Origin: Syntrophomonas sp.
Lineage (GTDB): Bacteria; Bacillota; Syntrophomonadia; Syntrophomonadales; Syntrophomonadaceae
NCBI GenBank assembly: GCA_016841875.1
Contig: JAENYG010000005.1
Span: forward strand, 1 to 64,000
Reading direction: 5' to 3'
DNA length: 64,000 nucleotides
Under the pieces are notes generated by a model that worked only from the letters and a program-made list of their open reading frames with translations, ran no database searches and was not told the origin of the DNA. The translations under genes and the position numbers were made by a program. Each line of letters begins with the position of its first letter. Within the stretch, counting starts at the first letter, position 1. Below are positions 1 through 64,000 of this stretch, in pieces.

Positions 1-54
1 CCGCATGAGCGGTGGTGTGAGAGGACGGGGGTTAGTCACCCCCTCCTACTCGAT
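1..54 (+). mobile_element. 3' end of a group II intron (domain V 3' half and domain VI)
   Basis: The first 54 bases look like the last part of a bacterial group II intron ribozyme. After what could be the 3' strand of domain V there is a domain VI-like stem, GGA-c-GGGGG pairing with CCCCC-TCC, followed by CTACTCGAT. An adenine seven bases before the proposed end at position 54 is placed as the branch-point A of domain VI would be. The rest of the intron and any maturase gene lie outside the window. The call rests on structure and general resemblance to clostridial introns. Confidence 0.5.
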
Positions 55-84
55 TATGGAAGAATAATTAATCTTAGTGATAAC

Positions 85-176
85 CTACCCACAAGCTATT
101 GATACTACATACGTTTTTCGTTTGAGGTAATGAGTGATACGATGAAAAATACCACAAATAACTTCTTGATTTTGTA
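85..176 (+). repeat. Dispersed repeat, copy 1
   Basis: This copy has two parts. The first is ctacccacaagctattgat at 85-103, which recurs at 3100-3118. The second begins tttgaggtaatgagtgatac at 121 and recurs with few changes at 1336-1392, including the following codons MKNT. The second part resembles a ribosome binding site plus the start of a reading frame, so the repeats may be duplicated 5' ends of one small gene family. Similarity between copies fades after about 176. Confidence 0.55.
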
Positions 177-288
177 TGGACGATCACATGATATAATAAC
201 TAATTTCTCTATTGCACGCACCGGGATTCAATTTTCTCAACCATTATCTGAAGTGAATGAAGAGATGGAACAGAGATTGAATTTATAA
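130..288 (+). CDS. Small hypothetical protein, 52 aa
   Basis: An open frame starts at ATG 130 (or ATG 142) and encodes about 52 residues beginning MSDTMKNTTNNFLIL. GAGGT just upstream can serve as a ribosome binding site, better spaced for ATG 142. The frame begins inside the dispersed repeat, whose second copy at 1358 starts MKNTLNEILILLKQC and then stops. A terminator-like hairpin follows at 311. It has no recognisable domain. It may be a real small gene or the remnant of a longer one. Confidence 0.3.
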   Translation: MSDTMKNTTNNFLILYGRSHDIITNFSIARTGIQFSQPLSEVNEEMEQRLNL

Positions 289-310
289 TTGAATTAATGT
301 CATAAATAAT

Positions 311-354
311 AGTCGATTGAAGTGGTAAAAAATCACTTTAGTCGGCTGTTTTTA
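311..354 (+). terminator. Rho-independent terminator
   Basis: Fourteen bases at 311-324 pair with 333-346 if G-U pairs are allowed, around a short A-rich loop, and a T-rich tract gtttttaatt follows. This has the form of an intrinsic terminator on the plus strand and would end transcription of the small frame at 130-288. Confidence 0.6.
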
Positions 355-528
355 ATTAATGAATAATGCAAATATAAGGAATAAGATATAATAAAATAAT
401 GGAACAAAAACAATATAGAAGTAAAACAGGATGGGATAGTAGAATCCCGACTTAATCAACGATAAAGTGGTTCACACAAAAAAAAGTATATTTAATTGTC
501 GATCCTAGGATAGGAAGGATAGTAGGAT

Positions 529-1096
529 ATGTTTGCAAATAAGGAAAGCGAAATAAAGTATCCGATTCAGAAGCTTGAGGAGATATATCGTATACTAATA
601 GACAAATCTTCTGATCCTATTTTCTCTGTTAATTCTATCGCTGGCCAAAACTAAGCCATCTGAAACTAAAATGTGTAATTTAAATGACATAATCACAAAA
701 ATATTTCCACTTATCCAAGCGGATGCTTTTTCAAAGAATATGGAAATAATCTTTGAACCCGAAGAAATCCCGCTTGTTCCTTTAAATATAAGAGAAATCC
801 ATCAACTTATTCTCAATTTATGTCGTAATGGTTTGGAAGCAATGAAGGACGGCGGATACCTAACGGTGAGGACATTCAAAGATGGGCAGGATGTAGTTCT
901 TAGTGTTAAAGATGAGGGTACTGGAATTCCAATTGAAAATTTAGATAAGCTTGGGAAACCATTCTTTAGCACCAAAGATGACGGAACTGGACTAGGGCTT
1001 GCGAGTTGCTATAATATTGCAACTCGCCATAAAGCAGTGATTAATTTTGATACCAGCCCAAGAGGCACTACATTCTTCATTCGGTTTAATAGTTAA
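529..1096 (+). pseudogene. Sensor histidine kinase with internal deletion
   Basis: The ATG at 529 follows a good AGGAAGG site and opens a frame reading MFANKESEIKYPIQKLEEIY and on to DKSSDPIFSVNSI, typical of the start of a PAS sensor domain. That frame stops near 652. From about 642 a different frame continues as LAKTKPSETKMCNLNDII and then a full HATPase_c domain with an N-box (HQLILNLCRNGLEAM), DEGTGIP and a GTGLGL box, ending at 1096. The rest of the PAS domain and the phosphoacceptor-histidine region are missing and the two parts are out of frame. This is a decayed kinase whose ATPase domain alone stays open. No response regulator is adjacent. Confidence 0.7.
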
Positions 1097-1439
1097 GAAA
1101 TTTTCCGCAATTATCGTTACAGTAAAAATTTATACTCTTTTTATCATAACAAGGCACGTGGAGACAGTGGTTTTGATAGAGCGGTAATGTTTGCGCGAAT
1201 CTGAAATGATCTCGTACGATATATTCTTTTGTTCAGTTATAATAATGCAACTTCATTAAAAACAAGCCATCGTATTTTAAAGATAATTATTTTCTTTGCT
1301 ACCTACAAACAATAGGCACAACGTAACATCCTTTCTTTGAGGTAATCAGAGATACGATGAAAAATACCTTAAATGAGATCCTGATTTTGTTGAAACAATG
1401 TTAACAATTTAACCAAAGCATAAAGGAGCATATACGCAT
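1097..1439. other. Intergenic stretch with dispersed repeat copy 2
   Basis: This 340-base AT-rich gap holds the second repeat copy at 1336-1392, which starts tttgaggtaatcagagatac and encodes MKNTLNEILILLKQC before a stop. A segment near 1155-1185 (gtggagacagtggttttgat) resembles decayed intergenic repeat sequence. No complete gene or clear terminator is visible. Confidence 0.45.
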
Positions 1440-2093
1440 ATGTTATTTCCATACAAAAATATTATGAGGTACCATGGGGACGACATTTCATATGAAGATT
1501 TTTTGCAGAGTGAACTAGAATATATAAACCATCTATTGAATCAGGATTGGAGTCGAAAGCAATCAATATTAAAGTACTTGGGTTTTTCTTATTTCCATGA
1601 TGCAGATTTTCTTAGTATGGAGTATGCGGTTGTTCGAAAAAAATTGACACTATCATTAACTACCGATAATGTGTTTGAAGATATAAACTTGTTTCGGGAA
1701 AACAAAAACCTTTCAATCATTTCTTCTAAAGAGTATCAAGAAAAGCCCATAATATTTCTGTGTGAATTTTACGGTGTTTGCGAGTTTTATTGTAATGTGA
1801 ATTTGGATAAATATACAAAAATTATGGATACGGAAATAGGAAAGTATAAACCTAATCGAAGATATACGATAACTTTTTCCTTTTGGGAAAATGAAGAGTT
1901 ATCCTTCAATTGTAATAGGGCGAACGTATCTATAGACCAGAACCTCATTATGCGTTACACTAACAATCAAAAAAAAGCTATCCCTTTTTGTGATGCATGT
2001 AAAACTAAACTATTAAATCACAAGCAATTATTAAATAGAAAAAAATATATAGAAGGAATACTTAATAATAATCAAGACGATCATTTGATATGA
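1440..2093 (+). CDS. Hypothetical protein, 217 aa
   Basis: The frame starts at ATG 1440 after AAAGGAG at a spacing of about 12. The protein is not recognised. It is rich in aromatic and acidic residues, has no signal peptide or membrane segment, includes YFHDADFLSMEY near residue 50, and ends with FCDACKTK near residue 185, a possible single Cys-x2-Cys pair. Base composition is clearly more AT-rich than in the conserved genes to the right, and it lies between a dead kinase and repeat copies, so recent acquisition is likely. The general look recalls immunity-type or DUF proteins of accessory regions, but no function can be assigned. Confidence 0.6.
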   Translation: MLFPYKNIMRYHGDDISYEDFLQSELEYINHLLNQDWSRKQSILKYLGFSYFHDADFLSMEYAVVRKKLTLSLTTDNVFEDINLFRENKNLSIISSKEYQEKPIIFLCEFYGVCEFYCNVNLDKYTKIMDTEIGKYKPNRRYTITFSFWENEELSFNCNRANVSIDQNLIMRYTNNQKKAIPFCDACKTKLLNHKQLLNRKKYIEGILNNNQDDHLI

Positions 2094-2158
2094 TTTTGCT
2101 TTGCATAATGATGATTTGTACTAGATATCAAGTCACAATCATATCAATCTTAAAGTAG

Positions 2159-2998
2159 GTGTCTTATTTGGAAATTTACGCTCTGGTTGGTCCCAGCGGT
2201 ACTGGGAAAAGTCACCGGGCTGCCGTTGTGGCTCATCAGCTTGAGGCACAAGCTATTATCGATGACGGCTTACTGATCAAGGAAAACCAGATCATTGCAG
2301 GCTCTTCTGCCAAGCGCCAGGCTACCAGACTCGGCGCCATCAAAGCAGCCCTTTTTATGGATGAAACCCGAGCCCAGGAGATGATAGAAGCCATTGATAA
2401 ATTGGGCCCAACAAGAATATTAATACTGGGAACCTCCGTTGGCATGGTAAAACGCATTGCAGACCGTCTTGGGTTGCCGGTGCCACAAATAATGAATATT
2501 GAAGAGTTTGCCAGTGAAAAAGAAATCAGAAAAGCCAGGTATATCCGTACTCACTTCAGCCGGCATGTTATTCCCGTCCCTACCCTGGAAGTTAAAAAAA
2601 GTTTTCCTGGTACGCTAGTCCAGCCTCTTCGCATATTCCTGAAGAAAAAAGAAACTCCGGGAAAAAAAGAATGGCTGGAGCAGTCCATGGTTCGTCCAAC
2701 TTTTACCCCTAACGGCAAATTGACCATTGCGGAAAGTGCTATCAGCAGTATCGCCGGTTACGCAGCCCAGTCTGTGGCAGGGGTTACCAGTACCGGTAGT
2801 ATTATAGTCAAGGCAGAGCAGGAAGGTGTTATTTCAATTGATATCTCAACCACGATTGCTTACGGCTTTCTTGTGCATCAGGCTGCCGCCGAACTGCAGC
2901 GTCAAATTCATCTGACAGTGGAGAAAATAACCGGGCTTGAGGTAAGAAAAGTAGATGTACTAGTAAAGAGCTTAAGTCTTCCGAAGGCAACCATGTGA
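2159..2998 (+). CDS. P-loop ATPase / Asp23-Gls24 fusion protein
   Basis: Two domains are visible. The N-terminal half has a Walker A motif, GPSGTGKS, about ten residues from the start and alternating beta strands such as RILILGTSVGMV, as in a P-loop nucleotide-binding domain. The last 90 residues, from about IAESAISSIAGYAAQSVAGV, match the Asp23/Gls24 alkaline-shock family, which in Firmicutes is linked to the cell envelope. The start is either GTG 2159 or TTG 2168. The TTG sits about eight bases after AGTAGG and is the better-spaced choice. There are no membrane segments. It is a lone gene. A role in envelope stress or in ATP-dependent control of an envelope complex is inference. Confidence 0.75.
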   Translation: MSYLEIYALVGPSGTGKSHRAAVVAHQLEAQAIIDDGLLIKENQIIAGSSAKRQATRLGAIKAALFMDETRAQEMIEAIDKLGPTRILILGTSVGMVKRIADRLGLPVPQIMNIEEFASEKEIRKARYIRTHFSRHVIPVPTLEVKKSFPGTLVQPLRIFLKKKETPGKKEWLEQSMVRPTFTPNGKLTIAESAISSIAGYAAQSVAGVTSTGSIIVKAEQEGVISIDISTTIAYGFLVHQAAAELQRQIHLTVEKITGLEVRKVDVLVKSLSLPKATM

Positions 2999-3518
2999 AT
3001 GTCAAAGAAAAAGACTAGACCCCTAAATTTGTTTACAAACCAGGGCTTAAAACGGGAAATCCAACCCTTCAATATTTCCGCAGCACAATAATATCAATCT
3101 ACCCACAAGCTATTGATGCCACCGGCGTGTAATCAGAGATAACATGATACCTATCATAAGTGATAAAAGCCGACCAATTGGGGCGCTAACTATATAGCTC
3201 TCAGCTTTCCCCGATTATCCTGAATGATTGGTTAGGGGGACGATAGATTGATAGAGGAAGACAATTGTTCAGGGCTTCTGGCTAATACTACTAGCAGGAT
3301 CAGCGCCTTACCTCCATTACGTATGGGAAACCAACGGTCAAAAACTTCTCTAGTTTAATAGAATGAAAGTAGGAATACCCGGAAAGAGAATCCTGGGGAT
3401 AAATGAAAAATGAGGATATCCAGCCAATACTGTCAGTAGGAGAGCGGTTTTGTCTGGCCAATTTTTATGGCAGAAGGAATCTTCAGGGCAGATGATTAAC
3501 GGCGGGCGGGGAGCTATC
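2999..3518. other. Gene-free stretch with dispersed repeat copy 3
   Basis: About 520 bases without a convincing gene. Repeat copy 3 lies at roughly 3100-3150: ctacccacaagctattgatg matches copy 1, and aatcagagat followed by a degenerate aacatgata matches copy 2. The rest shows no clear promoter, terminator or decayed coding sequence. The open frame continues upstream from the next gene to 3450 but has no good start there. Confidence 0.45.
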
Positions 3519-3926
3519 ATGATCAAAAAGGCATTTGTATATGGAACGCTGAGGAAAGGTATGTGGAATCGCTGCCTGATTGCTTCTCAGATCATATCTT
3601 CTCAACCGGCTATAGTTAAAGGTACTCTTTATGATTTGCCCTACGGCTATCCGGCTCTAGGGCCAGGCGGGGATAAGGTTATCGGCGAAATACTAGAATT
3701 GGCTGATATTCAGGAAGCGCTGGCTATATTAGACAGCTTAGAAGGCTATACTGCTCCGCAGCATCAGGAGAATCTATATGAGCGCAGGAAACTGCCGGTG
3801 GCTCAAAATGACGGAAGAATAACTACCGCCTACGTATACCTGTGGGCCAGACCGGATGAACTTCCAGCCATCGGGCAGCGGGTGCCGAGCGGGGACTGGG
3901 TGAAGTTTATTAGAGGCCAGCGGTAA
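3519..3926 (+). CDS. Gamma-glutamylcyclotransferase-like (AIG2/YtfP) protein
   Basis: The protein of about 135 residues begins MIKKAFVYGTLRKGMWN, the family's N-terminal beta strand plus the YGTLR substrate-binding loop. Near residue 78 the sequence LDSLEGY places the family's general-base glutamate, and YERRKLPV and AYVYLWA follow as usual. Members cleave gamma-glutamyl amine or amino-acid bonds, releasing 5-oxoproline, but many have unproven substrates. The open frame extends 69 bases further 5', but ATG 3519 sits right after GGGGAG and gives the expected N-terminus. It is an isolated gene. Confidence 0.8.
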   Translation: MIKKAFVYGTLRKGMWNRCLIASQIISSQPAIVKGTLYDLPYGYPALGPGGDKVIGEILELADIQEALAILDSLEGYTAPQHQENLYERRKLPVAQNDGRITTAYVYLWARPDELPAIGQRVPSGDWVKFIRGQR

Positions 3927-4055
3927 AAAGATTACCCGGAAAGACAAAGCCACTAAACCTTCCAAAATTTCATATTCATTTTGTTAGTTTTCCAGACATA
4001 AGAATATACAAAGATATGACATAAAGCGAAACGACTTTGGGAAAAAAGGTGGATT

Positions 4056-4778
4056 ATGTCATGTTCAAATCCAGGGCAGATGATTATCATGAAGTTTATT
4101 CCGGCCGGGCTGCTAACTAAATATGTAGGGAGACTACTTAAAAAGGGGATCATTCTTCTATTCATGCTGGTTTTACTTACCGGTGGAGGTACCTGGCTCA
4201 GGAACCACAGCGACGTGGTTGATAATGTTGTTCCATCCCCAATTACCAATGAAGCGGTGATAGAAAAGCTGTACTCAGAGGGAACACTGAACGTCCTGGA
4301 AGCAATGGGCAGAGTATCTTACCAGGTTGAAGATCCAGGAATCATTGACATTCTTAATAAAAAAATAAGCATTCCCGGGCTCCAGAAAACGGTAACCGTG
4401 AAATACGAGTATAAGATTCATTTAGGGGTAGATCTAACCCGGCTGACTGCGGATGATGTAACAATGACGGAAACGAGTGTTTTAATTGTACTTCCTCGGC
4501 CGGAGATGGTGAGCATAGAACCTTATAATGACCGGGCACAAACTACGGGCGGATTTCTAACCTACAAGGCAAAACCCCGGGAAGACCTGGTGGAAATGAG
4601 TGATCAGGATGAATATATCAACATACTGAGGGATTTTGCCTTACAAGATCTGCAGGAATCGGGTAAATACCAGAAGCTTCAGCAAGCGGCCATGGATAAT
4701 GCGGTTGATCTGTTGACCCGGCTGCTGCGGGAGATGTCGCCAAATAATGATTTAGAGGTAGTCATTCAGTTCAAATAA
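4056..4778 (+). CDS. DUF4230 family membrane-anchored protein
   Basis: The 240-residue protein has one N-terminal membrane segment (about residues 30-48, GIILLFMLVLLTGGGTW). The rest is a soluble domain, probably outside the membrane, with the pattern of DUF4230: LNVLEAMGRVSYQVE, then KYEYKIHLGVDL and a C-terminal region with DFALQDLQESGKY. Family function is unknown. ATG 4056 follows AAGGTGG at close spacing. The stop is directly followed by the remains of an acetyltransferase frame, so any operon partner has been lost. Confidence 0.7.
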   Translation: MSCSNPGQMIIMKFIPAGLLTKYVGRLLKKGIILLFMLVLLTGGGTWLRNHSDVVDNVVPSPITNEAVIEKLYSEGTLNVLEAMGRVSYQVEDPGIIDILNKKISIPGLQKTVTVKYEYKIHLGVDLTRLTADDVTMTETSVLIVLPRPEMVSIEPYNDRAQTTGGFLTYKAKPREDLVEMSDQDEYINILRDFALQDLQESGKYQKLQQAAMDNAVDLLTRLLREMSPNNDLEVVIQFK

Positions 4779-5063
4779 AATCCTGTTAGCAATATCATTA
4801 AACAGCATAAAGAATTATATAAAATTGAGTATGGTTTTGGTCCAGAGTTTGTAGATTATGTTGAAAAATATGTACTCGAATTTCATGAATACCATGATGA
4901 AAATACAGAAAATATATGGGTGGCAGAAGTAGACAGAAAATTAGCAGGCGTGATAGCTATAGTCAAAGTAGATAATTCCACAGCTCAACTTCGCTGGTTT
5001 CTGATAGAGCCTGAAATGCGCGGCAGGGGGCTAGGGCATCAGCTAATGGAAACAGTGGGACAG
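4779..5063 (+). pseudogene. GNAT acetyltransferase fragment
   Basis: Directly after the DUF4230 stop an uninterrupted frame without a start codon reads IKQHKELYKIEYGFGPEF, then ENIWVAEVDRKLAGVIAIV and LRWFLIEPEMRGRGLGHQLM. These are the N-terminal strands and the acetyl-CoA-binding RGRGLG loop of a GNAT domain, close to that of fused MarR-GNAT proteins. The frame then runs into the hairpin at 5055-5079 and stops at 5102 without the last GNAT strands. Both ends are missing, so this is a remnant, apparently cut by the hairpin sequence. Confidence 0.7.
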
Positions 5064-5079
5064 ACCCCCTGTTTCCCAC
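5055..5079. repeat. REP-like GTGGGA hairpin, possible terminator of the DUF554 gene
   Basis: GTGGGA-CAG at 5055-5063 pairs with CTG-tt-TCCCAC at 5069-5079 around a C-rich loop. It sits immediately after the stop codon of the minus-strand DUF554 gene and at the point where the acetyltransferase frame breaks. The sequence type resembles small intergenic palindromes of Firmicutes genomes. There is no strong U tract, so a terminator role is uncertain. Confidence 0.5.
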
Positions 5080-5784
5080 CTAAAATAACCCCAGCAGTTT
5101 AGACCATAAAGGCAGCAGTATATAATAAATCAAAGGTAAAAATATGGCGGGCAGCATATTGCCTACTTTTATCCGGGGCAGATCCAGAATGTTCATCCCG
5201 ATGGCCAGTATTAACAGACCTCCCACCGCCGACATTTCAGTTATAGCTGCCTCGACCAGAAACTGCTGTAGAAAAGATGCGGTAAGGGTGATAAAGCCCT
5301 GGTAGATAAATACCGAAGCTGCGGAAAACAAAACTCCCAGGCCCATGGTAGAAGCGAATACTATGGAAGTAATACCGTCCAATACCGATTTAGCAAATAA
5401 GGTCTGATGGTTACCAGACAAACCGCTCTCCAGTGAACCTACAATAGCCATGGCCCCTACACAGAATAAGAGACTGGAAGTTACAAAGCCGCGCGAAATA
5501 TTACTGCCGGAAGAAGCGAACCTGGATTCCAGCCAGTTGCCCAGGTTTTCCAGGCCGTCCTCTATTTTCATCATTTCACCTAACAGACTGCCCAGGGCCA
5601 GACTGAAAATTAACAGGAGAATATTGGCGGTTTGGAAGGCATTCAGAAGTCCGATCAATACCACGGCGAGCCCGATAGCCTTCATAATGGTGCGGTTATA
5701 GGAGTCAGGAATTCCTCCTTTAAACATTAATCCGATCAGGGCCCCAACAATAATGGCCCCGGTGTTGACAATAGTACCCAGCAT
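5080..5784 (-). CDS. DUF554 family membrane protein (YdfK/YqgA type)
   Basis: The 234-residue protein has about six or seven hydrophobic segments and starts MLGTIVNTGAIIVGALIGLM, the conserved N-terminus of DUF554. LGEMMKIEDGLENLG near residue 90 and VGAMAIVGSLESGLSG are also typical. It is an inner-membrane protein of unknown transport or other function. The start follows GGGATAGGAGAG. It lies downstream of the DauR-type regulator in the same direction, about 137 bases away, so co-regulation is possible but not shown. Confidence 0.85.
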   Translation of the reverse strand: MLGTIVNTGAIIVGALIGLMFKGGIPDSYNRTIMKAIGLAVVLIGLLNAFQTANILLLIFSLALGSLLGEMMKIEDGLENLGNWLESRFASSGSNISRGFVTSSLLFCVGAMAIVGSLESGLSGNHQTLFAKSVLDGITSIVFASTMGLGVLFSAASVFIYQGFITLTASFLQQFLVEAAITEMSAVGGLLILAIGMNILDLPRIKVGNMLPAIFLPLIYYILLPLWSKLLGLF

Positions 5785-5921
5785 AACATAATCTCTCCTA
5801 TCCCTATGAAAATTAATTGCTAATCACTAGAACCGCCGTGGCACCACTTATGCTCGGCACGGGTGGTGGGGTATACTTCTGATTCGGTTATTGGTAATCA
5901 AAAGAAACGTCCCCATAATTC

Positions 5922-6560
5922 CTATTTGATGTCTTTGAGATAACGGTACAAGGTTGCTTCAGATATTTGCAGATGCCGGCAGACTTCGGAGACCCCACCT
6001 TTGATGCGAAAAACGCCTTTTTCATTAAGCTGCTTTATGACCGCCTTTTTTTCCTTAGGAGTCATCCGGGTGGGAGAAATAGCAGTATCTTTCAGGGCGT
6101 TATCGATAAGCAGCCGTACATAATCCTCCAAATTGGAGGAAAATGATCTGGCTGATGACGGTTCTGAAGCTGCCCCCGGAATGGCAATCAGGTCCTCCAG
6201 CATTTTTCTCAGAGCCAGCGGTGCGGAAATGTCCAGATTGACACATAGCATACCAATCATTTTTCCGCTGGAGTCCTTGATGAAATAAGTGTTGGAACGG
6301 ATATCTTTTCCCTGCAGGGCTTTTTCCATATTATTTATTACATAGTCCTGGTCTCTATTAAGTTCCAGTACTTTTTGGGCTACGGGAGACATAGTCCCAC
6401 CTTTTTTTCTTCCAGTGAGATTATTTTCGCTGATGGCGATTATACTTTCCTGGGCCTCGGATACGTCATGAAGCACTACTTCACAGTAACTGCCAAATAC
6501 CTGGGACAGGAATTCGACCAGAGGAATATAGGAATTCAATAGCGACCTTTTTTCATCCAT
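5922..6560 (-). CDS. DauR/YheO-type transcriptional regulator
   Basis: The 212-residue protein has an N-terminal YheO-like PAS domain (SYCEVVLHDVSE near residue 25, then MIGMLCVNLDIS) and a C-terminal helix-turn-helix of the DauR type (EKKAVIKQLNEKGVFRIKG, then VCRHLQISEATLYRYLKD). Such proteins sense small molecules through the PAS-like domain and regulate nearby genes. A GGTGG site precedes the ATG. A perfect 12-base inverted repeat lies 18 bases upstream of the start codon and is a likely operator for autoregulation. Neighbouring DUF554 and YitT genes are candidate targets by position only. Confidence 0.85.
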   Translation of the reverse strand: MDEKRSLLNSYIPLVEFLSQVFGSYCEVVLHDVSEAQESIIAISENNLTGRKKGGTMSPVAQKVLELNRDQDYVINNMEKALQGKDIRSNTYFIKDSSGKMIGMLCVNLDISAPLALRKMLEDLIAIPGAASEPSSARSFSSNLEDYVRLLIDNALKDTAISPTRMTPKEKKAVIKQLNEKGVFRIKGGVSEVCRHLQISEATLYRYLKDIK

Positions 6561-6577
6561 GTTCTTCCACCAAATCC

Positions 6578-6607
6578 TATCATGATAATGAAATTATTAT
6601 CATGATA
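6578..6607. promoter_or_regulatory. Perfect inverted repeat, probable operator of the DauR-type gene
   Basis: TATCATGATAAT at 6578-6589 and its exact reverse complement at 6596-6607 are separated by six bases. The dyad lies just upstream of the start of the DauR-type regulator (start codon at 6558-6560). It contains TGATAAT half-sites resembling those in Fur-family boxes, but with a six-base rather than one-base spacer. It may bind the regulator itself or a Fur/PerR-type repressor. Confidence 0.6.
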
Positions 6608-6757
6608 AAATATTTATCTGAAATATACTAACATTTTGAATTGGGAAATGCAATTAGATAATGTAAGCTGGAGTACCACACCTGGAGAAACTCGCAGTAT
6701 CACTGGAGGACTATGTGATAGCATCGGCCGGTTTCATGATGGGTAAACTGTATTTAA

Positions 6758-7606
6758 TCAATCTATGGATTTAAACCCCTCGCCCAATACCTCATGGGTA
6801 TTTTGGACACTGACAAAGGCAAGGGGATCATGGTTTTTAATAAAATCGCGCAGATGGATGAACTCGCGGCGGTTAAGTATGGTTATGATCACTTCCCGTT
6901 CTTCACCGGTATAGCCACCTCGAGCAGCGTAAATGGTGGCTCCTCGCTCCAGGTCTTCTACAATAAAATGTTTAACCAGTTCACTCTCCTGGGTGATAAT
7001 GGTTACATGTTTGCTGACATTAAAACCTTCTATTACGGCATCGATTGCCAGCCCATATAGAAGCACTCCTAACAGGGCATACATACCTTTTTCAATTCCG
7101 AAGGTGAAGGCGGCGGCAATGGTGATAAAGAAATCAATAATAAAGAGGCCTTTGCCCAGGTCGATATGGTAAAATTTATACAGAATACGGGCTGCTATAT
7201 CAGTTCCTCCACTGGAAGCATTCTGGTTAAACAGCAGTGCAATCCCGGTACCGGAGATCAATACTCCAAAAATCAGCTGTACCAGGGTATCACTGCCCAG
7301 TGGGGCACTTAAGGGGTAAAAATATTCCAGACTCCAGATAATAAGGGGTATTAAAATACTGCAGTAGATAGTTTTAAAACCAAAGACGGCTCCCACTAAT
7401 ATGAAGCCGGTTAGCAGCATGAGTATACTCATGATCAGTACCAGGCTTCCCAGGGGAAACTGGGGTAAGAAAGTATTCAATACCAGGGCCAGCCCGTTGA
7501 TGCCTCCAGCGGCTATGGTGTTGGGGGCTAGAAAAAAATAAAAACCGGCTGCATCCATAAAGGCGCCCAGGGTGAGTAGAAAAAACCCTTTAAAAAATCG
7601 CTTCAT
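6758..7606 (-). CDS. YitT family membrane protein
   Basis: The 282-residue protein has five or six membrane segments in its first 200 residues, starting with FFLLTLGAFMDAAGFYFFLA, then PNTIAAGGINGLALVL and SSGGTDIAARILYK, both typical of YitT/DUF161. A soluble DUF2179 domain ends the protein (TIYAARGGYTGEEREVIITI). Members are multi-pass proteins of the cell membrane with poorly defined roles. It is 87 bases downstream of the deacetylase-like gene in the same direction, so the two may form a transcript. Confidence 0.9.
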   Translation of the reverse strand: MKRFFKGFFLLTLGAFMDAAGFYFFLAPNTIAAGGINGLALVLNTFLPQFPLGSLVLIMSILMLLTGFILVGAVFGFKTIYCSILIPLIIWSLEYFYPLSAPLGSDTLVQLIFGVLISGTGIALLFNQNASSGGTDIAARILYKFYHIDLGKGLFIIDFFITIAAAFTFGIEKGMYALLGVLLYGLAIDAVIEGFNVSKHVTIITQESELVKHFIVEDLERGATIYAARGGYTGEEREVIITILNRREFIHLRDFIKNHDPLAFVSVQNTHEVLGEGFKSID

Positions 7607-7693
7607 AAGTGGCCATCCTCTATACTTTTATTTATTATCCCACAGTAAAGGCGGAATACTCTTCTATGCAATGACTCCACTATGCGGGGGATG

Positions 7694-8524
7694 CTATCCT
7701 ACAAAAATCTCAATCACTGAAGGTATAACCACCTGGGCAACTTCGGGATTGTCGCCCCCGGATAGGATGAAGAGCACTGGTTTATTACCAGCCAGATACT
7801 TGATTTTCTCAGCCATAGCGGGAAAAGCAGCAAAGGTAAGATGGCAGTTTCCGTAGTCTTTCTCGTGGGAATCGTGACCGAAAATAACTATTAAAAAATC
7901 AAAGTCCCAGTCCTGCTGGCTTAAAACCAGGTCCATCTCCTGCAGGAAGCTTCTATCACCATAACCAGGTACGGGCACATCATAATTTTGCAGTACGGGA
8001 TCAAATTTACGTACCCCGCTGTTGCCAAAGAAGTTGATGTGGATGATATCACGGTCATGTCCCAGCAGGTTACGGGTACCATCCCCAAAATGAGGGTCTA
8101 CATCAACGATCATTATTTTCTGTATACCCAGCTGTCTCAGTTTTTTAACTGCCATAACTGCGTCGTTATAGAAGCAGAATCCCCAGTAGCTGTCGTAACT
8201 GGCATGATGCCCGGCCGCACCTACAAAACAAAAAGCAAAATCAAGTTCTCCCCGGGCTAATTTTACTGCCGCCTGTACCACCCCGGCAGCGGAGAGCAGG
8301 GCAGTTGTGTGTTCACCCTCGGATTTAACAGAAGCAATATGGCCCGGACTATGAGTTGAAGCAAGCAGTGCTTCGGTTTCATTGTCGATTTCAGGTATCA
8401 AGTGCTGGAGTTTATTCAGGCGGATCAGATCCTTCAGTCCCTCAAATCCAGGTTTAACCCGGTCTTTTAGTATGAAATAGCCTTTTTCATAAAAATCAGG
8501 ATGATAAAATACCCCGGCCTTCAT
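7694..8524 (-). CDS. Histone-deacetylase-fold hydrolase
   Basis: The protein of about 276 residues has the arginase/deacetylase fold signatures in order: GAAGHHASYDSYWGFCFYND with the tandem His, DVDPHFGDGT with the zinc-ligand Asp and His, and FGHDSHEKDYG with the third ligand Asp. Bacterial members deacetylate acetyl-lysine, acetylpolyamines or related amides. The usual C-terminal GGY, which carries the transition-state tyrosine, reads LSGGDN here, so activity may be altered. At about 276 residues it is shorter than most AcuC-type enzymes. The start at ATG 8524 lies at good spacing from AAGGGG. GTG 8536 overlaps that site and is less likely. Confidence 0.82.
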   Translation of the reverse strand: MKAGVFYHPDFYEKGYFILKDRVKPGFEGLKDLIRLNKLQHLIPEIDNETEALLASTHSPGHIASVKSEGEHTTALLSAAGVVQAAVKLARGELDFAFCFVGAAGHHASYDSYWGFCFYNDAVMAVKKLRQLGIQKIMIVDVDPHFGDGTRNLLGHDRDIIHINFFGNSGVRKFDPVLQNYDVPVPGYGDRSFLQEMDLVLSQQDWDFDFLIVIFGHDSHEKDYGNCHLTFAAFPAMAEKIKYLAGNKPVLFILSGGDNPEVAQVVIPSVIEIFVG

Positions 8525-8688
8525 CAGGAGACTCACCCCTTTACTGCTAAGCCATTAACCAACAAGTTTCCCAGGTCTAGCATTAACTACTATATCTTTA
8601 ATACGAGCTACAACCATTATTTACCTGCCTGAGCTAAGCATTAGAAGGCTAATTTTTCAAAAAATAGGTTAGAGCTTAAACAAAGTAA

Positions 8689-8724
8689 GGTGGAGGGAAA
8701 TCCTGGCTGGGATTTCCCTCCACC
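8689..8724 (-). terminator. Strong hairpin after the coiled-coil gene
   Basis: GGTGGAGGGAAATCC at 8689-8703 pairs perfectly with 8710-8724 around a six-base loop. On the minus strand it lies 34 bases after the stop of the 93-residue protein and is followed by TTACTTTGTTTAA, a weak U-rich tract. It is probably the transcription terminator of that gene. Confidence 0.65.
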
Positions 8725-8757
8725 TGAGGTTGAGGGGGGAAATATAATAGTATTAGT

Positions 8758-9039
8758 CTAGAAAAGTTTATATTCCTGCAGAAGTCTGGCTTCCTCCTGC
8801 TGGAGACTTTGCTGAAGTTCAGGTGAAATACTGGTTTCCAGGTTGTTCTGGACATGGCGCACATGGGTCAGAGCTTCGGAGACTTTTCTTTCCGCATACT
8901 GAATCTCTTGCGGCAGCAGGCTGCTCTGGGCCTGATTAACGGCGGTATGGGCCTGATGCGCGGACCTAATAGCTTCCTGGGTTGATTGATCGACCTGTTC
9001 GTTCAGCTTCTGGTACCGGCTCTTCACTGTCAAACTCAT
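8758..9039 (-). CDS. Small coiled-coil protein, 93 aa
   Basis: This hydrophilic 93-residue protein is rich in Gln, Glu and Ala and looks almost wholly helical: LNEQVDQSTQEAIRSAHQ and AERKVSEALTHVRHVQNN show heptad-like spacing. It has no signal peptide, membrane segment or cysteine. GGAGGTAG precedes the ATG. A strong hairpin follows. It stands alone between the deacetylase-like gene and the divergently transcribed iron-transport operon. The family is not recognised. A spore or envelope-associated role would be a guess. Confidence 0.65.
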   Translation of the reverse strand: MSLTVKSRYQKLNEQVDQSTQEAIRSAHQAHTAVNQAQSSLLPQEIQYAERKVSEALTHVRHVQNNLETSISPELQQSLQQEEARLLQEYKLF

Positions 9040-9214
9040 CTACCTCCTGCAATAGTTGGTTTATGCTGAGCTGTTAAGATATAAAAAATACCCTTAATTT
9101 ATTTATTGCCAATAAAGACCATTTTTATAGCAAAAATTAATTATTTTTTCAAGGGTTCACAACGGCTGGTGTCGAAATTAATAGGACTATACACTATAAT
9201 GAGGAGCTGATGAT

Positions 9215-10246
9215 TTGAAGCGTAGAGGTATAATTGTTATAATCTTAAGCCTGGTCTTGTTCACGTGCTCTTTCGCAGGAGGATGCGGCCAGGATGAAAA
9301 GACCAAATCTTCGGTAGTGTTATACACGTCTGTGGATCAGATTTATGCGGAACCCATCTTGAATGAATTTGAAGAGTCCAGCGGGATCAAGGTACAGGCG
9401 GTGTATGATGTGGAAGCTGCCAAGACCACCGGGTTGGTAAATCGCCTGATAGCGGAAAAGAATAACCCACAGGCGGATGTATTCTGGAATGGCGAGTTTG
9501 CCCAGACTATATTATTGAAGCAGGAAGGGGTATTGACTCCATATAAGTCTCCCTCGACTCAGGATATCCCGGAAAACCTAATTGACCCGGAAGGATATTG
9601 GGCCGGAGCTGGAGGCCGGTGCCGGATAATTCTGGTGAATACCGAACTGATGGCACCGGAGGATTATCCAGATTCCATTTTTGACCTTTTAGAAGATAAG
9701 TACCCAGCGGATAAAGTGGGTATAGCTTATCCCCTGTTTGGGACCACCGCTACTCAGGCGGCAGCTTTATATGCATATTTAGGACCAGAAGAGGGGAAGA
9801 GCTTTTTCTCGGCGCTTAAGGATCGGGGTGTGCAGGTAGTTGATGGAAATTCAGTCGTGAGAGACATGGTGGCTGACGGCAGATTAATGATGGGTCTCAC
9901 GGATACTGATGATGCGGTAGCTGCTCTGGAAGACGGCAAGCCGGTTAAAATGATTTTTCCCGATCAGGATAAAATGGGTACTCTAATTATTCCTTATACT
10001 ACCGGCCTAGTGGCCGGAGGCCCCCATCCCGATGCGGGCCAACAGTTGATTGATTATTTGCTGAGTTCTGAAGTGGAAAGGAAAATATTTGCATCGGGCT
10101 TCTCTCAGGTAACGGTAAGACCGCTGGGAATTGAAGCTGAATACTTGCCCAGCTCGGGCGTAAAAAGCATGGAGGTAAACATTACCCAGGCTTATGAACA
10201 GCTGGACTTGGTTATTGAAGAACTGAGGCAAATTTATATAAGGTAG
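9215..10246 (+). CDS. Ferric-iron-type ABC transporter, substrate-binding lipoprotein
   Basis: The 343-residue protein opens with a lipoprotein signal ending in a SFAGGC-type lipobox (Cys about residue 24). The mature part begins VVLYTSVDQIYAEPILNEFE, the start of an FbpA/AfuA-like type-2 binding protein, with ADVFWNGEFAQTILL and IPYTTGLVAGGPHPDA later. Such proteins deliver ferric iron, or in relatives thiamine or phosphonates, to the permease. It starts at TTG 9215 after GAGGAG. The permease gene begins eight bases after its stop, so this is the first gene of a four-gene operon. Confidence 0.85.
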   Translation: MKRRGIIVIILSLVLFTCSFAGGCGQDEKTKSSVVLYTSVDQIYAEPILNEFEESSGIKVQAVYDVEAAKTTGLVNRLIAEKNNPQADVFWNGEFAQTILLKQEGVLTPYKSPSTQDIPENLIDPEGYWAGAGGRCRIILVNTELMAPEDYPDSIFDLLEDKYPADKVGIAYPLFGTTATQAAALYAYLGPEEGKSFFSALKDRGVQVVDGNSVVRDMVADGRLMMGLTDTDDAVAALEDGKPVKMIFPDQDKMGTLIIPYTTGLVAGGPHPDAGQQLIDYLLSSEVERKIFASGFSQVTVRPLGIEAEYLPSSGVKSMEVNITQAYEQLDLVIEELRQIYIR

Positions 10247-10253
10247 ATATACT

Positions 10254-11876
10254 ATGACGCATTATCATAAGGGATTACTGAGCCCGGGACGACTGGGACA
10301 CCAGGCCGGGCTGACCATATTTTTTATTACCATACTGCTGCCGTTAATTTACCTGCTGGTCAATACCGGGGTTAGTCCGGCCGATGAATGGCTGCCCCTG
10401 CTGCTTCCGCAGGGCCGGAGATTAGGGTTGCTGATAAACAGCATCACTATGGGAGGTATAGTCTCTATACTTGGTACCGCAGCAGCTTTTCTCATTGCCG
10501 CGCTGTGCTGGAGATGGCAGCAGGGACTGCGGTCTTATATTAAATGGCTCTTTTTATTGATGATCCTGGTGCCTGCTTACATTCATAGCCTGGCCTGGGG
10601 TACTGCTTTCAATCTGCTCGATTCCTGGCTGCTGAGCCATAACCTGCCTGTTATAAGTTTCTCTGGGTGGGCGGCCGCTTTAGTGGTACAGCTGATGTAT
10701 CTGCTGCCGGTAGCTGCTGGTATTATAATGCTGGGTTTTCAATCCCTAAATCCGATACTTATAGAAGCGGCCCGGGTTTTTGCCCCGGATAAAGACGTAT
10801 GGGTCCGGGTTATCCTGCCGCTTACCTATCCTATATTAAAAGTTTCCGCCGGAATCCTATTTTTGTTGACTATTGTGGATTACAGTGTTCCTTCTCTATT
10901 CCAGGTCAGTACTTATACCATGGAGATATTTGCTGAGTTCAGTGCCAGTAATAATCCGAACAGTGTAATGGCCTTATCTACACCGCTGCTGCTGATCACC
11001 GTACCAGTTATGATATTTACGGGGAGCGGACTGCGAACTACTATATTGAAGCCAGAGAAGTTTAACTCGGTACTTAAAAATATACCGGCCTGGCCTCAGG
11101 AATGGCAGGAGCTTAAAATAATAGCTTTATTTATATTAATATTGCAGGTAGGATTGCCGTTGTTAGTGATCGTAAAATTTACGGGAAGTATAAATTCTTT
11201 TATTATGGCCATATCGGGTTCCTGGAAGGAAATAGGGTTTTCTCTGCAGGTAGCATTGCTCACCGCTTTATTCGCTCTCCCCCCGGCCCTGTCGGCAGCT
11301 AAACAGCTATTGAACAAATCAAAAAGCAGTACTTTATGGTGGATAGTCACTACCCTGCCGCTGGCCCTGCCGGCCCCACTGGTAGGTATAGCTTTGATAG
11401 CACTTTGGAATCATTCCGCTACCAATGCTATTTACGGAAGCCTGATGATGCCCGTGCTAGCTTGCTTGATGCGATTTATGCCTCTGGCAGTACTTATTTT
11501 GGCGGTTTATATTAAAAGAATCAACCCCATTTATCTGGAAGCAGCAGATGTTTTTCAAAAAAATGAGCTACATGGATTTTTAAGAGTATTTCTTCCTTCT
11601 ATTGTTCCTGGATGGTTGGCAGCTTTGGGGCTGATTTTTGCCCTGACAGCAGGTGAACTGGGAGCCACTCTCCTGGTTGCTCCGGCTGGAAACGCAACTC
11701 TGACCATGAGAATATACAATTATTTGCATTATGGAGCTACCGATACCGTAGCCGGGCTTTGCGCAGCTTTGATGCTCATTACTTTTTTGGTGGGAATGCT
11801 GATAGCATGTTTGAACAAATTTTGGTCTAGAAGCCTGAACGGAAGAGAGGAAAAAATTAATGCTCAAAATTACTAA
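10254..11876 (+). CDS. Ferric-iron-type ABC transporter permease
   Basis: The 540-residue protein has about twelve membrane segments and two homologous halves, each with a permease loop that contacts the ATPase (IEAARVFAPDKDVWVRVILP around residue 180, and LEAADVFQKNELHGFLRVFL around residue 430). This FbpB/ThiP-type fusion of two BPD_transp domains is usual for iron uptake. The gene starts at ATG 10254 close behind the binding-protein gene and overlaps the ATPase gene by 17 bases, so the three are translated from one message. Iron is the likely substrate, but thiamine-type transport is not excluded. Confidence 0.87.
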   Translation: MTHYHKGLLSPGRLGHQAGLTIFFITILLPLIYLLVNTGVSPADEWLPLLLPQGRRLGLLINSITMGGIVSILGTAAAFLIAALCWRWQQGLRSYIKWLFLLMILVPAYIHSLAWGTAFNLLDSWLLSHNLPVISFSGWAAALVVQLMYLLPVAAGIIMLGFQSLNPILIEAARVFAPDKDVWVRVILPLTYPILKVSAGILFLLTIVDYSVPSLFQVSTYTMEIFAEFSASNNPNSVMALSTPLLLITVPVMIFTGSGLRTTILKPEKFNSVLKNIPAWPQEWQELKIIALFILILQVGLPLLVIVKFTGSINSFIMAISGSWKEIGFSLQVALLTALFALPPALSAAKQLLNKSKSSTLWWIVTTLPLALPAPLVGIALIALWNHSATNAIYGSLMMPVLACLMRFMPLAVLILAVYIKRINPIYLEAADVFQKNELHGFLRVFLPSIVPGWLAALGLIFALTAGELGATLLVAPAGNATLTMRIYNYLHYGATDTVAGLCAALMLITFLVGMLIACLNKFWSRSLNGREEKINAQNY

Positions 11877-12507
11877 TATAAGCAAGTCTTTTACTATGTT
11901 TAAAGCGGTGGAAAATGTTTCGCTGCAGTTAAATGCAGGAGAATGGCGCATCCTGTTTGGACCGTCTGGCTGTGGAAAAACTACCCTCTTACGTCTGATT
12001 TCCGGCCTGGAAATTCCGGATCAGGGCAGCATTCATCTGGGGGAGCAGGAGGTTAGCGGGCCAGGCTGGGCTGTGCCTCCCTGGGAGAGAGGGATAGGCT
12101 TTGTATTTCAGGAATCTGCTCTATGGCCTCACATGAGGGTAGAAGAAAATATTGCTTTCGGTATGCATCGTATATCCAAAGCAGACCGATTGGACATTAT
12201 GCAGCAAACACTTGAAAAGACGGGTTTGGTGGAGATGCGCCAAAAATTCCCCCAGCAGCTTTCCGGGGGGCAGTCGCGGCGGGTAGCTCTGGCCAGAGCG
12301 CTAGCAGCTCAACCAGACTATTTATTATTGGATGAACCGTTAACTAATTTAGATGAAACCGCTGCCGAAGAACTCTTGGAATTGATTAAGGGGTCAGCCC
12401 GGGACAGCAATGCAGCTATGCTGTATGTCACTCATAACCGACAGGAAGCAGAAATACTGGGGGCACCAATAATAAAAATGCAGCAGGGGCATCTGCTTAC
12501 TGATTGA
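11860..12507 (+). CDS. Ferric-iron-type ABC transporter ATP-binding protein
   Basis: The 215-residue protein is a complete ABC ATPase: Walker A GPSGCGKTT near residue 34, Q-loop FVFQESALWPH, signature LSGGQSRRVALARALA, Walker B LLLDEPLTNLDE and switch His in YVTHNRQEA. It lacks the C-terminal TOBE domain found in the about 350-residue FbpC proteins, so it is a short version that ends right after the ATPase core. GAGAGG precedes the ATG. It overlaps the permease gene and is followed 18 bases later by the propeller protein gene. Confidence 0.88.
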   Translation: MLKITNISKSFTMFKAVENVSLQLNAGEWRILFGPSGCGKTTLLRLISGLEIPDQGSIHLGEQEVSGPGWAVPPWERGIGFVFQESALWPHMRVEENIAFGMHRISKADRLDIMQQTLEKTGLVEMRQKFPQQLSGGQSRRVALARALAAQPDYLLLDEPLTNLDETAAEELLELIKGSARDSNAAMLYVTHNRQEAEILGAPIIKMQQGHLLTD

Positions 12508-12525
12508 GCAAAGGAAAAATTAATT

Positions 12526-13527
12526 ATGCAGTTTAACATAATAAAAAGAATAGCAACCGTCATACTATTATTATCAGCCCTTTTTGGTTTGGTCTGGTGG
12601 GGTCTTAAAGATCAGATTCCTGCCAGTCGGGAAGAGAGCTGGATAACTATTCGTCCTCCCCATGAAGTTTCGGCGCTAGCAGGCGATGGTGATGTAATCT
12701 GGGCCGGAGGTCGGGACGGTATTTATAAAATTGATCGCCGGGAGAAAAAGATGTTGTCCCGGCTGGAAATAGAACCTCAGATTACTTATATTAAGGCCTT
12801 ATTAATAGACAATAACGGAGATTTATGGATAGGATATGAAAAGGGCTTGATTTGCTATAATGGCAAAGAATTCTTATATTATGGTGAAAAGGACGGCCTG
12901 CCAGATGAAAACATCAATGCTTTACTGCTGGATGATAAAGGCCAGCTCTGGGTCGGAACCTGGGGCGGAGCAGCCTGTTGGACGGGGGAGAAGTGGCAGG
13001 TTTTTAATCAGGCCAGCGGACTGGCCCATGATGCGGTAAATGTTCTATACCAGGACTGCTATGGTGGTATGTGGTTTGGTTCCTATGCTGCGCCGGAAGG
13101 CGGCCTTACCTACTATGATGGGCAGCAGTTTACCAGCTTTACCAGTGACAACGTCCTGCCCCATAATAATATCTGTTCCATATTCCAGGATAGCAATAAC
13201 GACATCTGGGTGGGTACCGGCTTTTATACCCGGGGAGGAGCAGTTCGCTTTAGTTTTGAAAAAGGTGAACCGGTATTCAAAGAGGAATGGACCAAGAAAG
13301 ATGGACTGGCCGGGGATAAAGTTAGGTCGGTATTCCAGGACCGCAGCGGGGCATATTGGTTTGGATCCGAATATGATGGTATGGCCCGCTGGGATGGAGC
13401 ATCCATGCAGATATATGATAAGAAAAATGGTATGAGCAGCAACGAAGTAAAGGTATGGCTGGAAGACCAGGAAGGCAATTTATGGCTGGGTACGGATGAT
13501 GGGATAACGGTAATTCCCGAGGAGTAA
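12526..13527 (+). CDS. Membrane-anchored Reg_prop beta-propeller protein
   Basis: The 333-residue protein has one N-terminal membrane segment (about residues 7-25, IATVILLLSALFGLVWWGL). Outside it are about six or seven repeats of roughly 45 residues with the two-component-regulator-propeller pattern: LLIDNNGDLWIGYEKGL, LLLDDKGQLWVGTWGGA, IFQDSNNDIWVGTGFY, VFQDRSGAYWFGSEYDG, WLEDQEGNLWLGTDDG. In known proteins this propeller is the sensor part of hybrid kinases, but no kinase follows here. It is the last gene of the iron ABC operon, 18 bases behind the ATPase. A role in sensing or binding on the outer face of the membrane is inference. Confidence 0.8.
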   Translation: MQFNIIKRIATVILLLSALFGLVWWGLKDQIPASREESWITIRPPHEVSALAGDGDVIWAGGRDGIYKIDRREKKMLSRLEIEPQITYIKALLIDNNGDLWIGYEKGLICYNGKEFLYYGEKDGLPDENINALLLDDKGQLWVGTWGGAACWTGEKWQVFNQASGLAHDAVNVLYQDCYGGMWFGSYAAPEGGLTYYDGQQFTSFTSDNVLPHNNICSIFQDSNNDIWVGTGFYTRGGAVRFSFEKGEPVFKEEWTKKDGLAGDKVRSVFQDRSGAYWFGSEYDGMARWDGASMQIYDKKNGMSSNEVKVWLEDQEGNLWLGTDDGITVIPEE

Positions 13528-13734
13528 ATTTGCTGCTTTGATATCTTCTCAGTTACCGCGAGCTTATGTAAAATATTAGTTGATAGGCGAAATTTATCTT
13601 ACCCCACAGGAATGCTGCCCTTGGTCATCTATGCTGATAGGCATCCAAGGGAAGACCTAACTTCATAAAGGTATTCGTTTTATGGAGCAATCCTATTATG
13701 ACCATTAAAATATTGAGATAGGGAGAGGATTTAC

Positions 13735-14700
13735 ATGAAATGTCAGAATTGTGCCCGGGAAATCTCAGAGAGCAATAAATTCTGCCCCTTTTGCGGCAGC
13801 CCGCAGAATAGACCGGCAGCACCTGTACCGCAGCCGGCACCGGCAGCTAGATGTCCCGGCTGCGGTGGAGAAGTGAAAGCCGGTCAGGCTTTCTGCATGA
13901 ACTGCGGTACTGGCCTGACGGTGACGCAAACGGCATCTCCATCGGTTTCCCCGCCCCAACCTAAGACCCCGCCGCCGATAGTTCCTGCCGGACCTCGTCC
14001 AACCGGAGGGTCAGCACCTATGCAGCAGATAGCATCGGCCGCAAGATGTCCAGGCTGCGGTGGGGAAATGAAAGCCGGTCAGGCGTTCTGCATGAACTGT
14101 GGTACGCGTATGCCTGTAATGGGCACCTCAGCACCACCGGTCTCGGGTGCAGGACAGCCGTATGCCGCCCAGAATCAACCGCCCTATTACCAGGCTCCGG
14201 CTGCAGCAGCAGCAACCTATGGCAGTCAACCTTATCCTGCCGCAGGATCCCAACCATATCCCGGTCGGGTGCTTAAAGGAAGCGGGGTTGGAATTCGCTT
14301 TCTGGCTACCCTGCTGGACGGGATAATTATGTCTATAGTAATGGGAGTATTTATGGGAGGTATGCTGGCCTCCCAGGCCAGCCAGATGGCTTATACCGGG
14401 ACTATTGATTATGGTATGTATGTAATCCCCACAATTATTGGTTTGGCCTATTTTATTTTAATGGAAGGTCTGGTCGGGGGAACGGTGGGTAAACTGGCCT
14501 GTGGTTTGCGGGTAGTAACTAAAAATGGTGAAAAATGTGGGATAGGTAAATCAGTAATTCGAAACCTGATGAGAATCGTGGATGGGTTTTTCGGTTATCT
14601 GGTAGGAGCCATATGTGTGTGGGTTTCAGCCGATAATCAGCGACTGGGTGATATGGTAGCCGGAACCCTGGTAGTAAAGAAACAGGATTTAATGGGATAA
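13735..14700 (+). CDS. Zinc-ribbon and RDD domain membrane protein
   Basis: The 321-residue protein has three zinc ribbons of the CxxC-x10-CxxC type: CQNCAREISESNKFCPFCG at residues 3-21, and two nearly identical ribbons CPGCGGE..KAGQAFCMNCG about 63 residues apart, joined by Pro-rich linkers. A Gln/Pro/Tyr/Ala-rich linker leads to a C-terminal RDD domain with three membrane segments (GVGIRFLATLLDGIIMSIVM, then GGTVGKLACGLRVV and RNLMRIVDGFFGYL). RDD proteins are small membrane proteins, some with transport roles, here with function unknown. The start follows GGGAGAGG. It is a single gene followed by a strong terminator. Confidence 0.85.
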   Translation: MKCQNCAREISESNKFCPFCGSPQNRPAAPVPQPAPAARCPGCGGEVKAGQAFCMNCGTGLTVTQTASPSVSPPQPKTPPPIVPAGPRPTGGSAPMQQIASAARCPGCGGEMKAGQAFCMNCGTRMPVMGTSAPPVSGAGQPYAAQNQPPYYQAPAAAAATYGSQPYPAAGSQPYPGRVLKGSGVGIRFLATLLDGIIMSIVMGVFMGGMLASQASQMAYTGTIDYGMYVIPTIIGLAYFILMEGLVGGTVGKLACGLRVVTKNGEKCGIGKSVIRNLMRIVDGFFGYLVGAICVWVSADNQRLGDMVAGTLVVKKQDLMG

Positions 14701-14722
14701 GGAAAAATGTTAAAGCATCAAT

Positions 14723-14765
14723 AAAAAAGGACGTTGGTTTGGTTATGAACCAGCGTCCTTTTTTC
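14723..14765. terminator. Bidirectional Rho-independent terminator
   Basis: A 13-base stem (14727-14739 with 14748-14760, one G-U pair) is flanked by A6 on the left and T6 on the right, so it can end transcription on both strands. It lies between the convergent RDD gene and SLH-transglutaminase gene. Confidence 0.9.
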
Positions 14766-14802
14766 AGCGCTTTAATTACCGGGAGTTTGAACTATCGTGG
14801 GG

Positions 14803-16485
14803 TCAATTATAAACAATATTGTATATAGATACAATACCCAGGCCTTCATCAATACAATAGTTATAACGATGAACTTTTCCGCTGCGGAACATCAGCGAAC
14901 CGAGATCGCCATAATCGCTCCGTTTGAAATTTGCCACTCTAACGGTTAGTTCCGCTGCCTGGTGAGCCAGGGCGCTGTCCAGATAGGTTTTAAAACCCTG
15001 GTAATCCTGGACCTGCTGCTGGTTATATACATAGTAATTATATTGAGTTGCTGTGCAAGCGGGGTATTGTTGTTTATTCCAACTGTGGTCTTTAGACATA
15101 TCCTGGTCATTCAAATTGAAATAAGTGTAACTTAAAGCCCCATCACCACTTGGCGCTATTACGTCATCCCAGCATACGTCGAGCTGATAATATTGGCCCT
15201 CCAGGCGTACGATATTCCAGGCATGCTTATACCATTTTCCTTCAAAAACCGAGGTGCCCTGAACTACCAGCGATTTCAGACCTGCTTCGCAGCACAATAT
15301 GTGCATGGCTTCCGCATATCCCTGGCACACCCCACGCCCCAGAACCAGCACTCCATAAGCGGTATAAGAAGAAGCTGGTATAGAACCGCGCAGGAAATTA
15401 TCATAATCGTATTCAGCATTATTGATGATATAATCGTGTAGAGCTTTTTCTTTTTCATAGTCGCTCATGCCTGCATGGATAACCTCATTCACAATTTCCT
15501 TTACCTTTTTCATTAAGGTCAGGTACTGCTTATCATTATAGACGTATTCAATGCTTGCTTCTAATTCATCTCCGCTATATAGGCAGTGATATCTCTTATA
15601 TATCTGAGCTATTCCAGTTTTAGTACTAATAGATTGCTGAGCTGCTTTAAGAGCCGAATCAAATTCATCTAGTACATCGCCACCGGTGTAATTATTAACA
15701 TAAATTCTAAATGGGGTTTCCATATTGAGCAGGGCTGTTTCAAGAACCCACTGCAGTTGCAGCGCGTTCCTTGCTGAATAAACCCCTGGGGAGCTTATCA
15801 ACTGGGGAGGAAGGCTGCTGGTTCCCCCGGTATAAAGACCACTGGCTGCCGCAGCAGCACTGGAAATGACCTGATCTTTTTCGACCAGCTTCTCCAGCAG
15901 AGTATAATCCTGATTCTTTAATTTACTCTGCAGGGCCAGATAGGAAATCCAGACCATTTCGTCCCGGCGGAATTGGGTTGAATTAAGCTGGGTATAAGCG
16001 GCGGTATCCAGGATGCCTAACTGCAAGGCCTTTTTAAGGGACTCATGCCAGGTAAAATCCCCTCCAGTCTCACTGTAAGCCAGCGCTCTCAATAGGAAAC
16101 TCATATACTGTTCGACCGATAGCGAATCATTGGGCGAGAAAGTAGTAGAACTGGTTCCGCCGGTCAATCCCTCCTGGTATAGATATGCAACATATGGATT
16201 GGCCCAATCAGGTACATCTTGGAAAGGATGGGTAAGTTCAGCATGTAGGGCGCAATCTTCCTGGCCCAACAGGCGCACCAACATTACGGCCCCTTCAGCG
16301 CGGGTGGGAATCCGCTCCAGTTCGAAACCTTTCTCGGAACCGTTAAATATCCCCAGGCAGTATAAGGCTTCCGCTTCGGCTTGATGCTCAATGTAAGAGG
16401 CCCCCTGGGACTCCTCAGGATAGAACAGATAACAAGAGTTTAGCAAAAATATACCGATAAGAATCATAATAAAAAATCGTTTCAT
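14803..16485 (-). CDS. SLH and transglutaminase-like domain secreted protein
   Basis: The 560-residue protein has a signal peptide (IMILIGIFLLNSCYLFY). About residues 33-200 contain S-layer-homology repeats (EALYCLGIFNGSEKGFELER, then FQDVPDWANPYVAYLYQEGL and TTFSPNDSLSVEQYMSFLLR) that should attach it to the cell wall. From about residue 330 follows a transglutaminase-like domain with the full triad: Cys in GRGVCQGYAEA, His in KHAWNIV, Asp in YQLDVCWDD. Such domains act as cysteine peptidases or cross-linkers at the cell surface. It lies 80 bases downstream of the TetR gene in the same direction and may be read through from the efflux operon. Confidence 0.85.
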   Translation of the reverse strand: MKRFFIMILIGIFLLNSCYLFYPEESQGASYIEHQAEAEALYCLGIFNGSEKGFELERIPTRAEGAVMLVRLLGQEDCALHAELTHPFQDVPDWANPYVAYLYQEGLTGGTSSTTFSPNDSLSVEQYMSFLLRALAYSETGGDFTWHESLKKALQLGILDTAAYTQLNSTQFRRDEMVWISYLALQSKLKNQDYTLLEKLVEKDQVISSAAAAASGLYTGGTSSLPPQLISSPGVYSARNALQLQWVLETALLNMETPFRIYVNNYTGGDVLDEFDSALKAAQQSISTKTGIAQIYKRYHCLYSGDELEASIEYVYNDKQYLTLMKKVKEIVNEVIHAGMSDYEKEKALHDYIINNAEYDYDNFLRGSIPASSYTAYGVLVLGRGVCQGYAEAMHILCCEAGLKSLVVQGTSVFEGKWYKHAWNIVRLEGQYYQLDVCWDDVIAPSGDGALSYTYFNLNDQDMSKDHSWNKQQYPACTATQYNYYVYNQQQVQDYQGFKTYLDSALAHQAAELTVRVANFKRSDYGDLGSLMFRSGKVHRYNYCIDEGLGIVSIYNIVYN

Positions 16486-16565
16486 AGCTGACCAACCTCT
16501 TATTGATTAAAAATCATATGATAAGTTTACCATACCAGGCAGGTTTTACCGAAATAAATTGTTGT

Positions 16566-17147
16566 TCAGATTATTTTGTAAGGTAAGGATGGTGCAGAAT
16601 TAAAGGCAGACATGAAGAAAGCGATCACCTGTCGCACTACCTCTTCAAAGTTCAAGTTGTTTTCTATAATGAAGTCCGGATTGATTACAGCTTGAATGGA
16701 GACAGATATCATAGTACTTAAAATTAATGGATCAATATTAGAATCAAATGCTCGTTGGGTTTCGGCTACTTTAATCATTGACTTAATCCGCTCCATTCTA
16801 AAATGGTTGATTTTCTGCCAGAGGTAAGGATAATATTGACTTAAATCTTCCATGACCCGATGGGTTATCAAAGATTTGCTGCCGTTTATTAAGTGATTTA
16901 TTATTTCCTGAATGATAATCTGGATATCCTGGCCGCTGTTTAACAACCGCTCCGATTCCTGACCAATGTCCTGCAGAAAATCCTCTACGGTGGCTTCAAG
17001 AATTTCGTTTTTACTCTTAAAACGACGGTAAACGGTTCTCTTGCTCACACCAGCATATTGTGCGATTTCATCTACAGTTATGTTGCGAAAACCACGGGTT
17101 TTTGCCAGTTCCCGGCAGGCACTTATTATTCGCTGTCTGATCTCCAA
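16566..17147 (-). CDS. TetR family transcriptional regulator
   Basis: The 193-residue protein starts with a TetR DNA-binding domain: RIISACRELAKTRGFRNITV, then EIAQYAGVSKRTVYRRFKSK, in the first 47 residues. The C-terminal ligand-binding part is variable. It starts 20 bases after the stop of the ABC-2 permease gene, as the last gene of the HlyD-ABC-ABC-permease operon, an order like that of CecR-type systems with the regulator in cis. It probably represses this operon by binding the dyad at 21186-21202. Confidence 0.87.
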   Translation of the reverse strand: MEIRQRIISACRELAKTRGFRNITVDEIAQYAGVSKRTVYRRFKSKNEILEATVEDFLQDIGQESERLLNSGQDIQIIIQEIINHLINGSKSLITHRVMEDLSQYYPYLWQKINHFRMERIKSMIKVAETQRAFDSNIDPLILSTMISVSIQAVINPDFIIENNLNFEEVVRQVIAFFMSAFNSAPSLPYKII

Positions 17148-17166
17148 AATATCAACCTCCCCAAGG

Positions 17167-18276
17167 TTAACCCAATTTTTTCTTAAATTTAGCCGTACTT
17201 ATTCCCAACATAACCAGTGAAAATACCAGCAGGGCAGTTACCTGTCCAATCAGATAGGAAAAACCTATCCCCTTCAATACAATACCCCGGATAATATCCA
17301 GGTAATAAGTAAGAGGAACAATATAGCTAATATAATAGATTATTTTGGGCATGGCCTGCCGCGGAAACATAAATCCGGACAGCAGAATACTGGGTAGCAT
17401 TACGAAAAACGCCATCTGCATGGCCTGCATCTGATTTTTAGCCAAATTTGATATAGTCAAGCCCAGACCCAGGGAAGCAGTTATAAAGAACAGGGTCAGG
17501 ACATAGAGTTCCAGCAGACTGCCCCGAATAGGTACTTGAAAAACCAGACTGCCTACCAGGAGGGCAACAGTTATCTGCAGGTAACCCAGTACAATATAAG
17601 GAATAATTTTACCCAGCATCAGCTCATAAGTTTTTAAAGGGGTAACAATCAACTGTTCCAGCGTACCCCGTTCTCTTTCTCTGACAACAGCCATGGACGT
17701 TATGATAACCATAGTCATAGTGACAATAACCCCGAGTATAGCAGGGACCATATAGTAAGCAGTTATACCATCCGGATTGTACCAGGGGCGTACCCTAACG
17801 TCTAGAGGCAGCGAAGTTACCGGCAAGTTTTTGATTAGCATCTCCTGGGATTTAATCAGTCCTATTGAATTTGCGGTGGCAATAGCCTGATTGGCTACCA
17901 TATTGTCACTGGCATCTACTAGTACCTGCAGGGGCGCAGACTCATTTCGTTCCAATTTTTTGGTGAAATCAGGCGGTATAATAATACCTACCTGAGCTTT
18001 CCCGCTGTCAATATAGTTAGTTACATCATCATAGCTGCCCACGGTATAGACCACGTCAAAATAGCCAGAAGCGGAAAAGGTGCCTATAATATCGCGGCTC
18101 TCGCTGGACAGGGATTGATCGAAAACTACCGTGGGAATGTGTTTTACTTCGGTCTGAATGGCATAGCCAAACAGAAGCAGCTGTACCAAAGGCAGCATAA
18201 AAATTAAGACCAGGGTCAAGCGGTCCCGCCTCAGCTGAATGTATTCTTTTTTAATGACCGACAGAATTCGGCTCAT
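17167..18276 (-). CDS. ABC-2 type efflux permease
   Basis: The 369-residue protein matches the YhhJ/YbhS type: N-terminal MSRILSVIKKEYIQLRRDR, a first membrane segment (LTLVLIFMLPLVQLLLFGYA), a large extracytoplasmic domain (about 45-175) and five C-terminal membrane segments, with VVRERERGTLEQLIVTPLKT in the typical cytoplasmic loop. It would export drugs or another hydrophobic compound with the two ATPases and the HlyD protein. It overlaps the upstream ATPase gene by 26 bases. Related systems often have two permeases, but only one is present here, so a homodimer is likely. Confidence 0.88.
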   Translation of the reverse strand: MSRILSVIKKEYIQLRRDRLTLVLIFMLPLVQLLLFGYAIQTEVKHIPTVVFDQSLSSESRDIIGTFSASGYFDVVYTVGSYDDVTNYIDSGKAQVGIIIPPDFTKKLERNESAPLQVLVDASDNMVANQAIATANSIGLIKSQEMLIKNLPVTSLPLDVRVRPWYNPDGITAYYMVPAILGVIVTMTMVIITSMAVVRERERGTLEQLIVTPLKTYELMLGKIIPYIVLGYLQITVALLVGSLVFQVPIRGSLLELYVLTLFFITASLGLGLTISNLAKNQMQAMQMAFFVMLPSILLSGFMFPRQAMPKIIYYISYIVPLTYYLDIIRGIVLKGIGFSYLIGQVTALLVFSLVMLGISTAKFKKKLG

Positions 18277-19189
18277 GGCGTCTCCTTTCTCTCTTCCTGG
18301 CCAGAGCCAGAAAAACGTCTTCCAGGGTAGGCTCGATTAGTTCCGGTACCACCGAGGTCGATTTTATCAGAAGGTCCACGTCACCTTGAGGACCCAGCAG
18401 TACATGCAGGGATCGTCCGTGCAGATTGGCATCGATCACTCCTGGTAAACCTGCTATCCGATCTAGTTCATGGACGGGATTCTCCACTTCTATTCTATAA
18501 ATATTTCCCTGAATAGCATTCTTTTTTAGGTTATCCGGGTTATCCAGTGCCAGCAGTTTTCCCTCATTAAAAAATGCAATTTGCCCGCATCGTTCGGCTT
18601 CATCCATAAAATGGGTGCTTACAATAATGGTCTTGCCTCTTCCAGCCTCTTCCTGAATAATGTTAAAAAATGAGCGCCGGGCAGCCGGACTTACCCCACT
18701 GGTTGGTTCATCTAGAAAGATTACCTGGGGATCAGATATGATGGCGCAGGATAGAGCAAGGCGCTGTTTGAAACCCTGGCTTAAATTGCCTACCAAATCC
18801 TTTTCCCGCCCCTGTAGATCAGCCAGGTGGATCATCTCTTCAATTCTGGTATGGCGTATTTTCCCGGATATGCGGTATATGCCGGCATAAAAGTCTAGAT
18901 TCTCCAGCACCGATAAATCTAGATAAAGGCTGAATTTTTGAGACATATACCCCAGTTTTTGTTTTATGTTTTCCGGACTTTTCACAAGATCATAACCTAG
19001 TACGCTGCCGGTTCCGGAACTAGGTTCTAAAATGCCGCATAGCATGCGTATAGCGGTAGTTTTGCCGGCCCCATTAGGCCCTAGAAAAGCACAGATTTCG
19101 CCGGGCTGGATGTTTAGATTAATATTATCCACCGCGGTAAAGGAACCAAAATTTTTAGTTAAATTGCAGGTGGTAATGGTATATTCCAC
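18251..19189 (-). CDS. ABC transporter ATP-binding protein (efflux, second ATPase)
   Basis: The 312-residue ATPase has Walker A GPNGAGKTT near residue 38, a degenerate signature LSQGFKQRLALSCAI, Walker B VIFLDEPTSGVSP and switch His in STHFMDEA. The C-terminal 80 residues form the extension usual in ABC-2 exporters. It corresponds to one half of the tandem ATPase YbhF/RbbA, here a separate gene. It lies 37 bases after the first ATPase gene. Confidence 0.87.
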   Translation of the reverse strand: MEYTITTCNLTKNFGSFTAVDNINLNIQPGEICAFLGPNGAGKTTAIRMLCGILEPSSGTGSVLGYDLVKSPENIKQKLGYMSQKFSLYLDLSVLENLDFYAGIYRISGKIRHTRIEEMIHLADLQGREKDLVGNLSQGFKQRLALSCAIISDPQVIFLDEPTSGVSPAARRSFFNIIQEEAGRGKTIIVSTHFMDEAERCGQIAFFNEGKLLALDNPDNLKKNAIQGNIYRIEVENPVHELDRIAGLPGVIDANLHGRSLHVLLGPQGDVDLLIKSTSVVPELIEPTLEDVFLALARKRERRRHEPNSVGH

Positions 19190-19226
19190 GGGAAGGCACC
19201 TCCCTGTTATTCACATAATAAAACCG

Positions 19227-20147
19227 CTAAATGTCATCCGCCTGCCTGGGCAGCCGGGGTTCGGCCAGAAACGCAAAGACATCCTCCATGCTGGGAGAAA
19301 TATAATTTACTTTGATATCAGGAAAACCATTATCCAACGAGTATTTTTTCAGGATGGTAAATAGCTGCTCACTATTGTTTACCAGCAGGTGGAAGCGCCT
19401 GGAATAGTAGGAGGAGTCGATAACCCCCGGACAGGAATCAAAAAAGTATGGATCGAAAATATCAGCCCGTATCTCTACTACCCGCTGGGCAAACAACTTT
19501 TTTAGCCCGGCCGGAGATTCGCAGGCCACTAGTTTCCCGGAATTGATCAAAGCCACCCGATGACAGAGCTCGGCTTCATCCATGTAGGGGGTAGAAATCA
19601 ATATAGTTATGCCACTTTCATTGAGTCGATATAGAATTTGCCAGAATTCCTTGCGTGATTCCGGGTCCACACCATAAGTTGGCTCATCCAAGACCATAAG
19701 CTCAGGACGGGTCATAAGTGCCGAGGTAAGGGCCAGCTTCTGCTTCATACCGCCGGAAAGATTATCCGCCAGACGGTCTTCAAACCCAGTAAGCCCTGTG
19801 ATTTGCAGCATTTGTTCGGAACGTTGCCGGGTAATCTTTTTGTCCAGGCTGTGTAATGAGGCAAAAAAGTTAATATTTTCCGATATGGTTAAATCGCCAT
19901 AAAGACTGAATTTTTGAGGCATATAGCCCAGTCTCTCACGGGGAAAGCGGCTGGCTGGTGAGTCGTGGATAGTAATAGTTCCCGCATCAGCATCTAATAA
20001 ATTGCACACCATGCGCAGGAAAGTAGTTTTACCGGCCCCATCCGGTCCTACCAGACCGAAGATCTCTCCTTTATTTACCTGGATGGACAGTTCATCCACT
20101 GCTAGCGTGGTTCCAAAGCTTTTGCTAACCCGGTCGCTGCTAAGCAT
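19227..20147 (-). CDS. ABC transporter ATP-binding protein (efflux, first ATPase)
   Basis: The ATPase of about 306 residues has Walker A GPDGAGKTT, canonical signature LSGGMKQKL, Walker B LMVLDEPTYGVDP and STPYMDEAELCHR, where the usual switch His is Pro-Tyr. The frame stays open nine codons further 5', but ATG 20147 starts at MLSSDRVSKSFGTT as expected, overlaps the HlyD stop by a few bases, and has AGGGGCG upstream. With the second ATPase it may form an asymmetric heterodimer, one intact and one degenerate signature. Confidence 0.87.
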   Translation of the reverse strand: MLSSDRVSKSFGTTLAVDELSIQVNKGEIFGLVGPDGAGKTTFLRMVCNLLDADAGTITIHDSPASRFPRERLGYMPQKFSLYGDLTISENINFFASLHSLDKKITRQRSEQMLQITGLTGFEDRLADNLSGGMKQKLALTSALMTRPELMVLDEPTYGVDPESRKEFWQILYRLNESGITILISTPYMDEAELCHRVALINSGKLVACESPAGLKKLFAQRVVEIRADIFDPYFFDSCPGVIDSSYYSRRFHLLVNNSEQLFTILKKYSLDNGFPDIKVNYISPSMEDVFAFLAEPRLPRQADDI

Positions 20148-21162
20148 CCGAATCGCCCCTATCAAATATAACATCAGCCGGCATACCTGGCTTCAGCAGG
20201 CCAGCTTCATTATCCAAGGCCAGTTTAACCGCATAAACCACATTAGTCCGTTCCTTTTTGGTCTGTATAGTTTTGGGGGTGAATTCACCCTGGGAAGCTA
20301 GATATTCTACCGTACCGGTAAAAACTTGGTTACTCCCACTTACGGTAATAGAGGCTTTTTGACCGATGGTTATCAGGGGCAGGTCATCAGTTGGAATATA
20401 CACTTTTATCCACATATTTTGCAAATTAGTTACCTGGGCTAAAGATGATCCTACCTGGATATATTCACCTGCTTCATAGTTGCTGCTGCTGATGATTCCA
20501 TCTATAGGGGAGTATATTTGAAGATCTGCCAGTTGAGCATCTACTCCTTTCAAAGCGGCCTTACTCCTCTCCAACTCCGCAGAAGCTGCTGCTATAACAC
20601 CAGGTCTGCTCCCTGCCTGAAGCAGATTTAAGTTAGCTTGAGCAGCTTCCAGCTGCTGTTCCATATTATCTCTTGCTAACTGCAGCTTTTCCAGATCAGC
20701 TTTGGTCAGGGCGCCTGCTTCAAAAAGGTTGGTGGCTCTTTCGAGTTCTGATTCACTCTGTTGCAAATTTGCTGCCGCTATACTAACAGCAGATGAAGCC
20801 ACCTTGATTTCCTCGGTTCTTGCCCCAGAAATCAGGTTATCCAGGTTTGCTTCCTGGGCTACCACGCCAAATGCATATTGTTCCCTCTGAGCCAGTAAGT
20901 CATTGCGGGAAAGCTCGGCGATCAGTTCACCTTTTTCTACCAGGACCCCTTCTTTTACTGTGATATTCATTAAAGTACCGCTAATTCGTGCACTAAGTTC
21001 AACGCTCTGGGCTTCTATGGTGCCGCTGGCTTCAATAAAAGAACTGTCGCTGTAAAAATAATGATGGTAGGCAAAATATGATATACAGCCTATGATAATC
21101 AGCATTATCAAGAGGATAATAGGTTTTTTTTCGTGCATGAATAAACCTCCTCGCTCCAACAA
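20140..21162 (-). CDS. HlyD family efflux membrane-fusion protein
   Basis: The 340-residue protein has an N-terminal membrane anchor (IILLIMLIIIGCISYFAYH), a biotinyl-lipoyl-like domain (SARISGTLMNITVKEGVLVE near residue 50), a long Ala/Glu/Leu-rich coiled-coil hairpin (about 85-205) and a beta-barrel part (LQIYSPIDGIISSSNYEAGE). This is the YbhG/HlyD adaptor type that links an ABC-2 exporter to the cell surface. It is the first gene of the efflux operon, with GAGGAGG before its ATG and a dyad-containing promoter about 24 bases upstream. Confidence 0.88.
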   Translation of the reverse strand: MLERGGLFMHEKKPIILLIMLIIIGCISYFAYHHYFYSDSSFIEASGTIEAQSVELSARISGTLMNITVKEGVLVEKGELIAELSRNDLLAQREQYAFGVVAQEANLDNLISGARTEEIKVASSAVSIAAANLQQSESELERATNLFEAGALTKADLEKLQLARDNMEQQLEAAQANLNLLQAGSRPGVIAAASAELERSKAALKGVDAQLADLQIYSPIDGIISSSNYEAGEYIQVGSSLAQVTNLQNMWIKVYIPTDDLPLITIGQKASITVSGSNQVFTGTVEYLASQGEFTPKTIQTKKERTNVVYAVKLALDNEAGLLKPGMPADVIFDRGDSDA

Positions 21163-21179
21163 AGTAAACTGGAGACACT

Positions 21180-21208
21180 ATTATAGTGTACTTAGTATAC
21201 ACGTATAA
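21180..21208 (-). promoter_or_regulatory. Efflux operon promoter with TetR-type operator
   Basis: On the minus strand a perfect TATAAT -10 box lies at 21180-21185. Directly upstream is a 17-base dyad at 21186-21202, GTGTA-N7-TACAC, filling the space between -10 and a weak -35 region. A repressor here would block RNA polymerase. The TetR gene at the operon's end is the obvious candidate. Confidence 0.6.
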
Positions 21209-21239
21209 TAACACTCGTATTAGTGCAAAAGCAAGTGGT

Positions 21240-21550
21240 AGGGTTGAATTTTCATGGTTGTATTTTTAAATACAGGACTGGATGGAGGTTGCTAAACAAC
21301 AAGGTATATATAATGGTTTAGTTTATGGATAAACAGAGCGGATGCTCAGCAATACACGGCTCATTCCAGACTCGTTTTATGATGTACAGGAAAAGCCGCA
21401 AAAAATCTAAATAATTATGCAGCTGTTGGCAACCAAGCCAGGGTTGGGAAATAGAGCCGATAGCTTACAGTCCCGGTTAACTGTATACAACAGCGGGCCT
21501 GCTGAGCTGATATCTCATTAAAGTTTGCCAAATGTAGCCAACAAAAAAAG
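21240..21550. other. Intergenic stretch with possible branched RNA structure
   Basis: About 300 bases without a gene. GCTGTTG at 21422-21428 pairs with CAACAGC at 21488-21494 and encloses two hairpins, CAACC/GGTTG (21430-21434 with 21442-21446) and TACAGT/ACTGTA (21466-21471 with 21480-21485). This forms a closed branched structure of 73 bases. It is not a tRNA. The rest shows nothing clear. Confidence 0.3.
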
Positions 21551-21763
21551 TTATAACCAGGGGATCTTGTCGGTGTGCGATCCATCCAGATAAGGTGTTA
21601 TTTTAGACCTTAAAGGCTCGGGTATATCTTTTAATTTCTTGTCATCTACGTTAAGTATGACCACGGTATCCACCTTTACCACAGCCGCCAGTTCACGGGC
21701 AGTAAAACCCTGATTGCGCCGCAATTCTCTAAGCGTTTTTTTGTTCCTACCCCACTTAAACAT
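21551..21763 (-). CDS. Small helix-turn-helix-like protein, 70 aa
   Basis: The 70-residue protein begins MFKWGRNKKTLRELRRNQGF and continues TARELAAVVKVDTVVILNVD, which looks like a short XRE-type helix-turn-helix (helix, turn at GFTAREL, recognition helix). The last third has KLKDIPEPLRSKITPYLDG. AGGAGG precedes the ATG. It is a single gene, divergent from the WalJ-type hydrolase. DNA binding is likely by pattern but not certain. Confidence 0.65.
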   Translation of the reverse strand: MFKWGRNKKTLRELRRNQGFTARELAAVVKVDTVVILNVDDKKLKDIPEPLRSKITPYLDGSHTDKIPWL

Positions 21764-21949
21764 AATGCTCCTCCTATAATGTGGTTCTTTTATACCAATT
21801 TTAACCGTTAATTCTGTATAATATAAAACAGATTTATCATGATTTAATGCTAATAAAAGTTCTAAATCTAATTATATATGAAGGAGATAGATATTTTAGG
21901 CGGAGATGCTTAGTGACACATTTGATATGTAAAGGAGCTGGAGGTAAGG

Positions 21950-22726
21950 GTGGAAATACATATCCTGGCCAGTGGCAGCACTGGAAATGCGGCTGTTTTT
22001 AAATTTGGAGATACCGCGATATTGTTGGATGCAGGTATCAGTGCTCGCAGGATTGAACGGGGGCTGGCAGAAGTCGGGATGAGAGCGGGCGATCTGGATG
22101 GGGTCTTATTGACCCATGAGCATAATGATCATATCAAAGGATTGGATGTGTTTATCCGCCGGCACCATATTCCGGTGTATACTCGGCCCGGAACATGGGA
22201 AAAGTTGCCCTGCAGACATGGATTTCCTCCGGAATGCTGCCTGGAAATAGAGCAGGAGTTCAATGTAAGGAACGTTGGCATAACCGCTTTTGATATTTCA
22301 CACGACGCGTCGGACCCGGTAGGATTCAGTTTCATTTATGGAGGTAAAAAGGTGGTAATGGCCACCGACCTCGGGGTAGTAACAGCTGGTGTGGAAAAAG
22401 CCCTGGAATATGCCGATGCTGTAGTCCTGGAAGCCAACCATGATCTGGATATGCTGGAAAATGGCCCTTATCCCCGCTTTTTGAAACAGAGAATTAAAAG
22501 CAGCAGCGGCCATCTGTCCAATATTAATGCAGGAAGATTGCTGTCTCGGATCAACTGCCGGGAAGGAATGAGAGTTTTCCTGGCTCACCTCAGCCAGCAC
22601 AATAATCACCCCGATCTGGCTGAAAAGACAGTGCGGAGATTTCTAATCGATAGTGGACACGAAGTAGGAAAAGATATAATACTGCACCGTACGGCTCCTG
22701 ACCACAGAACGAGTCTGGCTCTATGA
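21950..22726 (+). CDS. MBL-fold metallohydrolase, YycJ/WalJ type
   Basis: The 258-residue protein starts MEIHILASGSTGNAAVFKFG and has the metallo-beta-lactamase metal motif LLTHEHNDHIKGLD (HxHxDH), then VMATDLGVV and FLAHLSQHNNHP with later metal ligands. This is the YycJ/WalJ type, thought to be a nuclease linked in Bacillus to cell-wall and DNA-replication coordination. The start is GTG 21950, about five bases after GGAGG. Unlike in Bacillus it is not next to walRK. A strong terminator follows. Confidence 0.85.
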   Translation: MEIHILASGSTGNAAVFKFGDTAILLDAGISARRIERGLAEVGMRAGDLDGVLLTHEHNDHIKGLDVFIRRHHIPVYTRPGTWEKLPCRHGFPPECCLEIEQEFNVRNVGITAFDISHDASDPVGFSFIYGGKKVVMATDLGVVTAGVEKALEYADAVVLEANHDLDMLENGPYPRFLKQRIKSSSGHLSNINAGRLLSRINCREGMRVFLAHLSQHNNHPDLAEKTVRRFLIDSGHEVGKDIILHRTAPDHRTSLAL

Positions 22727-22748
22727 ATATAAGTAAGACCAGGAAAAA

Positions 22749-22793
22749 TAAAAATACCGATTGGTATCTCAGATACCAATCGGTATTTTTTAA
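22749..22793. terminator. Bidirectional Rho-independent terminator
   Basis: A near-perfect 19-base dyad, AAAATACCGATTGGTATCT around a central C at 22770, is A-rich on the left and ends in T6 on the right. It separates the convergent metallohydrolase and SLH genes. Confidence 0.9.
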
Positions 22794-22796
22794 TGG

Positions 22797-25508
22797 TTAC
22801 TGCCTTTCGATTTCATAGACCAGATCATCAAGAATATACAGGTAAATTACGTCACCCGAAGTTAAAGAGCTTATACCTATTTCTGATGTTCCATCATGTA
22901 TATAGCAAGATGAGGCCAGTTCATAATAAGTGTAGCTGGTTGAATATTGAGTTATATATACTTTATCCTCATTTAAGTTGGTATTGGCAAAAGATCCTGT
23001 AACTTTATCCATCAGGTTGAAGACGGTGTCCCCATCGGAGTCTTCCTGGATTTTAACCCGGTCATCAGTACTTAAGGCGCTGATCGAAGTATAAGTTTTG
23101 CTGCCATCGATTACCGAATATCCGGAATTAAATTTGTAGTTATAATACTGGCCATCAAAAGCAGATATGCTGACAGTGTTAGAATAAGTGTTAATGGCAG
23201 CTATAGAACCAATAACTACCTCAGTCAGTTCTACTTCAGACAGGGTATTGCCTGAATAAGTGCATTTTATGGTATCACCTTCGTCAAAGTCATCGATGTC
23301 AGGTGATGAAATACCAGGAACAACTAAACTGACTCCATCAGTAAGATAAATATTTATCAGGTCTCCATCTTCATCTTCTACTTTAAGTCGGGAGTAACTC
23401 TCGGATATGCTGTATACTTCATAGAAATAGGATACGGCTACATCGATATCTGTTATCACATCATCTTCATCAAGAGTCAATTTTACGTCATCACCCTTAT
23501 CGATATCCTCCAGTTCTGGACTGCTGACGCCTTTAATATTTACATCTACATCGTTGGATATTACATATGATTCCACATCACTTTCGGCTGTTTCAATCGA
23601 AAGTATTCTGCGAGATTCATTCAAAGTTAATATCGTACCGCTGACCCGGCTATCTACCAGCAGGTAGATAATTTTTCCATTCAATAACTCAAAACTAGCC
23701 TGCATGCCTTTCTCCAGATCAGATAAATCACAGTCGCTTTCATCATCTATCACTATTTCTGCTGCTGCGTTTATTTCAAAGGTGACTAAACTGCTTTGAT
23801 CCTGGGCCTCGCTGGTATCGAATATAATCATATTATCATCTTCATCTACTGCTATTATGGTACCGCTGTAGTCGGTGTGGGAATCGCTGCTGGAAAGGCT
23901 TATAGCAGTTATTATACCGCTTTCTATGCTGAGGTCCACCTCATCGTCTACATTCAGTTCTGAGAGAAGAATACTGCCTCCATTTACTGTAGATATAATC
24001 GCATCATCAGCTACCTGGAAAGTATAGAGAGTACCTTCTGAATCAACAATCAGCAGACGCTTGGATGCGGAAACGACTGCTATGGTACCAGATAGATCTA
24101 ATTCCTGCTGAGCGGATATCAGAGCAATTTCACTGATGTATGACCCATCTGTAGTTACCTTTACTTCATCGCCTATCTGCAGATCATCTATACTGGGAAA
24201 TCTTACTCCATCTATAATAACTGCTAAAGCAGAATCATAAAGGTAAGATTTGAAACTACCAGAAGAGTTTTTGAGAACAATCAGCTGTTGATCCGGGACA
24301 ATATCATATATGATGCCCGTAACGCCTTCGGTATCACTAATAACAATAGTAGTGATTATCCCCTGGTTATTCAGGGTCAATTCTACCTGAGTGCCAGAAA
24401 TAATGCTGGAAAAATCACAGCTCTGCCCGGTCGTGTACAAACAAAGGGTTGAACTATCCCAGGTCTGGGTATGGACTACATCCAGACTATCTTTGATAAT
24501 GATAAGATTTTGACTGCTTATAGTATGCAGTACAGTTCCGGTTAAAGTACTGCTTGCTGATCCTTCAGCCAAAACAGCCAGGTATTGCAGCTGTGAATCA
24601 CTACTGATGAGCTTGACCTTATCACCGATCTTTAACTCGGCTGAAGTACAAAAAGAGGAATCTTCGCCAAATATAGCCGTATTGTTCTGAAAATAAAAGT
24701 TGCGTGCAGTCCCATTTATGGAAGCCGTTAATATAGAATCAGAAATGTTCAGAATTGTACCTTCCATTACATTACTATCTAAACTTAAATAAGGCTCGCT
24801 TTTACTGAGCATACTGGCAGCCTGAGCTCTGGTTACTGCCTGCAGGGGTTTGAAAGAATTATCTGGAAAACCGGTTAGAATCTCATATTTGACCGCAGTA
24901 TTTATATAGCCAAGGGCCCATAGCGGTACGTCAGCATAATCTGAAAAGCTGCTGGTTTGCTTGGCCAATACAGCGACTTCTGATTCTTTGTCCATCATTC
25001 GTACTATTAACTGACTCATCCAGGCTCGGCTGGCCGCTGAATCCGAGTTAAAGGCATTTTCAGATGGAACAATAAGCCCCTGCTGTATCGCAAATAGAAG
25101 CTCTTTTTTAAATTTAGTTTTAGCCCAATCAGGAACTGAGATGGTCAGAGGTTGACTTGTGTCAACAGCAGCAATCTCATCGTCTGCGTCCATATTTCTT
25201 ACCGCCATCAATAAAGCTTCCAGCTGAGTTACCTGTTTATCCGGGCTGAATGAACCATCATTGTAACCGGTTATTACATTTCTAATATTAAGTTTAGTAA
25301 TATATTTGACAGCCCAATGGGTGTTGCTCACATCCGAAAAGGGATTGGGTGATACTGCAGCTGTGCTGCAGGGAAGGTTGATGCTTAAATGGAATATTGA
25401 TAGCACAAATATAAAAACAAAAAATCGCGCAACCCTTCTTATAGGAATCTTATTTAACACGCTACCCGCTCCTTTAATAAATTTTTCCCAGGTTATATTC
25501 CCCTTCAA
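22797..25508 (-). CDS. Large SLH-anchored surface protein with tandem beta modules
   Basis: The 903-residue protein has a signal peptide (FFVFIFVLSIFHLSINLPC). About residues 55-250 hold SLH repeats (FSDVSNTHWAVKYITKLNIR, GYNDGSFSPDKQVTQLEALL, FPDNSFKPLQAVTRAQAASM) for wall attachment. The remaining 650 residues are about nine modules of 65-80 residues, each opening with a strand like GTILNISDS, GTVLHTISS, GIIYDIVPD, GTIAVVSAS, GTIIAVDED or GTILTLNES, and containing a IGDEVKV-like strand. They are Ser/Asp/Ile-rich, without catalytic residues or cysteine patterns. It is likely a structural S-layer or sheath protein. It is transcribed alone. Confidence 0.82.
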   Translation of the reverse strand: MKGNITWEKFIKGAGSVLNKIPIRRVARFFVFIFVLSIFHLSINLPCSTAAVSPNPFSDVSNTHWAVKYITKLNIRNVITGYNDGSFSPDKQVTQLEALLMAVRNMDADDEIAAVDTSQPLTISVPDWAKTKFKKELLFAIQQGLIVPSENAFNSDSAASRAWMSQLIVRMMDKESEVAVLAKQTSSFSDYADVPLWALGYINTAVKYEILTGFPDNSFKPLQAVTRAQAASMLSKSEPYLSLDSNVMEGTILNISDSILTASINGTARNFYFQNNTAIFGEDSSFCTSAELKIGDKVKLISSDSQLQYLAVLAEGSASSTLTGTVLHTISSQNLIIIKDSLDVVHTQTWDSSTLCLYTTGQSCDFSSIISGTQVELTLNNQGIITTIVISDTEGVTGIIYDIVPDQQLIVLKNSSGSFKSYLYDSALAVIIDGVRFPSIDDLQIGDEVKVTTDGSYISEIALISAQQELDLSGTIAVVSASKRLLIVDSEGTLYTFQVADDAIISTVNGGSILLSELNVDDEVDLSIESGIITAISLSSSDSHTDYSGTIIAVDEDDNMIIFDTSEAQDQSSLVTFEINAAAEIVIDDESDCDLSDLEKGMQASFELLNGKIIYLLVDSRVSGTILTLNESRRILSIETAESDVESYVISNDVDVNIKGVSSPELEDIDKGDDVKLTLDEDDVITDIDVAVSYFYEVYSISESYSRLKVEDEDGDLINIYLTDGVSLVVPGISSPDIDDFDEGDTIKCTYSGNTLSEVELTEVVIGSIAAINTYSNTVSISAFDGQYYNYKFNSGYSVIDGSKTYTSISALSTDDRVKIQEDSDGDTVFNLMDKVTGSFANTNLNEDKVYITQYSTSYTYYELASSCYIHDGTSEIGISSLTSGDVIYLYILDDLVYEIERQ

Positions 25509-25730
25509 TTTCTATGGAAATAATTACAATTCTAATAGGATTCTACAAGATATAAGGCGTTCCCTGCCCGAATCTGATGATTATATGAAAAAAATGTAAA
25601 TAGGTGGTCTCTGAGATCCTATAACCGATCTTATAAGTCCAGGTATGATCCTATGTAATCAATTGGTGGAAATATATACTGTCATTTCGGATATGATCAA
25701 GAATCGTGCCGCAGGATTAGGACCGACCAT
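25509..25730. other. Intergenic stretch upstream of the large SLH gene
   Basis: About 220 AT-rich bases between the SLH gene start and the structured repeat. It must contain the SLH gene's promoter on the minus strand, but I cannot point to a clear pair of boxes. Nothing else is recognised. Confidence 0.4.
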
Positions 25731-25936
25731 CGAAAAAAGGCCATCCCTTTTGGGATGGCCTCAGCTTGTCGACAAAGTCGGCAAGCTGCAGGCCGATGAC
25801 AGAAGGGAAGATCAAGGCATAAGAAAAGCCCGAGATTGAGGCGTACTTGAGTACGTTGATTGAACGGCTTTTTGAAATAACGCAGAGATTCGTTTCTGTC
25901 ATCGGTCTGAGGCCATCCCTTTTGGGATGGCCTCTA
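25731..25936 (-). repeat. Highly structured repeat element, possible non-coding RNA
   Basis: Five helices fill this stretch. Two near-identical GGCCATCCC-tttt-GGGATGGCC hairpins bound it (25738-25761 and 25909-25934). Next to the first, 25762-25773 pairs with 25777-25788 (12 pairs, AAA loop). A long stem pairs 25789-25804 with 25894-25909 (16 pairs, one G-U) and encloses AAAAGCC/GGCTTTT (25824-25830 with 25866-25872) and a GCGTAC-ttga-GTACGT hairpin at 25841-25856. On the minus strand the last hairpin is followed by T6, so it ends like an intrinsic terminator. Frames through it are short and follow the palindromes. It could be a structured RNA or a palindromic mobile repeat. I recall similar sequences in other Firmicutes but cannot name a family. 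Confidence 0.65.
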
Positions 25937-25973
25937 TGCATGCACTTGCATGCTTAATACCTTAAATTATTTA

Positions 25974-26495
25974 CTATGCTTTTTCTACTTCCGGATAATC
26001 AACTCCGAAGGTATCAACACTTACTTTAAGCATTTTTTGATCTTCCAGAGGTCTATCCATGCGGTTTCTTTGAGTATTTACTATGGTATCTACCTGGTCC
26101 ATCCCATCAATGACCCTGCCAAACGATGCGTATTGTCCATCCAGATGAGGGGAGGGAGCGACCATGATAAAAAACTGCGATCCTGCTGAATTTGGTGCGG
26201 CGGTTCTGGCCATGGAGAGAACCCCGCGGTCGTGTTTAAGATCGTTCTTAAAACCGTTGCCGGAGAATTCGCCTTTAATAGAATAACCAGGCCCACCCAT
26301 GCCTGAACCTTCCGGGCAACCACCCTGAATCATAAAACCGGGTATCACCCGGTGAAAAATAATCCCATCATAATAGCCTTTATTGACCAGAGATATAAAA
26401 TTATTTACTGTATTAGGGGCAATCTCTGGATATAATTCGGCTTTAAGTATACCTCCATTTTCTAATTCGATCGTCACCAGTGGATTTGTGCTCAT
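25974..26495 (-). CDS. Peptidyl-prolyl cis-trans isomerase (cyclophilin)
   Basis: The 173-residue protein is a complete cyclophilin: IIFHRVIPGFMIQGG with the catalytic Arg and Phe, GVLSMARTAAPNSAGSQFFI with the Gln and Phe of the active site, and SPHLDGQYASFGRVIDG. It catalyses proline isomerisation during protein folding. With no signal peptide it is cytoplasmic. AGGAAG precedes the ATG. It is a single gene between the structured repeat and the HD-GYP-type gene. Confidence 0.93.
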   Translation of the reverse strand: MSTNPLVTIELENGGILKAELYPEIAPNTVNNFISLVNKGYYDGIIFHRVIPGFMIQGGCPEGSGMGGPGYSIKGEFSGNGFKNDLKHDRGVLSMARTAAPNSAGSQFFIMVAPSPHLDGQYASFGRVIDGMDQVDTIVNTQRNRMDRPLEDQKMLKVSVDTFGVDYPEVEKA

Positions 26496-26726
26496 CTAAT
26501 CTTCCTTTCTAGATCATAATTTTAGATACATTATACCAGAAGTGGAAGGAATTTATGCTGAACATTCCGGGGACCATAAGCAGCAGGCAACAGCAGGGCT
26601 GTTTAAGCACTAAGCAGAGCATTCCAATGGTCCTGATTATGGTGGAAAACTGGCTGAAAAAAAGCAGGCAAGTAGGAAAAGAGCTGTGAATAGCGAATGC
26701 TTAAAGAAAGAAAAGATAGATTGTGA

Positions 26727-27917
26727 GTGAGGATGATGGGAACCAAACATATTGTGCTGGCAGGTTTCATAGCGACTGCTCTGGTTACCGCGGTGGTACT
26801 GGCAGATGTTTTACCCGTTCTGGTAATAGCTTTTATCATTCTGCTGGCTGGCCTGGGCCTTACTTATTATGCCGGGCTCAGTTGGAACCGCATCGAATAT
26901 ATTGGAGAACAACGTCTGCTGCTGGAGTTTAATAAAGAGCTGATCAACGGCAGAGAGCTGTCAGAAGTAGAAAGAGTAACTAAAAAATATGCCGCCCGGA
27001 TAGTATCCTGCGAAAACATAGCGATATTAAGAGCAGGTAATGCCAGCACCGCCGAAGATGTGATCGACCTGAATAATTTAGAGAGATGGATGGAGGAAAA
27101 GCAGACCGAGCTGCTTATTGATGAGCATAACTCTTGCCCTGCTGATTTAAGCGTACCGGCCAATATCCGATCTCTGCTGGGCATTCCTATACTGAGCAGG
27201 CCGGATCATTACGGTATCATATTACTGATTAATAAAGAAGATCCGGGTGCTTTCACACCCCGGCAAAGGGAAATGCTGCAGTATTTAACCGCACAGGCGG
27301 CCAAGATAATCTCCCAGTTCCTGGATCATAGAAAACAGCATGCATACCAGCTAGATTTGCTAAAAGCTATGGTCAAGGCCATTGAAGGAAGAGAAACGGG
27401 TTTTGCCGGGCATAGTGAAAGGGTGGCCGAGATTACCTGCCTGCTGGGGGGGAAACTGGGTTTGGATGCAACCGAAATGCATGATTTATATTACAGCGCC
27501 CTGCTGCACGACATTGGAAACCTGAGGTCAGACGGAATAGATAGTGCTGAGCCAGATGGGCTGGATATCGAAGATCACGCCAGCCGGGGTGCCTTTATAC
27601 TGAAGGAAGTTCCGGGCCTGGAAAGAGTCAGGGAAAGTATATTGCACCACCATGAGCGCTATGATGGGAGCGGTGGACCACAGGGCTTGTCGGCTACAGA
27701 TATCCCCTTTGCTGCCAGGATCATAGCGGTAGCTGATATTTACGATGCCTTGACTAGATTATGTGCTGAAGATGAACGATTGCCGCATAAGGAGGCCCTT
27801 CAGGCAGTTAAAAAGGGCTCTGGATCAATTCTGGACCCCCTGGTAGTTGTCGCGCTGGAAGAAGTTGAAGGTATAATAGCTGGCTGGGACCAGGATCAGG
27901 CAGATAATGAGTTTTAG
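26727..27917 (+). CDS. GAF-HD-GYP-type protein, possible cyclic dinucleotide phosphodiesterase
   Basis: The protein of about 396 residues has two N-terminal membrane segments (about 7-50), a GAF-like domain (about 65-195) and a C-terminal HD-GYP domain: HSERVAEITCLLGGKL, LLHDIGNLR (HD pair), HHHERYDGSGGPQGLS and RIIAVADIYDALT. HD-GYP enzymes hydrolyse cyclic di-GMP or relatives. The GYP triplet reads GGP here, a common drift that leaves activity uncertain. The start is GTG 26727 or ATG 26733/26736, and no strong ribosome binding site decides. It is a single gene. GAF ligand control is inferred. Confidence 0.82.
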   Translation: MRMMGTKHIVLAGFIATALVTAVVLADVLPVLVIAFIILLAGLGLTYYAGLSWNRIEYIGEQRLLLEFNKELINGRELSEVERVTKKYAARIVSCENIAILRAGNASTAEDVIDLNNLERWMEEKQTELLIDEHNSCPADLSVPANIRSLLGIPILSRPDHYGIILLINKEDPGAFTPRQREMLQYLTAQAAKIISQFLDHRKQHAYQLDLLKAMVKAIEGRETGFAGHSERVAEITCLLGGKLGLDATEMHDLYYSALLHDIGNLRSDGIDSAEPDGLDIEDHASRGAFILKEVPGLERVRESILHHHERYDGSGGPQGLSATDIPFAARIIAVADIYDALTRLCAEDERLPHKEALQAVKKGSGSILDPLVVVALEEVEGIIAGWDQDQADNEF

Positions 27918-27939
27918 ATAAACCTAATGCTCCTCTTTT

Positions 27940-27992
27940 GTGTCAAATAGAACCGTCCCCATTGACATTTCAGTCTGCCGTCCCTGTGACAC
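27940..27992. repeat. REP-like palindromic remnant
   Basis: TGTCAA at 27941-27946 and TTGACA at 27962-27967 flank an aaccgtcccc core, and GTGTCA/TGACAC at 27940-27945 and 27987-27992 give a wider palindrome with a second cgtccc core. This sequence type recurs in intergenic regions of Firmicutes and related bacteria. A partial copy (aaacgtccccat) occurs near 5903. The surrounding gap of about 230 bases shows no gene. Confidence 0.45.
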
Positions 27993-28144
27993 CCTTTGGT
28001 CAATTAGATTATATAAAATCCTTATTCCACTGCTCATGAATAAAGATTTTTTATTATGACCCCGATACTGAACTTATAAACGCAAAAATTCTTGCAGCTA
28101 ACTCTTTTAGGGATAGAATATGTTTATAAGTTGGATGTGAAAAT

Positions 28145-29638
28145 ATGAAAAAGAACAAATTTTTTTATTATGCCGCCGCCATGGTGGTCTTAATATCAGT
28201 CATCTGTTTAGCAATTCCATTTCATGACTCCCTGGGAAAAGACAATCTGAGCCCATCGTCTATTGACGATGATTTAAAGCGGGAGTCTCCGAGTCAGGCT
28301 TCTGCACTGGTCCGGCCATTCCCCGATCCTGATGAAACCCATTATAAAATGGAACTTTATCTGGATATTGTCTCTAACCTGCTGTACGGTCGCAGCAGTA
28401 TTAGTACCCTCAATACTACCGGCAGTGAAATGAATGAATTGTGGTTTACTATTTATCCCAATGCTTTTCAAACTCCTGCTTCCACTCCCGCTCCGGCCCA
28501 AGCATATTATAAAGGCTTTAATCCTGGCTGGCTGGAGTTGGATAAGGTGCTGGTAAATGGGCAGGAAGTTGAATACTATCTGGATGGGATATCAATGCAT
28601 ATGGTAATGCCATTTGATATTATGCAGGACAAGGATATAATTATAGATATGAGTTGGAGAAGCCGGATACCAGAAATTGCTTACCGTTTTGGCAGTAAAG
28701 ACGGAGTTTTTATGCTGGGTAATTTCTATCCGGTTCTTAATGTGTATGATCAAGAAGGTTGGCATTTGGCTTATAATTCTAAATTTGGGGATCCCTTTTG
28801 CTTCCATTGCGCTGATTATGCAGTCCAGGTCAACATACCAGAAGCTTACGAACTGGTTTCCACCGGGAGCATGATTAAAAAGTTCGCAGAAGATAATGGT
28901 CGGGAGATTTATTCAATAGAAGCCAGTAAAGCACGTGATTTTTGCCTGCTGATAATATATGATTACCAGGAAATTATAAGCGAAGTACATAATATAACGG
29001 TTAAGTGCTACGTGCCCGGCGGGAGCAGGACGGATGAGGCACAGAAAATAGCAGAGCAATGCGGAGATATACTGTATTATTATTCCTATCGCTGGGGTTC
29101 TTACCCCTACCCGGACTTCAAGATGGCTTTTGTTCCTATGCAGGGTTTCCATGGCATGGAATATTCAGGTTTAATATTTTTGAAAGAAGAATTATTTTCC
29201 CCTCAATTTGATAGTAACCGGGGCAGCTTTATTCTGGCTCATGAAGTGGCTCACCAGTGGTGGTATGCCATGGTAGGGAATGACCAGATAAATGAACCAT
29301 GGCTGGATGAGGCACTAGCCAACTATTCGGCCTATGAATATCAGGAGGATTGCCAGGGACTTACGGTCATGCGTAAACCAACCGCTGCCAGCAGCAAACT
29401 GGATCAGCAGCTAAATGAAATGGATTCCAACAGTGAGTATTATCAGACTATCTATAATGACGGAGAGGCATTCTGGGCAGCCCTGGAAGGAGAACTGGGC
29501 CAGGATACTACAGATAGAGTCCTGCGACTCTATCTGGAGGATTACAAATATGATATTGCTACCACCCACGGCCTGCTGGAGGTCATTAGAAAAGAAGCCC
29601 ACCAGGAGATGGACTCCTTTCTTAAAAAGTGGTTTTAA
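28145..29638 (+). CDS. M1 family metallopeptidase, exported
   Basis: The 497-residue protein has an N-terminal signal or anchor (FFYYAAAMVVLISVICLAI). The middle holds the beta domain of M1 peptidases, then GFHGMEYSGLIF, a variant of the GAMEN substrate loop, and near residue 365 the zinc motif HEVAHQWW with the second Glu in WLDEALANYSAYEY. It should remove N-terminal residues from peptides outside the cell. It ends shortly after the catalytic domain, much shorter than classical aminopeptidase N. It is a single gene, convergent with a small hypothetical gene only 14 bases away. Confidence 0.87.
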   Translation: MKKNKFFYYAAAMVVLISVICLAIPFHDSLGKDNLSPSSIDDDLKRESPSQASALVRPFPDPDETHYKMELYLDIVSNLLYGRSSISTLNTTGSEMNELWFTIYPNAFQTPASTPAPAQAYYKGFNPGWLELDKVLVNGQEVEYYLDGISMHMVMPFDIMQDKDIIIDMSWRSRIPEIAYRFGSKDGVFMLGNFYPVLNVYDQEGWHLAYNSKFGDPFCFHCADYAVQVNIPEAYELVSTGSMIKKFAEDNGREIYSIEASKARDFCLLIIYDYQEIISEVHNITVKCYVPGGSRTDEAQKIAEQCGDILYYYSYRWGSYPYPDFKMAFVPMQGFHGMEYSGLIFLKEELFSPQFDSNRGSFILAHEVAHQWWYAMVGNDQINEPWLDEALANYSAYEYQEDCQGLTVMRKPTAASSKLDQQLNEMDSNSEYYQTIYNDGEAFWAALEGELGQDTTDRVLRLYLEDYKYDIATTHGLLEVIRKEAHQEMDSFLKKWF

Positions 29639-29652
29639 TGATAGAAATCTAC

Positions 29653-30030
29653 CTATATTCTGGCTCCATGCTGTGCCAGTATTTGTAGAGCGGTTTCAAT
29701 TTTATCCTGCCCGGTTACCAGGGTAAGCAGGTGGGAATATCCCTGCGCTGTTTCCGTTGGGGAAGACATGCCGCTGACCGATGGATCTGCAGCCATAAGC
29801 GGACTCTGGCTAAGGCTGTAATCCTGGCTGCCATATTCCCGGCTGCCCAGTACCATACTTGATAAATTGACTGGATAGGAGTTATAAACGGGACGGCTGG
29901 GATAGCGAGAAATACCATCGATTTGCAGATCCTGATAACCCCTTTCTTTTAGTGCCAGAGCAGCTTCCTGAGCCTGCTGCAGGTCTGAGAAATAGGCCAG
30001 GATAGATCTTTCGCCTGGTTCAAGTTGCAT
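29653..30030 (-). CDS. Hypothetical protein, 125 aa
   Basis: The protein starts MQLEPGERSILAYFSDLQQA and has a short alpha/beta N-terminal unit (residues 9-42, QEAALALKERGYQDLQIDGI), a Ser/Tyr/Pro-rich middle and a second similar unit at the end (LLTLVTGQDKIETALQILAQ). The two flanking beta-alpha units recall ferredoxin-like folds seen in general-stress proteins, but I recognise no family. AATGGAGG precedes the ATG. It is divergent from argS. Confidence 0.6.
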   Translation of the reverse strand: MQLEPGERSILAYFSDLQQAQEAALALKERGYQDLQIDGISRYPSRPVYNSYPVNLSSMVLGSREYGSQDYSLSQSPLMAADPSVSGMSSPTETAQGYSHLLTLVTGQDKIETALQILAQHGARI

Positions 30031-30149
30031 TTAGATACCTCCATTATAAAAAAATAATTAGGAAAATCCAGTTCTTTTTTATAAGTTTTTCCCACAATGG
30101 GATAAAATATATATGATAGATGTCAGCAGCAAATTCGAGGAGGAAAAAA

Positions 30150-31832
30150 ATGAATCCCATTCAACAAATAAAGGGTTTAATAAACAGCAAGATAACCGAA
30201 GCACTGGAACTGGCCAGGGAAGAAGGGCTGATAAAATATGATTCAGTACCGGACTTTGTGATAGAAGTGCCCCGGGAAAAGGGCCATGGGGATTTTGCCT
30301 GTAACGCCGCTATGATAATGGCCCGAGAGGCAAAAATGGCACCCCGCCAGATAGCCGAGATAATAATAAAAGGTATGGATTTGAATGATTTGGAGCAGTT
30401 GGAAAAGGTTGAAATTGCAGGACCGGGCTTTATAAATATTTTCCTTAATGATAAATGGCTTCAGGAAATTCCCTTTATCGTTGACCAAATAGGAGATAGC
30501 TTTGGTTATAATGAGGCCCGCCGATGTAAGGTGCAGGTGGAATTTGTCAGTGCCAATCCTACCGGTAACCTGCATATGGGGAATGCTAGAGGCGGAGCTA
30601 TAGGCGACACCCTGGCTAACATATTGAAGTATGCTGGGTATGAAGTGGAAAGAGAGTTTTATATAAATGATGCCGGTAACCAGATTGAAATATTTGGAGA
30701 TTCTCTGGAAGCACGATATCTACAGCTGACCGGACATGATGTAGAATTTCCCGAGAACGGATATGCAGGCCAGGATTTGATACAAACGGTAAGAAATATT
30801 ATCAATCAGTATGGGGATAATTTATCAGAGTTACCAAAAGAGAAGAGAAGAAAACTTATTATCGAACATGCCCTGGAGGAAAAAGTAGCGTATATCAAGA
30901 AAACCCTGCTGGATTTCGGCATTGAATACGATGTCTGGTACAGTGAAAAAACTCTTCATGAGTCCGGGGCTGTCCAGCAGGTTATAGACACCCTGCAGGA
31001 GAAGGGATATATATACGAGCAGGAAGGTGCTTTATGGTTTAAAACCAGCAGTTCGGAAGAAGATAAAGATAACGTTGTAATGCGCGCTAATGGGCTGCCT
31101 ACATACTTTGCAGCCGATATTGCTTATCACCAGGATAAATATCAGCGCGGTTTTGATTGGGTAATTAATGTCTGGGGAGCAGACCATCATGGTCATGTGA
31201 ATCGCATGAAGGATGCCATCGAAGCTCTGGGATATAAACGGGATATGCTGGATGTTTTATTAATGCAGCTGGTCAGGTTGTATCGGGGTAAAGACCTGGT
31301 CCGAATGTCTAAACGCACCGGGACTACTATTGCCCTGGATGAATTGATAGAAGAACTGGGAAAAGATGCGGCCCGTTTTTTCTTTGTTATGCGGAGCCCG
31401 GACAGTCAGCTGGATTTTGATCTTCGTCTGGCTGCCGAACAAAGTCAGGATAATCCAGTTTATTATGTCCAGTATGCTCATGCTCGCATCTGCAGTATTT
31501 TTAGGCAGGCCGGGGCGGCCGGGATCAAGATGCCTGCCATTAGGAGCATTGATACCAGTTTGTTAAAGGAGCCCGAGGAGTTAGCATTATTGAGAAAAAT
31601 CGCTGACTTTCCGGAAGAAATCCGGGTAGCTGCTCAAACTCTGGCTCCCCATCGTATAGCCAGGTATGTATTGGATCTGGCTGGATTATTTCACAGTTTT
31701 TATAATCGCCATCGGGTTATTAACGTAGAGGCCGAGCTGCAGGATGCCCGACTGCTGCTGATGAAGGTTACACGTATTACGATAAAAAATGCACTTTCGA
31801 TCCTGGGTGTAAGTGCACCCGAATATATGTAG
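30150..31832 (+). CDS. argS: Arginyl-tRNA synthetase
   Basis: The enzyme of about 560 residues charges tRNA-Arg. It has the N-terminal additional domain, the HIGH-class motif as [15 protein letters not shown], the KMSKS-class motif as VRMSKRTGT, and a C-terminal anticodon-binding domain ([18 protein letters not shown]). The start is ATG 30150 behind GAGGAGG. The open frame begins 30 bases earlier without a good site. The rpoE-like gene follows after ten bases, so the two form an operon. No T-box leader is visible upstream. Confidence 0.95.
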
Positions 31833-31842
31833 GAGGTAAACC

Positions 31843-32076
31843 ATGGTTAACAAAAAGAAGACTGAAGCTGATCTAGCTGTTGAGATCCTCTTAGAAGGAC
31901 ATGAGCCTATGTATTATGAGGTTCTTTTGAAAGAAATTGCTGCCCGAATGCATAGGGACGATGAGATACCTACTCTAGTAGCCATATTTTCGCGTTTAAA
32001 TATGGACCATCGTCTGGTTTACCAGGGGGATGGTTTCTGGTATTTTGACACTAAAAGGATAAAAGGAAAGGATTAA
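31843..32076 (+). CDS. rpoE: RNA polymerase delta-like HARE-HTH protein
   Basis: The 77-residue protein is a HARE-HTH domain as in RNA polymerase delta: ADLAVEILLEGHEPMYYEVL, then EIAARMHRDDEIP and RLVYQGDGFWYF. Bacillus delta carries an additional about 90-residue acidic tail, which is absent here, so it is only the folded domain. A position close to pyrG matches the Bacillus order rpoE-pyrG. AGGAGG precedes the ATG. It may act on polymerase recycling, but without the acidic tail its effect could differ. Confidence 0.8.
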   Translation: MVNKKKTEADLAVEILLEGHEPMYYEVLLKEIAARMHRDDEIPTLVAIFSRLNMDHRLVYQGDGFWYFDTKRIKGKD

Positions 32077-32083
32077 TTAGATC

Positions 32084-34403
<2,320 letters not shown>

Positions 34404-34640
34404 GAACCTATAAGGGTGAGCGCTAGTCCTGCCCTTATACCTAACTGCTTCATCTATGATAAAACCTGCCTGTGAGCACAGCCGCCTGATACCCGGGGAA
34501 GATTTTCAACAATCACCGGTGGGAAGAAGAAAAATAACCTTTTGCATTAAACCAAGGGTTTCGAGGAATAAATCCTCTGCGGATACCTAGGGATTATTAT
34601 GGTCAGAATAAGCGGTAATAAAAATAAAGGGAGCGACACA

Positions 34641-35726
34641 ATGTTTACCACCAGGGTTATCGATGAGAAAGAGAAGGGGAGATTTGATAATTTTGTGGCC
34701 CATCACCCCCGGGGACATTTTCTGCAACTGTGGGAATGGGGACAGGTAAAAGAAGGAATGGGTTGGGATAAACTGCCTCTGGTGCTGGAAGAAGATGGGG
34801 AAATTAGAGGTGCTCTGCTCATACTAAAAAGGAGGTTACCCCTGCCCGGGCTGAAAAAGAGTATATTTTATGCACCACGAGGGCCGGTAGTTGATGTGGA
34901 CAGCTCAGAATTGAACCGCCTTCTTTTTGCCGGGGCCGAAAAAGCAGCCCGGGAGCATAAAGCAATTTTTCTTAAAATTGATCCGGATATTATTAACCAT
35001 GATGAGCAATATAAAAATATTTTAATAAATTGTGGTTTTAAAGAGAATAAAACTGGAGTTAATTTTGAAGGAGTCCAACCTCGCTTTGTTTTCCGACTGG
35101 ATATCACTCCATCGGAAATAAAATTGCTGGAGAAGATGCACTCCAAATGGAGATATAATATACGCCTGGCCGGTAAAAAAGGGGTAATAATACGATCGGC
35201 TAAAGACAAAAGGGAATTACCCGCTTTCTATGAAATTTTGCGCGAAACTGCTCAGCGAGACAAGTTTCTAATCCGGGGTTATGAATATTTTGAGTGGATA
35301 TGGGATTATATGGTAGAAAATAATTTCGCCCGGATTTTTGTCGCTGAGCATGAAGGAGAAATTATTTCGGCCACCCTGGCTATGATTACCGGCAACAAAG
35401 TGTGGTATCTCTATGGGGCATCCAGCAATAATAAAAGAAATTTCATGCCCAATTATCTTATTCAATGGGCTATGATCCAATGGGCGAAAGATATGGGATG
35501 TTCTTTATACGATTTTAGAGGAGTTTCCGGAGACCTGGATGAAAGCAATCCGCTATATGGTTTATACCGCTTTAAGAAAGGCTTCGGAGGCGAATTGACG
35601 GAGTTTATGGGAGAATGGGATCAAATATATTCACCCTTTTTTTATTGGCTCTGGAATAATTTTCTGCCACTTTACCAGACCATAAGCAGGTCGGGGAAGA
35701 AAGCTTCCCAGGGCCAGGAGGAATAA
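34641..35726 (+). CDS. FemAB/FemX-type peptidyltransferase
   Basis: The protein of about 361 residues begins MFTTRVIDEKEKGRFDNFVA, then HPRGHFLQLWEWGQVKEGMGW, a FemABX N-terminal hallmark. The second GNAT-like half has LYGASSNNKRNFMPNYLIQW and DFRGVSGDLDESNPLYGLYRFKKG, split by standard linkers. FemX-type enzymes add the first amino acid of the peptidoglycan cross-bridge onto lipid II using aminoacyl-tRNA. ATG 34641 after GGGAG gives the expected start. The alanine racemase gene begins four bases after its stop, which supports a wall-synthesis operon. Confidence 0.85.
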   Translation: MFTTRVIDEKEKGRFDNFVAHHPRGHFLQLWEWGQVKEGMGWDKLPLVLEEDGEIRGALLILKRRLPLPGLKKSIFYAPRGPVVDVDSSELNRLLFAGAEKAAREHKAIFLKIDPDIINHDEQYKNILINCGFKENKTGVNFEGVQPRFVFRLDITPSEIKLLEKMHSKWRYNIRLAGKKGVIIRSAKDKRELPAFYEILRETAQRDKFLIRGYEYFEWIWDYMVENNFARIFVAEHEGEIISATLAMITGNKVWYLYGASSNNKRNFMPNYLIQWAMIQWAKDMGCSLYDFRGVSGDLDESNPLYGLYRFKKGFGGELTEFMGEWDQIYSPFFYWLWNNFLPLYQTISRSGKKASQGQEE

Positions 35727-35729
35727 AGA

Positions 35730-36932
35730 GTGTATCATACAGGAGCAGACCAATGGGTAGAAATAGATGCAGAAGCGATAATTCAGAACCTGCGGGAAGT
35801 TAAATCTATCCTGAAGGAGCAGGTGAGGCTTATTGCGGTCGTTAAGGCTAATGCATACGGGCACGGGGCAGCTGGCACCGCCAGTATCCTGGAAAGCCAG
35901 GGGGTTGACTTTTTTGCCGTTACCTATCTGCAAGAAGCGCTAAAGTTGAGAAAGACGGGAATTAGATCGGAGATTATGCTCTTAAGCCCATTAAGCCGGG
36001 AAGAACAAGTTACTGAAGCAGTCAATCATGATATAACCCTTACCCTGTCATCAACATACGATGCCCAAATACTTAACCGGGTATCCTCAGAATGTGGACG
36101 AACAGTAAGAGCACACCTCAAAATTGAAACAGGTCTGGGGCGTTTTGGTATGGGTCTGCAGGAAGCGCTGGAGGTATGCCAGATGCTGGCCCAGAATCCC
36201 TTTATTAAACTGGAGGGTATATATACGCATATGGCAGAAGCAGTTTCTGTACGCTGCAGTCAGGAGCAGTTCAAGTTATTCTCTGCCACCATAGATCAAT
36301 TGGCAGCCAACGGCTACAACTTCCCCCTGCAGCATTGTGCCAATAGTGCGGTTGGTGTTCTTTATCCTCATATGCAAATGGATGCAGTTCGATCAGGTAC
36401 CCTGTTAGCCGGGCAGTACCCAGCAGGGGTACATGGAGATATGAAGTTAAAAGACCCATTTAAATTCAAGTGCCGGGTGATATCCTTGAAAACCCTTAAA
36501 AGAGGGAGTACTATAGGATATTACCAAACCTACCGGTTAAGGGACGATGCTCAAATTGCAGTTATTCCAGCAGGTTATATAGATGGACTGGCACTGGAGG
36601 TTGGCAACCAGCCAGCCGGACTGGTTGATTTGTTAAAAATTGTATTGAAGATTATACTGGCTTATATAGGTGTCCATAGATTCAGCAAAACCGTTATTAT
36701 AAGCGGGAAAACCTATCCGATCCGAGGGAAGGTCTTCATGCAAATGGCTCTGGTGGAGATCCCGGAAAGTGAAGCCATAGCCATTGGAGATCAGGTGGAA
36801 GTGACCGTCAGGAAGACTCTGGTAGAGGAGTCAATCCCACGTCTTTTTTATTATAATGACCGGGTAATAAGTGAGGAGGAATTAGATCCAGGTACGGCAG
36901 CACTTATTATGGGGGGGAGAGAATATGCATAA
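35730..36932 (+). CDS. alr: Divergent alanine racemase
   Basis: The 400-residue protein has the PLP lysine motif AVVKANAYGHGAAG near residue 36 and an alanine-racemase barrel (IETGLGRFGM, HCANSAVGVLYP). The C-terminal domain keeps the GYxDG of the catalytic tyrosine (PAGYIDGLALEVGN) but then shows about 20 extra residues, and the conserved CMDQ motif is replaced by FMQM. It may still supply D-alanine for the wall, or may act on another amino acid. The start is GTG 35730 after AGGAGG. It overlaps the SppA gene by eight bases. Confidence 0.82.
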   Translation: MYHTGADQWVEIDAEAIIQNLREVKSILKEQVRLIAVVKANAYGHGAAGTASILESQGVDFFAVTYLQEALKLRKTGIRSEIMLLSPLSREEQVTEAVNHDITLTLSSTYDAQILNRVSSECGRTVRAHLKIETGLGRFGMGLQEALEVCQMLAQNPFIKLEGIYTHMAEAVSVRCSQEQFKLFSATIDQLAANGYNFPLQHCANSAVGVLYPHMQMDAVRSGTLLAGQYPAGVHGDMKLKDPFKFKCRVISLKTLKRGSTIGYYQTYRLRDDAQIAVIPAGYIDGLALEVGNQPAGLVDLLKIVLKIILAYIGVHRFSKTVIISGKTYPIRGKVFMQMALVEIPESEAIAIGDQVEVTVRKTLVEESIPRLFYYNDRVISEEELDPGTAALIMGGREYA

Positions 36933-37845
36933 AAAACTGGTGGTAGTTTTGCTGGCTATATTTCTGGTAACCATGGCCGGGTTGTCAGTATGGCAGGTGA
37001 AGCAGGACGGTGTCCCAGCAGCCCATACCGGCGGTGATACCATAGGGGTAATAGAGATTAATGGGGTGATTGGCGGGGAGTCATCATCCGGTTTAACTAC
37101 TGCTATTAATGCTGACTCCGGGGATATTATGGAAGCAATAAGAACAGCTGGTGAACGAGAAGATATTAAAGTGCTGCTGCTCAGGATAAACAGTCCAGGA
37201 GGTACTTCAGTAGCTTCACAGGAGATTGGGATAGAGCTGGATAAAATCCGCGCCGATGGGAAGAAAGTAGTGGTTTCTATGGGAGAGGTATGTGCTTCAG
37301 GAGGTTACTGGATAGCCTGCAGCAGCGACCACATTGTAGCCAATGGAGGAACCCTTACCGGTAGTATCGGGGTGATCATGGAACTAACTAACCTGGAAGG
37401 ATTATATGAAAAAGTTGGACTTCGCCAGGAGGTTATCAAAAGCGCTGAACACAAGGATATTGGATCATCATACCGAGATATGACGGATACCGAAAGAAAC
37501 ATTTTACAGGAAATCGTTAATGATTCCTATGAGCAATTTTTAGACCAGGTTCGACGTGGACGGAGAGGTAAAATAGAGGAGGATAGATTATTGGAAATTG
37601 CTGATGGGCGAGTATTTTCAGGTCGGATGGCTTTAGAAATGGGTTTAGTGGACAGCCTGGGCAATTACTATGATGCTATCGATATGGCCAGGCAAACTGC
37701 TGGTCTGGATGAAAACAGCAGTGTAGAGGTATTAAATGGTCAGGGGTACTGGGATATTTTTTTTAAAGAACTTAGCAACACCAGCACGCTGTTCAATGCT
37801 GGATGGCCTAATTCAGGATATTCGGTGCTGGAATACATTTATTAA
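36925..37845 (+). CDS. sppA: Signal peptide peptidase SppA
   Basis: The 306-residue protein has an N-terminal membrane segment (VVVLLAIFLVTMAGLSVW) and the short, single-domain SppA fold: LLLRINSPGGTSVASQEIG, catalytic Ser in GEVCASGGYWIAC, and the general-base Lys in EVIKSAEHKDIGSS. It degrades leftover signal peptides at the membrane. It overlaps the alanine racemase gene by eight bases and is followed by a Yip1 gene after 14, so all three are probably one transcript with the FemAB-type gene. Confidence 0.93.
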   Translation: MHKKLVVVLLAIFLVTMAGLSVWQVKQDGVPAAHTGGDTIGVIEINGVIGGESSSGLTTAINADSGDIMEAIRTAGEREDIKVLLLRINSPGGTSVASQEIGIELDKIRADGKKVVVSMGEVCASGGYWIACSSDHIVANGGTLTGSIGVIMELTNLEGLYEKVGLRQEVIKSAEHKDIGSSYRDMTDTERNILQEIVNDSYEQFLDQVRRGRRGKIEEDRLLEIADGRVFSGRMALEMGLVDSLGNYYDAIDMARQTAGLDENSSVEVLNGQGYWDIFFKELSNTSTLFNAGWPNSGYSVLEYIY

Positions 37846-37859
37846 GGAGGGCTGGAAGG

Positions 37860-38435
37860 GTGACGTTTATCGAAATCGTATACGGAATCGTATTTCAACC
37901 AGCACCTACTTTAAAATATCTCAGTGGCAATAAACCGCTGGTTTTGGCAGTTATGGCGTTCTCGATTACTGCGTTATGGAATATGATCATTAATATGGGG
38001 CTGAATAATGCCACAGGGTTTACTGCTTCTTTACCTGATGGATATATAGGAGTATATTTGTTCATAGGATTATTAATTTCTCTGGCTGTACTGGCTGCCT
38101 CGGCGGCAATGTATAATCTGCTGGGTGAATTGATATATAAGCAGGCCAACGGCAGGGGTATTCTCACCTGCCTGGCATTCGGCTTTGTTCCGGGAATATT
38201 AGCACCCCCGCTGCAGTATGCCCTGACTCTACTTAATTTTAACTACTTTAATATTAATATTTCCATTCTAGCTTTCTTGTGGGTGATGGCACTGCAAATC
38301 ATAGGGATTCGGGAGGCGCTGGTTATTCAAACCGGCCAGGCTCTGCTTTTGTTTGTTTTACCCTGGCTGATATTTATGGTATTCATAGTGGCACTAGTGC
38401 TGCTGCTGGGAATGATAGTGCCTGGAATAATGTGA
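37860..38435 (+). CDS. Yip1 domain membrane protein
   Basis: The 191-residue protein has about five membrane segments and the Yip1/YIPF pattern: SGNKPLVLAVMAFSITALWN, ASAAMYNLLGELIYKQANGR (the Leu/Gly/Lys region before the third segment) and CLAFGFVPGILAPP. Bacterial members are common but without known function. It starts at GTG 37860 with GGAGGGCTGGAAGG upstream and ends the preceding operon. Confidence 0.8.
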   Translation: MTFIEIVYGIVFQPAPTLKYLSGNKPLVLAVMAFSITALWNMIINMGLNNATGFTASLPDGYIGVYLFIGLLISLAVLAASAAMYNLLGELIYKQANGRGILTCLAFGFVPGILAPPLQYALTLLNFNYFNINISILAFLWVMALQIIGIREALVIQTGQALLLFVLPWLIFMVFIVALVLLLGMIVPGIM

Positions 38436-38508
38436 TTTAATGAATCTTAAAGTATCAAGTAAGATGCGTATCTAACTTGCCTATTGCATAAACTGAGGGG
38501 GGAAGTGT

Positions 38509-38871
38509 ATGCCAAAAAAGATTTTAATTGTTGATGACCAGAAAGGGGTCAGAAGACTGCTGGAAGAACTGTTTAAGAAAGACAACTGGATAGTAAATAC
38601 CGCTACTGATGGACGAGAGGCAGTATCCAAAGTGAGTGAATTTCAGCCGGATATCATTTTGATGGATATGAAGATGCCTAATATTAATGGATTGGAAGCT
38701 TCCAAGCAGATTCTTGCCGTGCATCAAGATATGTCTATCATAATGATGACCGCTTATGGGGAAATGGATGTTATCAAAAATGCGCTGGAAGCAGGGGTTA
38801 AGAAGTGCGTTACTAAACCCTTTGATATTATGAACTTGAAAGATATTGTTAATAAACTTGCGGGTGAATAA
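38509..38871 (+). CDS. spo0F: Sporulation response regulator Spo0F
   Basis: The 120-residue single receiver domain begins KKILIVDDQKGVRRLLEELF, close to Bacillus Spo0F including the DDQ. The phospho-acceptor Asp is in IILMDMKMPNINGLE, the switch Thr in MMTAYGE, and the Lys in KKCVTKPFDI. It passes phosphoryl groups in the sporulation phosphorelay. Position just ahead of fba, as in Bacillus, supports the name. A GAGGGGGGAAG site precedes the ATG. It implies an endospore-forming lineage. Confidence 0.9.
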   Translation: MPKKILIVDDQKGVRRLLEELFKKDNWIVNTATDGREAVSKVSEFQPDIILMDMKMPNINGLEASKQILAVHQDMSIIMMTAYGEMDVIKNALEAGVKKCVTKPFDIMNLKDIVNKLAGE

Positions 38872-38901
38872 ATATATTAAATATGTAAAGAGGTGATTCT
38901 T

Positions 38902-39756
38902 ATGGGACTCGTACCTGTAGATGAACTGCTGTTCAGGGCGGAACAAGAAGGTTATGCGGTCGGAGCCTTTAATGCGAACAACATGGAAATCGTGCAGGCT
39001 ATTATGATGGCAGCGGAAAAAGAAAATGCTCCGGTAATTATGCAGGCCAGTCAGGGAGCAATAAAATATGCCGGACTAGATTTCCTGACTGGTATGGTTA
39101 AGCTGGCCGCCAGATCAAGCAAAGTTCCCATTGCACTGCATCTGGATCATGGAACCGATTTTGATCAGGTGGTAAGATGTATCCGCAGCGGCTTTTCTTC
39201 GGTTATGTATGATGGATCCAAGCTGCCATTAGAGCAAAATATTGCCATGACCAAAAAAGTACTGGAAATTGCTAATCCAATAGGGGTTTCAGTTGAAGCT
39301 GAACTGGGCAAAATAGGTGGTACTGAGGATGAGGTTCATGTCAGTGAAAAAGAAGCTATGTATACTGACCCAGATGAAGCCAGGTATTTTGTGGAACAGA
39401 CTGGAATCAAGAGCCTGGCTATCGCTATAGGAACTGCCCATGGTCAATATAAAGGTGAACCTAGGCTGGATTTCGATCGTCTAGCCAAAATAAAGAGCCT
39501 GGTAGGTATTCCTATTGTACTGCATGGATCATCCGGGGTACCTGATGAAGCAGTGCAAAAAGCCATTAAACTAGGTGTGTGCAAGGTCAATATCGATACC
39601 AATATCAGAGAAGCCTTTGTGGGAGCTATGCACAGGGTGATGGAGGAAAAACCGGATGAGATTGATCCCCGCCAGATACTGGGTCCAGCCCGGGAGGCTA
39701 CCATAGAAATTATTCGCCAAAAAATCAGGGTTTTCGGAAGTGCCGGAAGAGCCTGA
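38902..39756 (+). CDS. fba: Class II fructose-bisphosphate aldolase
   Basis: The enzyme of about 284 residues cleaves or forms fructose 1,6-bisphosphate. It is of the zinc-dependent class II: PIALHLDHGTDFDQVVRC with metal ligand His, VSVEAELGKIGGTEDEV with catalytic residues, SLAIAIGTAHGQYKGEP and IVLHGSSGVPDEA, NIDTNIREAF. Start at ATG 38902 (MGLVPVDELLFR) fits AAAGAGG. GTG 38893 is too close. It leads the gluconeogenic group fba-tal-glpX. Confidence 0.95.
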   Translation: MGLVPVDELLFRAEQEGYAVGAFNANNMEIVQAIMMAAEKENAPVIMQASQGAIKYAGLDFLTGMVKLAARSSKVPIALHLDHGTDFDQVVRCIRSGFSSVMYDGSKLPLEQNIAMTKKVLEIANPIGVSVEAELGKIGGTEDEVHVSEKEAMYTDPDEARYFVEQTGIKSLAIAIGTAHGQYKGEPRLDFDRLAKIKSLVGIPIVLHGSSGVPDEAVQKAIKLGVCKVNIDTNIREAFVGAMHRVMEEKPDEIDPRQILGPAREATIEIIRQKIRVFGSAGRA

Positions 39757-39795
39757 TTAAATAAATACTAAACCAGATGGTAAAGGAGGATGATT

Positions 39796-40437
39796 TTGCG
39801 AATATTTATTGATACTGCCAACATCGAGGAAATAAAAGAAATTGACGCCATGGGATTTCTGGATGGAGTAACGACCAACCCGACTTTGATTGCCAGAGAA
39901 GGGAGAAATTACCATGAAGTAATAAGGGAAATATGTTCGATTGTTAATGGACCTATAAGTGCTGAGGTTATTGGTATGGATTATGATGCCATGATTGATG
40001 AGGGACGGGAACTGGCAGCAATCCACCCCAATGTGGTCATTAAGGTCCCCCTTTCGGAAACGGGATTAAGGGCTATTCATTCATTTAAGCAGATGGGTAT
40101 TGCTACAAATGCTACTCTGGTTTTCTCTGCTAATCAGGCCTTACTGGCAGCCAGAGCTGGAGCCAGTTTCGTCAGCCCCTTTTTGGGGAGAGTTGATGAT
40201 ATCAGCAATAGCGGCATGACACTTTTGGAAGATATCATCACCGTGTTCGATCAGTATTCCTTCACCACGGAAGTCATATCTGCCAGTATAAGACATCCTA
40301 TGCATGTGGTTGAATGTGCTAAACGAGGCTCCCACATAGCAACTATTCCGTATACGGTTATTAAACAGATGATAAAACATCCATTAACCGATGCAGGTAT
40401 TGAAAAATTCATAAATGATTGGAACCAGGTTTTTTAA
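39796..40437 (+). CDS. tal: Transaldolase-like protein (TalC/FSA type)
   Basis: The protein of about 213 residues is of the short transaldolase / fructose-6-phosphate aldolase family: [14 protein letters not shown] at the start, [14 protein letters not shown], the Schiff-base Lys in [16 protein letters not shown], and [19 protein letters not shown]. The full AAAGGAGG at 39781-39788 gives ideal spacing to TTG 39796, while the in-frame ATG 39790 is only one base away. Position between fba and glpX follows the Bacillus ywjH gene. Transaldolase versus F6P aldolase activity cannot be decided here. Confidence 0.9.
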
Positions 40438-40458
40438 TCAAGAACGGAGGGTTTGGTT

Positions 40459-41454
40459 TTGGAGAGAGAATTAGCGCTTGAGTTTGCGAGAGTAACTGAA
40501 GCGGCTGCTCTGGCTGCTGCCCGGTGGGTTGGCAAAGGCGACAAAGAAGCTGCTGATGATGCAGCAGTAACGGCTATGAGAGTAATGTTCGATACGGTTT
40601 CAATTGACGGGGTGGTGGTCATAGGCGAAGGAGAAATGGATGAAGCCCCCATGCTGTTTATTGGTGAAAGAGTGGGTATGGGAGTGCCTCCTGAAGTTGA
40701 TATTGCCGTAGATCCATTAGAAGGCACCAATATTGTAGCCAAAGGTGGTACGGGGGCTATAGCGGTGCTGGCAGCGGCGCCGAGAGGGACGGTATTGCAC
40801 GCCCCAGATATGTACATGGACAAAATTGCGGTGGGGCCGGAATGTAAAGGTCGAGTTTTTCTGGATGCCACGGTTAAAGAAAATTTACAGCAGGCGGCTA
40901 AAGCCTTACATAAATTGATCAGTGAAATAACCGTAGTTATCCTGGATCGGCCCCGTCATGAATATATTATCGAAGAAGTTAGGAGAGTAGGGGCCAGAAT
41001 CAAGTTGATAAATGATGGTGACGTATCCCCGGGGGTAGCAGCGGCTTATGAGGATTCTGGGGTAGACATATTAATGGGAATTGGAGGTGCTCCTGAGGGG
41101 GTGATAACTGCTGCCGCCTTAAAATGTATGGGAGGAGATTTTCAGGCGCGCCTTTGCCCGGAAGGAAAGGAAGCAGCAGAAGAGATTCGTCGATGCCATG
41201 AGATGGGGATAGGCGATGTAGATAGGCTTTTTACCATTGATGAACTGATAACGTCCGATGACGTCATATTTGTTGCCACCGGCATCACAGATTCCTTTTT
41301 GCTCAAGGGGGTCAGATACCACAAACGCCGGGCAGTCACAGAAACGCTGGTCATGAGAAGTGCCTCCGGTACTATACGACATATTACTGCTGACCACCAT
41401 CTGGATAAAAAACCGCTTTTCAAAGATAACCGAATAAGGTTAAGATTAGATTGA
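40459..41454 (+). CDS. glpX: Class II fructose-1,6-bisphosphatase
   Basis: The enzyme of about 331 residues removes the 1-phosphate in gluconeogenesis. The class II GlpX pattern is complete: ELALEFARVTEAAALAAARW, VVIGEGEMDEAPML and DIAVDPLEGTNIVAKG, which bind metal and phosphate, and MGIGGAPEGVITAAALKCMGG. TTG 40459, eight bases after GGAGG, gives the usual N-terminus; TTG 40453 is too near. It follows tal by 21 bases. Confidence 0.95.
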   Translation: MERELALEFARVTEAAALAAARWVGKGDKEAADDAAVTAMRVMFDTVSIDGVVVIGEGEMDEAPMLFIGERVGMGVPPEVDIAVDPLEGTNIVAKGGTGAIAVLAAAPRGTVLHAPDMYMDKIAVGPECKGRVFLDATVKENLQQAAKALHKLISEITVVILDRPRHEYIIEEVRRVGARIKLINDGDVSPGVAAAYEDSGVDILMGIGGAPEGVITAAALKCMGGDFQARLCPEGKEAAEEIRRCHEMGIGDVDRLFTIDELITSDDVIFVATGITDSFLLKGVRYHKRRAVTETLVMRSASGTIRHITADHHLDKKPLFKDNRIRLRLD

Positions 41455-41733
41455 ATATCAATTTAGTAAGATTATTTTCTTGAAATAATGGTATACTTAA
41501 TATTGAGCACTCAACATGGTTGTTCGTATCAGTGAGCCTGCCTGCCGCTGATGTATCATCAAATTCATGTCTTGGGAAAATATTCAATTAAAATTTAGAC
41601 AAGTTTATACCGATATTGTATAAGGAATTAAAAGGGTATGGTAGCGCTAAGCAAATGGTGCGTTAATGCTCAAAAAATTAATAATGAAGATGAGCACTTC
41701 AATAGCCAGTGATTAGCGTGGAAGGAGGATGAA
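41455..41733 (+). promoter_or_regulatory. rho leader region with nested inverted repeats
   Basis: The 280-base gap before rho has a TATACT -10 candidate at 41492-41497 with an upstream TGG (extended -10 type), but no clear -35. Near rho, CGCTAA at 41645-41650 can pair with TTAGCG at 41713-41718, enclosing GCTCA/TGAGC (41668-41672 with 41691-41695). The rho ribosome binding site lies just after this. rho genes often have autoregulated leaders, and this may be one. Confidence 0.4.
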
Positions 41734-43011
41734 ATGAATATATCCGAATTGGAACATAAGACTATTCTTGAATTGTATCAGATAGCAAGAGACAAGAATC
41801 TCACTGGCTATTCAAAACTCAGAAAGAAGGAATTGATTTTTGAAATTACCAAGGCATTAACGAATTCCGACCAGTTGCTGCAGGCCCAGGGAGTACTGGA
41901 GATCATGCAGGATGGGTACGGGTTCTTAAGGCCCTTTGGATACCTTCCCAGTCATGAGGACATATATGTTTCTCCATCTCAGATAAGAAAATTCGAGCTT
42001 AAAACCGGGGATAAAGTTGGCGGACAAGTAAGACCGCCCAAGGATAATGAGAAGTTTTTTGCCCTGCTGCGAGTGGAGGAAGTCAATGGATTTCCACCGG
42101 AGGATTCTATTAAAAGGGTACATTTTGATGCCCTTACCCCCCTTTATCCTACTGAAAGAATAACTCTTGAAACTAACAGTAAAGAAATATCCACCCGAGT
42201 TATAGATCTGGTATCCCCCATAGGCAAAGGACAGAGAGGTTTGATTGTGGCTCCTCCTAAAGCAGGTAAGACTATGCTGCTGCAGAAGATAGCACAGGGT
42301 ATCAGCGCCAATCATCCGGACATAGATTTATTTATACTGCTGGTGGATGAACGGCCTGAAGAGGTTACTGATATGCAGCGATCAACCAAAGCCGAGGTGG
42401 TGGCATCGACCTTTGACGAACCACCGGAAAATCATGTTAAGGTCACGGAAATGGTTCTGGAAAGAGCCAAAAGACTGGTGGAACATAAAAAAGATGTAGT
42501 AATTCTAATGGACAGCGTGACACGATTGGCTCGCGCCCACAATCTAGTGGTGCCGCCGAGCGGGCGCACCTTATCAGGAGGAATCGATCCAGCCTCGCTG
42601 GACAAACCCAAGCGGTTTTTTGGCGCGGCCAGGAATATTGAAGAAGGCGGGAGCCTTACTATAATCGCTACCGCCCTGGTTGAAACCGGGTCCAGAATGG
42701 ATGAAGTAATATTTGAAGAATTTAAAGGCCGGGGCAATATGGAACTGGTACTGGATAGAAAACTGGCTGAGCGAAGAATATTCCCGGCTATTGACTTGAA
42801 GCGTTCCGGAACCAGGAAAGAAGAACTGCTATTTACTAAAGAAGAAATGGATCTAGCCTGGAATCTTAGAAATACTTTTAGTGACTACAGTCCGGTGGAA
42901 ACCATGCAGATCATGCTCGATACTATTAAAAAAACTAATTCCAATAAAGACCTGATTAGAGCAGCACCCCTGGTATTTGGCAAGAAAGATTACGCCCATA
43001 AAGCTTATTAG
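41734..43011 (+). CDS. rho: Transcription termination factor Rho
   Basis: The 425-residue hexameric RNA helicase has the N-terminal SAP-like helix domain ([20 protein letters not shown]), the cold-shock RNA-binding fold ([20 protein letters not shown]), Walker A APPKAGKT near residue 175, Walker [17 protein letters not shown], and the Q/R-loop regions. Length is standard. GGAAGGAGG precedes the ATG. It ends the fba-tal-glpX-rho group, as in Bacillus, but rpmE is 7 kb away rather than next in line. Confidence 0.96.
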
Positions 43012-43053
43012 ATTGCATTGAATGAATAAATACCTCCATTTATGTGAAAAATT

Positions 43054-43076
43054 AGGGTCAGTAGGCCCTTTTTTTG
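43054..43076 (+). terminator. Rho-independent terminator after rho
   Basis: AGGGTC at 43054-43059 pairs with GGCCCT at 43064-43069 (one G-U), with loop AGTA, followed by a run of seven T. Confidence 0.85.
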
Positions 43077-43104
43077 TGCCTGCAGAATGAGAGGTGAAAA
43101 TTAG

Positions 43105-43965
43105 GTGAATAAGAGGTGGATAAGTTCACTGGTGACATGTACCTTTTTATTGGCGAGCTGTGTTGGCCCGGCTATGGCAGCCTTGAATCAGGGTAATTTT
43201 ATCCCCTGTGGCGGAATACAGAGTGTACCAACCGACAGCAAGATTAAGGATTATAGTGTTAATAAAGGGGACACCCTGTGGGACATATCCCGAAAGTTTA
43301 ATATTGATCTGGATACCTTGAGGATGATCAACAATTTAGACAAAAATTGTATACTGACAGTTGGACAAATCTTAGAAATACCCTACAATAGATCTCGGGT
43401 GCACATAATCTGTGCAGGAGATACGCTTTGGGACATTGCTTACAAATATGATGTTTCTGTCAATGAGCTGTCCAGGTTCAACCCGGATATCAATCCTAAA
43501 AACCTGAAGATAGGGGAAAAAGTAGCTGTTCCTGATAGTGCCAGTGTAAGCGTGGCAGCGATACAGCCGTCTCGTAGTTATATTGGGTCCAGTTCCCTAA
43601 TGATGGCCTGGCCAGTAGCAGGAAGTATCACTTCTGCTTATGGCTGGCGTGCATCAGGATTTCATCATGGAGTTGATATTGCCGGGGATATAGGCGATCC
43701 CATTAAAGCAGCAGCGGCGGGGAAAGTATCTTTTGTCGGCAGTCGGGCAATTTATGGAAAAACGGTGGTGATCGAACACCCGGATGGGAAAGAAACCGTT
43801 TATGCCCATTGTCAAAAAATTATGGTCAACAATGATGAATATGTAGTCAAGGGACAAACAATAGCTACTATAGGTATGACAGGCCGGACTACTGGACCGC
43901 ACGTTCATTTTGAAGTAAAAATTGACGGCGAAACAGACAATCCCCTGAAGTATCTCCGGTATTAA
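43105..43965 (+). CDS. LysM and M23 peptidase domain protein
   Basis: The 286-residue exported protein has a signal peptide (LVTCTFLLASCVGPAMA), two LysM domains (about 50-92, VNKGDTLWDISRKFNID; about 98-142, ICAGDTLWDIAYKYDVS) that bind peptidoglycan, and a C-terminal M23 endopeptidase domain with metal ligands in FHHGVDIAG and GPHVHFEV, preceded by YAHCQKI. It should cut wall peptides during growth, division or sporulation. It is a single gene with its own terminator at 43971. Confidence 0.92.
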   Translation: MNKRWISSLVTCTFLLASCVGPAMAALNQGNFIPCGGIQSVPTDSKIKDYSVNKGDTLWDISRKFNIDLDTLRMINNLDKNCILTVGQILEIPYNRSRVHIICAGDTLWDIAYKYDVSVNELSRFNPDINPKNLKIGEKVAVPDSASVSVAAIQPSRSYIGSSSLMMAWPVAGSITSAYGWRASGFHHGVDIAGDIGDPIKAAAAGKVSFVGSRAIYGKTVVIEHPDGKETVYAHCQKIMVNNDEYVVKGQTIATIGMTGRTTGPHVHFEVKIDGETDNPLKYLRY

Positions 43966-43970
43966 TTGCT

Positions 43971-43997
43971 AAGGCCCCTGAAAAGGGGCTTTTTTTA
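43971..43997 (+). terminator. Rho-independent terminator
   Basis: AGGCCCC/GGGGCT hairpin with a TGAAAA loop followed by T7, starting six bases after the LysM/M23 stop codon. Confidence 0.9.
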
Positions 43998-44036
43998 TGC
44001 CCCGTCATAATATAACCTATTAGATAGAACATAAAG

Positions 44037-44176
44037 GAAGACCCTAATGCTAAAGGTAGGGTCTTCTGATAATCTCCTGCCAGACAGTGAATAGGGATAA
44101 TTATGGGGTTTTAAGCGTTCTATCAAGCAAATCAAAGAACTCCGTGTACCCCGTAGGGGTATCCCCTGGTTTGCTT
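44037..44176 (+). promoter_or_regulatory. Two hairpins in the leader of the radical SAM gene
   Basis: GAAGACCCTA at 44037-44046 pairs perfectly with TAGGGTCTTC at 44057-44066. Further on, AAGCAAA at 44125-44131 pairs with TTTGCTT at 44170-44176 and encloses TACCCC-gta-GGGGTA at 44147-44161. The second is followed by ctaattatt. They lie between the M23 terminator and the ATG at 44206 and may form an attenuator-like leader. Confidence 0.4.
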
Positions 44177-44205
44177 CTAATTATTAAACGATTGGGGTAC
44201 ATAAT

Positions 44206-45468
44206 ATGTTTTTTGTGTTATATGCAGATGATGAGGGAAGGTTAATGGACTACCCAACGGTATCTATGTTAGGTCGCAGCGGTTCACAATGGGTGGAGCC
44301 GGAAAGGCAGGAAATGATTCCTCTCCCCCAGGGAGCCTCCCTGGTGACTTTACCAGGCTATCTACCAGTAGGCCTGGATGAAAAAGGGGAGATATTTCTA
44401 ATCGAGCGGGTACCGGGTCTGCCAACCCAAGGAGTAAATGCAGTAGCTGCTTTACTGCCGCAGGGTTTTACTCGTACCCTGCTGCCAGCCGGGGTAAGTC
44501 AGCAGGCTGGCAGCAGACTCCCAGTATATGGATATGCGGCCGTAGGATTTCGTGATGAAAAAGTATATGTTGCGGCGATAAAATCAGATGAACATAGAAA
44601 GTGGCATCCGAAAAATTACAATACCAGTAGTTTAATGCCCAAAATTAAGCGCCTGACCAAGAAATATCCGGAGAATCGGATCTTGAACCAATTATCTCGG
44701 TGTTCGCTGGAATATGGATGTTATACTGCTCAGAATATATTTTACCAGCGTTGGGAGGGCGGGATACCTACTATGATTTCGTGCAACGCGGACTGTCTGG
44801 GATGTATTTCTGAAAATCACGGGCCCTTTGATGCACCGCAGAACAGGCTGGCATTCGTACCGGGAGTTGATGAAATTGCCCAGATAGGTATAGAACATTT
44901 AGAAAATGCTCGGGATGCCATTATAAGTTTTGGACAGGGTTGTGAAGGAGAACCGAGTCTCAATGCAGTTAAACTGGCCCGATCGATTAAAATAATACGG
45001 GGGGAGACCAGTCGGGGTACCATTAATATGAATACCAATGCCGGTTATACTCGGGGGATAAAACAGATGTGTGATGCCGGACTGGATTCCATGCGGGTGA
45101 CTATATTTTCCTGCCGGGAAGATAATTACCTGCGGTATCATCGTCCTAAAGACTACTCTCTGCCGGATGTCATTGATTCCATTCAATATGCCGGGGATAA
45201 AGGATTGAGTATATCGTTAAACCTGCTGGTTTTTCCTGGTATTTCTGACCGGGAGGAAGAGATAGAAGCCCTGATAAAATTCGTGCAGGAGAATCCGATA
45301 GAAATGATACAATTACGAAATTTGAATATTGATACTGATTTTTTAATAGAACACATTGGAGGAGACAGCTCGGGTATAGGAATAGGAAATTTTATAAAAG
45401 TTTTAGAAGAAGAGATCCCTCATATAAAACTGGGATCTTATTCCCATCCCAAAGATGGTGCTAAATAG
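44206..45468 (+). CDS. Uncharacterised radical SAM protein
   Basis: The 420-residue protein has the radical SAM cluster motif CNADCLGC (C-x3-C-x2-C) near residue 194, a SAM-binding GQGCEGEPSLN, and TRGTINMNTNAGY as in the half-barrel, with SISLNLLVFPGISDREEEIE near the end. The first 180 residues are an additional N-terminal region (VSMLGRSGSQWVEPERQEMI) without recognised domain. The reaction is unknown. GGGG at 44194-44197 may serve as a ribosome binding site. The YhaM-like gene follows at 45505, so the two may be an operon. Confidence 0.85.
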   Translation: MFFVLYADDEGRLMDYPTVSMLGRSGSQWVEPERQEMIPLPQGASLVTLPGYLPVGLDEKGEIFLIERVPGLPTQGVNAVAALLPQGFTRTLLPAGVSQQAGSRLPVYGYAAVGFRDEKVYVAAIKSDEHRKWHPKNYNTSSLMPKIKRLTKKYPENRILNQLSRCSLEYGCYTAQNIFYQRWEGGIPTMISCNADCLGCISENHGPFDAPQNRLAFVPGVDEIAQIGIEHLENARDAIISFGQGCEGEPSLNAVKLARSIKIIRGETSRGTINMNTNAGYTRGIKQMCDAGLDSMRVTIFSCREDNYLRYHRPKDYSLPDVIDSIQYAGDKGLSISLNLLVFPGISDREEEIEALIKFVQENPIEMIQLRNLNIDTDFLIEHIGGDSSGIGIGNFIKVLEEEIPHIKLGSYSHPKDGAK

Positions 45469-45504
45469 GTTTTAGTGATAATACTTAAAGGAGTGAGGGG
45501 AGCA

Positions 45505-46491
45505 TTGAATAACAGTAAAGGACCTTACACAGTTAAAGAACTGAAAAATCTTCCTGCAGGAACCCAATTTTGGGGTAAGTTTCTGGTGCAGGATAAAACT
45601 ACCAGAAAGACCCGGGAAGGGAAAAATATTACCCACCTTAAAATGAGCGATAGAAGTGGAGAAATAAAAGCCGTGGTATGGGATAGCTGCCAGCTGGCAG
45701 GCATACTGGAAACCGGGGCCGTCATTGGTATGTTAGGTGATATAGGTATTTACAACCAGCAGCAGCAGATTACAGCCAAGCGGATAAAAGTACTGGAAGA
45801 GGAACCTCAGTCCTATATGAAAAGTCCAGGTCGGGAGATAAAAGAGCTTAAACAGGAACTGGAAGCAAAGATGGCCAGCATTAGCGATCCGCACATGAAA
45901 AATTTGCTCTATAGAATATTTACCCCTCAAATCTGGCAGGAATTTTTAGCTGCTCCGGCCGCCAAAGTAATTCATCACAATTACAGCGGAGGGTTAATAG
46001 AACATACCCTTATAGTAACCGAGTTATGTGATAAAGCAGCCGGGTTATATTCGGCTATCAACCGGGATCTTATGATTACCGGGGCCATATTGCATGATAT
46101 TGGGAAGATCAAAGAATTCCGGATCGAGGTACTGCCGGATTATACTGAAATCGGGAAGCTGGTTGGACATATCGTTCTGGGGTATGAATTTATATCCCGG
46201 GAAATAACGTCTATGAGAGACGAGGGTCTTGATTTCCCGGACCTGCTGGAAAAGATATTGAAAAACATGATACTGGGACATCATGGCAGCCTCGAATTCG
46301 GTTCACCGGTCCTGCCATTATCTCCAGAAGCCCTGATGCTTCACGTTATGGATGACCTGGATGCCAAAATGTATGTCTTTTTCAATAAAATCGCAGAGTA
46401 TGAAGCAGATGAAAATCCTTTCACCCCTTACGATACCTTTCACGAACAGCAGTTTTACACATTGCGATATCTACATAATGAAGAGGAGTAA
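45505..46491 (+). CDS. YhaM-like 3'-5' exoribonuclease (OB-fold plus HD)
   Basis: The protein of about 328 residues has an N-terminal OB-fold (GTQFWGKFLVQDKTTRKTRE, LKMSDRSGEIKAVVWD) and a C-terminal HD domain (HHNYSGGLIEHTLIVTELCD, TGAILHDIGKIKEF, MILGHHGSLEFGSPVLP). This order is that of the YhaM exonucleases, which trim RNA and DNA from the 3' end. Start at TTG 45505 follows GGGGAG; a longer frame could begin at GTG 45493 or 45475. It follows the radical SAM gene closely. Confidence 0.85.
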   Translation: MNNSKGPYTVKELKNLPAGTQFWGKFLVQDKTTRKTREGKNITHLKMSDRSGEIKAVVWDSCQLAGILETGAVIGMLGDIGIYNQQQQITAKRIKVLEEEPQSYMKSPGREIKELKQELEAKMASISDPHMKNLLYRIFTPQIWQEFLAAPAAKVIHHNYSGGLIEHTLIVTELCDKAAGLYSAINRDLMITGAILHDIGKIKEFRIEVLPDYTEIGKLVGHIVLGYEFISREITSMRDEGLDFPDLLEKILKNMILGHHGSLEFGSPVLPLSPEALMLHVMDDLDAKMYVFFNKIAEYEADENPFTPYDTFHEQQFYTLRYLHNEEE

Positions 46492-46549
46492 ATTTTCACT
46501 AATAAGCATCCTGCCAACTGCCACATCATTTGCTCAATTGTAATTAGCG

Positions 46550-46601
46550 GGGCTGTAATGTCACCTGGTGTTATTATTAACACCAGGTGAATTTACAGCC
46601 C
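46550..46601. terminator. Large hairpin between convergent genes
   Basis: TCACCTGGTGTTA at 46561-46573 pairs perfectly with 46578-46590 (loop TTAT), and GGGCTGTAA at 46550-46558 with 46593-46601 extends the stem almost fully. There is no T run on either side, so it does not look like a normal intrinsic terminator, although it lies between the convergent YhaM-like and YhfC genes. Confidence 0.55.
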
Positions 46602-46691
46602 TGAAAAAGAGTCGATTATATAATTATCAGGTTGGGAATGGTTAAAGTTATAAATGGCCTCAGGTAAAAAAATGAAGGGCTTTTACCTTTA

Positions 46692-47483
46692 TTAATCCAG
46701 GGTATTATTTTCAAGCGGTATTTTCATGCGTTTAATAAAAATATAGCTTAATACAGCAAACCCCAAAACAATTAGCTCTACCAACAGCAGGTTCGAATAA
46801 AAGGCTGTAAAAAGGACTGCTGGTATATCTATCAATGCATGTAAAAGTATTGCATATAAGAGATAAATAGGTTTTTGGTTCATGACGGCATATAATACAA
46901 GCAGGGAAAGGGCAATCTGAATGAGTAACGTGAAAAACCTTTCTATTCCGCCTACGGCAAGAAGCAAGGGAGAAGTATTGATAAGCTGAGCTTTTATCGC
47001 TGCAGCGGTGGTACTGCCCAGTGAGGCATTAAGAGTCTGTTCAAATGTCCCTGCATTAATCATAAGACTAAAAACAATATTACTTATATAACTTAATCCT
47101 ACCAGACCAATTGCTTCAATCCCACCGTGCCCTATGCCATAGGCTACGCCATTTTTCCATTCTAAACGATCCTTTAGAAAATATTTGAAGCCGAGAAACC
47201 GGCCTGTTTCCTCAAATAAACCTGCTGTCAGGGAGAGGAACAGGCTGGCAAAAATCACATTAGACATCAGTTCTGTATACCACGCCTGGGCAGACAGATA
47301 CTGCAATAAGGGGATACGGGTTAAGATTTGAAAGATTATGAATACCGCTGCTCCGACTAATACAGCTTTGATCGATATCCGCTCTTTCTTATAGAAATAC
47401 AATACCAGCCCTAACGGTAAGATAGTGGATAGGGTCAGGGTGAAAAACATAGCTATAATGGCAGCTGTTGAAACCATTAACAA
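46692..47483 (-). CDS. YhfC family intramembrane metalloprotease-like protein
   Basis: The 263-residue protein has about eight membrane segments. The sequence LFEETGRFLGFKYF near residue 95 carries the EE..R motif and YGIGHGGIEAIGLVG the H..xE motif expected of the YhfC group, which is related to CPBP-type intramembrane proteases. Substrates are unknown. The ATG follows AAGGAGAG. It lies downstream of the YbjQ gene on the same strand. Confidence 0.83.
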   Translation of the reverse strand: MLMVSTAAIIAMFFTLTLSTILPLGLVLYFYKKERISIKAVLVGAAVFIIFQILTRIPLLQYLSAQAWYTELMSNVIFASLFLSLTAGLFEETGRFLGFKYFLKDRLEWKNGVAYGIGHGGIEAIGLVGLSYISNIVFSLMINAGTFEQTLNASLGSTTAAAIKAQLINTSPLLLAVGGIERFFTLLIQIALSLLVLYAVMNQKPIYLLYAILLHALIDIPAVLFTAFYSNLLLVELIVLGFAVLSYIFIKRMKIPLENNTLD

Positions 47484-47560
47484 CTCTCCTTACCCGGATA
47501 AATATTTCCATCTTTGATACGTAAAATGGATAACTGATCCATATTAGCTGATTTCTTTGA

Positions 47561-47884
47561 TCAGGCTTCTTTTTCTAATTTAACCGCTGTACCATAGGCT
47601 AGAAACTCCGCCGCACCACTCATAACTTGCGAACTTACAAAGCGCATACCGATTACCGCATCGGCACCCAACTTATCAGCATGTTCAATCATTCGTCCTA
47701 TGGCTTCTTCTCTTGATTCTTCCAAAAGTTCACTGTAACCTTTTAGCTCGCCTCCCACCAGAGACTTTAGACCAGCTCCGATATCCTTGCCCAGGTGTTT
47801 GGCTCGGATACAACTGCCCCTTACTAATCCTGTAATTTCAACAATCTTGTAACCGGGTATACTTTCACATGTAGTAATAATCAT
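47561..47884 (-). CDS. YbjQ/UPF0145 family protein
   Basis: The 107-residue protein has the UPF0145 pattern: TTCESIPGYKIVEITGLVRG, then LGADAVIGMRFVSSQVM and ELLEESREEAIGRMIEHADK. Members are small cytoplasmic pentamers with no certain function. AAGGAGGG precedes the ATG. It is followed 77 bases later by yhfC. Confidence 0.9.
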   Translation of the reverse strand: MIITTCESIPGYKIVEITGLVRGSCIRAKHLGKDIGAGLKSLVGGELKGYSELLEESREEAIGRMIEHADKLGADAVIGMRFVSSQVMSGAAEFLAYGTAVKLEKEA

Positions 47885-47953
47885 GAATTTCCCTCCTTAA
47901 AAGTCGTAAAGATCGTATTGATATCAGCACGAACAATAAGTGCCAAAGTCCTA

Positions 47954-48742
47954 TTAATAATCCTTTTTCTTGTATATCTGCCAGCTAAGCTTGAAAAGAG
48001 CTGCAGTGATTATAGTTAATAACAGCACTGAGGTATAATGAACACCATTGCCGACAAATATATCCAATCCTGTCATATAGCGAGTAAGGTACAGCGAACT
48101 TAAAAACTTGATTAACCTGGGTAGAGCCAGAACCATCAATAGTATTATAGAAGCTATTATTGGTTTAATAACATCTTTTGATAAAACCGAAAATAATATA
48201 ACTGCCGCATACAAAAATACTGCTGCCGAACCCATTTGGAGCAAATAGGAGCAGGCTTTGAAGAACGTAAACGAATAACCTGATCCATGGGCCAGCATAA
48301 GCGGCAGGAAACATCCTTCGGTCACCAGGAGTATCAGCAGAATACCGCCAGCCAGGATTTTGCTGGTGAATATCTGCCCGCGGGTAAAGTTGCTGAGCAA
48401 AAAACTCATAGTATTCTGTTCCGCCTCGCGAGCAAACGAAGAGAAACCCAGCAGGATGGTGCTCAGGAGTATAATTTGATACAGGTTTTTCCCAAACCAT
48501 TGTGACCACACGTAAAAATCGATATTGTTAAGGAGCAAGGCCAACTGCTGCATTATAGCCCCGGCGTCCCTATATCTGCTCAAGGGCGAAATTTCCAGAG
48601 CATCTTTGATAGTATTTATATTCATCAGGGATATAAAAAAGTCATAATAGACTATTATAAAATAACCGGATATTCCAATCAGCAAGACCATGGCAAGAAA
48701 GCGGGTTTTAAGGTCATTGACTTCTTTTATAAATAGATTCAT
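47954..48742 (-). CDS. ABC-2 type transporter permease (YtrC-like)
   Basis: The 262-residue protein has about six membrane segments (AMVLLIGISGYFIIVYYDFF first) and an ABC-2 pattern with REAEQNTMSFLLSNFTRGQI, the cytoplasmic segment that meets the ATPase. Its start overlaps the ATPase stop as TAATG at 48740-48744, so the two are translationally coupled. The exported compound is unknown; homologous GntR-controlled systems respond to wall-active antibiotics. Confidence 0.82.
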   Translation of the reverse strand: MNLFIKEVNDLKTRFLAMVLLIGISGYFIIVYYDFFISLMNINTIKDALEISPLSRYRDAGAIMQQLALLLNNIDFYVWSQWFGKNLYQIILLSTILLGFSSFAREAEQNTMSFLLSNFTRGQIFTSKILAGGILLILLVTEGCFLPLMLAHGSGYSFTFFKACSYLLQMGSAAVFLYAAVILFSVLSKDVIKPIIASIILLMVLALPRLIKFLSSLYLTRYMTGLDIFVGNGVHYTSVLLLTIITAALFKLSWQIYKKKDY

Positions 48743-49614
48743 TATTGATACACCTCGCCTTCATTAATAGTCAAAAAAATGTCCTTAAGATTAACATCAA
48801 AGACCTTCAGAGGCTCTTTAAGGGAAGCGCGGGCTGATTCTGTACCCCGACATAATAAAATATTTTGTCCGGCCTGCTTTCTCTGGGCCACAATCATAAC
48901 GTTTTGGTCTTCCCGGGGGGCACATACTATACCCTCAGGGGCCACCAGTAAAAACAGGGATGATTTTAGATCATCCAGATAATCATTTAAAACTATTTCT
49001 CCATCCTTAATTATAGCTGTGGTATCAGCAGTTTCTTCAACTTCGAGCAGTTGGTGAGAAGAAAAAACAACTGTTTTACCCGCCTGACTGGCAAGCTTCA
49101 TTTGTTCCAGCATTCTTTCCTGCATTACCGGGTCTAACCCCCGGGAGGGTTCGTCGATAATAATATAAGGTACATCTTTGGAGAAAGTTATTACTGCATA
49201 TAAACGAGTTTTTTCCCCATAAGAAAGGGTGCTGATTTTCTTGCCCAGGTCCAGAGGAAAAACCGAGAGCAGTTTTTCTGCCTTACTGTCGTTCCAGCCG
49301 GGAATAGTTTGGGAAGAGAACTTCAGCATACTGCCGCAGCTCATTTTATGATATAAATTTTTATATTCCGGCATATAACTGACGTTATGGACAATAAAAT
49401 CAGGGGCCGGACTGCTATTTTTGGTCCAGGTAATAGTCCCGGCATCAGGGAAAGTTATATTGAGCAGCAGCTTCAATAGAGTGGTTTTCCCGGCTCCATT
49501 GGTTCCCAGCAGGCCCATAATACTGCCTTCTTTCAGAGAGAGGTGCTTAATATGAAGCTTAAAACTGCTTTTGGGGTAGCCCTTGACCAAATTATCCATG
49601 CTAAAGGCGGTCAT
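48742..49614 (-). CDS. ABC transporter ATP-binding protein (YtrB-like)
   Basis: The 290-residue ATPase has Walker A GLLGTNGAGKTT, signature LSYGEKTRL, Walker B IIIDEPSRGLDP and switch His in FSSHQLLEVEE, with a C-terminal about 80-residue tail. The ATG overlaps the GntR stop as ATGA at 49611-49614. It works with the YtrC-like permease. Confidence 0.87.
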   Translation of the reverse strand: MTAFSMDNLVKGYPKSSFKLHIKHLSLKEGSIMGLLGTNGAGKTTLLKLLLNITFPDAGTITWTKNSSPAPDFIVHNVSYMPEYKNLYHKMSCGSMLKFSSQTIPGWNDSKAEKLLSVFPLDLGKKISTLSYGEKTRLYAVITFSKDVPYIIIDEPSRGLDPVMQERMLEQMKLASQAGKTVVFSSHQLLEVEETADTTAIIKDGEIVLNDYLDDLKSSLFLLVAPEGIVCAPREDQNVMIVAQRKQAGQNILLCRGTESARASLKEPLKVFDVNLKDIFLTINEGEVYQ

Positions 49615-50018
49615 TGCCCATCACCTCCATATATTTCTTCCACGGTATTAGCAAATAATTTTTCCAGCATACTTTTATGGAGATTAAAGGTTCGCGATAG
49701 TTGTATAAGCCTCTTTAACTCCGGATATACTGCTTCTAAGGCCTTTTCTTCCAGAGTACACTGGTCTTCTGCAGCAATAAAACTGCCTATTCCAGTACGC
49801 GAATAAATCAAGCCCTCGTTTTCCAATTCCCGGTAAGCTCGGGCCACAGTATTAGGATTCACATTTAACATGCGGGCTAACTCACGGATAGATGGAACCG
49901 GGTCATTGGCTTTTAGATTTCCGCTTATAATCTCACTCTTAAAATTGTCCAAAATCTGCTGGTAAACAGGTTGGCCGGAATGATAGTCTATCTTAAACCA
50001 CAGCAAATAATACACCAC
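49611..50018 (-). CDS. GntR family regulator (YtrA type)
   Basis: The protein of up to 135 residues has an N-terminal GntR winged-helix domain: PVYQQILDNFKSEIISGNLK, SIRELARMLNVNPNTVARAY and GLIYSRTGIGSFIA, and a short C-terminal helical tail as in the YtrA subfamily. The open frame starts at GTG 50018, but TTG 50009, eight bases after GGGTGG, may be the true start. It is first in an operon with the ABC pair and is likely autoregulated through the dyad just upstream. Confidence 0.87.
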   Translation of the reverse strand: MVYYLLWFKIDYHSGQPVYQQILDNFKSEIISGNLKANDPVPSIRELARMLNVNPNTVARAYRELENEGLIYSRTGIGSFIAAEDQCTLEEKALEAVYPELKRLIQLSRTFNLHKSMLEKLFANTVEEIYGGDGQ

Positions 50019-50034
50019 CCTGCAATGTCTTCAT

Positions 50035-50055
50035 TGTACTAACAATACTAGTACA
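50035..50055. promoter_or_regulatory. YtrA-type operator dyad
   Basis: TGTACTA at 50035-50041 and TAGTACA at 50049-50055 form perfect 7-base arms around a 7-base spacer. The site lies 17 bases upstream of the GntR gene, where an autoregulatory operator is expected. Confidence 0.7.
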
Positions 50056-50098
50056 CTTAAGGCGCAATGTCAAGCTAGAGTAAGAGTTTAATATATCC

Positions 50099-50127
50099 TT
50101 GTATTTTGTGATTTTTATTGATATAAT
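50099..50127 (+). promoter_or_regulatory. Probable sigma-A promoter of rpmE
   Basis: TTGTAT at 50099-50104 and TATAAT at 50122-50127 are separated by 17 bases, a good match to a housekeeping promoter. Transcription would start near 50134, about 70 bases before rpmE. Confidence 0.6.
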
Positions 50128-50206
50128 CTTCTTTGCAGTTTGTTTGGCTGTTTAGCTGAAAAAACATATTAAATTATATAAAGGCAACCTGAAAAGAGGT
50201 GAAATT

Positions 50207-50410
50207 GTGAAAGAAAAAATACATCCCCAATATTTTAAAGCGACAGCTCGATGCGCATGTGGTAATGAATTCGAGGTTGGGTCAACTAAAGATAGCATTC
50301 GAGTAGAAATTTGCTCCAAATGCCACCCCTTTTATACAGGTAATAGAGGCAGAGTAGTAGATACCACAGGAAGAGTAGAGCGATTTAAGAGAAAGTATGG
50401 TTTAGAGTAA
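50207..50410 (+). CDS. rpmE: Ribosomal protein L31, zinc-binding form
   Basis: The 67-residue protein starts [20 protein letters not shown] and carries four cysteines (CAC and ICSKC) of the zinc-binding C-plus L31 type, then [20 protein letters not shown]. Length is standard. AAGAGG precedes the GTG start. A hairpin with U tract follows. Confidence 0.95.
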
Positions 50411-50412
50411 AC

Positions 50413-50443
50413 AATAGCAGGGGCGGAAGTTCCTGCTATTTTG
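50413..50443 (+). terminator. Rho-independent terminator after rpmE
   Basis: AATAGCAGG at 50413-50421 pairs with CCTGCTATT at 50432-50440, followed by TT; the last Ts of the stem continue into a short U tract. Confidence 0.75.
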
Positions 50444-50450
50444 CTATAAT

Positions 50451-50600
50451 GAAAGGGGACCCGCCAGTTGAAGTTCCCTGGTAACTGGAATGTCCTCATG
50501 GAAAGGGAACCTGACACCAGCCAACTCGTGAGCAGGAGAAGGTCTCACATCCACTGGAGTTCAAGTGAGGGAGTGCTTGGCCTGAAGGGGGGACTCTGTT
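50451..50600 (+). ncRNA. Possible structured leader RNA with crossing helices
   Basis: This gap between the rpmE terminator and the DUF1385 start is dense in pairing. CCAGTT (50464-50469) pairs with AACTGG (50483-50488), while GTTCCCT (50473-50479) inside its loop pairs with AGGGAAC (50504-50510) outside, so the two helices cross: either a pseudoknot or a switch. Downstream GAGCA (50530-50534) with TGCTT (50574-50578) encloses CTCAC (50544-50548) with GTGAG (50565-50569). A TATAAT at 50445-50450 could start transcription just before. I cannot match it to a known riboswitch class. Confidence 0.4.
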
Positions 50601-50619
50601 TATATGAAGGTGGTTTATA

Positions 50620-51531
50620 ATGAATAACAAATTCCAATATGGGGGAATGGCAGTTCTTGAAGGAGTGATGATGCGCGGTCCTGGGCAGACTGCCCTGGCA
50701 GTAAGAAAAAGCGACGGTACGATTCACCTGGAAAAAGAAGAAAATCCCTCGCTGGTGAAGCGCTATCCCTTCTTGAAATGGCCTTTAATAAGAGGAACCT
50801 ATGTTTTGATTGAGTCGATGGTGGTTGGCATACGCATGTTGAATGCTTCGGCCAATATGGCTCTAGAAGAAGAGGAAGAGGAACTGAGTCCCTGGGAGAT
50901 AATCATAACCATGGCTGTTTCGCTGGGACTGGCCATTTTGCTGTTCATGGTACTTCCCACCGCTATTGTTCATTATACTCAAAATTATCTGGGTGGAGTA
51001 GTACTGCAAAATATTGTAGAAGGCTTTTTAAGAATTACTTTCTTTCTTATCTACGTCTATTTCATTTCCAAAATGCCTGATATTGCCAGGGTTTTTATGT
51101 ATCATGGGGCTGAACATAAGGCTATTTTTACCTACGAAAACGGAGAAGATTTAACCATAGAGAATGCCCGCAAGTATTCCACGCTGCACCCGCGATGCGG
51201 TACGGCTTTTTTGCTGATCGTTATGGTAGTCTCCATACTGGTATTTGTTATGCTGGGAGAAGGAAATCTATTTTACCGTATATGGAGCAGACTGGCTGTT
51301 TTACCGGTAGTAGCTGGATTTAGTTATGAGTTTCTAAAATATAGCGGCAAATATTATGAAAATCACTGGCTTAAATTTATGATAGCACCAGGCTTGTGGC
51401 TGCAGAAATTAACTACCCGGCAGCCGGAGGATGAGCAGTTGGAGGTGGCTATCACCGCATTGAAAGCGGTACTGCAGGATAAGGAGAATGGTAGTGGCCA
51501 AAATACAGAAGGATTTATTGCAAGCAGCTAA
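50620..51531 (+). CDS. DUF1385 family membrane protein (YqhQ type)
   Basis: The 303-residue protein starts YGGMAVLEGVMMRGPGQTAL, the DUF1385 hallmark, and has several membrane segments (IIITMAVSLGLAILLFMVLP first) and the conserved MYHGAEHKAIFTYENGEDLT and HPRCGTAFLLIVM, rich in His/Glu/Cys. The function is not established. AAGGTGG precedes the ATG. prfA follows after 33 bases. Confidence 0.92.
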   Translation: MNNKFQYGGMAVLEGVMMRGPGQTALAVRKSDGTIHLEKEENPSLVKRYPFLKWPLIRGTYVLIESMVVGIRMLNASANMALEEEEEELSPWEIIITMAVSLGLAILLFMVLPTAIVHYTQNYLGGVVLQNIVEGFLRITFFLIYVYFISKMPDIARVFMYHGAEHKAIFTYENGEDLTIENARKYSTLHPRCGTAFLLIVMVVSILVFVMLGEGNLFYRIWSRLAVLPVVAGFSYEFLKYSGKYYENHWLKFMIAPGLWLQKLTTRQPEDEQLEVAITALKAVLQDKENGSGQNTEGFIASS

Positions 51532-51564
51532 GTATTAAAGTTAATATTACTGGGAGGTAAAACC

Positions 51565-52632
51565 ATGCTGCAAAAGCTGGATAGTCTCGAAGATAAATAT
51601 GATGAACTAAGCGAACTGATGAGCAAACCGGAGATCATATCTGACCAGAGTCAGTTCCAAAAATATGCCCGGGCCCATTCTGAATTACAGGATATTGTTC
51701 AGAAACACCGGGATTATAAATCTGTAATCAAGCAAATTGCAGATACCCGAGAGATGATGGCGGAAGAGCAGGAAGAAGAATTTCGTCAGATGCTGGAAGA
51801 AGAACTGAATTTACTCCAGGGCCAAAAAGAAGAGTTGGAAGAGGAGTTGAAAGTTCTTTTGCTGCCTAAAGATCCTGATGATGATAAAAGCGTAATCATG
51901 GAAATTCGTGCCGGTACCGGAGGGGATGAAGCGGCTCTTTTTGCCAGCGACCTGTTCCGGATGTATTCCCGCTATGCTGAAGCCCAGGGTTGGAAGATAG
52001 ATATTATGGATTCTCATTTTACTGATATTGGTGGTATTAAGGAATTAATCATTGTTATAGATGGTACAGGCGTCTACAGTAAGCTCAAATATGAATCTGG
52101 TGTCCATCGGGTGCAGCGTGTACCAACTACTGAATCGGGCGGAAGGATACACACTTCGGCTGCGACCGTAGCAGTACTTCCAGAAGCCGAAGAGGTAGAA
52201 GTGGACATAGACCCGAATGAATTGCGCGTAGACGTGTATTGTTCCAGCGGACCCGGGGGCCAATCCGTAAACACTACCCAGTCAGCGGTTAGGATCACTC
52301 ACCTGCCCACCGGCCTGGTAGTCACCTGTCAGGACGAAAAATCGCAGCATAAAAATAAAGCCAAGGCTTTAAGGGTATTGAGAGCCCGCTTGAAGGAAGT
52401 CATGGAAGAAGAAAAAAATGCAGAAATGGCCGGAGCACGCCGAAGTCAGGTCGGAACTGGTGATCGCAGCGAGCGCATTCGCACCTATAACTTCCCCCAG
52501 GGAAGGGTTAGCGATCATCGGATAAATCTTACCCTGCATAAACTGGATACGATATTGGAAGGAGACCTGCAGGAAATTATTGGGGCGCTTATAGCACATG
52601 ATCATACTGAGCGCATGAAACAGGTGGAATAA
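51565..52632 (+). CDS. prfA: Peptide chain release factor 1
   Basis: The 355-residue protein ends translation at UAA and UAG. It has the PVT-type anticodon loop region as [14 protein letters not shown] (domain 2) and the GGQ in [20 protein letters not shown] that enters the peptidyl-transferase centre. GGGAGG precedes the ATG. prmC starts immediately after its stop, and the product of prmC methylates the GGQ glutamine, so the two are functionally linked. Confidence 0.96.
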
Positions 52633-53478
52633 TTGAAAGAAGACTGGAATGTTAAGCAACTCCTGGGATGGACCACCCAGTATTTTGCCAGCAAAGGAAT
52701 AGATAACCCGAGGTTGGAGGCTGAGGTGCTGTTGGCACATGTGCTGAAGCAGGAGCGAGTCTATTTATATGCTAATTATGATGCACCGGTTAATAAATCG
52801 GAAAGAAAGCAATTTCGAGATGTTATCCAAAGAAGGGTTCAAGGAGAACCGGCAGCATATATAACTGGTCATAAGGAATTTATGTCCTTGAAATTTCATG
52901 TCAACCCGGCCGTACTAATTCCCCGCCCGGATACGGAAATGATGATAGAAAAAATCCTGGAACTTCCTGAAGGGCAGGTAATCGACTTATGTGACGTGGG
53001 GACCGGGTCAGGTGCAATAGCGGTTAGCCTGGCTCATTATCTGCCCGGGGCTCGAGTGGCAGCTACCGATGTATCTGAAAAAGCTCTGGCAACCGCCAGA
53101 ATAAATGCAGCCGAGAATGGTGTGGTAATCGATTTTTGGCAGGGCGATCTGCTTGCCCCCCTGATAAAACACCCTCCTTTCGATCTGATTGCTGCTAACT
53201 TGCCTTACATACCAAAAAATGAGTATATTATACTTGATCAGGAAGTTAAAGAATTTGAACCAGTCCAGGCGCTTCTGGCGCCTGGAGATGGACTTGATAT
53301 ATACCGGCGTTTGCTGCCCCAGGCTTTAGAAAAGTTGAAGCCGGGGGGTTACCTGTTTATGGAAATAGCATATAACCAGGGAGCAAAAGCGCTGGAGATG
53401 ACTAAAGCATTCAACGATGTGGAAATTATTAAAGATATGGCTGGCAGGGACCGAATACTTAAAGCCAGGAAGGGGTAG
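52633..53478 (+). CDS. prmC: Release factor glutamine methyltransferase
   Basis: The 281-residue SAM-dependent methyltransferase has the helical N-terminal domain (NPRLEAEVLLAHVLKQERVY), motif I CDVGTGSGAIAVSLA and the active-site NLPY in DLIAANLPYIPKNEY, which binds the Gln of release factors. It starts at TTG directly after the prfA stop (52630-52632), so translational coupling is likely. The Sua5 gene follows after five bases. Confidence 0.94.
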   Translation: MKEDWNVKQLLGWTTQYFASKGIDNPRLEAEVLLAHVLKQERVYLYANYDAPVNKSERKQFRDVIQRRVQGEPAAYITGHKEFMSLKFHVNPAVLIPRPDTEMMIEKILELPEGQVIDLCDVGTGSGAIAVSLAHYLPGARVAATDVSEKALATARINAAENGVVIDFWQGDLLAPLIKHPPFDLIAANLPYIPKNEYIILDQEVKEFEPVQALLAPGDGLDIYRRLLPQALEKLKPGGYLFMEIAYNQGAKALEMTKAFNDVEIIKDMAGRDRILKARKG

Positions 53479-53483
53479 GGCAG

Positions 53484-54476
53484 ATGAAGACTCGATATAC
53501 AAAGATTCATCCGGTCTGCCCGGAAGAAGATTTGATAGATGAGGCTGCTAGATTGATAAAGAAAAAAGAACTGGTGGCGTTTCCGACTGAAACCGTCTAT
53601 GGTCTGGGAGCAGATGCATTTTGTGTGGAGGCGGTAGAAAAAATATTTAAGGTCAAAGGAAGACCACCGGAAAATCCACTTCTGGTTCATGTAAGCAGTA
53701 TGGAACAGGTCCACCGGCTGGTTAGTTATCTATCTGAAGACGCCCGGACGCTCATTAAGGAGTTCTGGCCAGGTCCTCTATCTATAGTCTTACCGGCATC
53801 AAGCAGCGTACCGGATATAGTTCGGGGAGGAAAATCAGGGGTAGGACTGCGTATGCCCGACCATCCAGTAGCTCTTAAGCTGATTGATAGGGCTGGACCA
53901 CTGGCAGCTCCGAGCGCTAATAGGTATGGGCGTCCTAGTCCGGTTACTGCTGACCATGTGAGAAACGATCTGCATGACCAAATTGCAGCGGTACTGGATG
54001 CGGGACCAACCGGAGTAGGGGTGGAATCCACCCTGATCGATCTGCAAAATGATTATAAGGTTCTCAGACGGGGTGGTGTTCCCCTGGAATCTATTCAAGA
54101 GGTTCTGGGCAGGAAATTAGAGTCGCCCAACGGGGGCAGTACCGCTCAATATTTTACTGACCTGGTGGTACTGCTGGCAGAAGATTCTCAGCAGCTCAAT
54201 TTAATATTAGAGGATTGTTTTAAGCGGAAGAAGAAAACCGCACTGGTGAATAATAATTTTCAAAAAGGGCCAAAGAAAAACTATACCGGTTTAAACAGGG
54301 AGTACGAGCTGGATTTGATAAATGGAGGTGCTCACCTGTATTCCATAATTAGAGAGTGTGAGACGAGTGATGTTGATGTACTAGTGTTTGCCCCCCTGCC
54401 ATCTGATTTGACCGGCATAGCAGCATCGTTTGTTGACCGGATACAAAGGGCATTATCAGCTAGACCAGAACATTAA
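53484..54476 (+). CDS. sua5: Threonylcarbamoyl-AMP synthase (Sua5)
   Basis: The 330-residue enzyme makes threonylcarbamoyl-AMP for t6A tRNA modification. The YrdC domain has KKELVAFPTETVYGLGADAF, VKGRPPENPLLVHV and EFWPGPLSIVLPAS, and the end carries a Sua5-type C-terminal domain (about 215-330, VVLLAEDSQQLNLILEDCFK). It follows prmC by five bases, as ywlC follows prmC in Bacillus. Confidence 0.94.
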   Translation: MKTRYTKIHPVCPEEDLIDEAARLIKKKELVAFPTETVYGLGADAFCVEAVEKIFKVKGRPPENPLLVHVSSMEQVHRLVSYLSEDARTLIKEFWPGPLSIVLPASSSVPDIVRGGKSGVGLRMPDHPVALKLIDRAGPLAAPSANRYGRPSPVTADHVRNDLHDQIAAVLDAGPTGVGVESTLIDLQNDYKVLRRGGVPLESIQEVLGRKLESPNGGSTAQYFTDLVVLLAEDSQQLNLILEDCFKRKKKTALVNNNFQKGPKKNYTGLNREYELDLINGGAHLYSIIRECETSDVDVLVFAPLPSDLTGIAASFVDRIQRALSARPEH

Positions 54477-54535
54477 ATAGATACTCAGGCAGCAGGAGGA
54501 CTGTCTCACTGTTTCCTGAATTTGGAGAGATGCAT

Positions 54536-55123
54536 ATGTCGGGGCACCTGGTAACCGTATTGCTGGTAGCGGTGGTATTAGGCATAGATGCTTTTTCCCT
54601 GGCTCTGGTCATGGGTTTAAGGGGAACATCTAAGTCTTATGAATACAAGTTTTCTGTCACAGTAGCGATATTTCATATATTAATGCCCTTAATAGGCTTA
54701 AGTTTGGGGTATACAGCCGGGAAAATACTGGGTTTGTGGGCCAGTTGGCTGGGAGCGGCAGTACTTGCGTATGTTGGGGTAACTTTTGTTAGGGAAGGTT
54801 ACCGGGAAGTTAAGAGTTGTTCGGCCGCGTTTGATCAGGCCCGCAAGCTGCTGGCAGGCCGTGAAGCAGGGTCGGAATATGGGGAAAAGAACCTTTTGCT
54901 GCTGACCGCATCGGTTAGTATGGATGCGCTGGCAACTGGTTTTACTTTAGGCACTACCAGGGTGCCGGTACTGCTGACAGTAATTATTATGGGAATAACA
55001 GCCGGGCTTATGACCCTGATAGGCTTTAGAAGCGGTAAAATAGTGGGCAGTCTGGTTGGTCGCTATGCTCAAATAGCAGGCGGCGTAATATTAATTATGC
55101 TGGCTGTTAAAATACTGTTATAA
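54536..55123 (+). CDS. MntP/YtaF family membrane protein
   Basis: The protein of about 195 residues has six membrane segments and the MntP pattern: VLGIDAFSLALVMGL with an Asp in the first segment, LMPLIGLSLGYTAGKILG, and VSMDALATGFTLG with a second Asp. It is a putative Mn2+ efflux pump; the sporulation-linked YtaF proteins are close relatives. In Bacillus mntP (ywlD) sits at the same place, between sua5 and ywlE. ATG 54536 has GGAGAG at good spacing, better than ATG 54530. Confidence 0.85.
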   Translation: MSGHLVTVLLVAVVLGIDAFSLALVMGLRGTSKSYEYKFSVTVAIFHILMPLIGLSLGYTAGKILGLWASWLGAAVLAYVGVTFVREGYREVKSCSAAFDQARKLLAGREAGSEYGEKNLLLLTASVSMDALATGFTLGTTRVPVLLTVIIMGITAGLMTLIGFRSGKIVGSLVGRYAQIAGGVILIMLAVKILL

Positions 55124-55138
55124 CCAGGGGGGAGCAAG

Positions 55139-55600
55139 GTGAAAAGGGTACTTTTTGTATGTAGTGGAAATACCTGTAGAAGTCCAATGGCTCAGGGGCT
55201 TTTCACTCGAATGATAGCTGATTATCTGGGAGGCGATCTGGCCAACGAGTATGACGTATGGTCAGCCGGAATATTTGCTGCAGATGGCATACCAGCTGCC
55301 CAGGCGGCGGTGGATACCATGCTGCAGTATGGTATAGATTTATCCACTCACAGGTCCAGACGAATAGACCAGGATATGATCAATAATGCCGACTTAGTTT
55401 TGGTTATGACTAGAGAACACTGCCTGTATATGATGGAAATGTTTGCAGAAAGTAAAGGTAAGATCTTCTTGCTAAGTGATTTCGCCGGTTATGATGGCCA
55501 AGAAATTTTTGACCCATATGGGATGGGGATAGAATCATATAAAAAAAGTGCCCGGCAGATTAAAGGGATGCTGGAAAAACTTTTGGGAAAATTATCCTAA
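55139..55600 (+). CDS. ywlE: Low-molecular-weight protein arginine/tyrosine phosphatase (YwlE type)
   Basis: The 153-residue protein starts RVLFVCSGNTCRSPMAQGLF with the C-x5-R catalytic loop, and has the general-acid Asp in FDPYGMGIESYKKS near the end. The Thr after Asn (GNTCRS) is the residue that in YwlE favours phospho-arginine. The gene order after mntP matches ywlE. It starts at GTG 55139. Confidence 0.88.
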   Translation: MKRVLFVCSGNTCRSPMAQGLFTRMIADYLGGDLANEYDVWSAGIFAADGIPAAQAAVDTMLQYGIDLSTHRSRRIDQDMINNADLVLVMTREHCLYMMEMFAESKGKIFLLSDFAGYDGQEIFDPYGMGIESYKKSARQIKGMLEKLLGKLS

Positions 55601-55618
55601 TAAGGAGCGATTCAACCT

Positions 55619-56089
55619 ATGAAAATAGCTATTGGCAGTGATCACGCCGGTTTCTCGATGAAACAGGAAATAATTAATGAGCTGAAAGCAGAAGGTCATC
55701 AAATTATTGATTGTGGAACCCACAGCAGCGAATCAGTTGATTATCCGGATATTGCCGAAGCAGTTGCGAAAAAGGTTCTGGAGGATAATATTTTTGGAGT
55801 GTTGATCTGTGGAACGGGGATAGGAATCTCAATAGCTGCTAATAAAATTCCGGGAATAAGAGCAGCTTTATGTCATGATCCTTATTCAGCGGCCCTGGCT
55901 CGGGAGCATAATGACGCCAATGTGATTGCAGTCGGATCAAGAATAACCGGAATTGGAATTACGCTGGAAATGATAAAAACTTTTATTAATAGCAAATTTC
56001 AAGGAGGGAGACACCAGAGAAGAGTAGAAAAGATAGATAGTCTCGAAAAAAAATGTCATGAAGGGAGTCGGGCAAGTGGATTATATTGA
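55619..56089 (+). CDS. rpiB: Ribose-5-phosphate isomerase B
   Basis: The 156-residue enzyme interconverts ribose and ribulose 5-phosphate. It starts [16 protein letters not shown] and has the catalytic Cys in [15 protein letters not shown], then [20 protein letters not shown]. It carries a slightly longer C-terminal tail than usual ([13 protein letters not shown]) that overlaps the glyA start by 14 bases. AAGGAG precedes the ATG. The order rpiB-glyA matches other Firmicutes. Confidence 0.94.
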
Positions 56090-57320
56090 AAAGTATGTTC
56101 GAGCTGTTGATCCAGAGATAGCTGAGGTTATCAAGCAGGAAGAAATGAGACAGAACAATAAACTGGAACTCATAGCCTCAGAAAACTTTGTGTCTCGTGC
56201 AGTTATGGCTGCGCAGGGGTGCGTGATGACCAATAAATATGCCGAAGGATATCCGGGAAAGCGGTATTATGGGGGTTGTGAGTACGTCGATGTAGCAGAG
56301 GAACTGGCTCGGGAAAGGGTCAAAAAACTGTTTAATGCCGAACATGCCAATGTACAACCCCATTCAGGAGCTCAGGCTAATATGGCGGTATATTTTGCGG
56401 CTCTGAGTCCTGGTGATACGGTTATGGGTATGAATCTGAGCCATGGAGGCCACCTTACTCATGGCAGTCCGGTAAATTTTTCCGGAAAAAACTATAATTT
56501 TGTTGATTATGGGGTAAATGCTGAAACAGAGACCATAGACTATGATCAGTTAAGAGATACTGCCATCAAAGTCCAACCGCGTATGATAGTAGCTGGAGCC
56601 AGTGCCTATCCTCGTATTATCGATTTTAAAAAATTTAGAGAAATTGCCGATGAAGTGGGGGCCTATTTGTTTGTAGATATGGCTCATATAGCAGGACTGG
56701 TAGCAGCAGGGCTTCATCCCAATCCGGTTGAATATGCAGATTTTGTGAGTTCAACCACCCATAAGACCCTGCGTGGACCGAGAGGTGGAATAATTCTCTG
56801 CGGCCAGGAATGGGCTAGAAAAATTGACAGCGCTGTTTTTCCAGGTATTCAAGGTGGTCCACTTATGCATGTCATTGCAGCTAAAGCGGTATGTTTCAAA
56901 GAAGCCCTATCAGACCAATTTCAGAAATATCAGCAGAATATTGTCACCAATGCCACAGCACTGGCAGCAGCACTTATGGAAAATGGACTAAGATTAGTTT
57001 CGGGAGGAACGGACAATCATCTAATGCTGGTAGATGTTCGTCCCAAGAATCTTACTGGCAAAGATGCTGAAGCAATTCTGGAATCGGTAAATATTACCGT
57101 CAATAAAAATACTATACCATTTGATCCCGAAACACCTTTTGTTACCAGTGGGGTCAGACTGGGAACACCGGCTCTCACCAGTCGGGGCATGAACGCAGAC
57201 GATATGAAGCAGGTGGGAACTGCTATTGCTATAGCCCTGGGTAGCCCCGACAGCGAAACCAGCCTTGCTGAAGCAAAAAATATCGTTCATGAATTATGCC
57301 AGAAATATCCACTATACTAG
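56076..57320 (+). CDS. glyA: Serine hydroxymethyltransferase
   Basis: The enzyme of about 414 residues makes glycine and methylene-THF from serine. It has the family start [41 protein letters not shown] Lys in [15 protein letters not shown], and the usual TPALTSRGM near the end. GTG 56076 lies eight bases after GGGAG and gives the standard N-terminus; a longer in-frame start at 56058 overlaps more of rpiB. Confidence 0.96.
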
Positions 57321-57432
57321 AGAAGAAATAAAATCAGGGGATTCCATTCCAGCTTTCTTTAAATGTCAGCAGGAAACCAGGGCTGTCCCCGGCATACAAT
57401 TTTTACTAATTATAAGATAGGAGTCTTTTTGT

Positions 57433-57744
57433 ATGGATACCAAAACTCTTTCATTACCAAAACTAAACCAGCTCTCACCTACCCTGGAATCAACCGCGCT
57501 AAAACTGATGGAAGAAACTGGGGAACTAGCGCAGGTAATAGGCAAATTCAGAGGTCTTAGTGGGGAAAAAGTGAACATGGATAATGATACCATCATCTGG
57601 GAAATAGCCAGGGAATTGTTGGATGTAGCGCAGACAGCAGTCACTATGATGTTTGTAATGGAAGAAGATTTTGGCATAAATATAGACAGTGCTCTGCAGG
57701 CTCACGTGGCCAAATTAGAACGAAAAGGGTATTTATCACGGTAA
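57433..57744 (+). CDS. MazG-like NTP pyrophosphohydrolase domain protein
   Basis: The 103-residue protein has the helix-rich MazG-like pattern with KLMEETGELAQVIGKFRG (E-x2-E metal site) and EIARELLDVAQTAVTMMF. Such small proteins hydrolyse non-canonical or excess nucleoside triphosphates. It lies alone between glyA and the ATP synthase operon. A TAGGAG site precedes the ATG. Confidence 0.82.
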   Translation: MDTKTLSLPKLNQLSPTLESTALKLMEETGELAQVIGKFRGLSGEKVNMDNDTIIWEIARELLDVAQTAVTMMFVMEEDFGINIDSALQAHVAKLERKGYLSR

Positions 57745-57926
57745 CGGAAGAATTCATCGACAATAAATCTCAATAAAATGTAAAATTCACGAAAGGATTT
57801 TACGTCTTCGCCCTCGAATTTTATTGTACTTGAGTAAGAGTGTATAGCTTAAGGCTAAAAGGAATTTGGATTTTTATGCCGAATAGGCAAGAGGGCTAGT
57901 GGAAGACTAGTTAAAGGTGTGTATTA
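57745..57926 (+). promoter_or_regulatory. Leader of the ATP synthase operon with nested hairpin
   Basis: CAATAAAAT at 57771-57779 pairs with ATTTTATTG at 57818-57826, and inside it GTAAAAT at 57780-57786 pairs with ATTTTAC at 57797-57803. A tcttcgccctcga segment lies between the strands. TTGAGT at 57830-57835 could be the -35 of a downstream promoter, though its -10 is unclear. Confidence 0.4.
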
Positions 57927-58160
57927 ATGGCTGAGGAAAAAAAGAAACACTGGGCCAAAGCCTTTAGCGAGGCGATAAACCTGGTCACAACTATTGCGGC
58001 AGCGGTAGGATTATGTGGATACGGCGGATGGTGGCTGGATCAAAAATACGGTACCGCGCCGAAATTTACTGTAATCGGTGTGCTTCTGGGGATGGCCACA
58101 GCTATCAAAGTTATGTGGGATCGTATGATGGCAGACCAGCATAAAAAAGATACCAAATAA
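57927..58160 (+). CDS. AtpZ/AtpI-like ATP synthase gene 1 protein
   Basis: The 77-residue protein has two membrane segments (about 18-38, LVTTIAAAVGLCGYGGWWLD, and 46-64, VIGVLLGMATAIKVMWDRMM) with the AtpZ/PF09527-type GGWWLDQKYGT between them. These small proteins at the head of ATP synthase operons help Fo assembly and may conduct magnesium or calcium. A second, larger AtpI gene is absent. Confidence 0.85.
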   Translation: MAEEKKKHWAKAFSEAINLVTTIAAAVGLCGYGGWWLDQKYGTAPKFTVIGVLLGMATAIKVMWDRMMADQHKKDTK

Positions 58161-58290
58161 ACCTTGTTAGCAGTCAAAGCCTGCCAAAAAGGCTTTGATT
58201 TACATTTTAGGTGACAGCTCGGATAACAGGAGAAGAAACAGAAGACCTGACTATCTCAACAACGCTACTGTAGGAAGGGGGGAGAAAAGA

Positions 58291-58974
58291 ATGATATTTG
58301 GTATGTGGGATGGCGCCTTATTTCACATTGGGCCAATTCCAGTAGACCACCTGGTAGTTACTGAATGGGTAATCATAGCATTGATAGGAATAATTGCATT
58401 TATGGCAACCCGAGAGATGCAAAGTGTTCCCAAAGGATTGCAGAATGCATTCGAAGCAATAATAATTTTTACCTATGATTTTTTTACCCAGTTAATGGAC
58501 GAAGAGCATGTCGCTAAAAAGTGGGCACCTTTGCTTACTGCATTTTTCCTGTTCATCCTAATAAGCAACTACAGCGGTCTCATCCCAGGAGCCGCTCATA
58601 TTGCGGGGTTCCAACCTCCTACCAGCAACTGGAACGTAACTATGACTTTAGCAGTGATTACGTTCTTTTCAGTTCATGTTGCAGGATTTTCAGAACACGG
58701 TGGACATTACCTGCATCACTTCGTGAGCCCGAGCCCGCTCATGTTGCCATTGAACCTGGTAGAAGAAGTGGCACATCCACTTTCCCTTACCGTCCGTCTA
58801 TTTGGGAATATCTTTGGTGAAGAAATGGTTATAGCATTTTTGCTATTCATGGCACCATTTGTAGTTCCGGCGGCGATCATGGGCTTAAGCCTGTTACTGG
58901 GTGCTATCCAAGCGGTAGTATTTACAATTTTGTCAGCTAGTTATATAGCTGCTGCAGCTGGAAAAGGTCATTAA
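58291..58974 (+). CDS. atpB: ATP synthase Fo subunit a
   Basis: The protein of about 227 residues has five to six membrane segments and the proton-channel helix with the essential Arg in HPLSLTVRLFGNIFGEEMVI, then the C-terminal YIAAAAGKGH. ATG 58291 follows GGAAGGGGGGAG and is the clear start; the open frame reaches back to 58195 without one. It is the channel partner of the c ring. Confidence 0.94.
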   Translation: MIFGMWDGALFHIGPIPVDHLVVTEWVIIALIGIIAFMATREMQSVPKGLQNAFEAIIIFTYDFFTQLMDEEHVAKKWAPLLTAFFLFILISNYSGLIPGAAHIAGFQPPTSNWNVTMTLAVITFFSVHVAGFSEHGGHYLHHFVSPSPLMLPLNLVEEVAHPLSLTVRLFGNIFGEEMVIAFLLFMAPFVVPAAIMGLSLLLGAIQAVVFTILSASYIAAAAGKGH

Positions 58975-59017
58975 TAATTAAACATTAAATTTTGCTCATT
59001 TTTTTGTTAGAGCTTGA

Positions 59018-59251
<234 letters not shown>

Positions 59252-59284
59252 AAACAACGAACAATACATGTAGACTAGAGATTA

Positions 59285-59323
59285 TGGGCGATAGGGCATA
59301 ATTATTATCGGCTCTATCGCCCA
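59285..59323 (+). promoter_or_regulatory. Intercistronic hairpin between atpE and atpF
   Basis: TGGGCGATAGGGC at 59285-59297 pairs with GCTCTATCGCCCA at 59311-59323 (13 pairs, one G-U). No U tract follows. Placed 34 bases after atpE, it could stabilise the upstream message and help raise subunit c output. Confidence 0.6.
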
Positions 59324-59362
59324 AATTACTATTTGCTCTAAGAGATTGGAGGTAGCACATCC

Positions 59363-59983
59363 GTGAAAAGGAATAAAAGTTTTTATGCATCAATCCTCCT
59401 TTTGGCAATGGTTCTGATTATGGGATTTGCAACCTTCTGCCTGGCTTCAGAGGGAGGCGGAATGCCCATAGAAGCACCTGCTGGTCACACTCCGGCATTT
59501 GGTAACTTATATGTCATCGGGTGGACCGCGGTTAACTTCTTTATACTTTTGTCTTTGCTGTACAAATTTGCTTATGGACCAATTTATAAGATGCTAGATG
59601 AACGTACAGCAAGTATTGAAGGATCACTGAAACATGCGGAAGAGGTTAGAGTAGAGGTTGATGAGTTAAAGAAAGAATCTCAAGCTAATCTGGCAGAATC
59701 ACGCAAGGAAGCTCAGGAAATTGTAGCTAGAGCAACCAAAGCGGCTGAAGATGCGAAAAACGAGATTTTAGCCAAAGCTCAGGGGGACGCAGTTAATATG
59801 AAAGCCAAAGCTACTGCTGAGATAGAATCGGCTACGGCTATGGCCAAGGCAGAATTAAAGGATAACGCTGTTGCACTGGCTATCATGGCTGCAGAAAAGG
59901 TCTTGAAAAGAGCTATTACAGAAGCAGATCATAAGAACATGGTCAGTGAATTTGTCAATGAGGCAGGCGATCTGTTATGTTAA
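59363..59983 (+). CDS. atpF: ATP synthase Fo subunit b with N-terminal extension
   Basis: The 206-residue protein is longer than the usual about 165. An extra N-terminal hydrophobic segment (FYASILLLAMVLIMGFATF, ending CLASEGG like a signal peptide) precedes the normal b-subunit anchor (LYVIGWTAVNFFILLSLLYK). The rest is the long charged coiled coil (EVRVEVDELKKESQANLAES) that links Fo to F1. It starts at GTG 59363 after GGAGG. Its stop overlaps the atpH start by seven bases. Confidence 0.92.
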   Translation: MKRNKSFYASILLLAMVLIMGFATFCLASEGGGMPIEAPAGHTPAFGNLYVIGWTAVNFFILLSLLYKFAYGPIYKMLDERTASIEGSLKHAEEVRVEVDELKKESQANLAESRKEAQEIVARATKAAEDAKNEILAKAQGDAVNMKAKATAEIESATAMAKAELKDNAVALAIMAAEKVLKRAITEADHKNMVSEFVNEAGDLLC

Positions 59984-60525
59984 ACAGGAGCGTCGCCAGG
60001 CGCTATGCAGAAGCGTTCTTCAGCATCGCCCGGGAAGCTAATAAGGTAGATGAGTTTGAGTTAGAACTTGATAAAGCAGTCGAAACAATAGAAGGAACAG
60101 AAAATTTTCAAGACTATCTGGCTCATTTGCTGATTCCCGCCAAGGAAAAGAAAGAGGTTATCTTTAAGATATTTGAAGGCAGCATTAGCCAGATGACTCT
60201 TAATTTTCTATTGATGATCATTGACAAGAGACGCGAAGCATATATAGGCGTTATAGTAGAACAATATAAAGACCTGGCTGATGAATCAAGAAACATTATG
60301 AAGGCTCAATTGATATCAGCTCAGGAAGTATCTGCAGATGAGATGAAGATACTGGCTGAAAAGCTTTCAGCTTCTACTGGTAAGACAGTACAGCTGAAGC
60401 AAACAGTGGATCCAGACTTAATCGGTGGGATTAAGATACGAATGCAGGACCAGATTATAGATGCCACCGTTGCCAAAAGACTGGAGATGCTCAAGGAAAA
60501 ACTCAAACAAGTTAAGATAAGTTAA
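59977..60525 (+). CDS. atpH: ATP synthase F1 subunit delta
   Basis: The 182-residue protein begins MLNRSVARRYAEAFFSIARE, the conserved subunit-delta start, and ends with the usual GGIKIRMQDQIIDATVAKRL. It joins subunit b to the top of F1. It starts inside the end of atpF. Confidence 0.95.
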   Translation: MLNRSVARRYAEAFFSIAREANKVDEFELELDKAVETIEGTENFQDYLAHLLIPAKEKKEVIFKIFEGSISQMTLNFLLMIIDKRREAYIGVIVEQYKDLADESRNIMKAQLISAQEVSADEMKILAEKLSASTGKTVQLKQTVDPDLIGGIKIRMQDQIIDATVAKRLEMLKEKLKQVKIS

Positions 60526-60547
60526 TGTGATAGGGGTGAGCACATAA

Positions 60548-62062
<1,515 letters not shown>

Positions 62063-62074
62063 GTGGTGAATTAG

Positions 62075-62959
62075 ATGGCAGGAGCAGGAACAAGAGAGTT
62101 CAAACGCAGAATACGAAGTGTTAAAAATACCCAGCAGATTACCAAAGCCATGAAAATGGTATCGGCAGCTAAACTGCGCCGTGCCCAGGAGGCTGCTGAG
62201 GCTTCCCGACCATATACCGAAACTCTACAGGGTACGCTGGCCCGCTTGGCTGGAGTAGCATATGATGTAAAACATCCTTTATTGGAGAAGAGAGAGGATG
62301 TACGCAAAATAGGTTATGTAGTAATCACTGCTGATAGAGGCCTTTGTGGTGGATATAATTCCAACTTGATAAAAGCTGCCGCAACGGCCATAGAAGAAGA
62401 TACCAGAAAACTGGAAAATGGCATGGTAGCTGTAGGTAGGAAAGCCCGGGACTTCTATCGTAAACGGGGAGGGCTGGATGCAGAATTTGTTAATCTGGGT
62501 GATAAAATAAGTTATGCAGATGCCAGGGAAATTGGGCAATATATAATGAATGCTTATGAAAATGAAGAATTAGATGAAGTATATGTTGTATATGCCAAAT
62601 TTATAAACGTTTTACGACAGGTTCCGACGGTAGTAAAACTTTTACCTATAGAGACTCCGACCGCTGAACAGACTGAAGGACAGCGTGTCATAGATTACAT
62701 TTATGAACCAAGTGCAGAGGAGATTCTGCTAACTTTGTTGCCAAGATATGTAGGTAGCCTCATTTACAATGCGATGCTTGAAGGTAAAGCCAGTGAGCAT
62801 GGTGCCAGGATGACGGCTATGGGCAACGCCACCGAGAATGCAGGAGAGATCATCGATAACCTTACCCTGGCCATGAACAAAGCCAGACAGGCAGCCATAA
62901 CTGATGAAATCCTGGATATAGTTGGTGGAGCTGAAGCTCTGAATAAAGGAGGAAAGTAG
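62075..62959 (+). CDS. atpG: ATP synthase F1 subunit gamma
   Basis: The 294-residue central-stalk protein starts REFKRRIRSVKNTQQITKAM and ends ENAGEIIDNLTLAMNKARQA, with the usual long N- and C-terminal helices. It starts 12 bases after the atpA stop behind AGGTGG. Confidence 0.96.
   Translation: MAGAGTREFKRRIRSVKNTQQITKAMKMVSAAKLRRAQEAAEASRPYTETLQGTLARLAGVAYDVKHPLLEKREDVRKIGYVVITADRGLCGGYNSNLIKAAATAIEEDTRKLENGMVAVGRKARDFYRKRGGLDAEFVNLGDKISYADAREIGQYIMNAYENEELDEVYVVYAKFINVLRQVPTVVKLLPIETPTAEQTEGQRVIDYIYEPSAEEILLTLLPRYVGSLIYNAMLEGKASEHGARMTAMGNATENAGEIIDNLTLAMNKARQAAITDEILDIVGGAEALNKGGK

Positions 62960-64000
<1,041 letters not shown>

What the first reader, a model, noticed from the sequence alone, without database searches (positions are those of the whole stretch)
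25731..25936. Palindrome-rich element of about 205 bases with five helices and a minus-strand terminator
Nearly every base pairs: two almost identical GGCCATCCC hairpins bound the element, and a 12-pair hairpin, a 16-pair long stem and an inner stem-loop fill it. On the minus strand it ends hairpin-T6. Such density is typical of a structured RNA or of a palindromic mobile repeat. The small frames through it look like by-products of the palindromes. It lies between an S-layer gene and a cyclophilin gene.
Basis: partly seen in the sequence, partly recalled or inferred. Interest (0 to 1): 0.7.

Follow-up and report, generated by a model that had tools for sequence, protein, structure and literature searches.

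The report
Miniature transposon that duplicates transcription terminators
The palindrome-rich stretch is a 148-base mobile element that jumped into the terminator hairpin at the end of a cyclophilin gene and left one whole copy of that hairpin on each side; dozens of sister copies do the same at other terminators, and one strand of the element is conserved as a folded structure.

Summary
They are two things in one. The two outer GGCCATCCC hairpins are not part of the element: they are two identical 24-bp copies of the cyclophilin gene's intrinsic terminator. Between them lies a 148-bp element (25762-25909), with 61 BLAST matches in this genome. At other loci the flanking hairpins differ between loci but match each other: 40 of 64 copies have the duplication, against 1 of 400 mismatched controls. 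Three congeneric loci carry a single hairpin and no element. So the element targets terminators and duplicates the entire hairpin. Its left end is 18/18 identical to the end of an IS1182-family insertion sequence, and 57 of 77 related IS copies duplicate whole hairpins the same way. Best explanation: a MITE of that IS1182 subgroup. Beyond a passive palindrome, compensatory changes are abundant (22 pairs against 8.1 in shuffles) and strand-specific: Watson-Crick to G-T 59 events, to A-C 12, although opposite transitions are balanced. One strand is thus constrained as a folded single strand, RNA or ssDNA. The element's own function, if any, and the transposase that moves it here are not established.

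The parts
25733..25738 (-). T-tract (A6 on +) of the cyclophilin terminator, kept only beside the distal hairpin copy
   Evidence: sequence
25738..25761 (.). left copy of the duplicated terminator hairpin AGGCCATCCCTTTTGGGATGGCCT
25762..25909 (+). the mobile element itself, from CAG to CTG
   Evidence: boundaries from direct repeats at many loci
25762..25788 (+). left-end hairpin CAGCTTGTCGACAAAGTCGGCAAGCTG; first 18 nt identical to the left end of an IS1182-family IS in G050
25789..25809 (+). left arm of the long stem (terminal inverted repeat CAGGCCGATGACAGAAGGGAA)
25889..25909 (-). right arm of the long stem (reads CAGACCGATGACAGAAACGAA on -)
25834..25863 (+). conserved core GATTGAGGCGTACTTGAGTACGTTGATTGA: apical hairpin with a 6x6 internal loop GATTGA/GATTGA
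25910..25933 (.). right copy of the duplicated terminator hairpin, without a T-tract for the cyclophilin transcript
25974..26495 (-). cyclophilin-type peptidyl-prolyl isomerase gene, whose terminator was the target
22797..25508 (-). SLH-domain (S-layer type) protein gene on the other side, transcribed away from the element

Best explanation
A non-autonomous miniature transposon (MITE) of a hairpin-targeting subgroup of the IS1182 family. SHOWN by sequence: it sits inside intrinsic terminators; its ends are CAG...CTG; insertion duplicates the complete target hairpin, so the duplication length (about 16-45 bp) follows the hairpin; its left end equals that of autonomous IS1182-type elements that also duplicate whole hairpins. 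INFERRED mechanism: the target palindrome is recognised extruded as a cruciform. [quoted passage not shown] A host gene keeps a terminator hairpin on each side of the insert, which would make insertion cheap. Further SHOWN: the strand carrying GATTGAGGCGTAC is constrained as a folded single strand. INFERRED: that fold matters as RNA (3' UTR, extra terminator) or as ssDNA; which one is open.
For: 61 BLAST matches in the genome. The flanking hairpins are locus-specific yet the same on both sides; 40 of 64 copies score >=12 against 1 of 400 mismatched pairs. Three single-hairpin empty sites occur in congeners. In G050 an intact IS1182 transposase lies between 24-bp hairpin copies, and its left end CAGCTTGTCGACAAAGTC is identical to this element's. 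The NF033551 IS1182 model scores 474 and 450 bits against a cut-off of 270. 57 of 77 related IS copies from Bacillaceae, Enterococcus, Selenomonadales and others have ends CAGACTGT(A/C)GACAAA...TTTTGTC(T/G)ACA(A/G)TCTG or close variants and whole-hairpin duplications. Covariation. Strand asymmetry: WC to G-T 59 events, to A-C 12, p 1.3e-8, with C>T 46 / G>A 40 and A>G 38 / T>C 32 overall. The + strand folds better in 66 of 66 copies.
Against: No intact transposase of this subgroup was found in this genome; its IS1182 copies belong to another subgroup with ends GAGACCACTGAAAAAG. The right end CAGRCCGATGACAAAAG matches the IS end only partly (about 13 of 17 by eye). Subfamily B has other terminal repeats, and most B copies show no duplication. 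24 of 64 copies show none, presumably decayed. No transposition was observed. The cruciform step is inference.
Confidence: 0.87

Rival explanations
1. A genuine non-coding RNA gene or cis-regulatory RNA that happens to be repeated; mobility is secondary.
For: Compensatory changes far above shuffles, strand-specific wobble tolerance, invariant unpaired core across genera, weaker covariance-model hits in other families of the phylum with different terminal repeats.
Against: Clean element ends, whole-hairpin duplications and empty sites show insertion. Orientation to neighbouring genes is mixed (15 co-directional, 6 opposite, 7 other), and the window copy is antisense to the cyclophilin transcript. 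No Rfam family.
Confidence: 0.25
2. The strand-specific fold acts as single-stranded DNA, for example an intermediate or a transposase-bound hairpin during mobilisation.
For: The G-T tolerance fits ssDNA as well as RNA. Arms, inner stem and apical hairpin all show it.
Against: IS1182 transposases are DDE enzymes, for which a single-stranded intermediate is not established.
Confidence: 0.3
3. A passive palindromic repeat whose arms stay matched by hairpin-templated repair, without selection.
For: Quasi-palindrome correction is a known process (own knowledge) and would restore pairing: 53 mismatch-to-WC events.
Against: Correction acting on both strands does not predict 59 G-T against 12 A-C with balanced transitions.
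Confidence: 0.12
4. Hairpin duplications arose by slippage or tandem duplication of terminators rather than by insertion.
For: Tandem terminator-element-terminator-element arrays exist at C23, C34, C88 and C90.
Against: Unrelated terminators all carry the same element between identical copies, and empty sites have a single hairpin.
Confidence: 0.03

Closest known systems
IS1182-family insertion sequences (NCBIfam NF033551; Pfam PF05598 + PF13751)
   Same: End sequence, hairpin-shaped left end, terminator targets, whole-hairpin duplication
   Different: No transposase gene; 148 bp instead of about 1.5-1.9 kb; carries a conserved internal fold not seen in the IS copies inspected
IS1272 / TnSha1 of staphylococci (IS1182 family; PMC5678879, PMC4923244)
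   Same: Targets terminator hairpins with little sequence preference
   Different: IS1272 replaces or partly deletes the hairpin and leaves no duplication; here the whole hairpin is duplicated, the outcome Wan et al. drew as hypothetical pathway b
SPRITE, BOX and RUP repeats of Streptococcus pneumoniae (PMC3049150, PMC10969869)
   Same: Small multicopy palindromic elements, some terminator-like, nested in one another
   Different: No terminator duplication is described in the passages of the review read here; sequence relation not tested

Membership tests
MITE | short, no transposase gene, multicopy | tested here: met
   148 bp, 61 BLAST matches in the genome; no long ORF within
MITE | terminal inverted repeats | tested here: met
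   21-bp arms, 95% of cells paired in 40 copies
MITE | target-site duplication on insertion | tested here: met
   40 of 64 copies against 1 of 400 controls; three empty sites
IS1182-family derivative | ends matching an autonomous IS1182 element | tested here: met
   left end 18/18 identical to the IS in G050; right end only about 13 of 17 by eye
IS1182-family derivative | same target and duplication mode as the autonomous element | tested here: met
   57 of 77 IS copies duplicate whole hairpins
IS1182-family derivative | mobilised by that transposase | not testable with these tools
   no intact subgroup transposase found in the genome; needs an experiment
IS1272-type hairpin replacement | target hairpin lost, no duplication | tested here: not met
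   hairpin present on both sides
Rfam RNA family | score above a family's gathering cut-off | tested here: not met
   no hit; best is Phe_leader 22.2 bits against 55
REP/RAYT elements | partner Y1 (HUH) transposase RAYT | not tested
   not searched, since the IS1182 link was found

The most novel reading that the evidence does not exclude
The conserved thing is a strand-specific folded core (CAAGGC...GAGGCGTAC-N4-GTACGTYGA...AACGCAG) that rides on different terminal repeats in many families of this phylum. It would be a large, undescribed class of mobile structured RNA (or ssDNA), of which the window copy is one terminator-targeting branch.
Probability: 0.35. Interest if true: 0.82.

Novelty: new variant of a known kind. 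Interest (0 to 1): 0.6.

Why it matters
It gives dozens of natural examples, with empty sites, of a transposition outcome that had been drawn only as a hypothetical branch in the papers found here: duplication of a whole stem-loop. Variable duplication length set by hairpin length points to recognition of DNA shape (a four-way junction) rather than sequence. Insertion that doubles a terminator instead of destroying it would be a low-cost niche for a transposon. The strand-specific constraint raises a directly testable question: is the fold an RNA or a ssDNA?

Tried and rejected
Rfam scans at gathering and relaxed thresholds: nothing. Own-genome IS1182 copies as the partner: rejected, other ends. 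IS-sized pairs of the MITE ends in the genome: none among the pattern hits. Viral contigs and plasmids: no match. Literature searches for the core string or for terminator-duplicating MITEs: nothing relevant. Mutational strand bias as the cause of the G-T excess: rejected, transitions are balanced.

Full report
WHAT IS THERE. The stretch 25731-25936 folds far better than shuffles on both strands. Comparison with other copies divides it into a target and an insert. The outer hairpins (25738-25761 and 25910-25933) are identical 24-mers. Between them lies a 148-bp element running from CAG to CTG (25762-25909): a 27-nt left-end hairpin, then a long stem of two 21-nt arms, an inner stem and an apical hairpin.

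MULTICOPY. The region has 61 BLAST matches in its own genome. In a sample of 61 genomes, 20 had matches, mostly in the same bacterial family. A 30-base core pattern (up to 2 mismatches) occurs 40 times in G000, 32 in G002, 19 in G008, 14 in G001 and 11 in G035.

TARGET DUPLICATION. At each intact locus the element lies between two copies of one hairpin, and that hairpin differs from locus to locus. In 64 copies from several genomes, 40 show a direct repeat scoring 12 or more, against 1 of 400 when left and right flanks come from different loci. In 36 copies the right repeat starts within 0-2 bases of the element's end, and lengths run mostly from 16 to 45 bp. I built the predicted empty sites (one hairpin between the flanks) and searched two congeners. 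Three loci come out as near-continuous matches with a single hairpin and no element: L291 against L017, L292 against L005, L293 against L004. For the window locus itself, G001 and G003 have other, unoccupied hairpins behind the cyclophilin gene. G002 carries a subfamily-B element in the equivalent GGCCATCCC hairpin.

THE PARTNER. Among PF13751 transposases of relatives, one in G050 (L084) lies between two copies of AGCAGAAGTGATTTCACTTCTGCT and begins CAGCTTGTCGACAAAGTC, identical over 18 bases to this element's left end; it ends ...TTTGTCTACAGTCTG. In G045 (L085) the 3' end is alike and abuts a terminator. Both proteins belong to the IS1182 family. A scan with their alignment returned 80 loci. 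Of 77 that could be examined, I count 57 with a whole-hairpin duplication, mostly 19-36 bp long, flanking ends of the type CAGACTGTAGACAAA...TTTTGTCTACAATCTG, for example many copies each in Neobacillus drentensis and Bacillus sp. OV166. The left end of these IS is itself a hairpin, as in the MITE. No intact transposase of this subgroup was found in the window's genome, so the element may be stranded there or moved by an enzyme I did not recognise.

MECHANISM. DDE transposases usually cut with a fixed stagger (own knowledge). A stagger that follows the hairpin length is easiest to explain if the hairpin is extruded as a cruciform, so that the two attacked phosphates sit together at the junction (inference). 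For IS1272, Wan et al. (PMC5678879) and Furi et al. (PMC4923244) describe hairpin targets that are replaced or partly deleted without duplication. Wan et al. sketch attack at the 5' feet as a branch that would duplicate the whole stem-loop. The elements here match that branch. Wan et al. also note that an earlier review mentions palindromic targets for some IS1182 members without detailed data, so target preference as such is not new.

THE FOLD. On 40 subfamily-A copies 95% of cells pair, 22 pairs have changes on both sides (shuffles 8.1, 0 of 500 as high), and 64 cells change on both sides (shuffles 14.3). A more diverse set of 31 gives 133 such cells against 48.3. Excluding pairs whose consensus is a wobble, G-T outnumbers A-C 90 to 10 in A2 and 53 to 12 in A3. 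Copies are related, so I counted changes on a tree: Watson-Crick to G-T 59, to A-C 12 (p 1.3e-8), while opposite transitions are balanced overall (C>T 46, G>A 40; A>G 38, T>C 32), and 53 changes restore a pair. The + strand folds more stably in all 66 A and B copies, on average by 14.0 and 12.3 kcal/mol. This is constraint on one strand as a folded single strand. It does not say RNA or ssDNA. Genes next to the element run with the + strand on both sides in 15 of 28 cases and against it in 6, so co-transcription is common but not required; the window copy is antisense to the cyclophilin gene.

BREADTH. A covariance model from 31 copies finds strong matches in related genera, and weaker ones (39-66 bits) in other families of the phylum with different terminal repeats but a similar core. 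These weak matches were chosen by the model itself, so their fold preference (22 of 26) is partly circular. I treat the phylum-wide class as a lead, not a result.

VERDICT. A MITE of a hairpin-duplicating IS1182 subgroup: new variant of a known kind. The target duplication and the ends are shown; mobilisation in trans and cruciform recognition are inferred; the role of the folded strand is open.

Noticed in passing
L026, L065, L067, L071, L074 (G000 C88, C32, C42, C15, C88): A second repeat family of about 50 bp (CCCTTACAGGACCACAATTTGGGCTCGC...GCTCGAAATAATAAAGAAGC) is nested at AAGC sites in both arms of many copies. Pattern hits also lie where no copy of this element was found, three of them in tandem at 51-bp spacing at C57:3158-3279.
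   Followed up: partly
G000 C23:20348-20739, C34:142781-143107, C88:26746-27180, C90:73564-73847: Tandem arrays terminator-element-terminator-element-terminator, some with assembly gaps.
   Followed up: partly
L226 (G002:C49): The orthologous cyclophilin terminator in a congener carries an element with other terminal repeats (subfamily B) at the same hairpin edge: independent insertion or replacement.
   Followed up: partly
L031, L032, L089, L095, L111: Another IS1182 subgroup with ends GAGACCACTGAAAAAG sits in palindromes of the GGGGACGGTTC type.
   Followed up: no
L081, L226, L295: Other hairpin sequences (for example GGGACATTCC...) are inserted in the apical loop of the element, so its own hairpins seem to be targets.
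   Followed up: no
L320-L345: Weak model matches across the phylum share CAAGGC...GAGGCGTAC-N4-GTACGTYGA...AACGCAG with different terminal repeats such as AGGCTGTTCAAAAA.
   Followed up: partly
window 13817-13949 and 14012-14144: Two 133-nt direct repeats, 77% identical, 195 bases apart.
   Followed up: no
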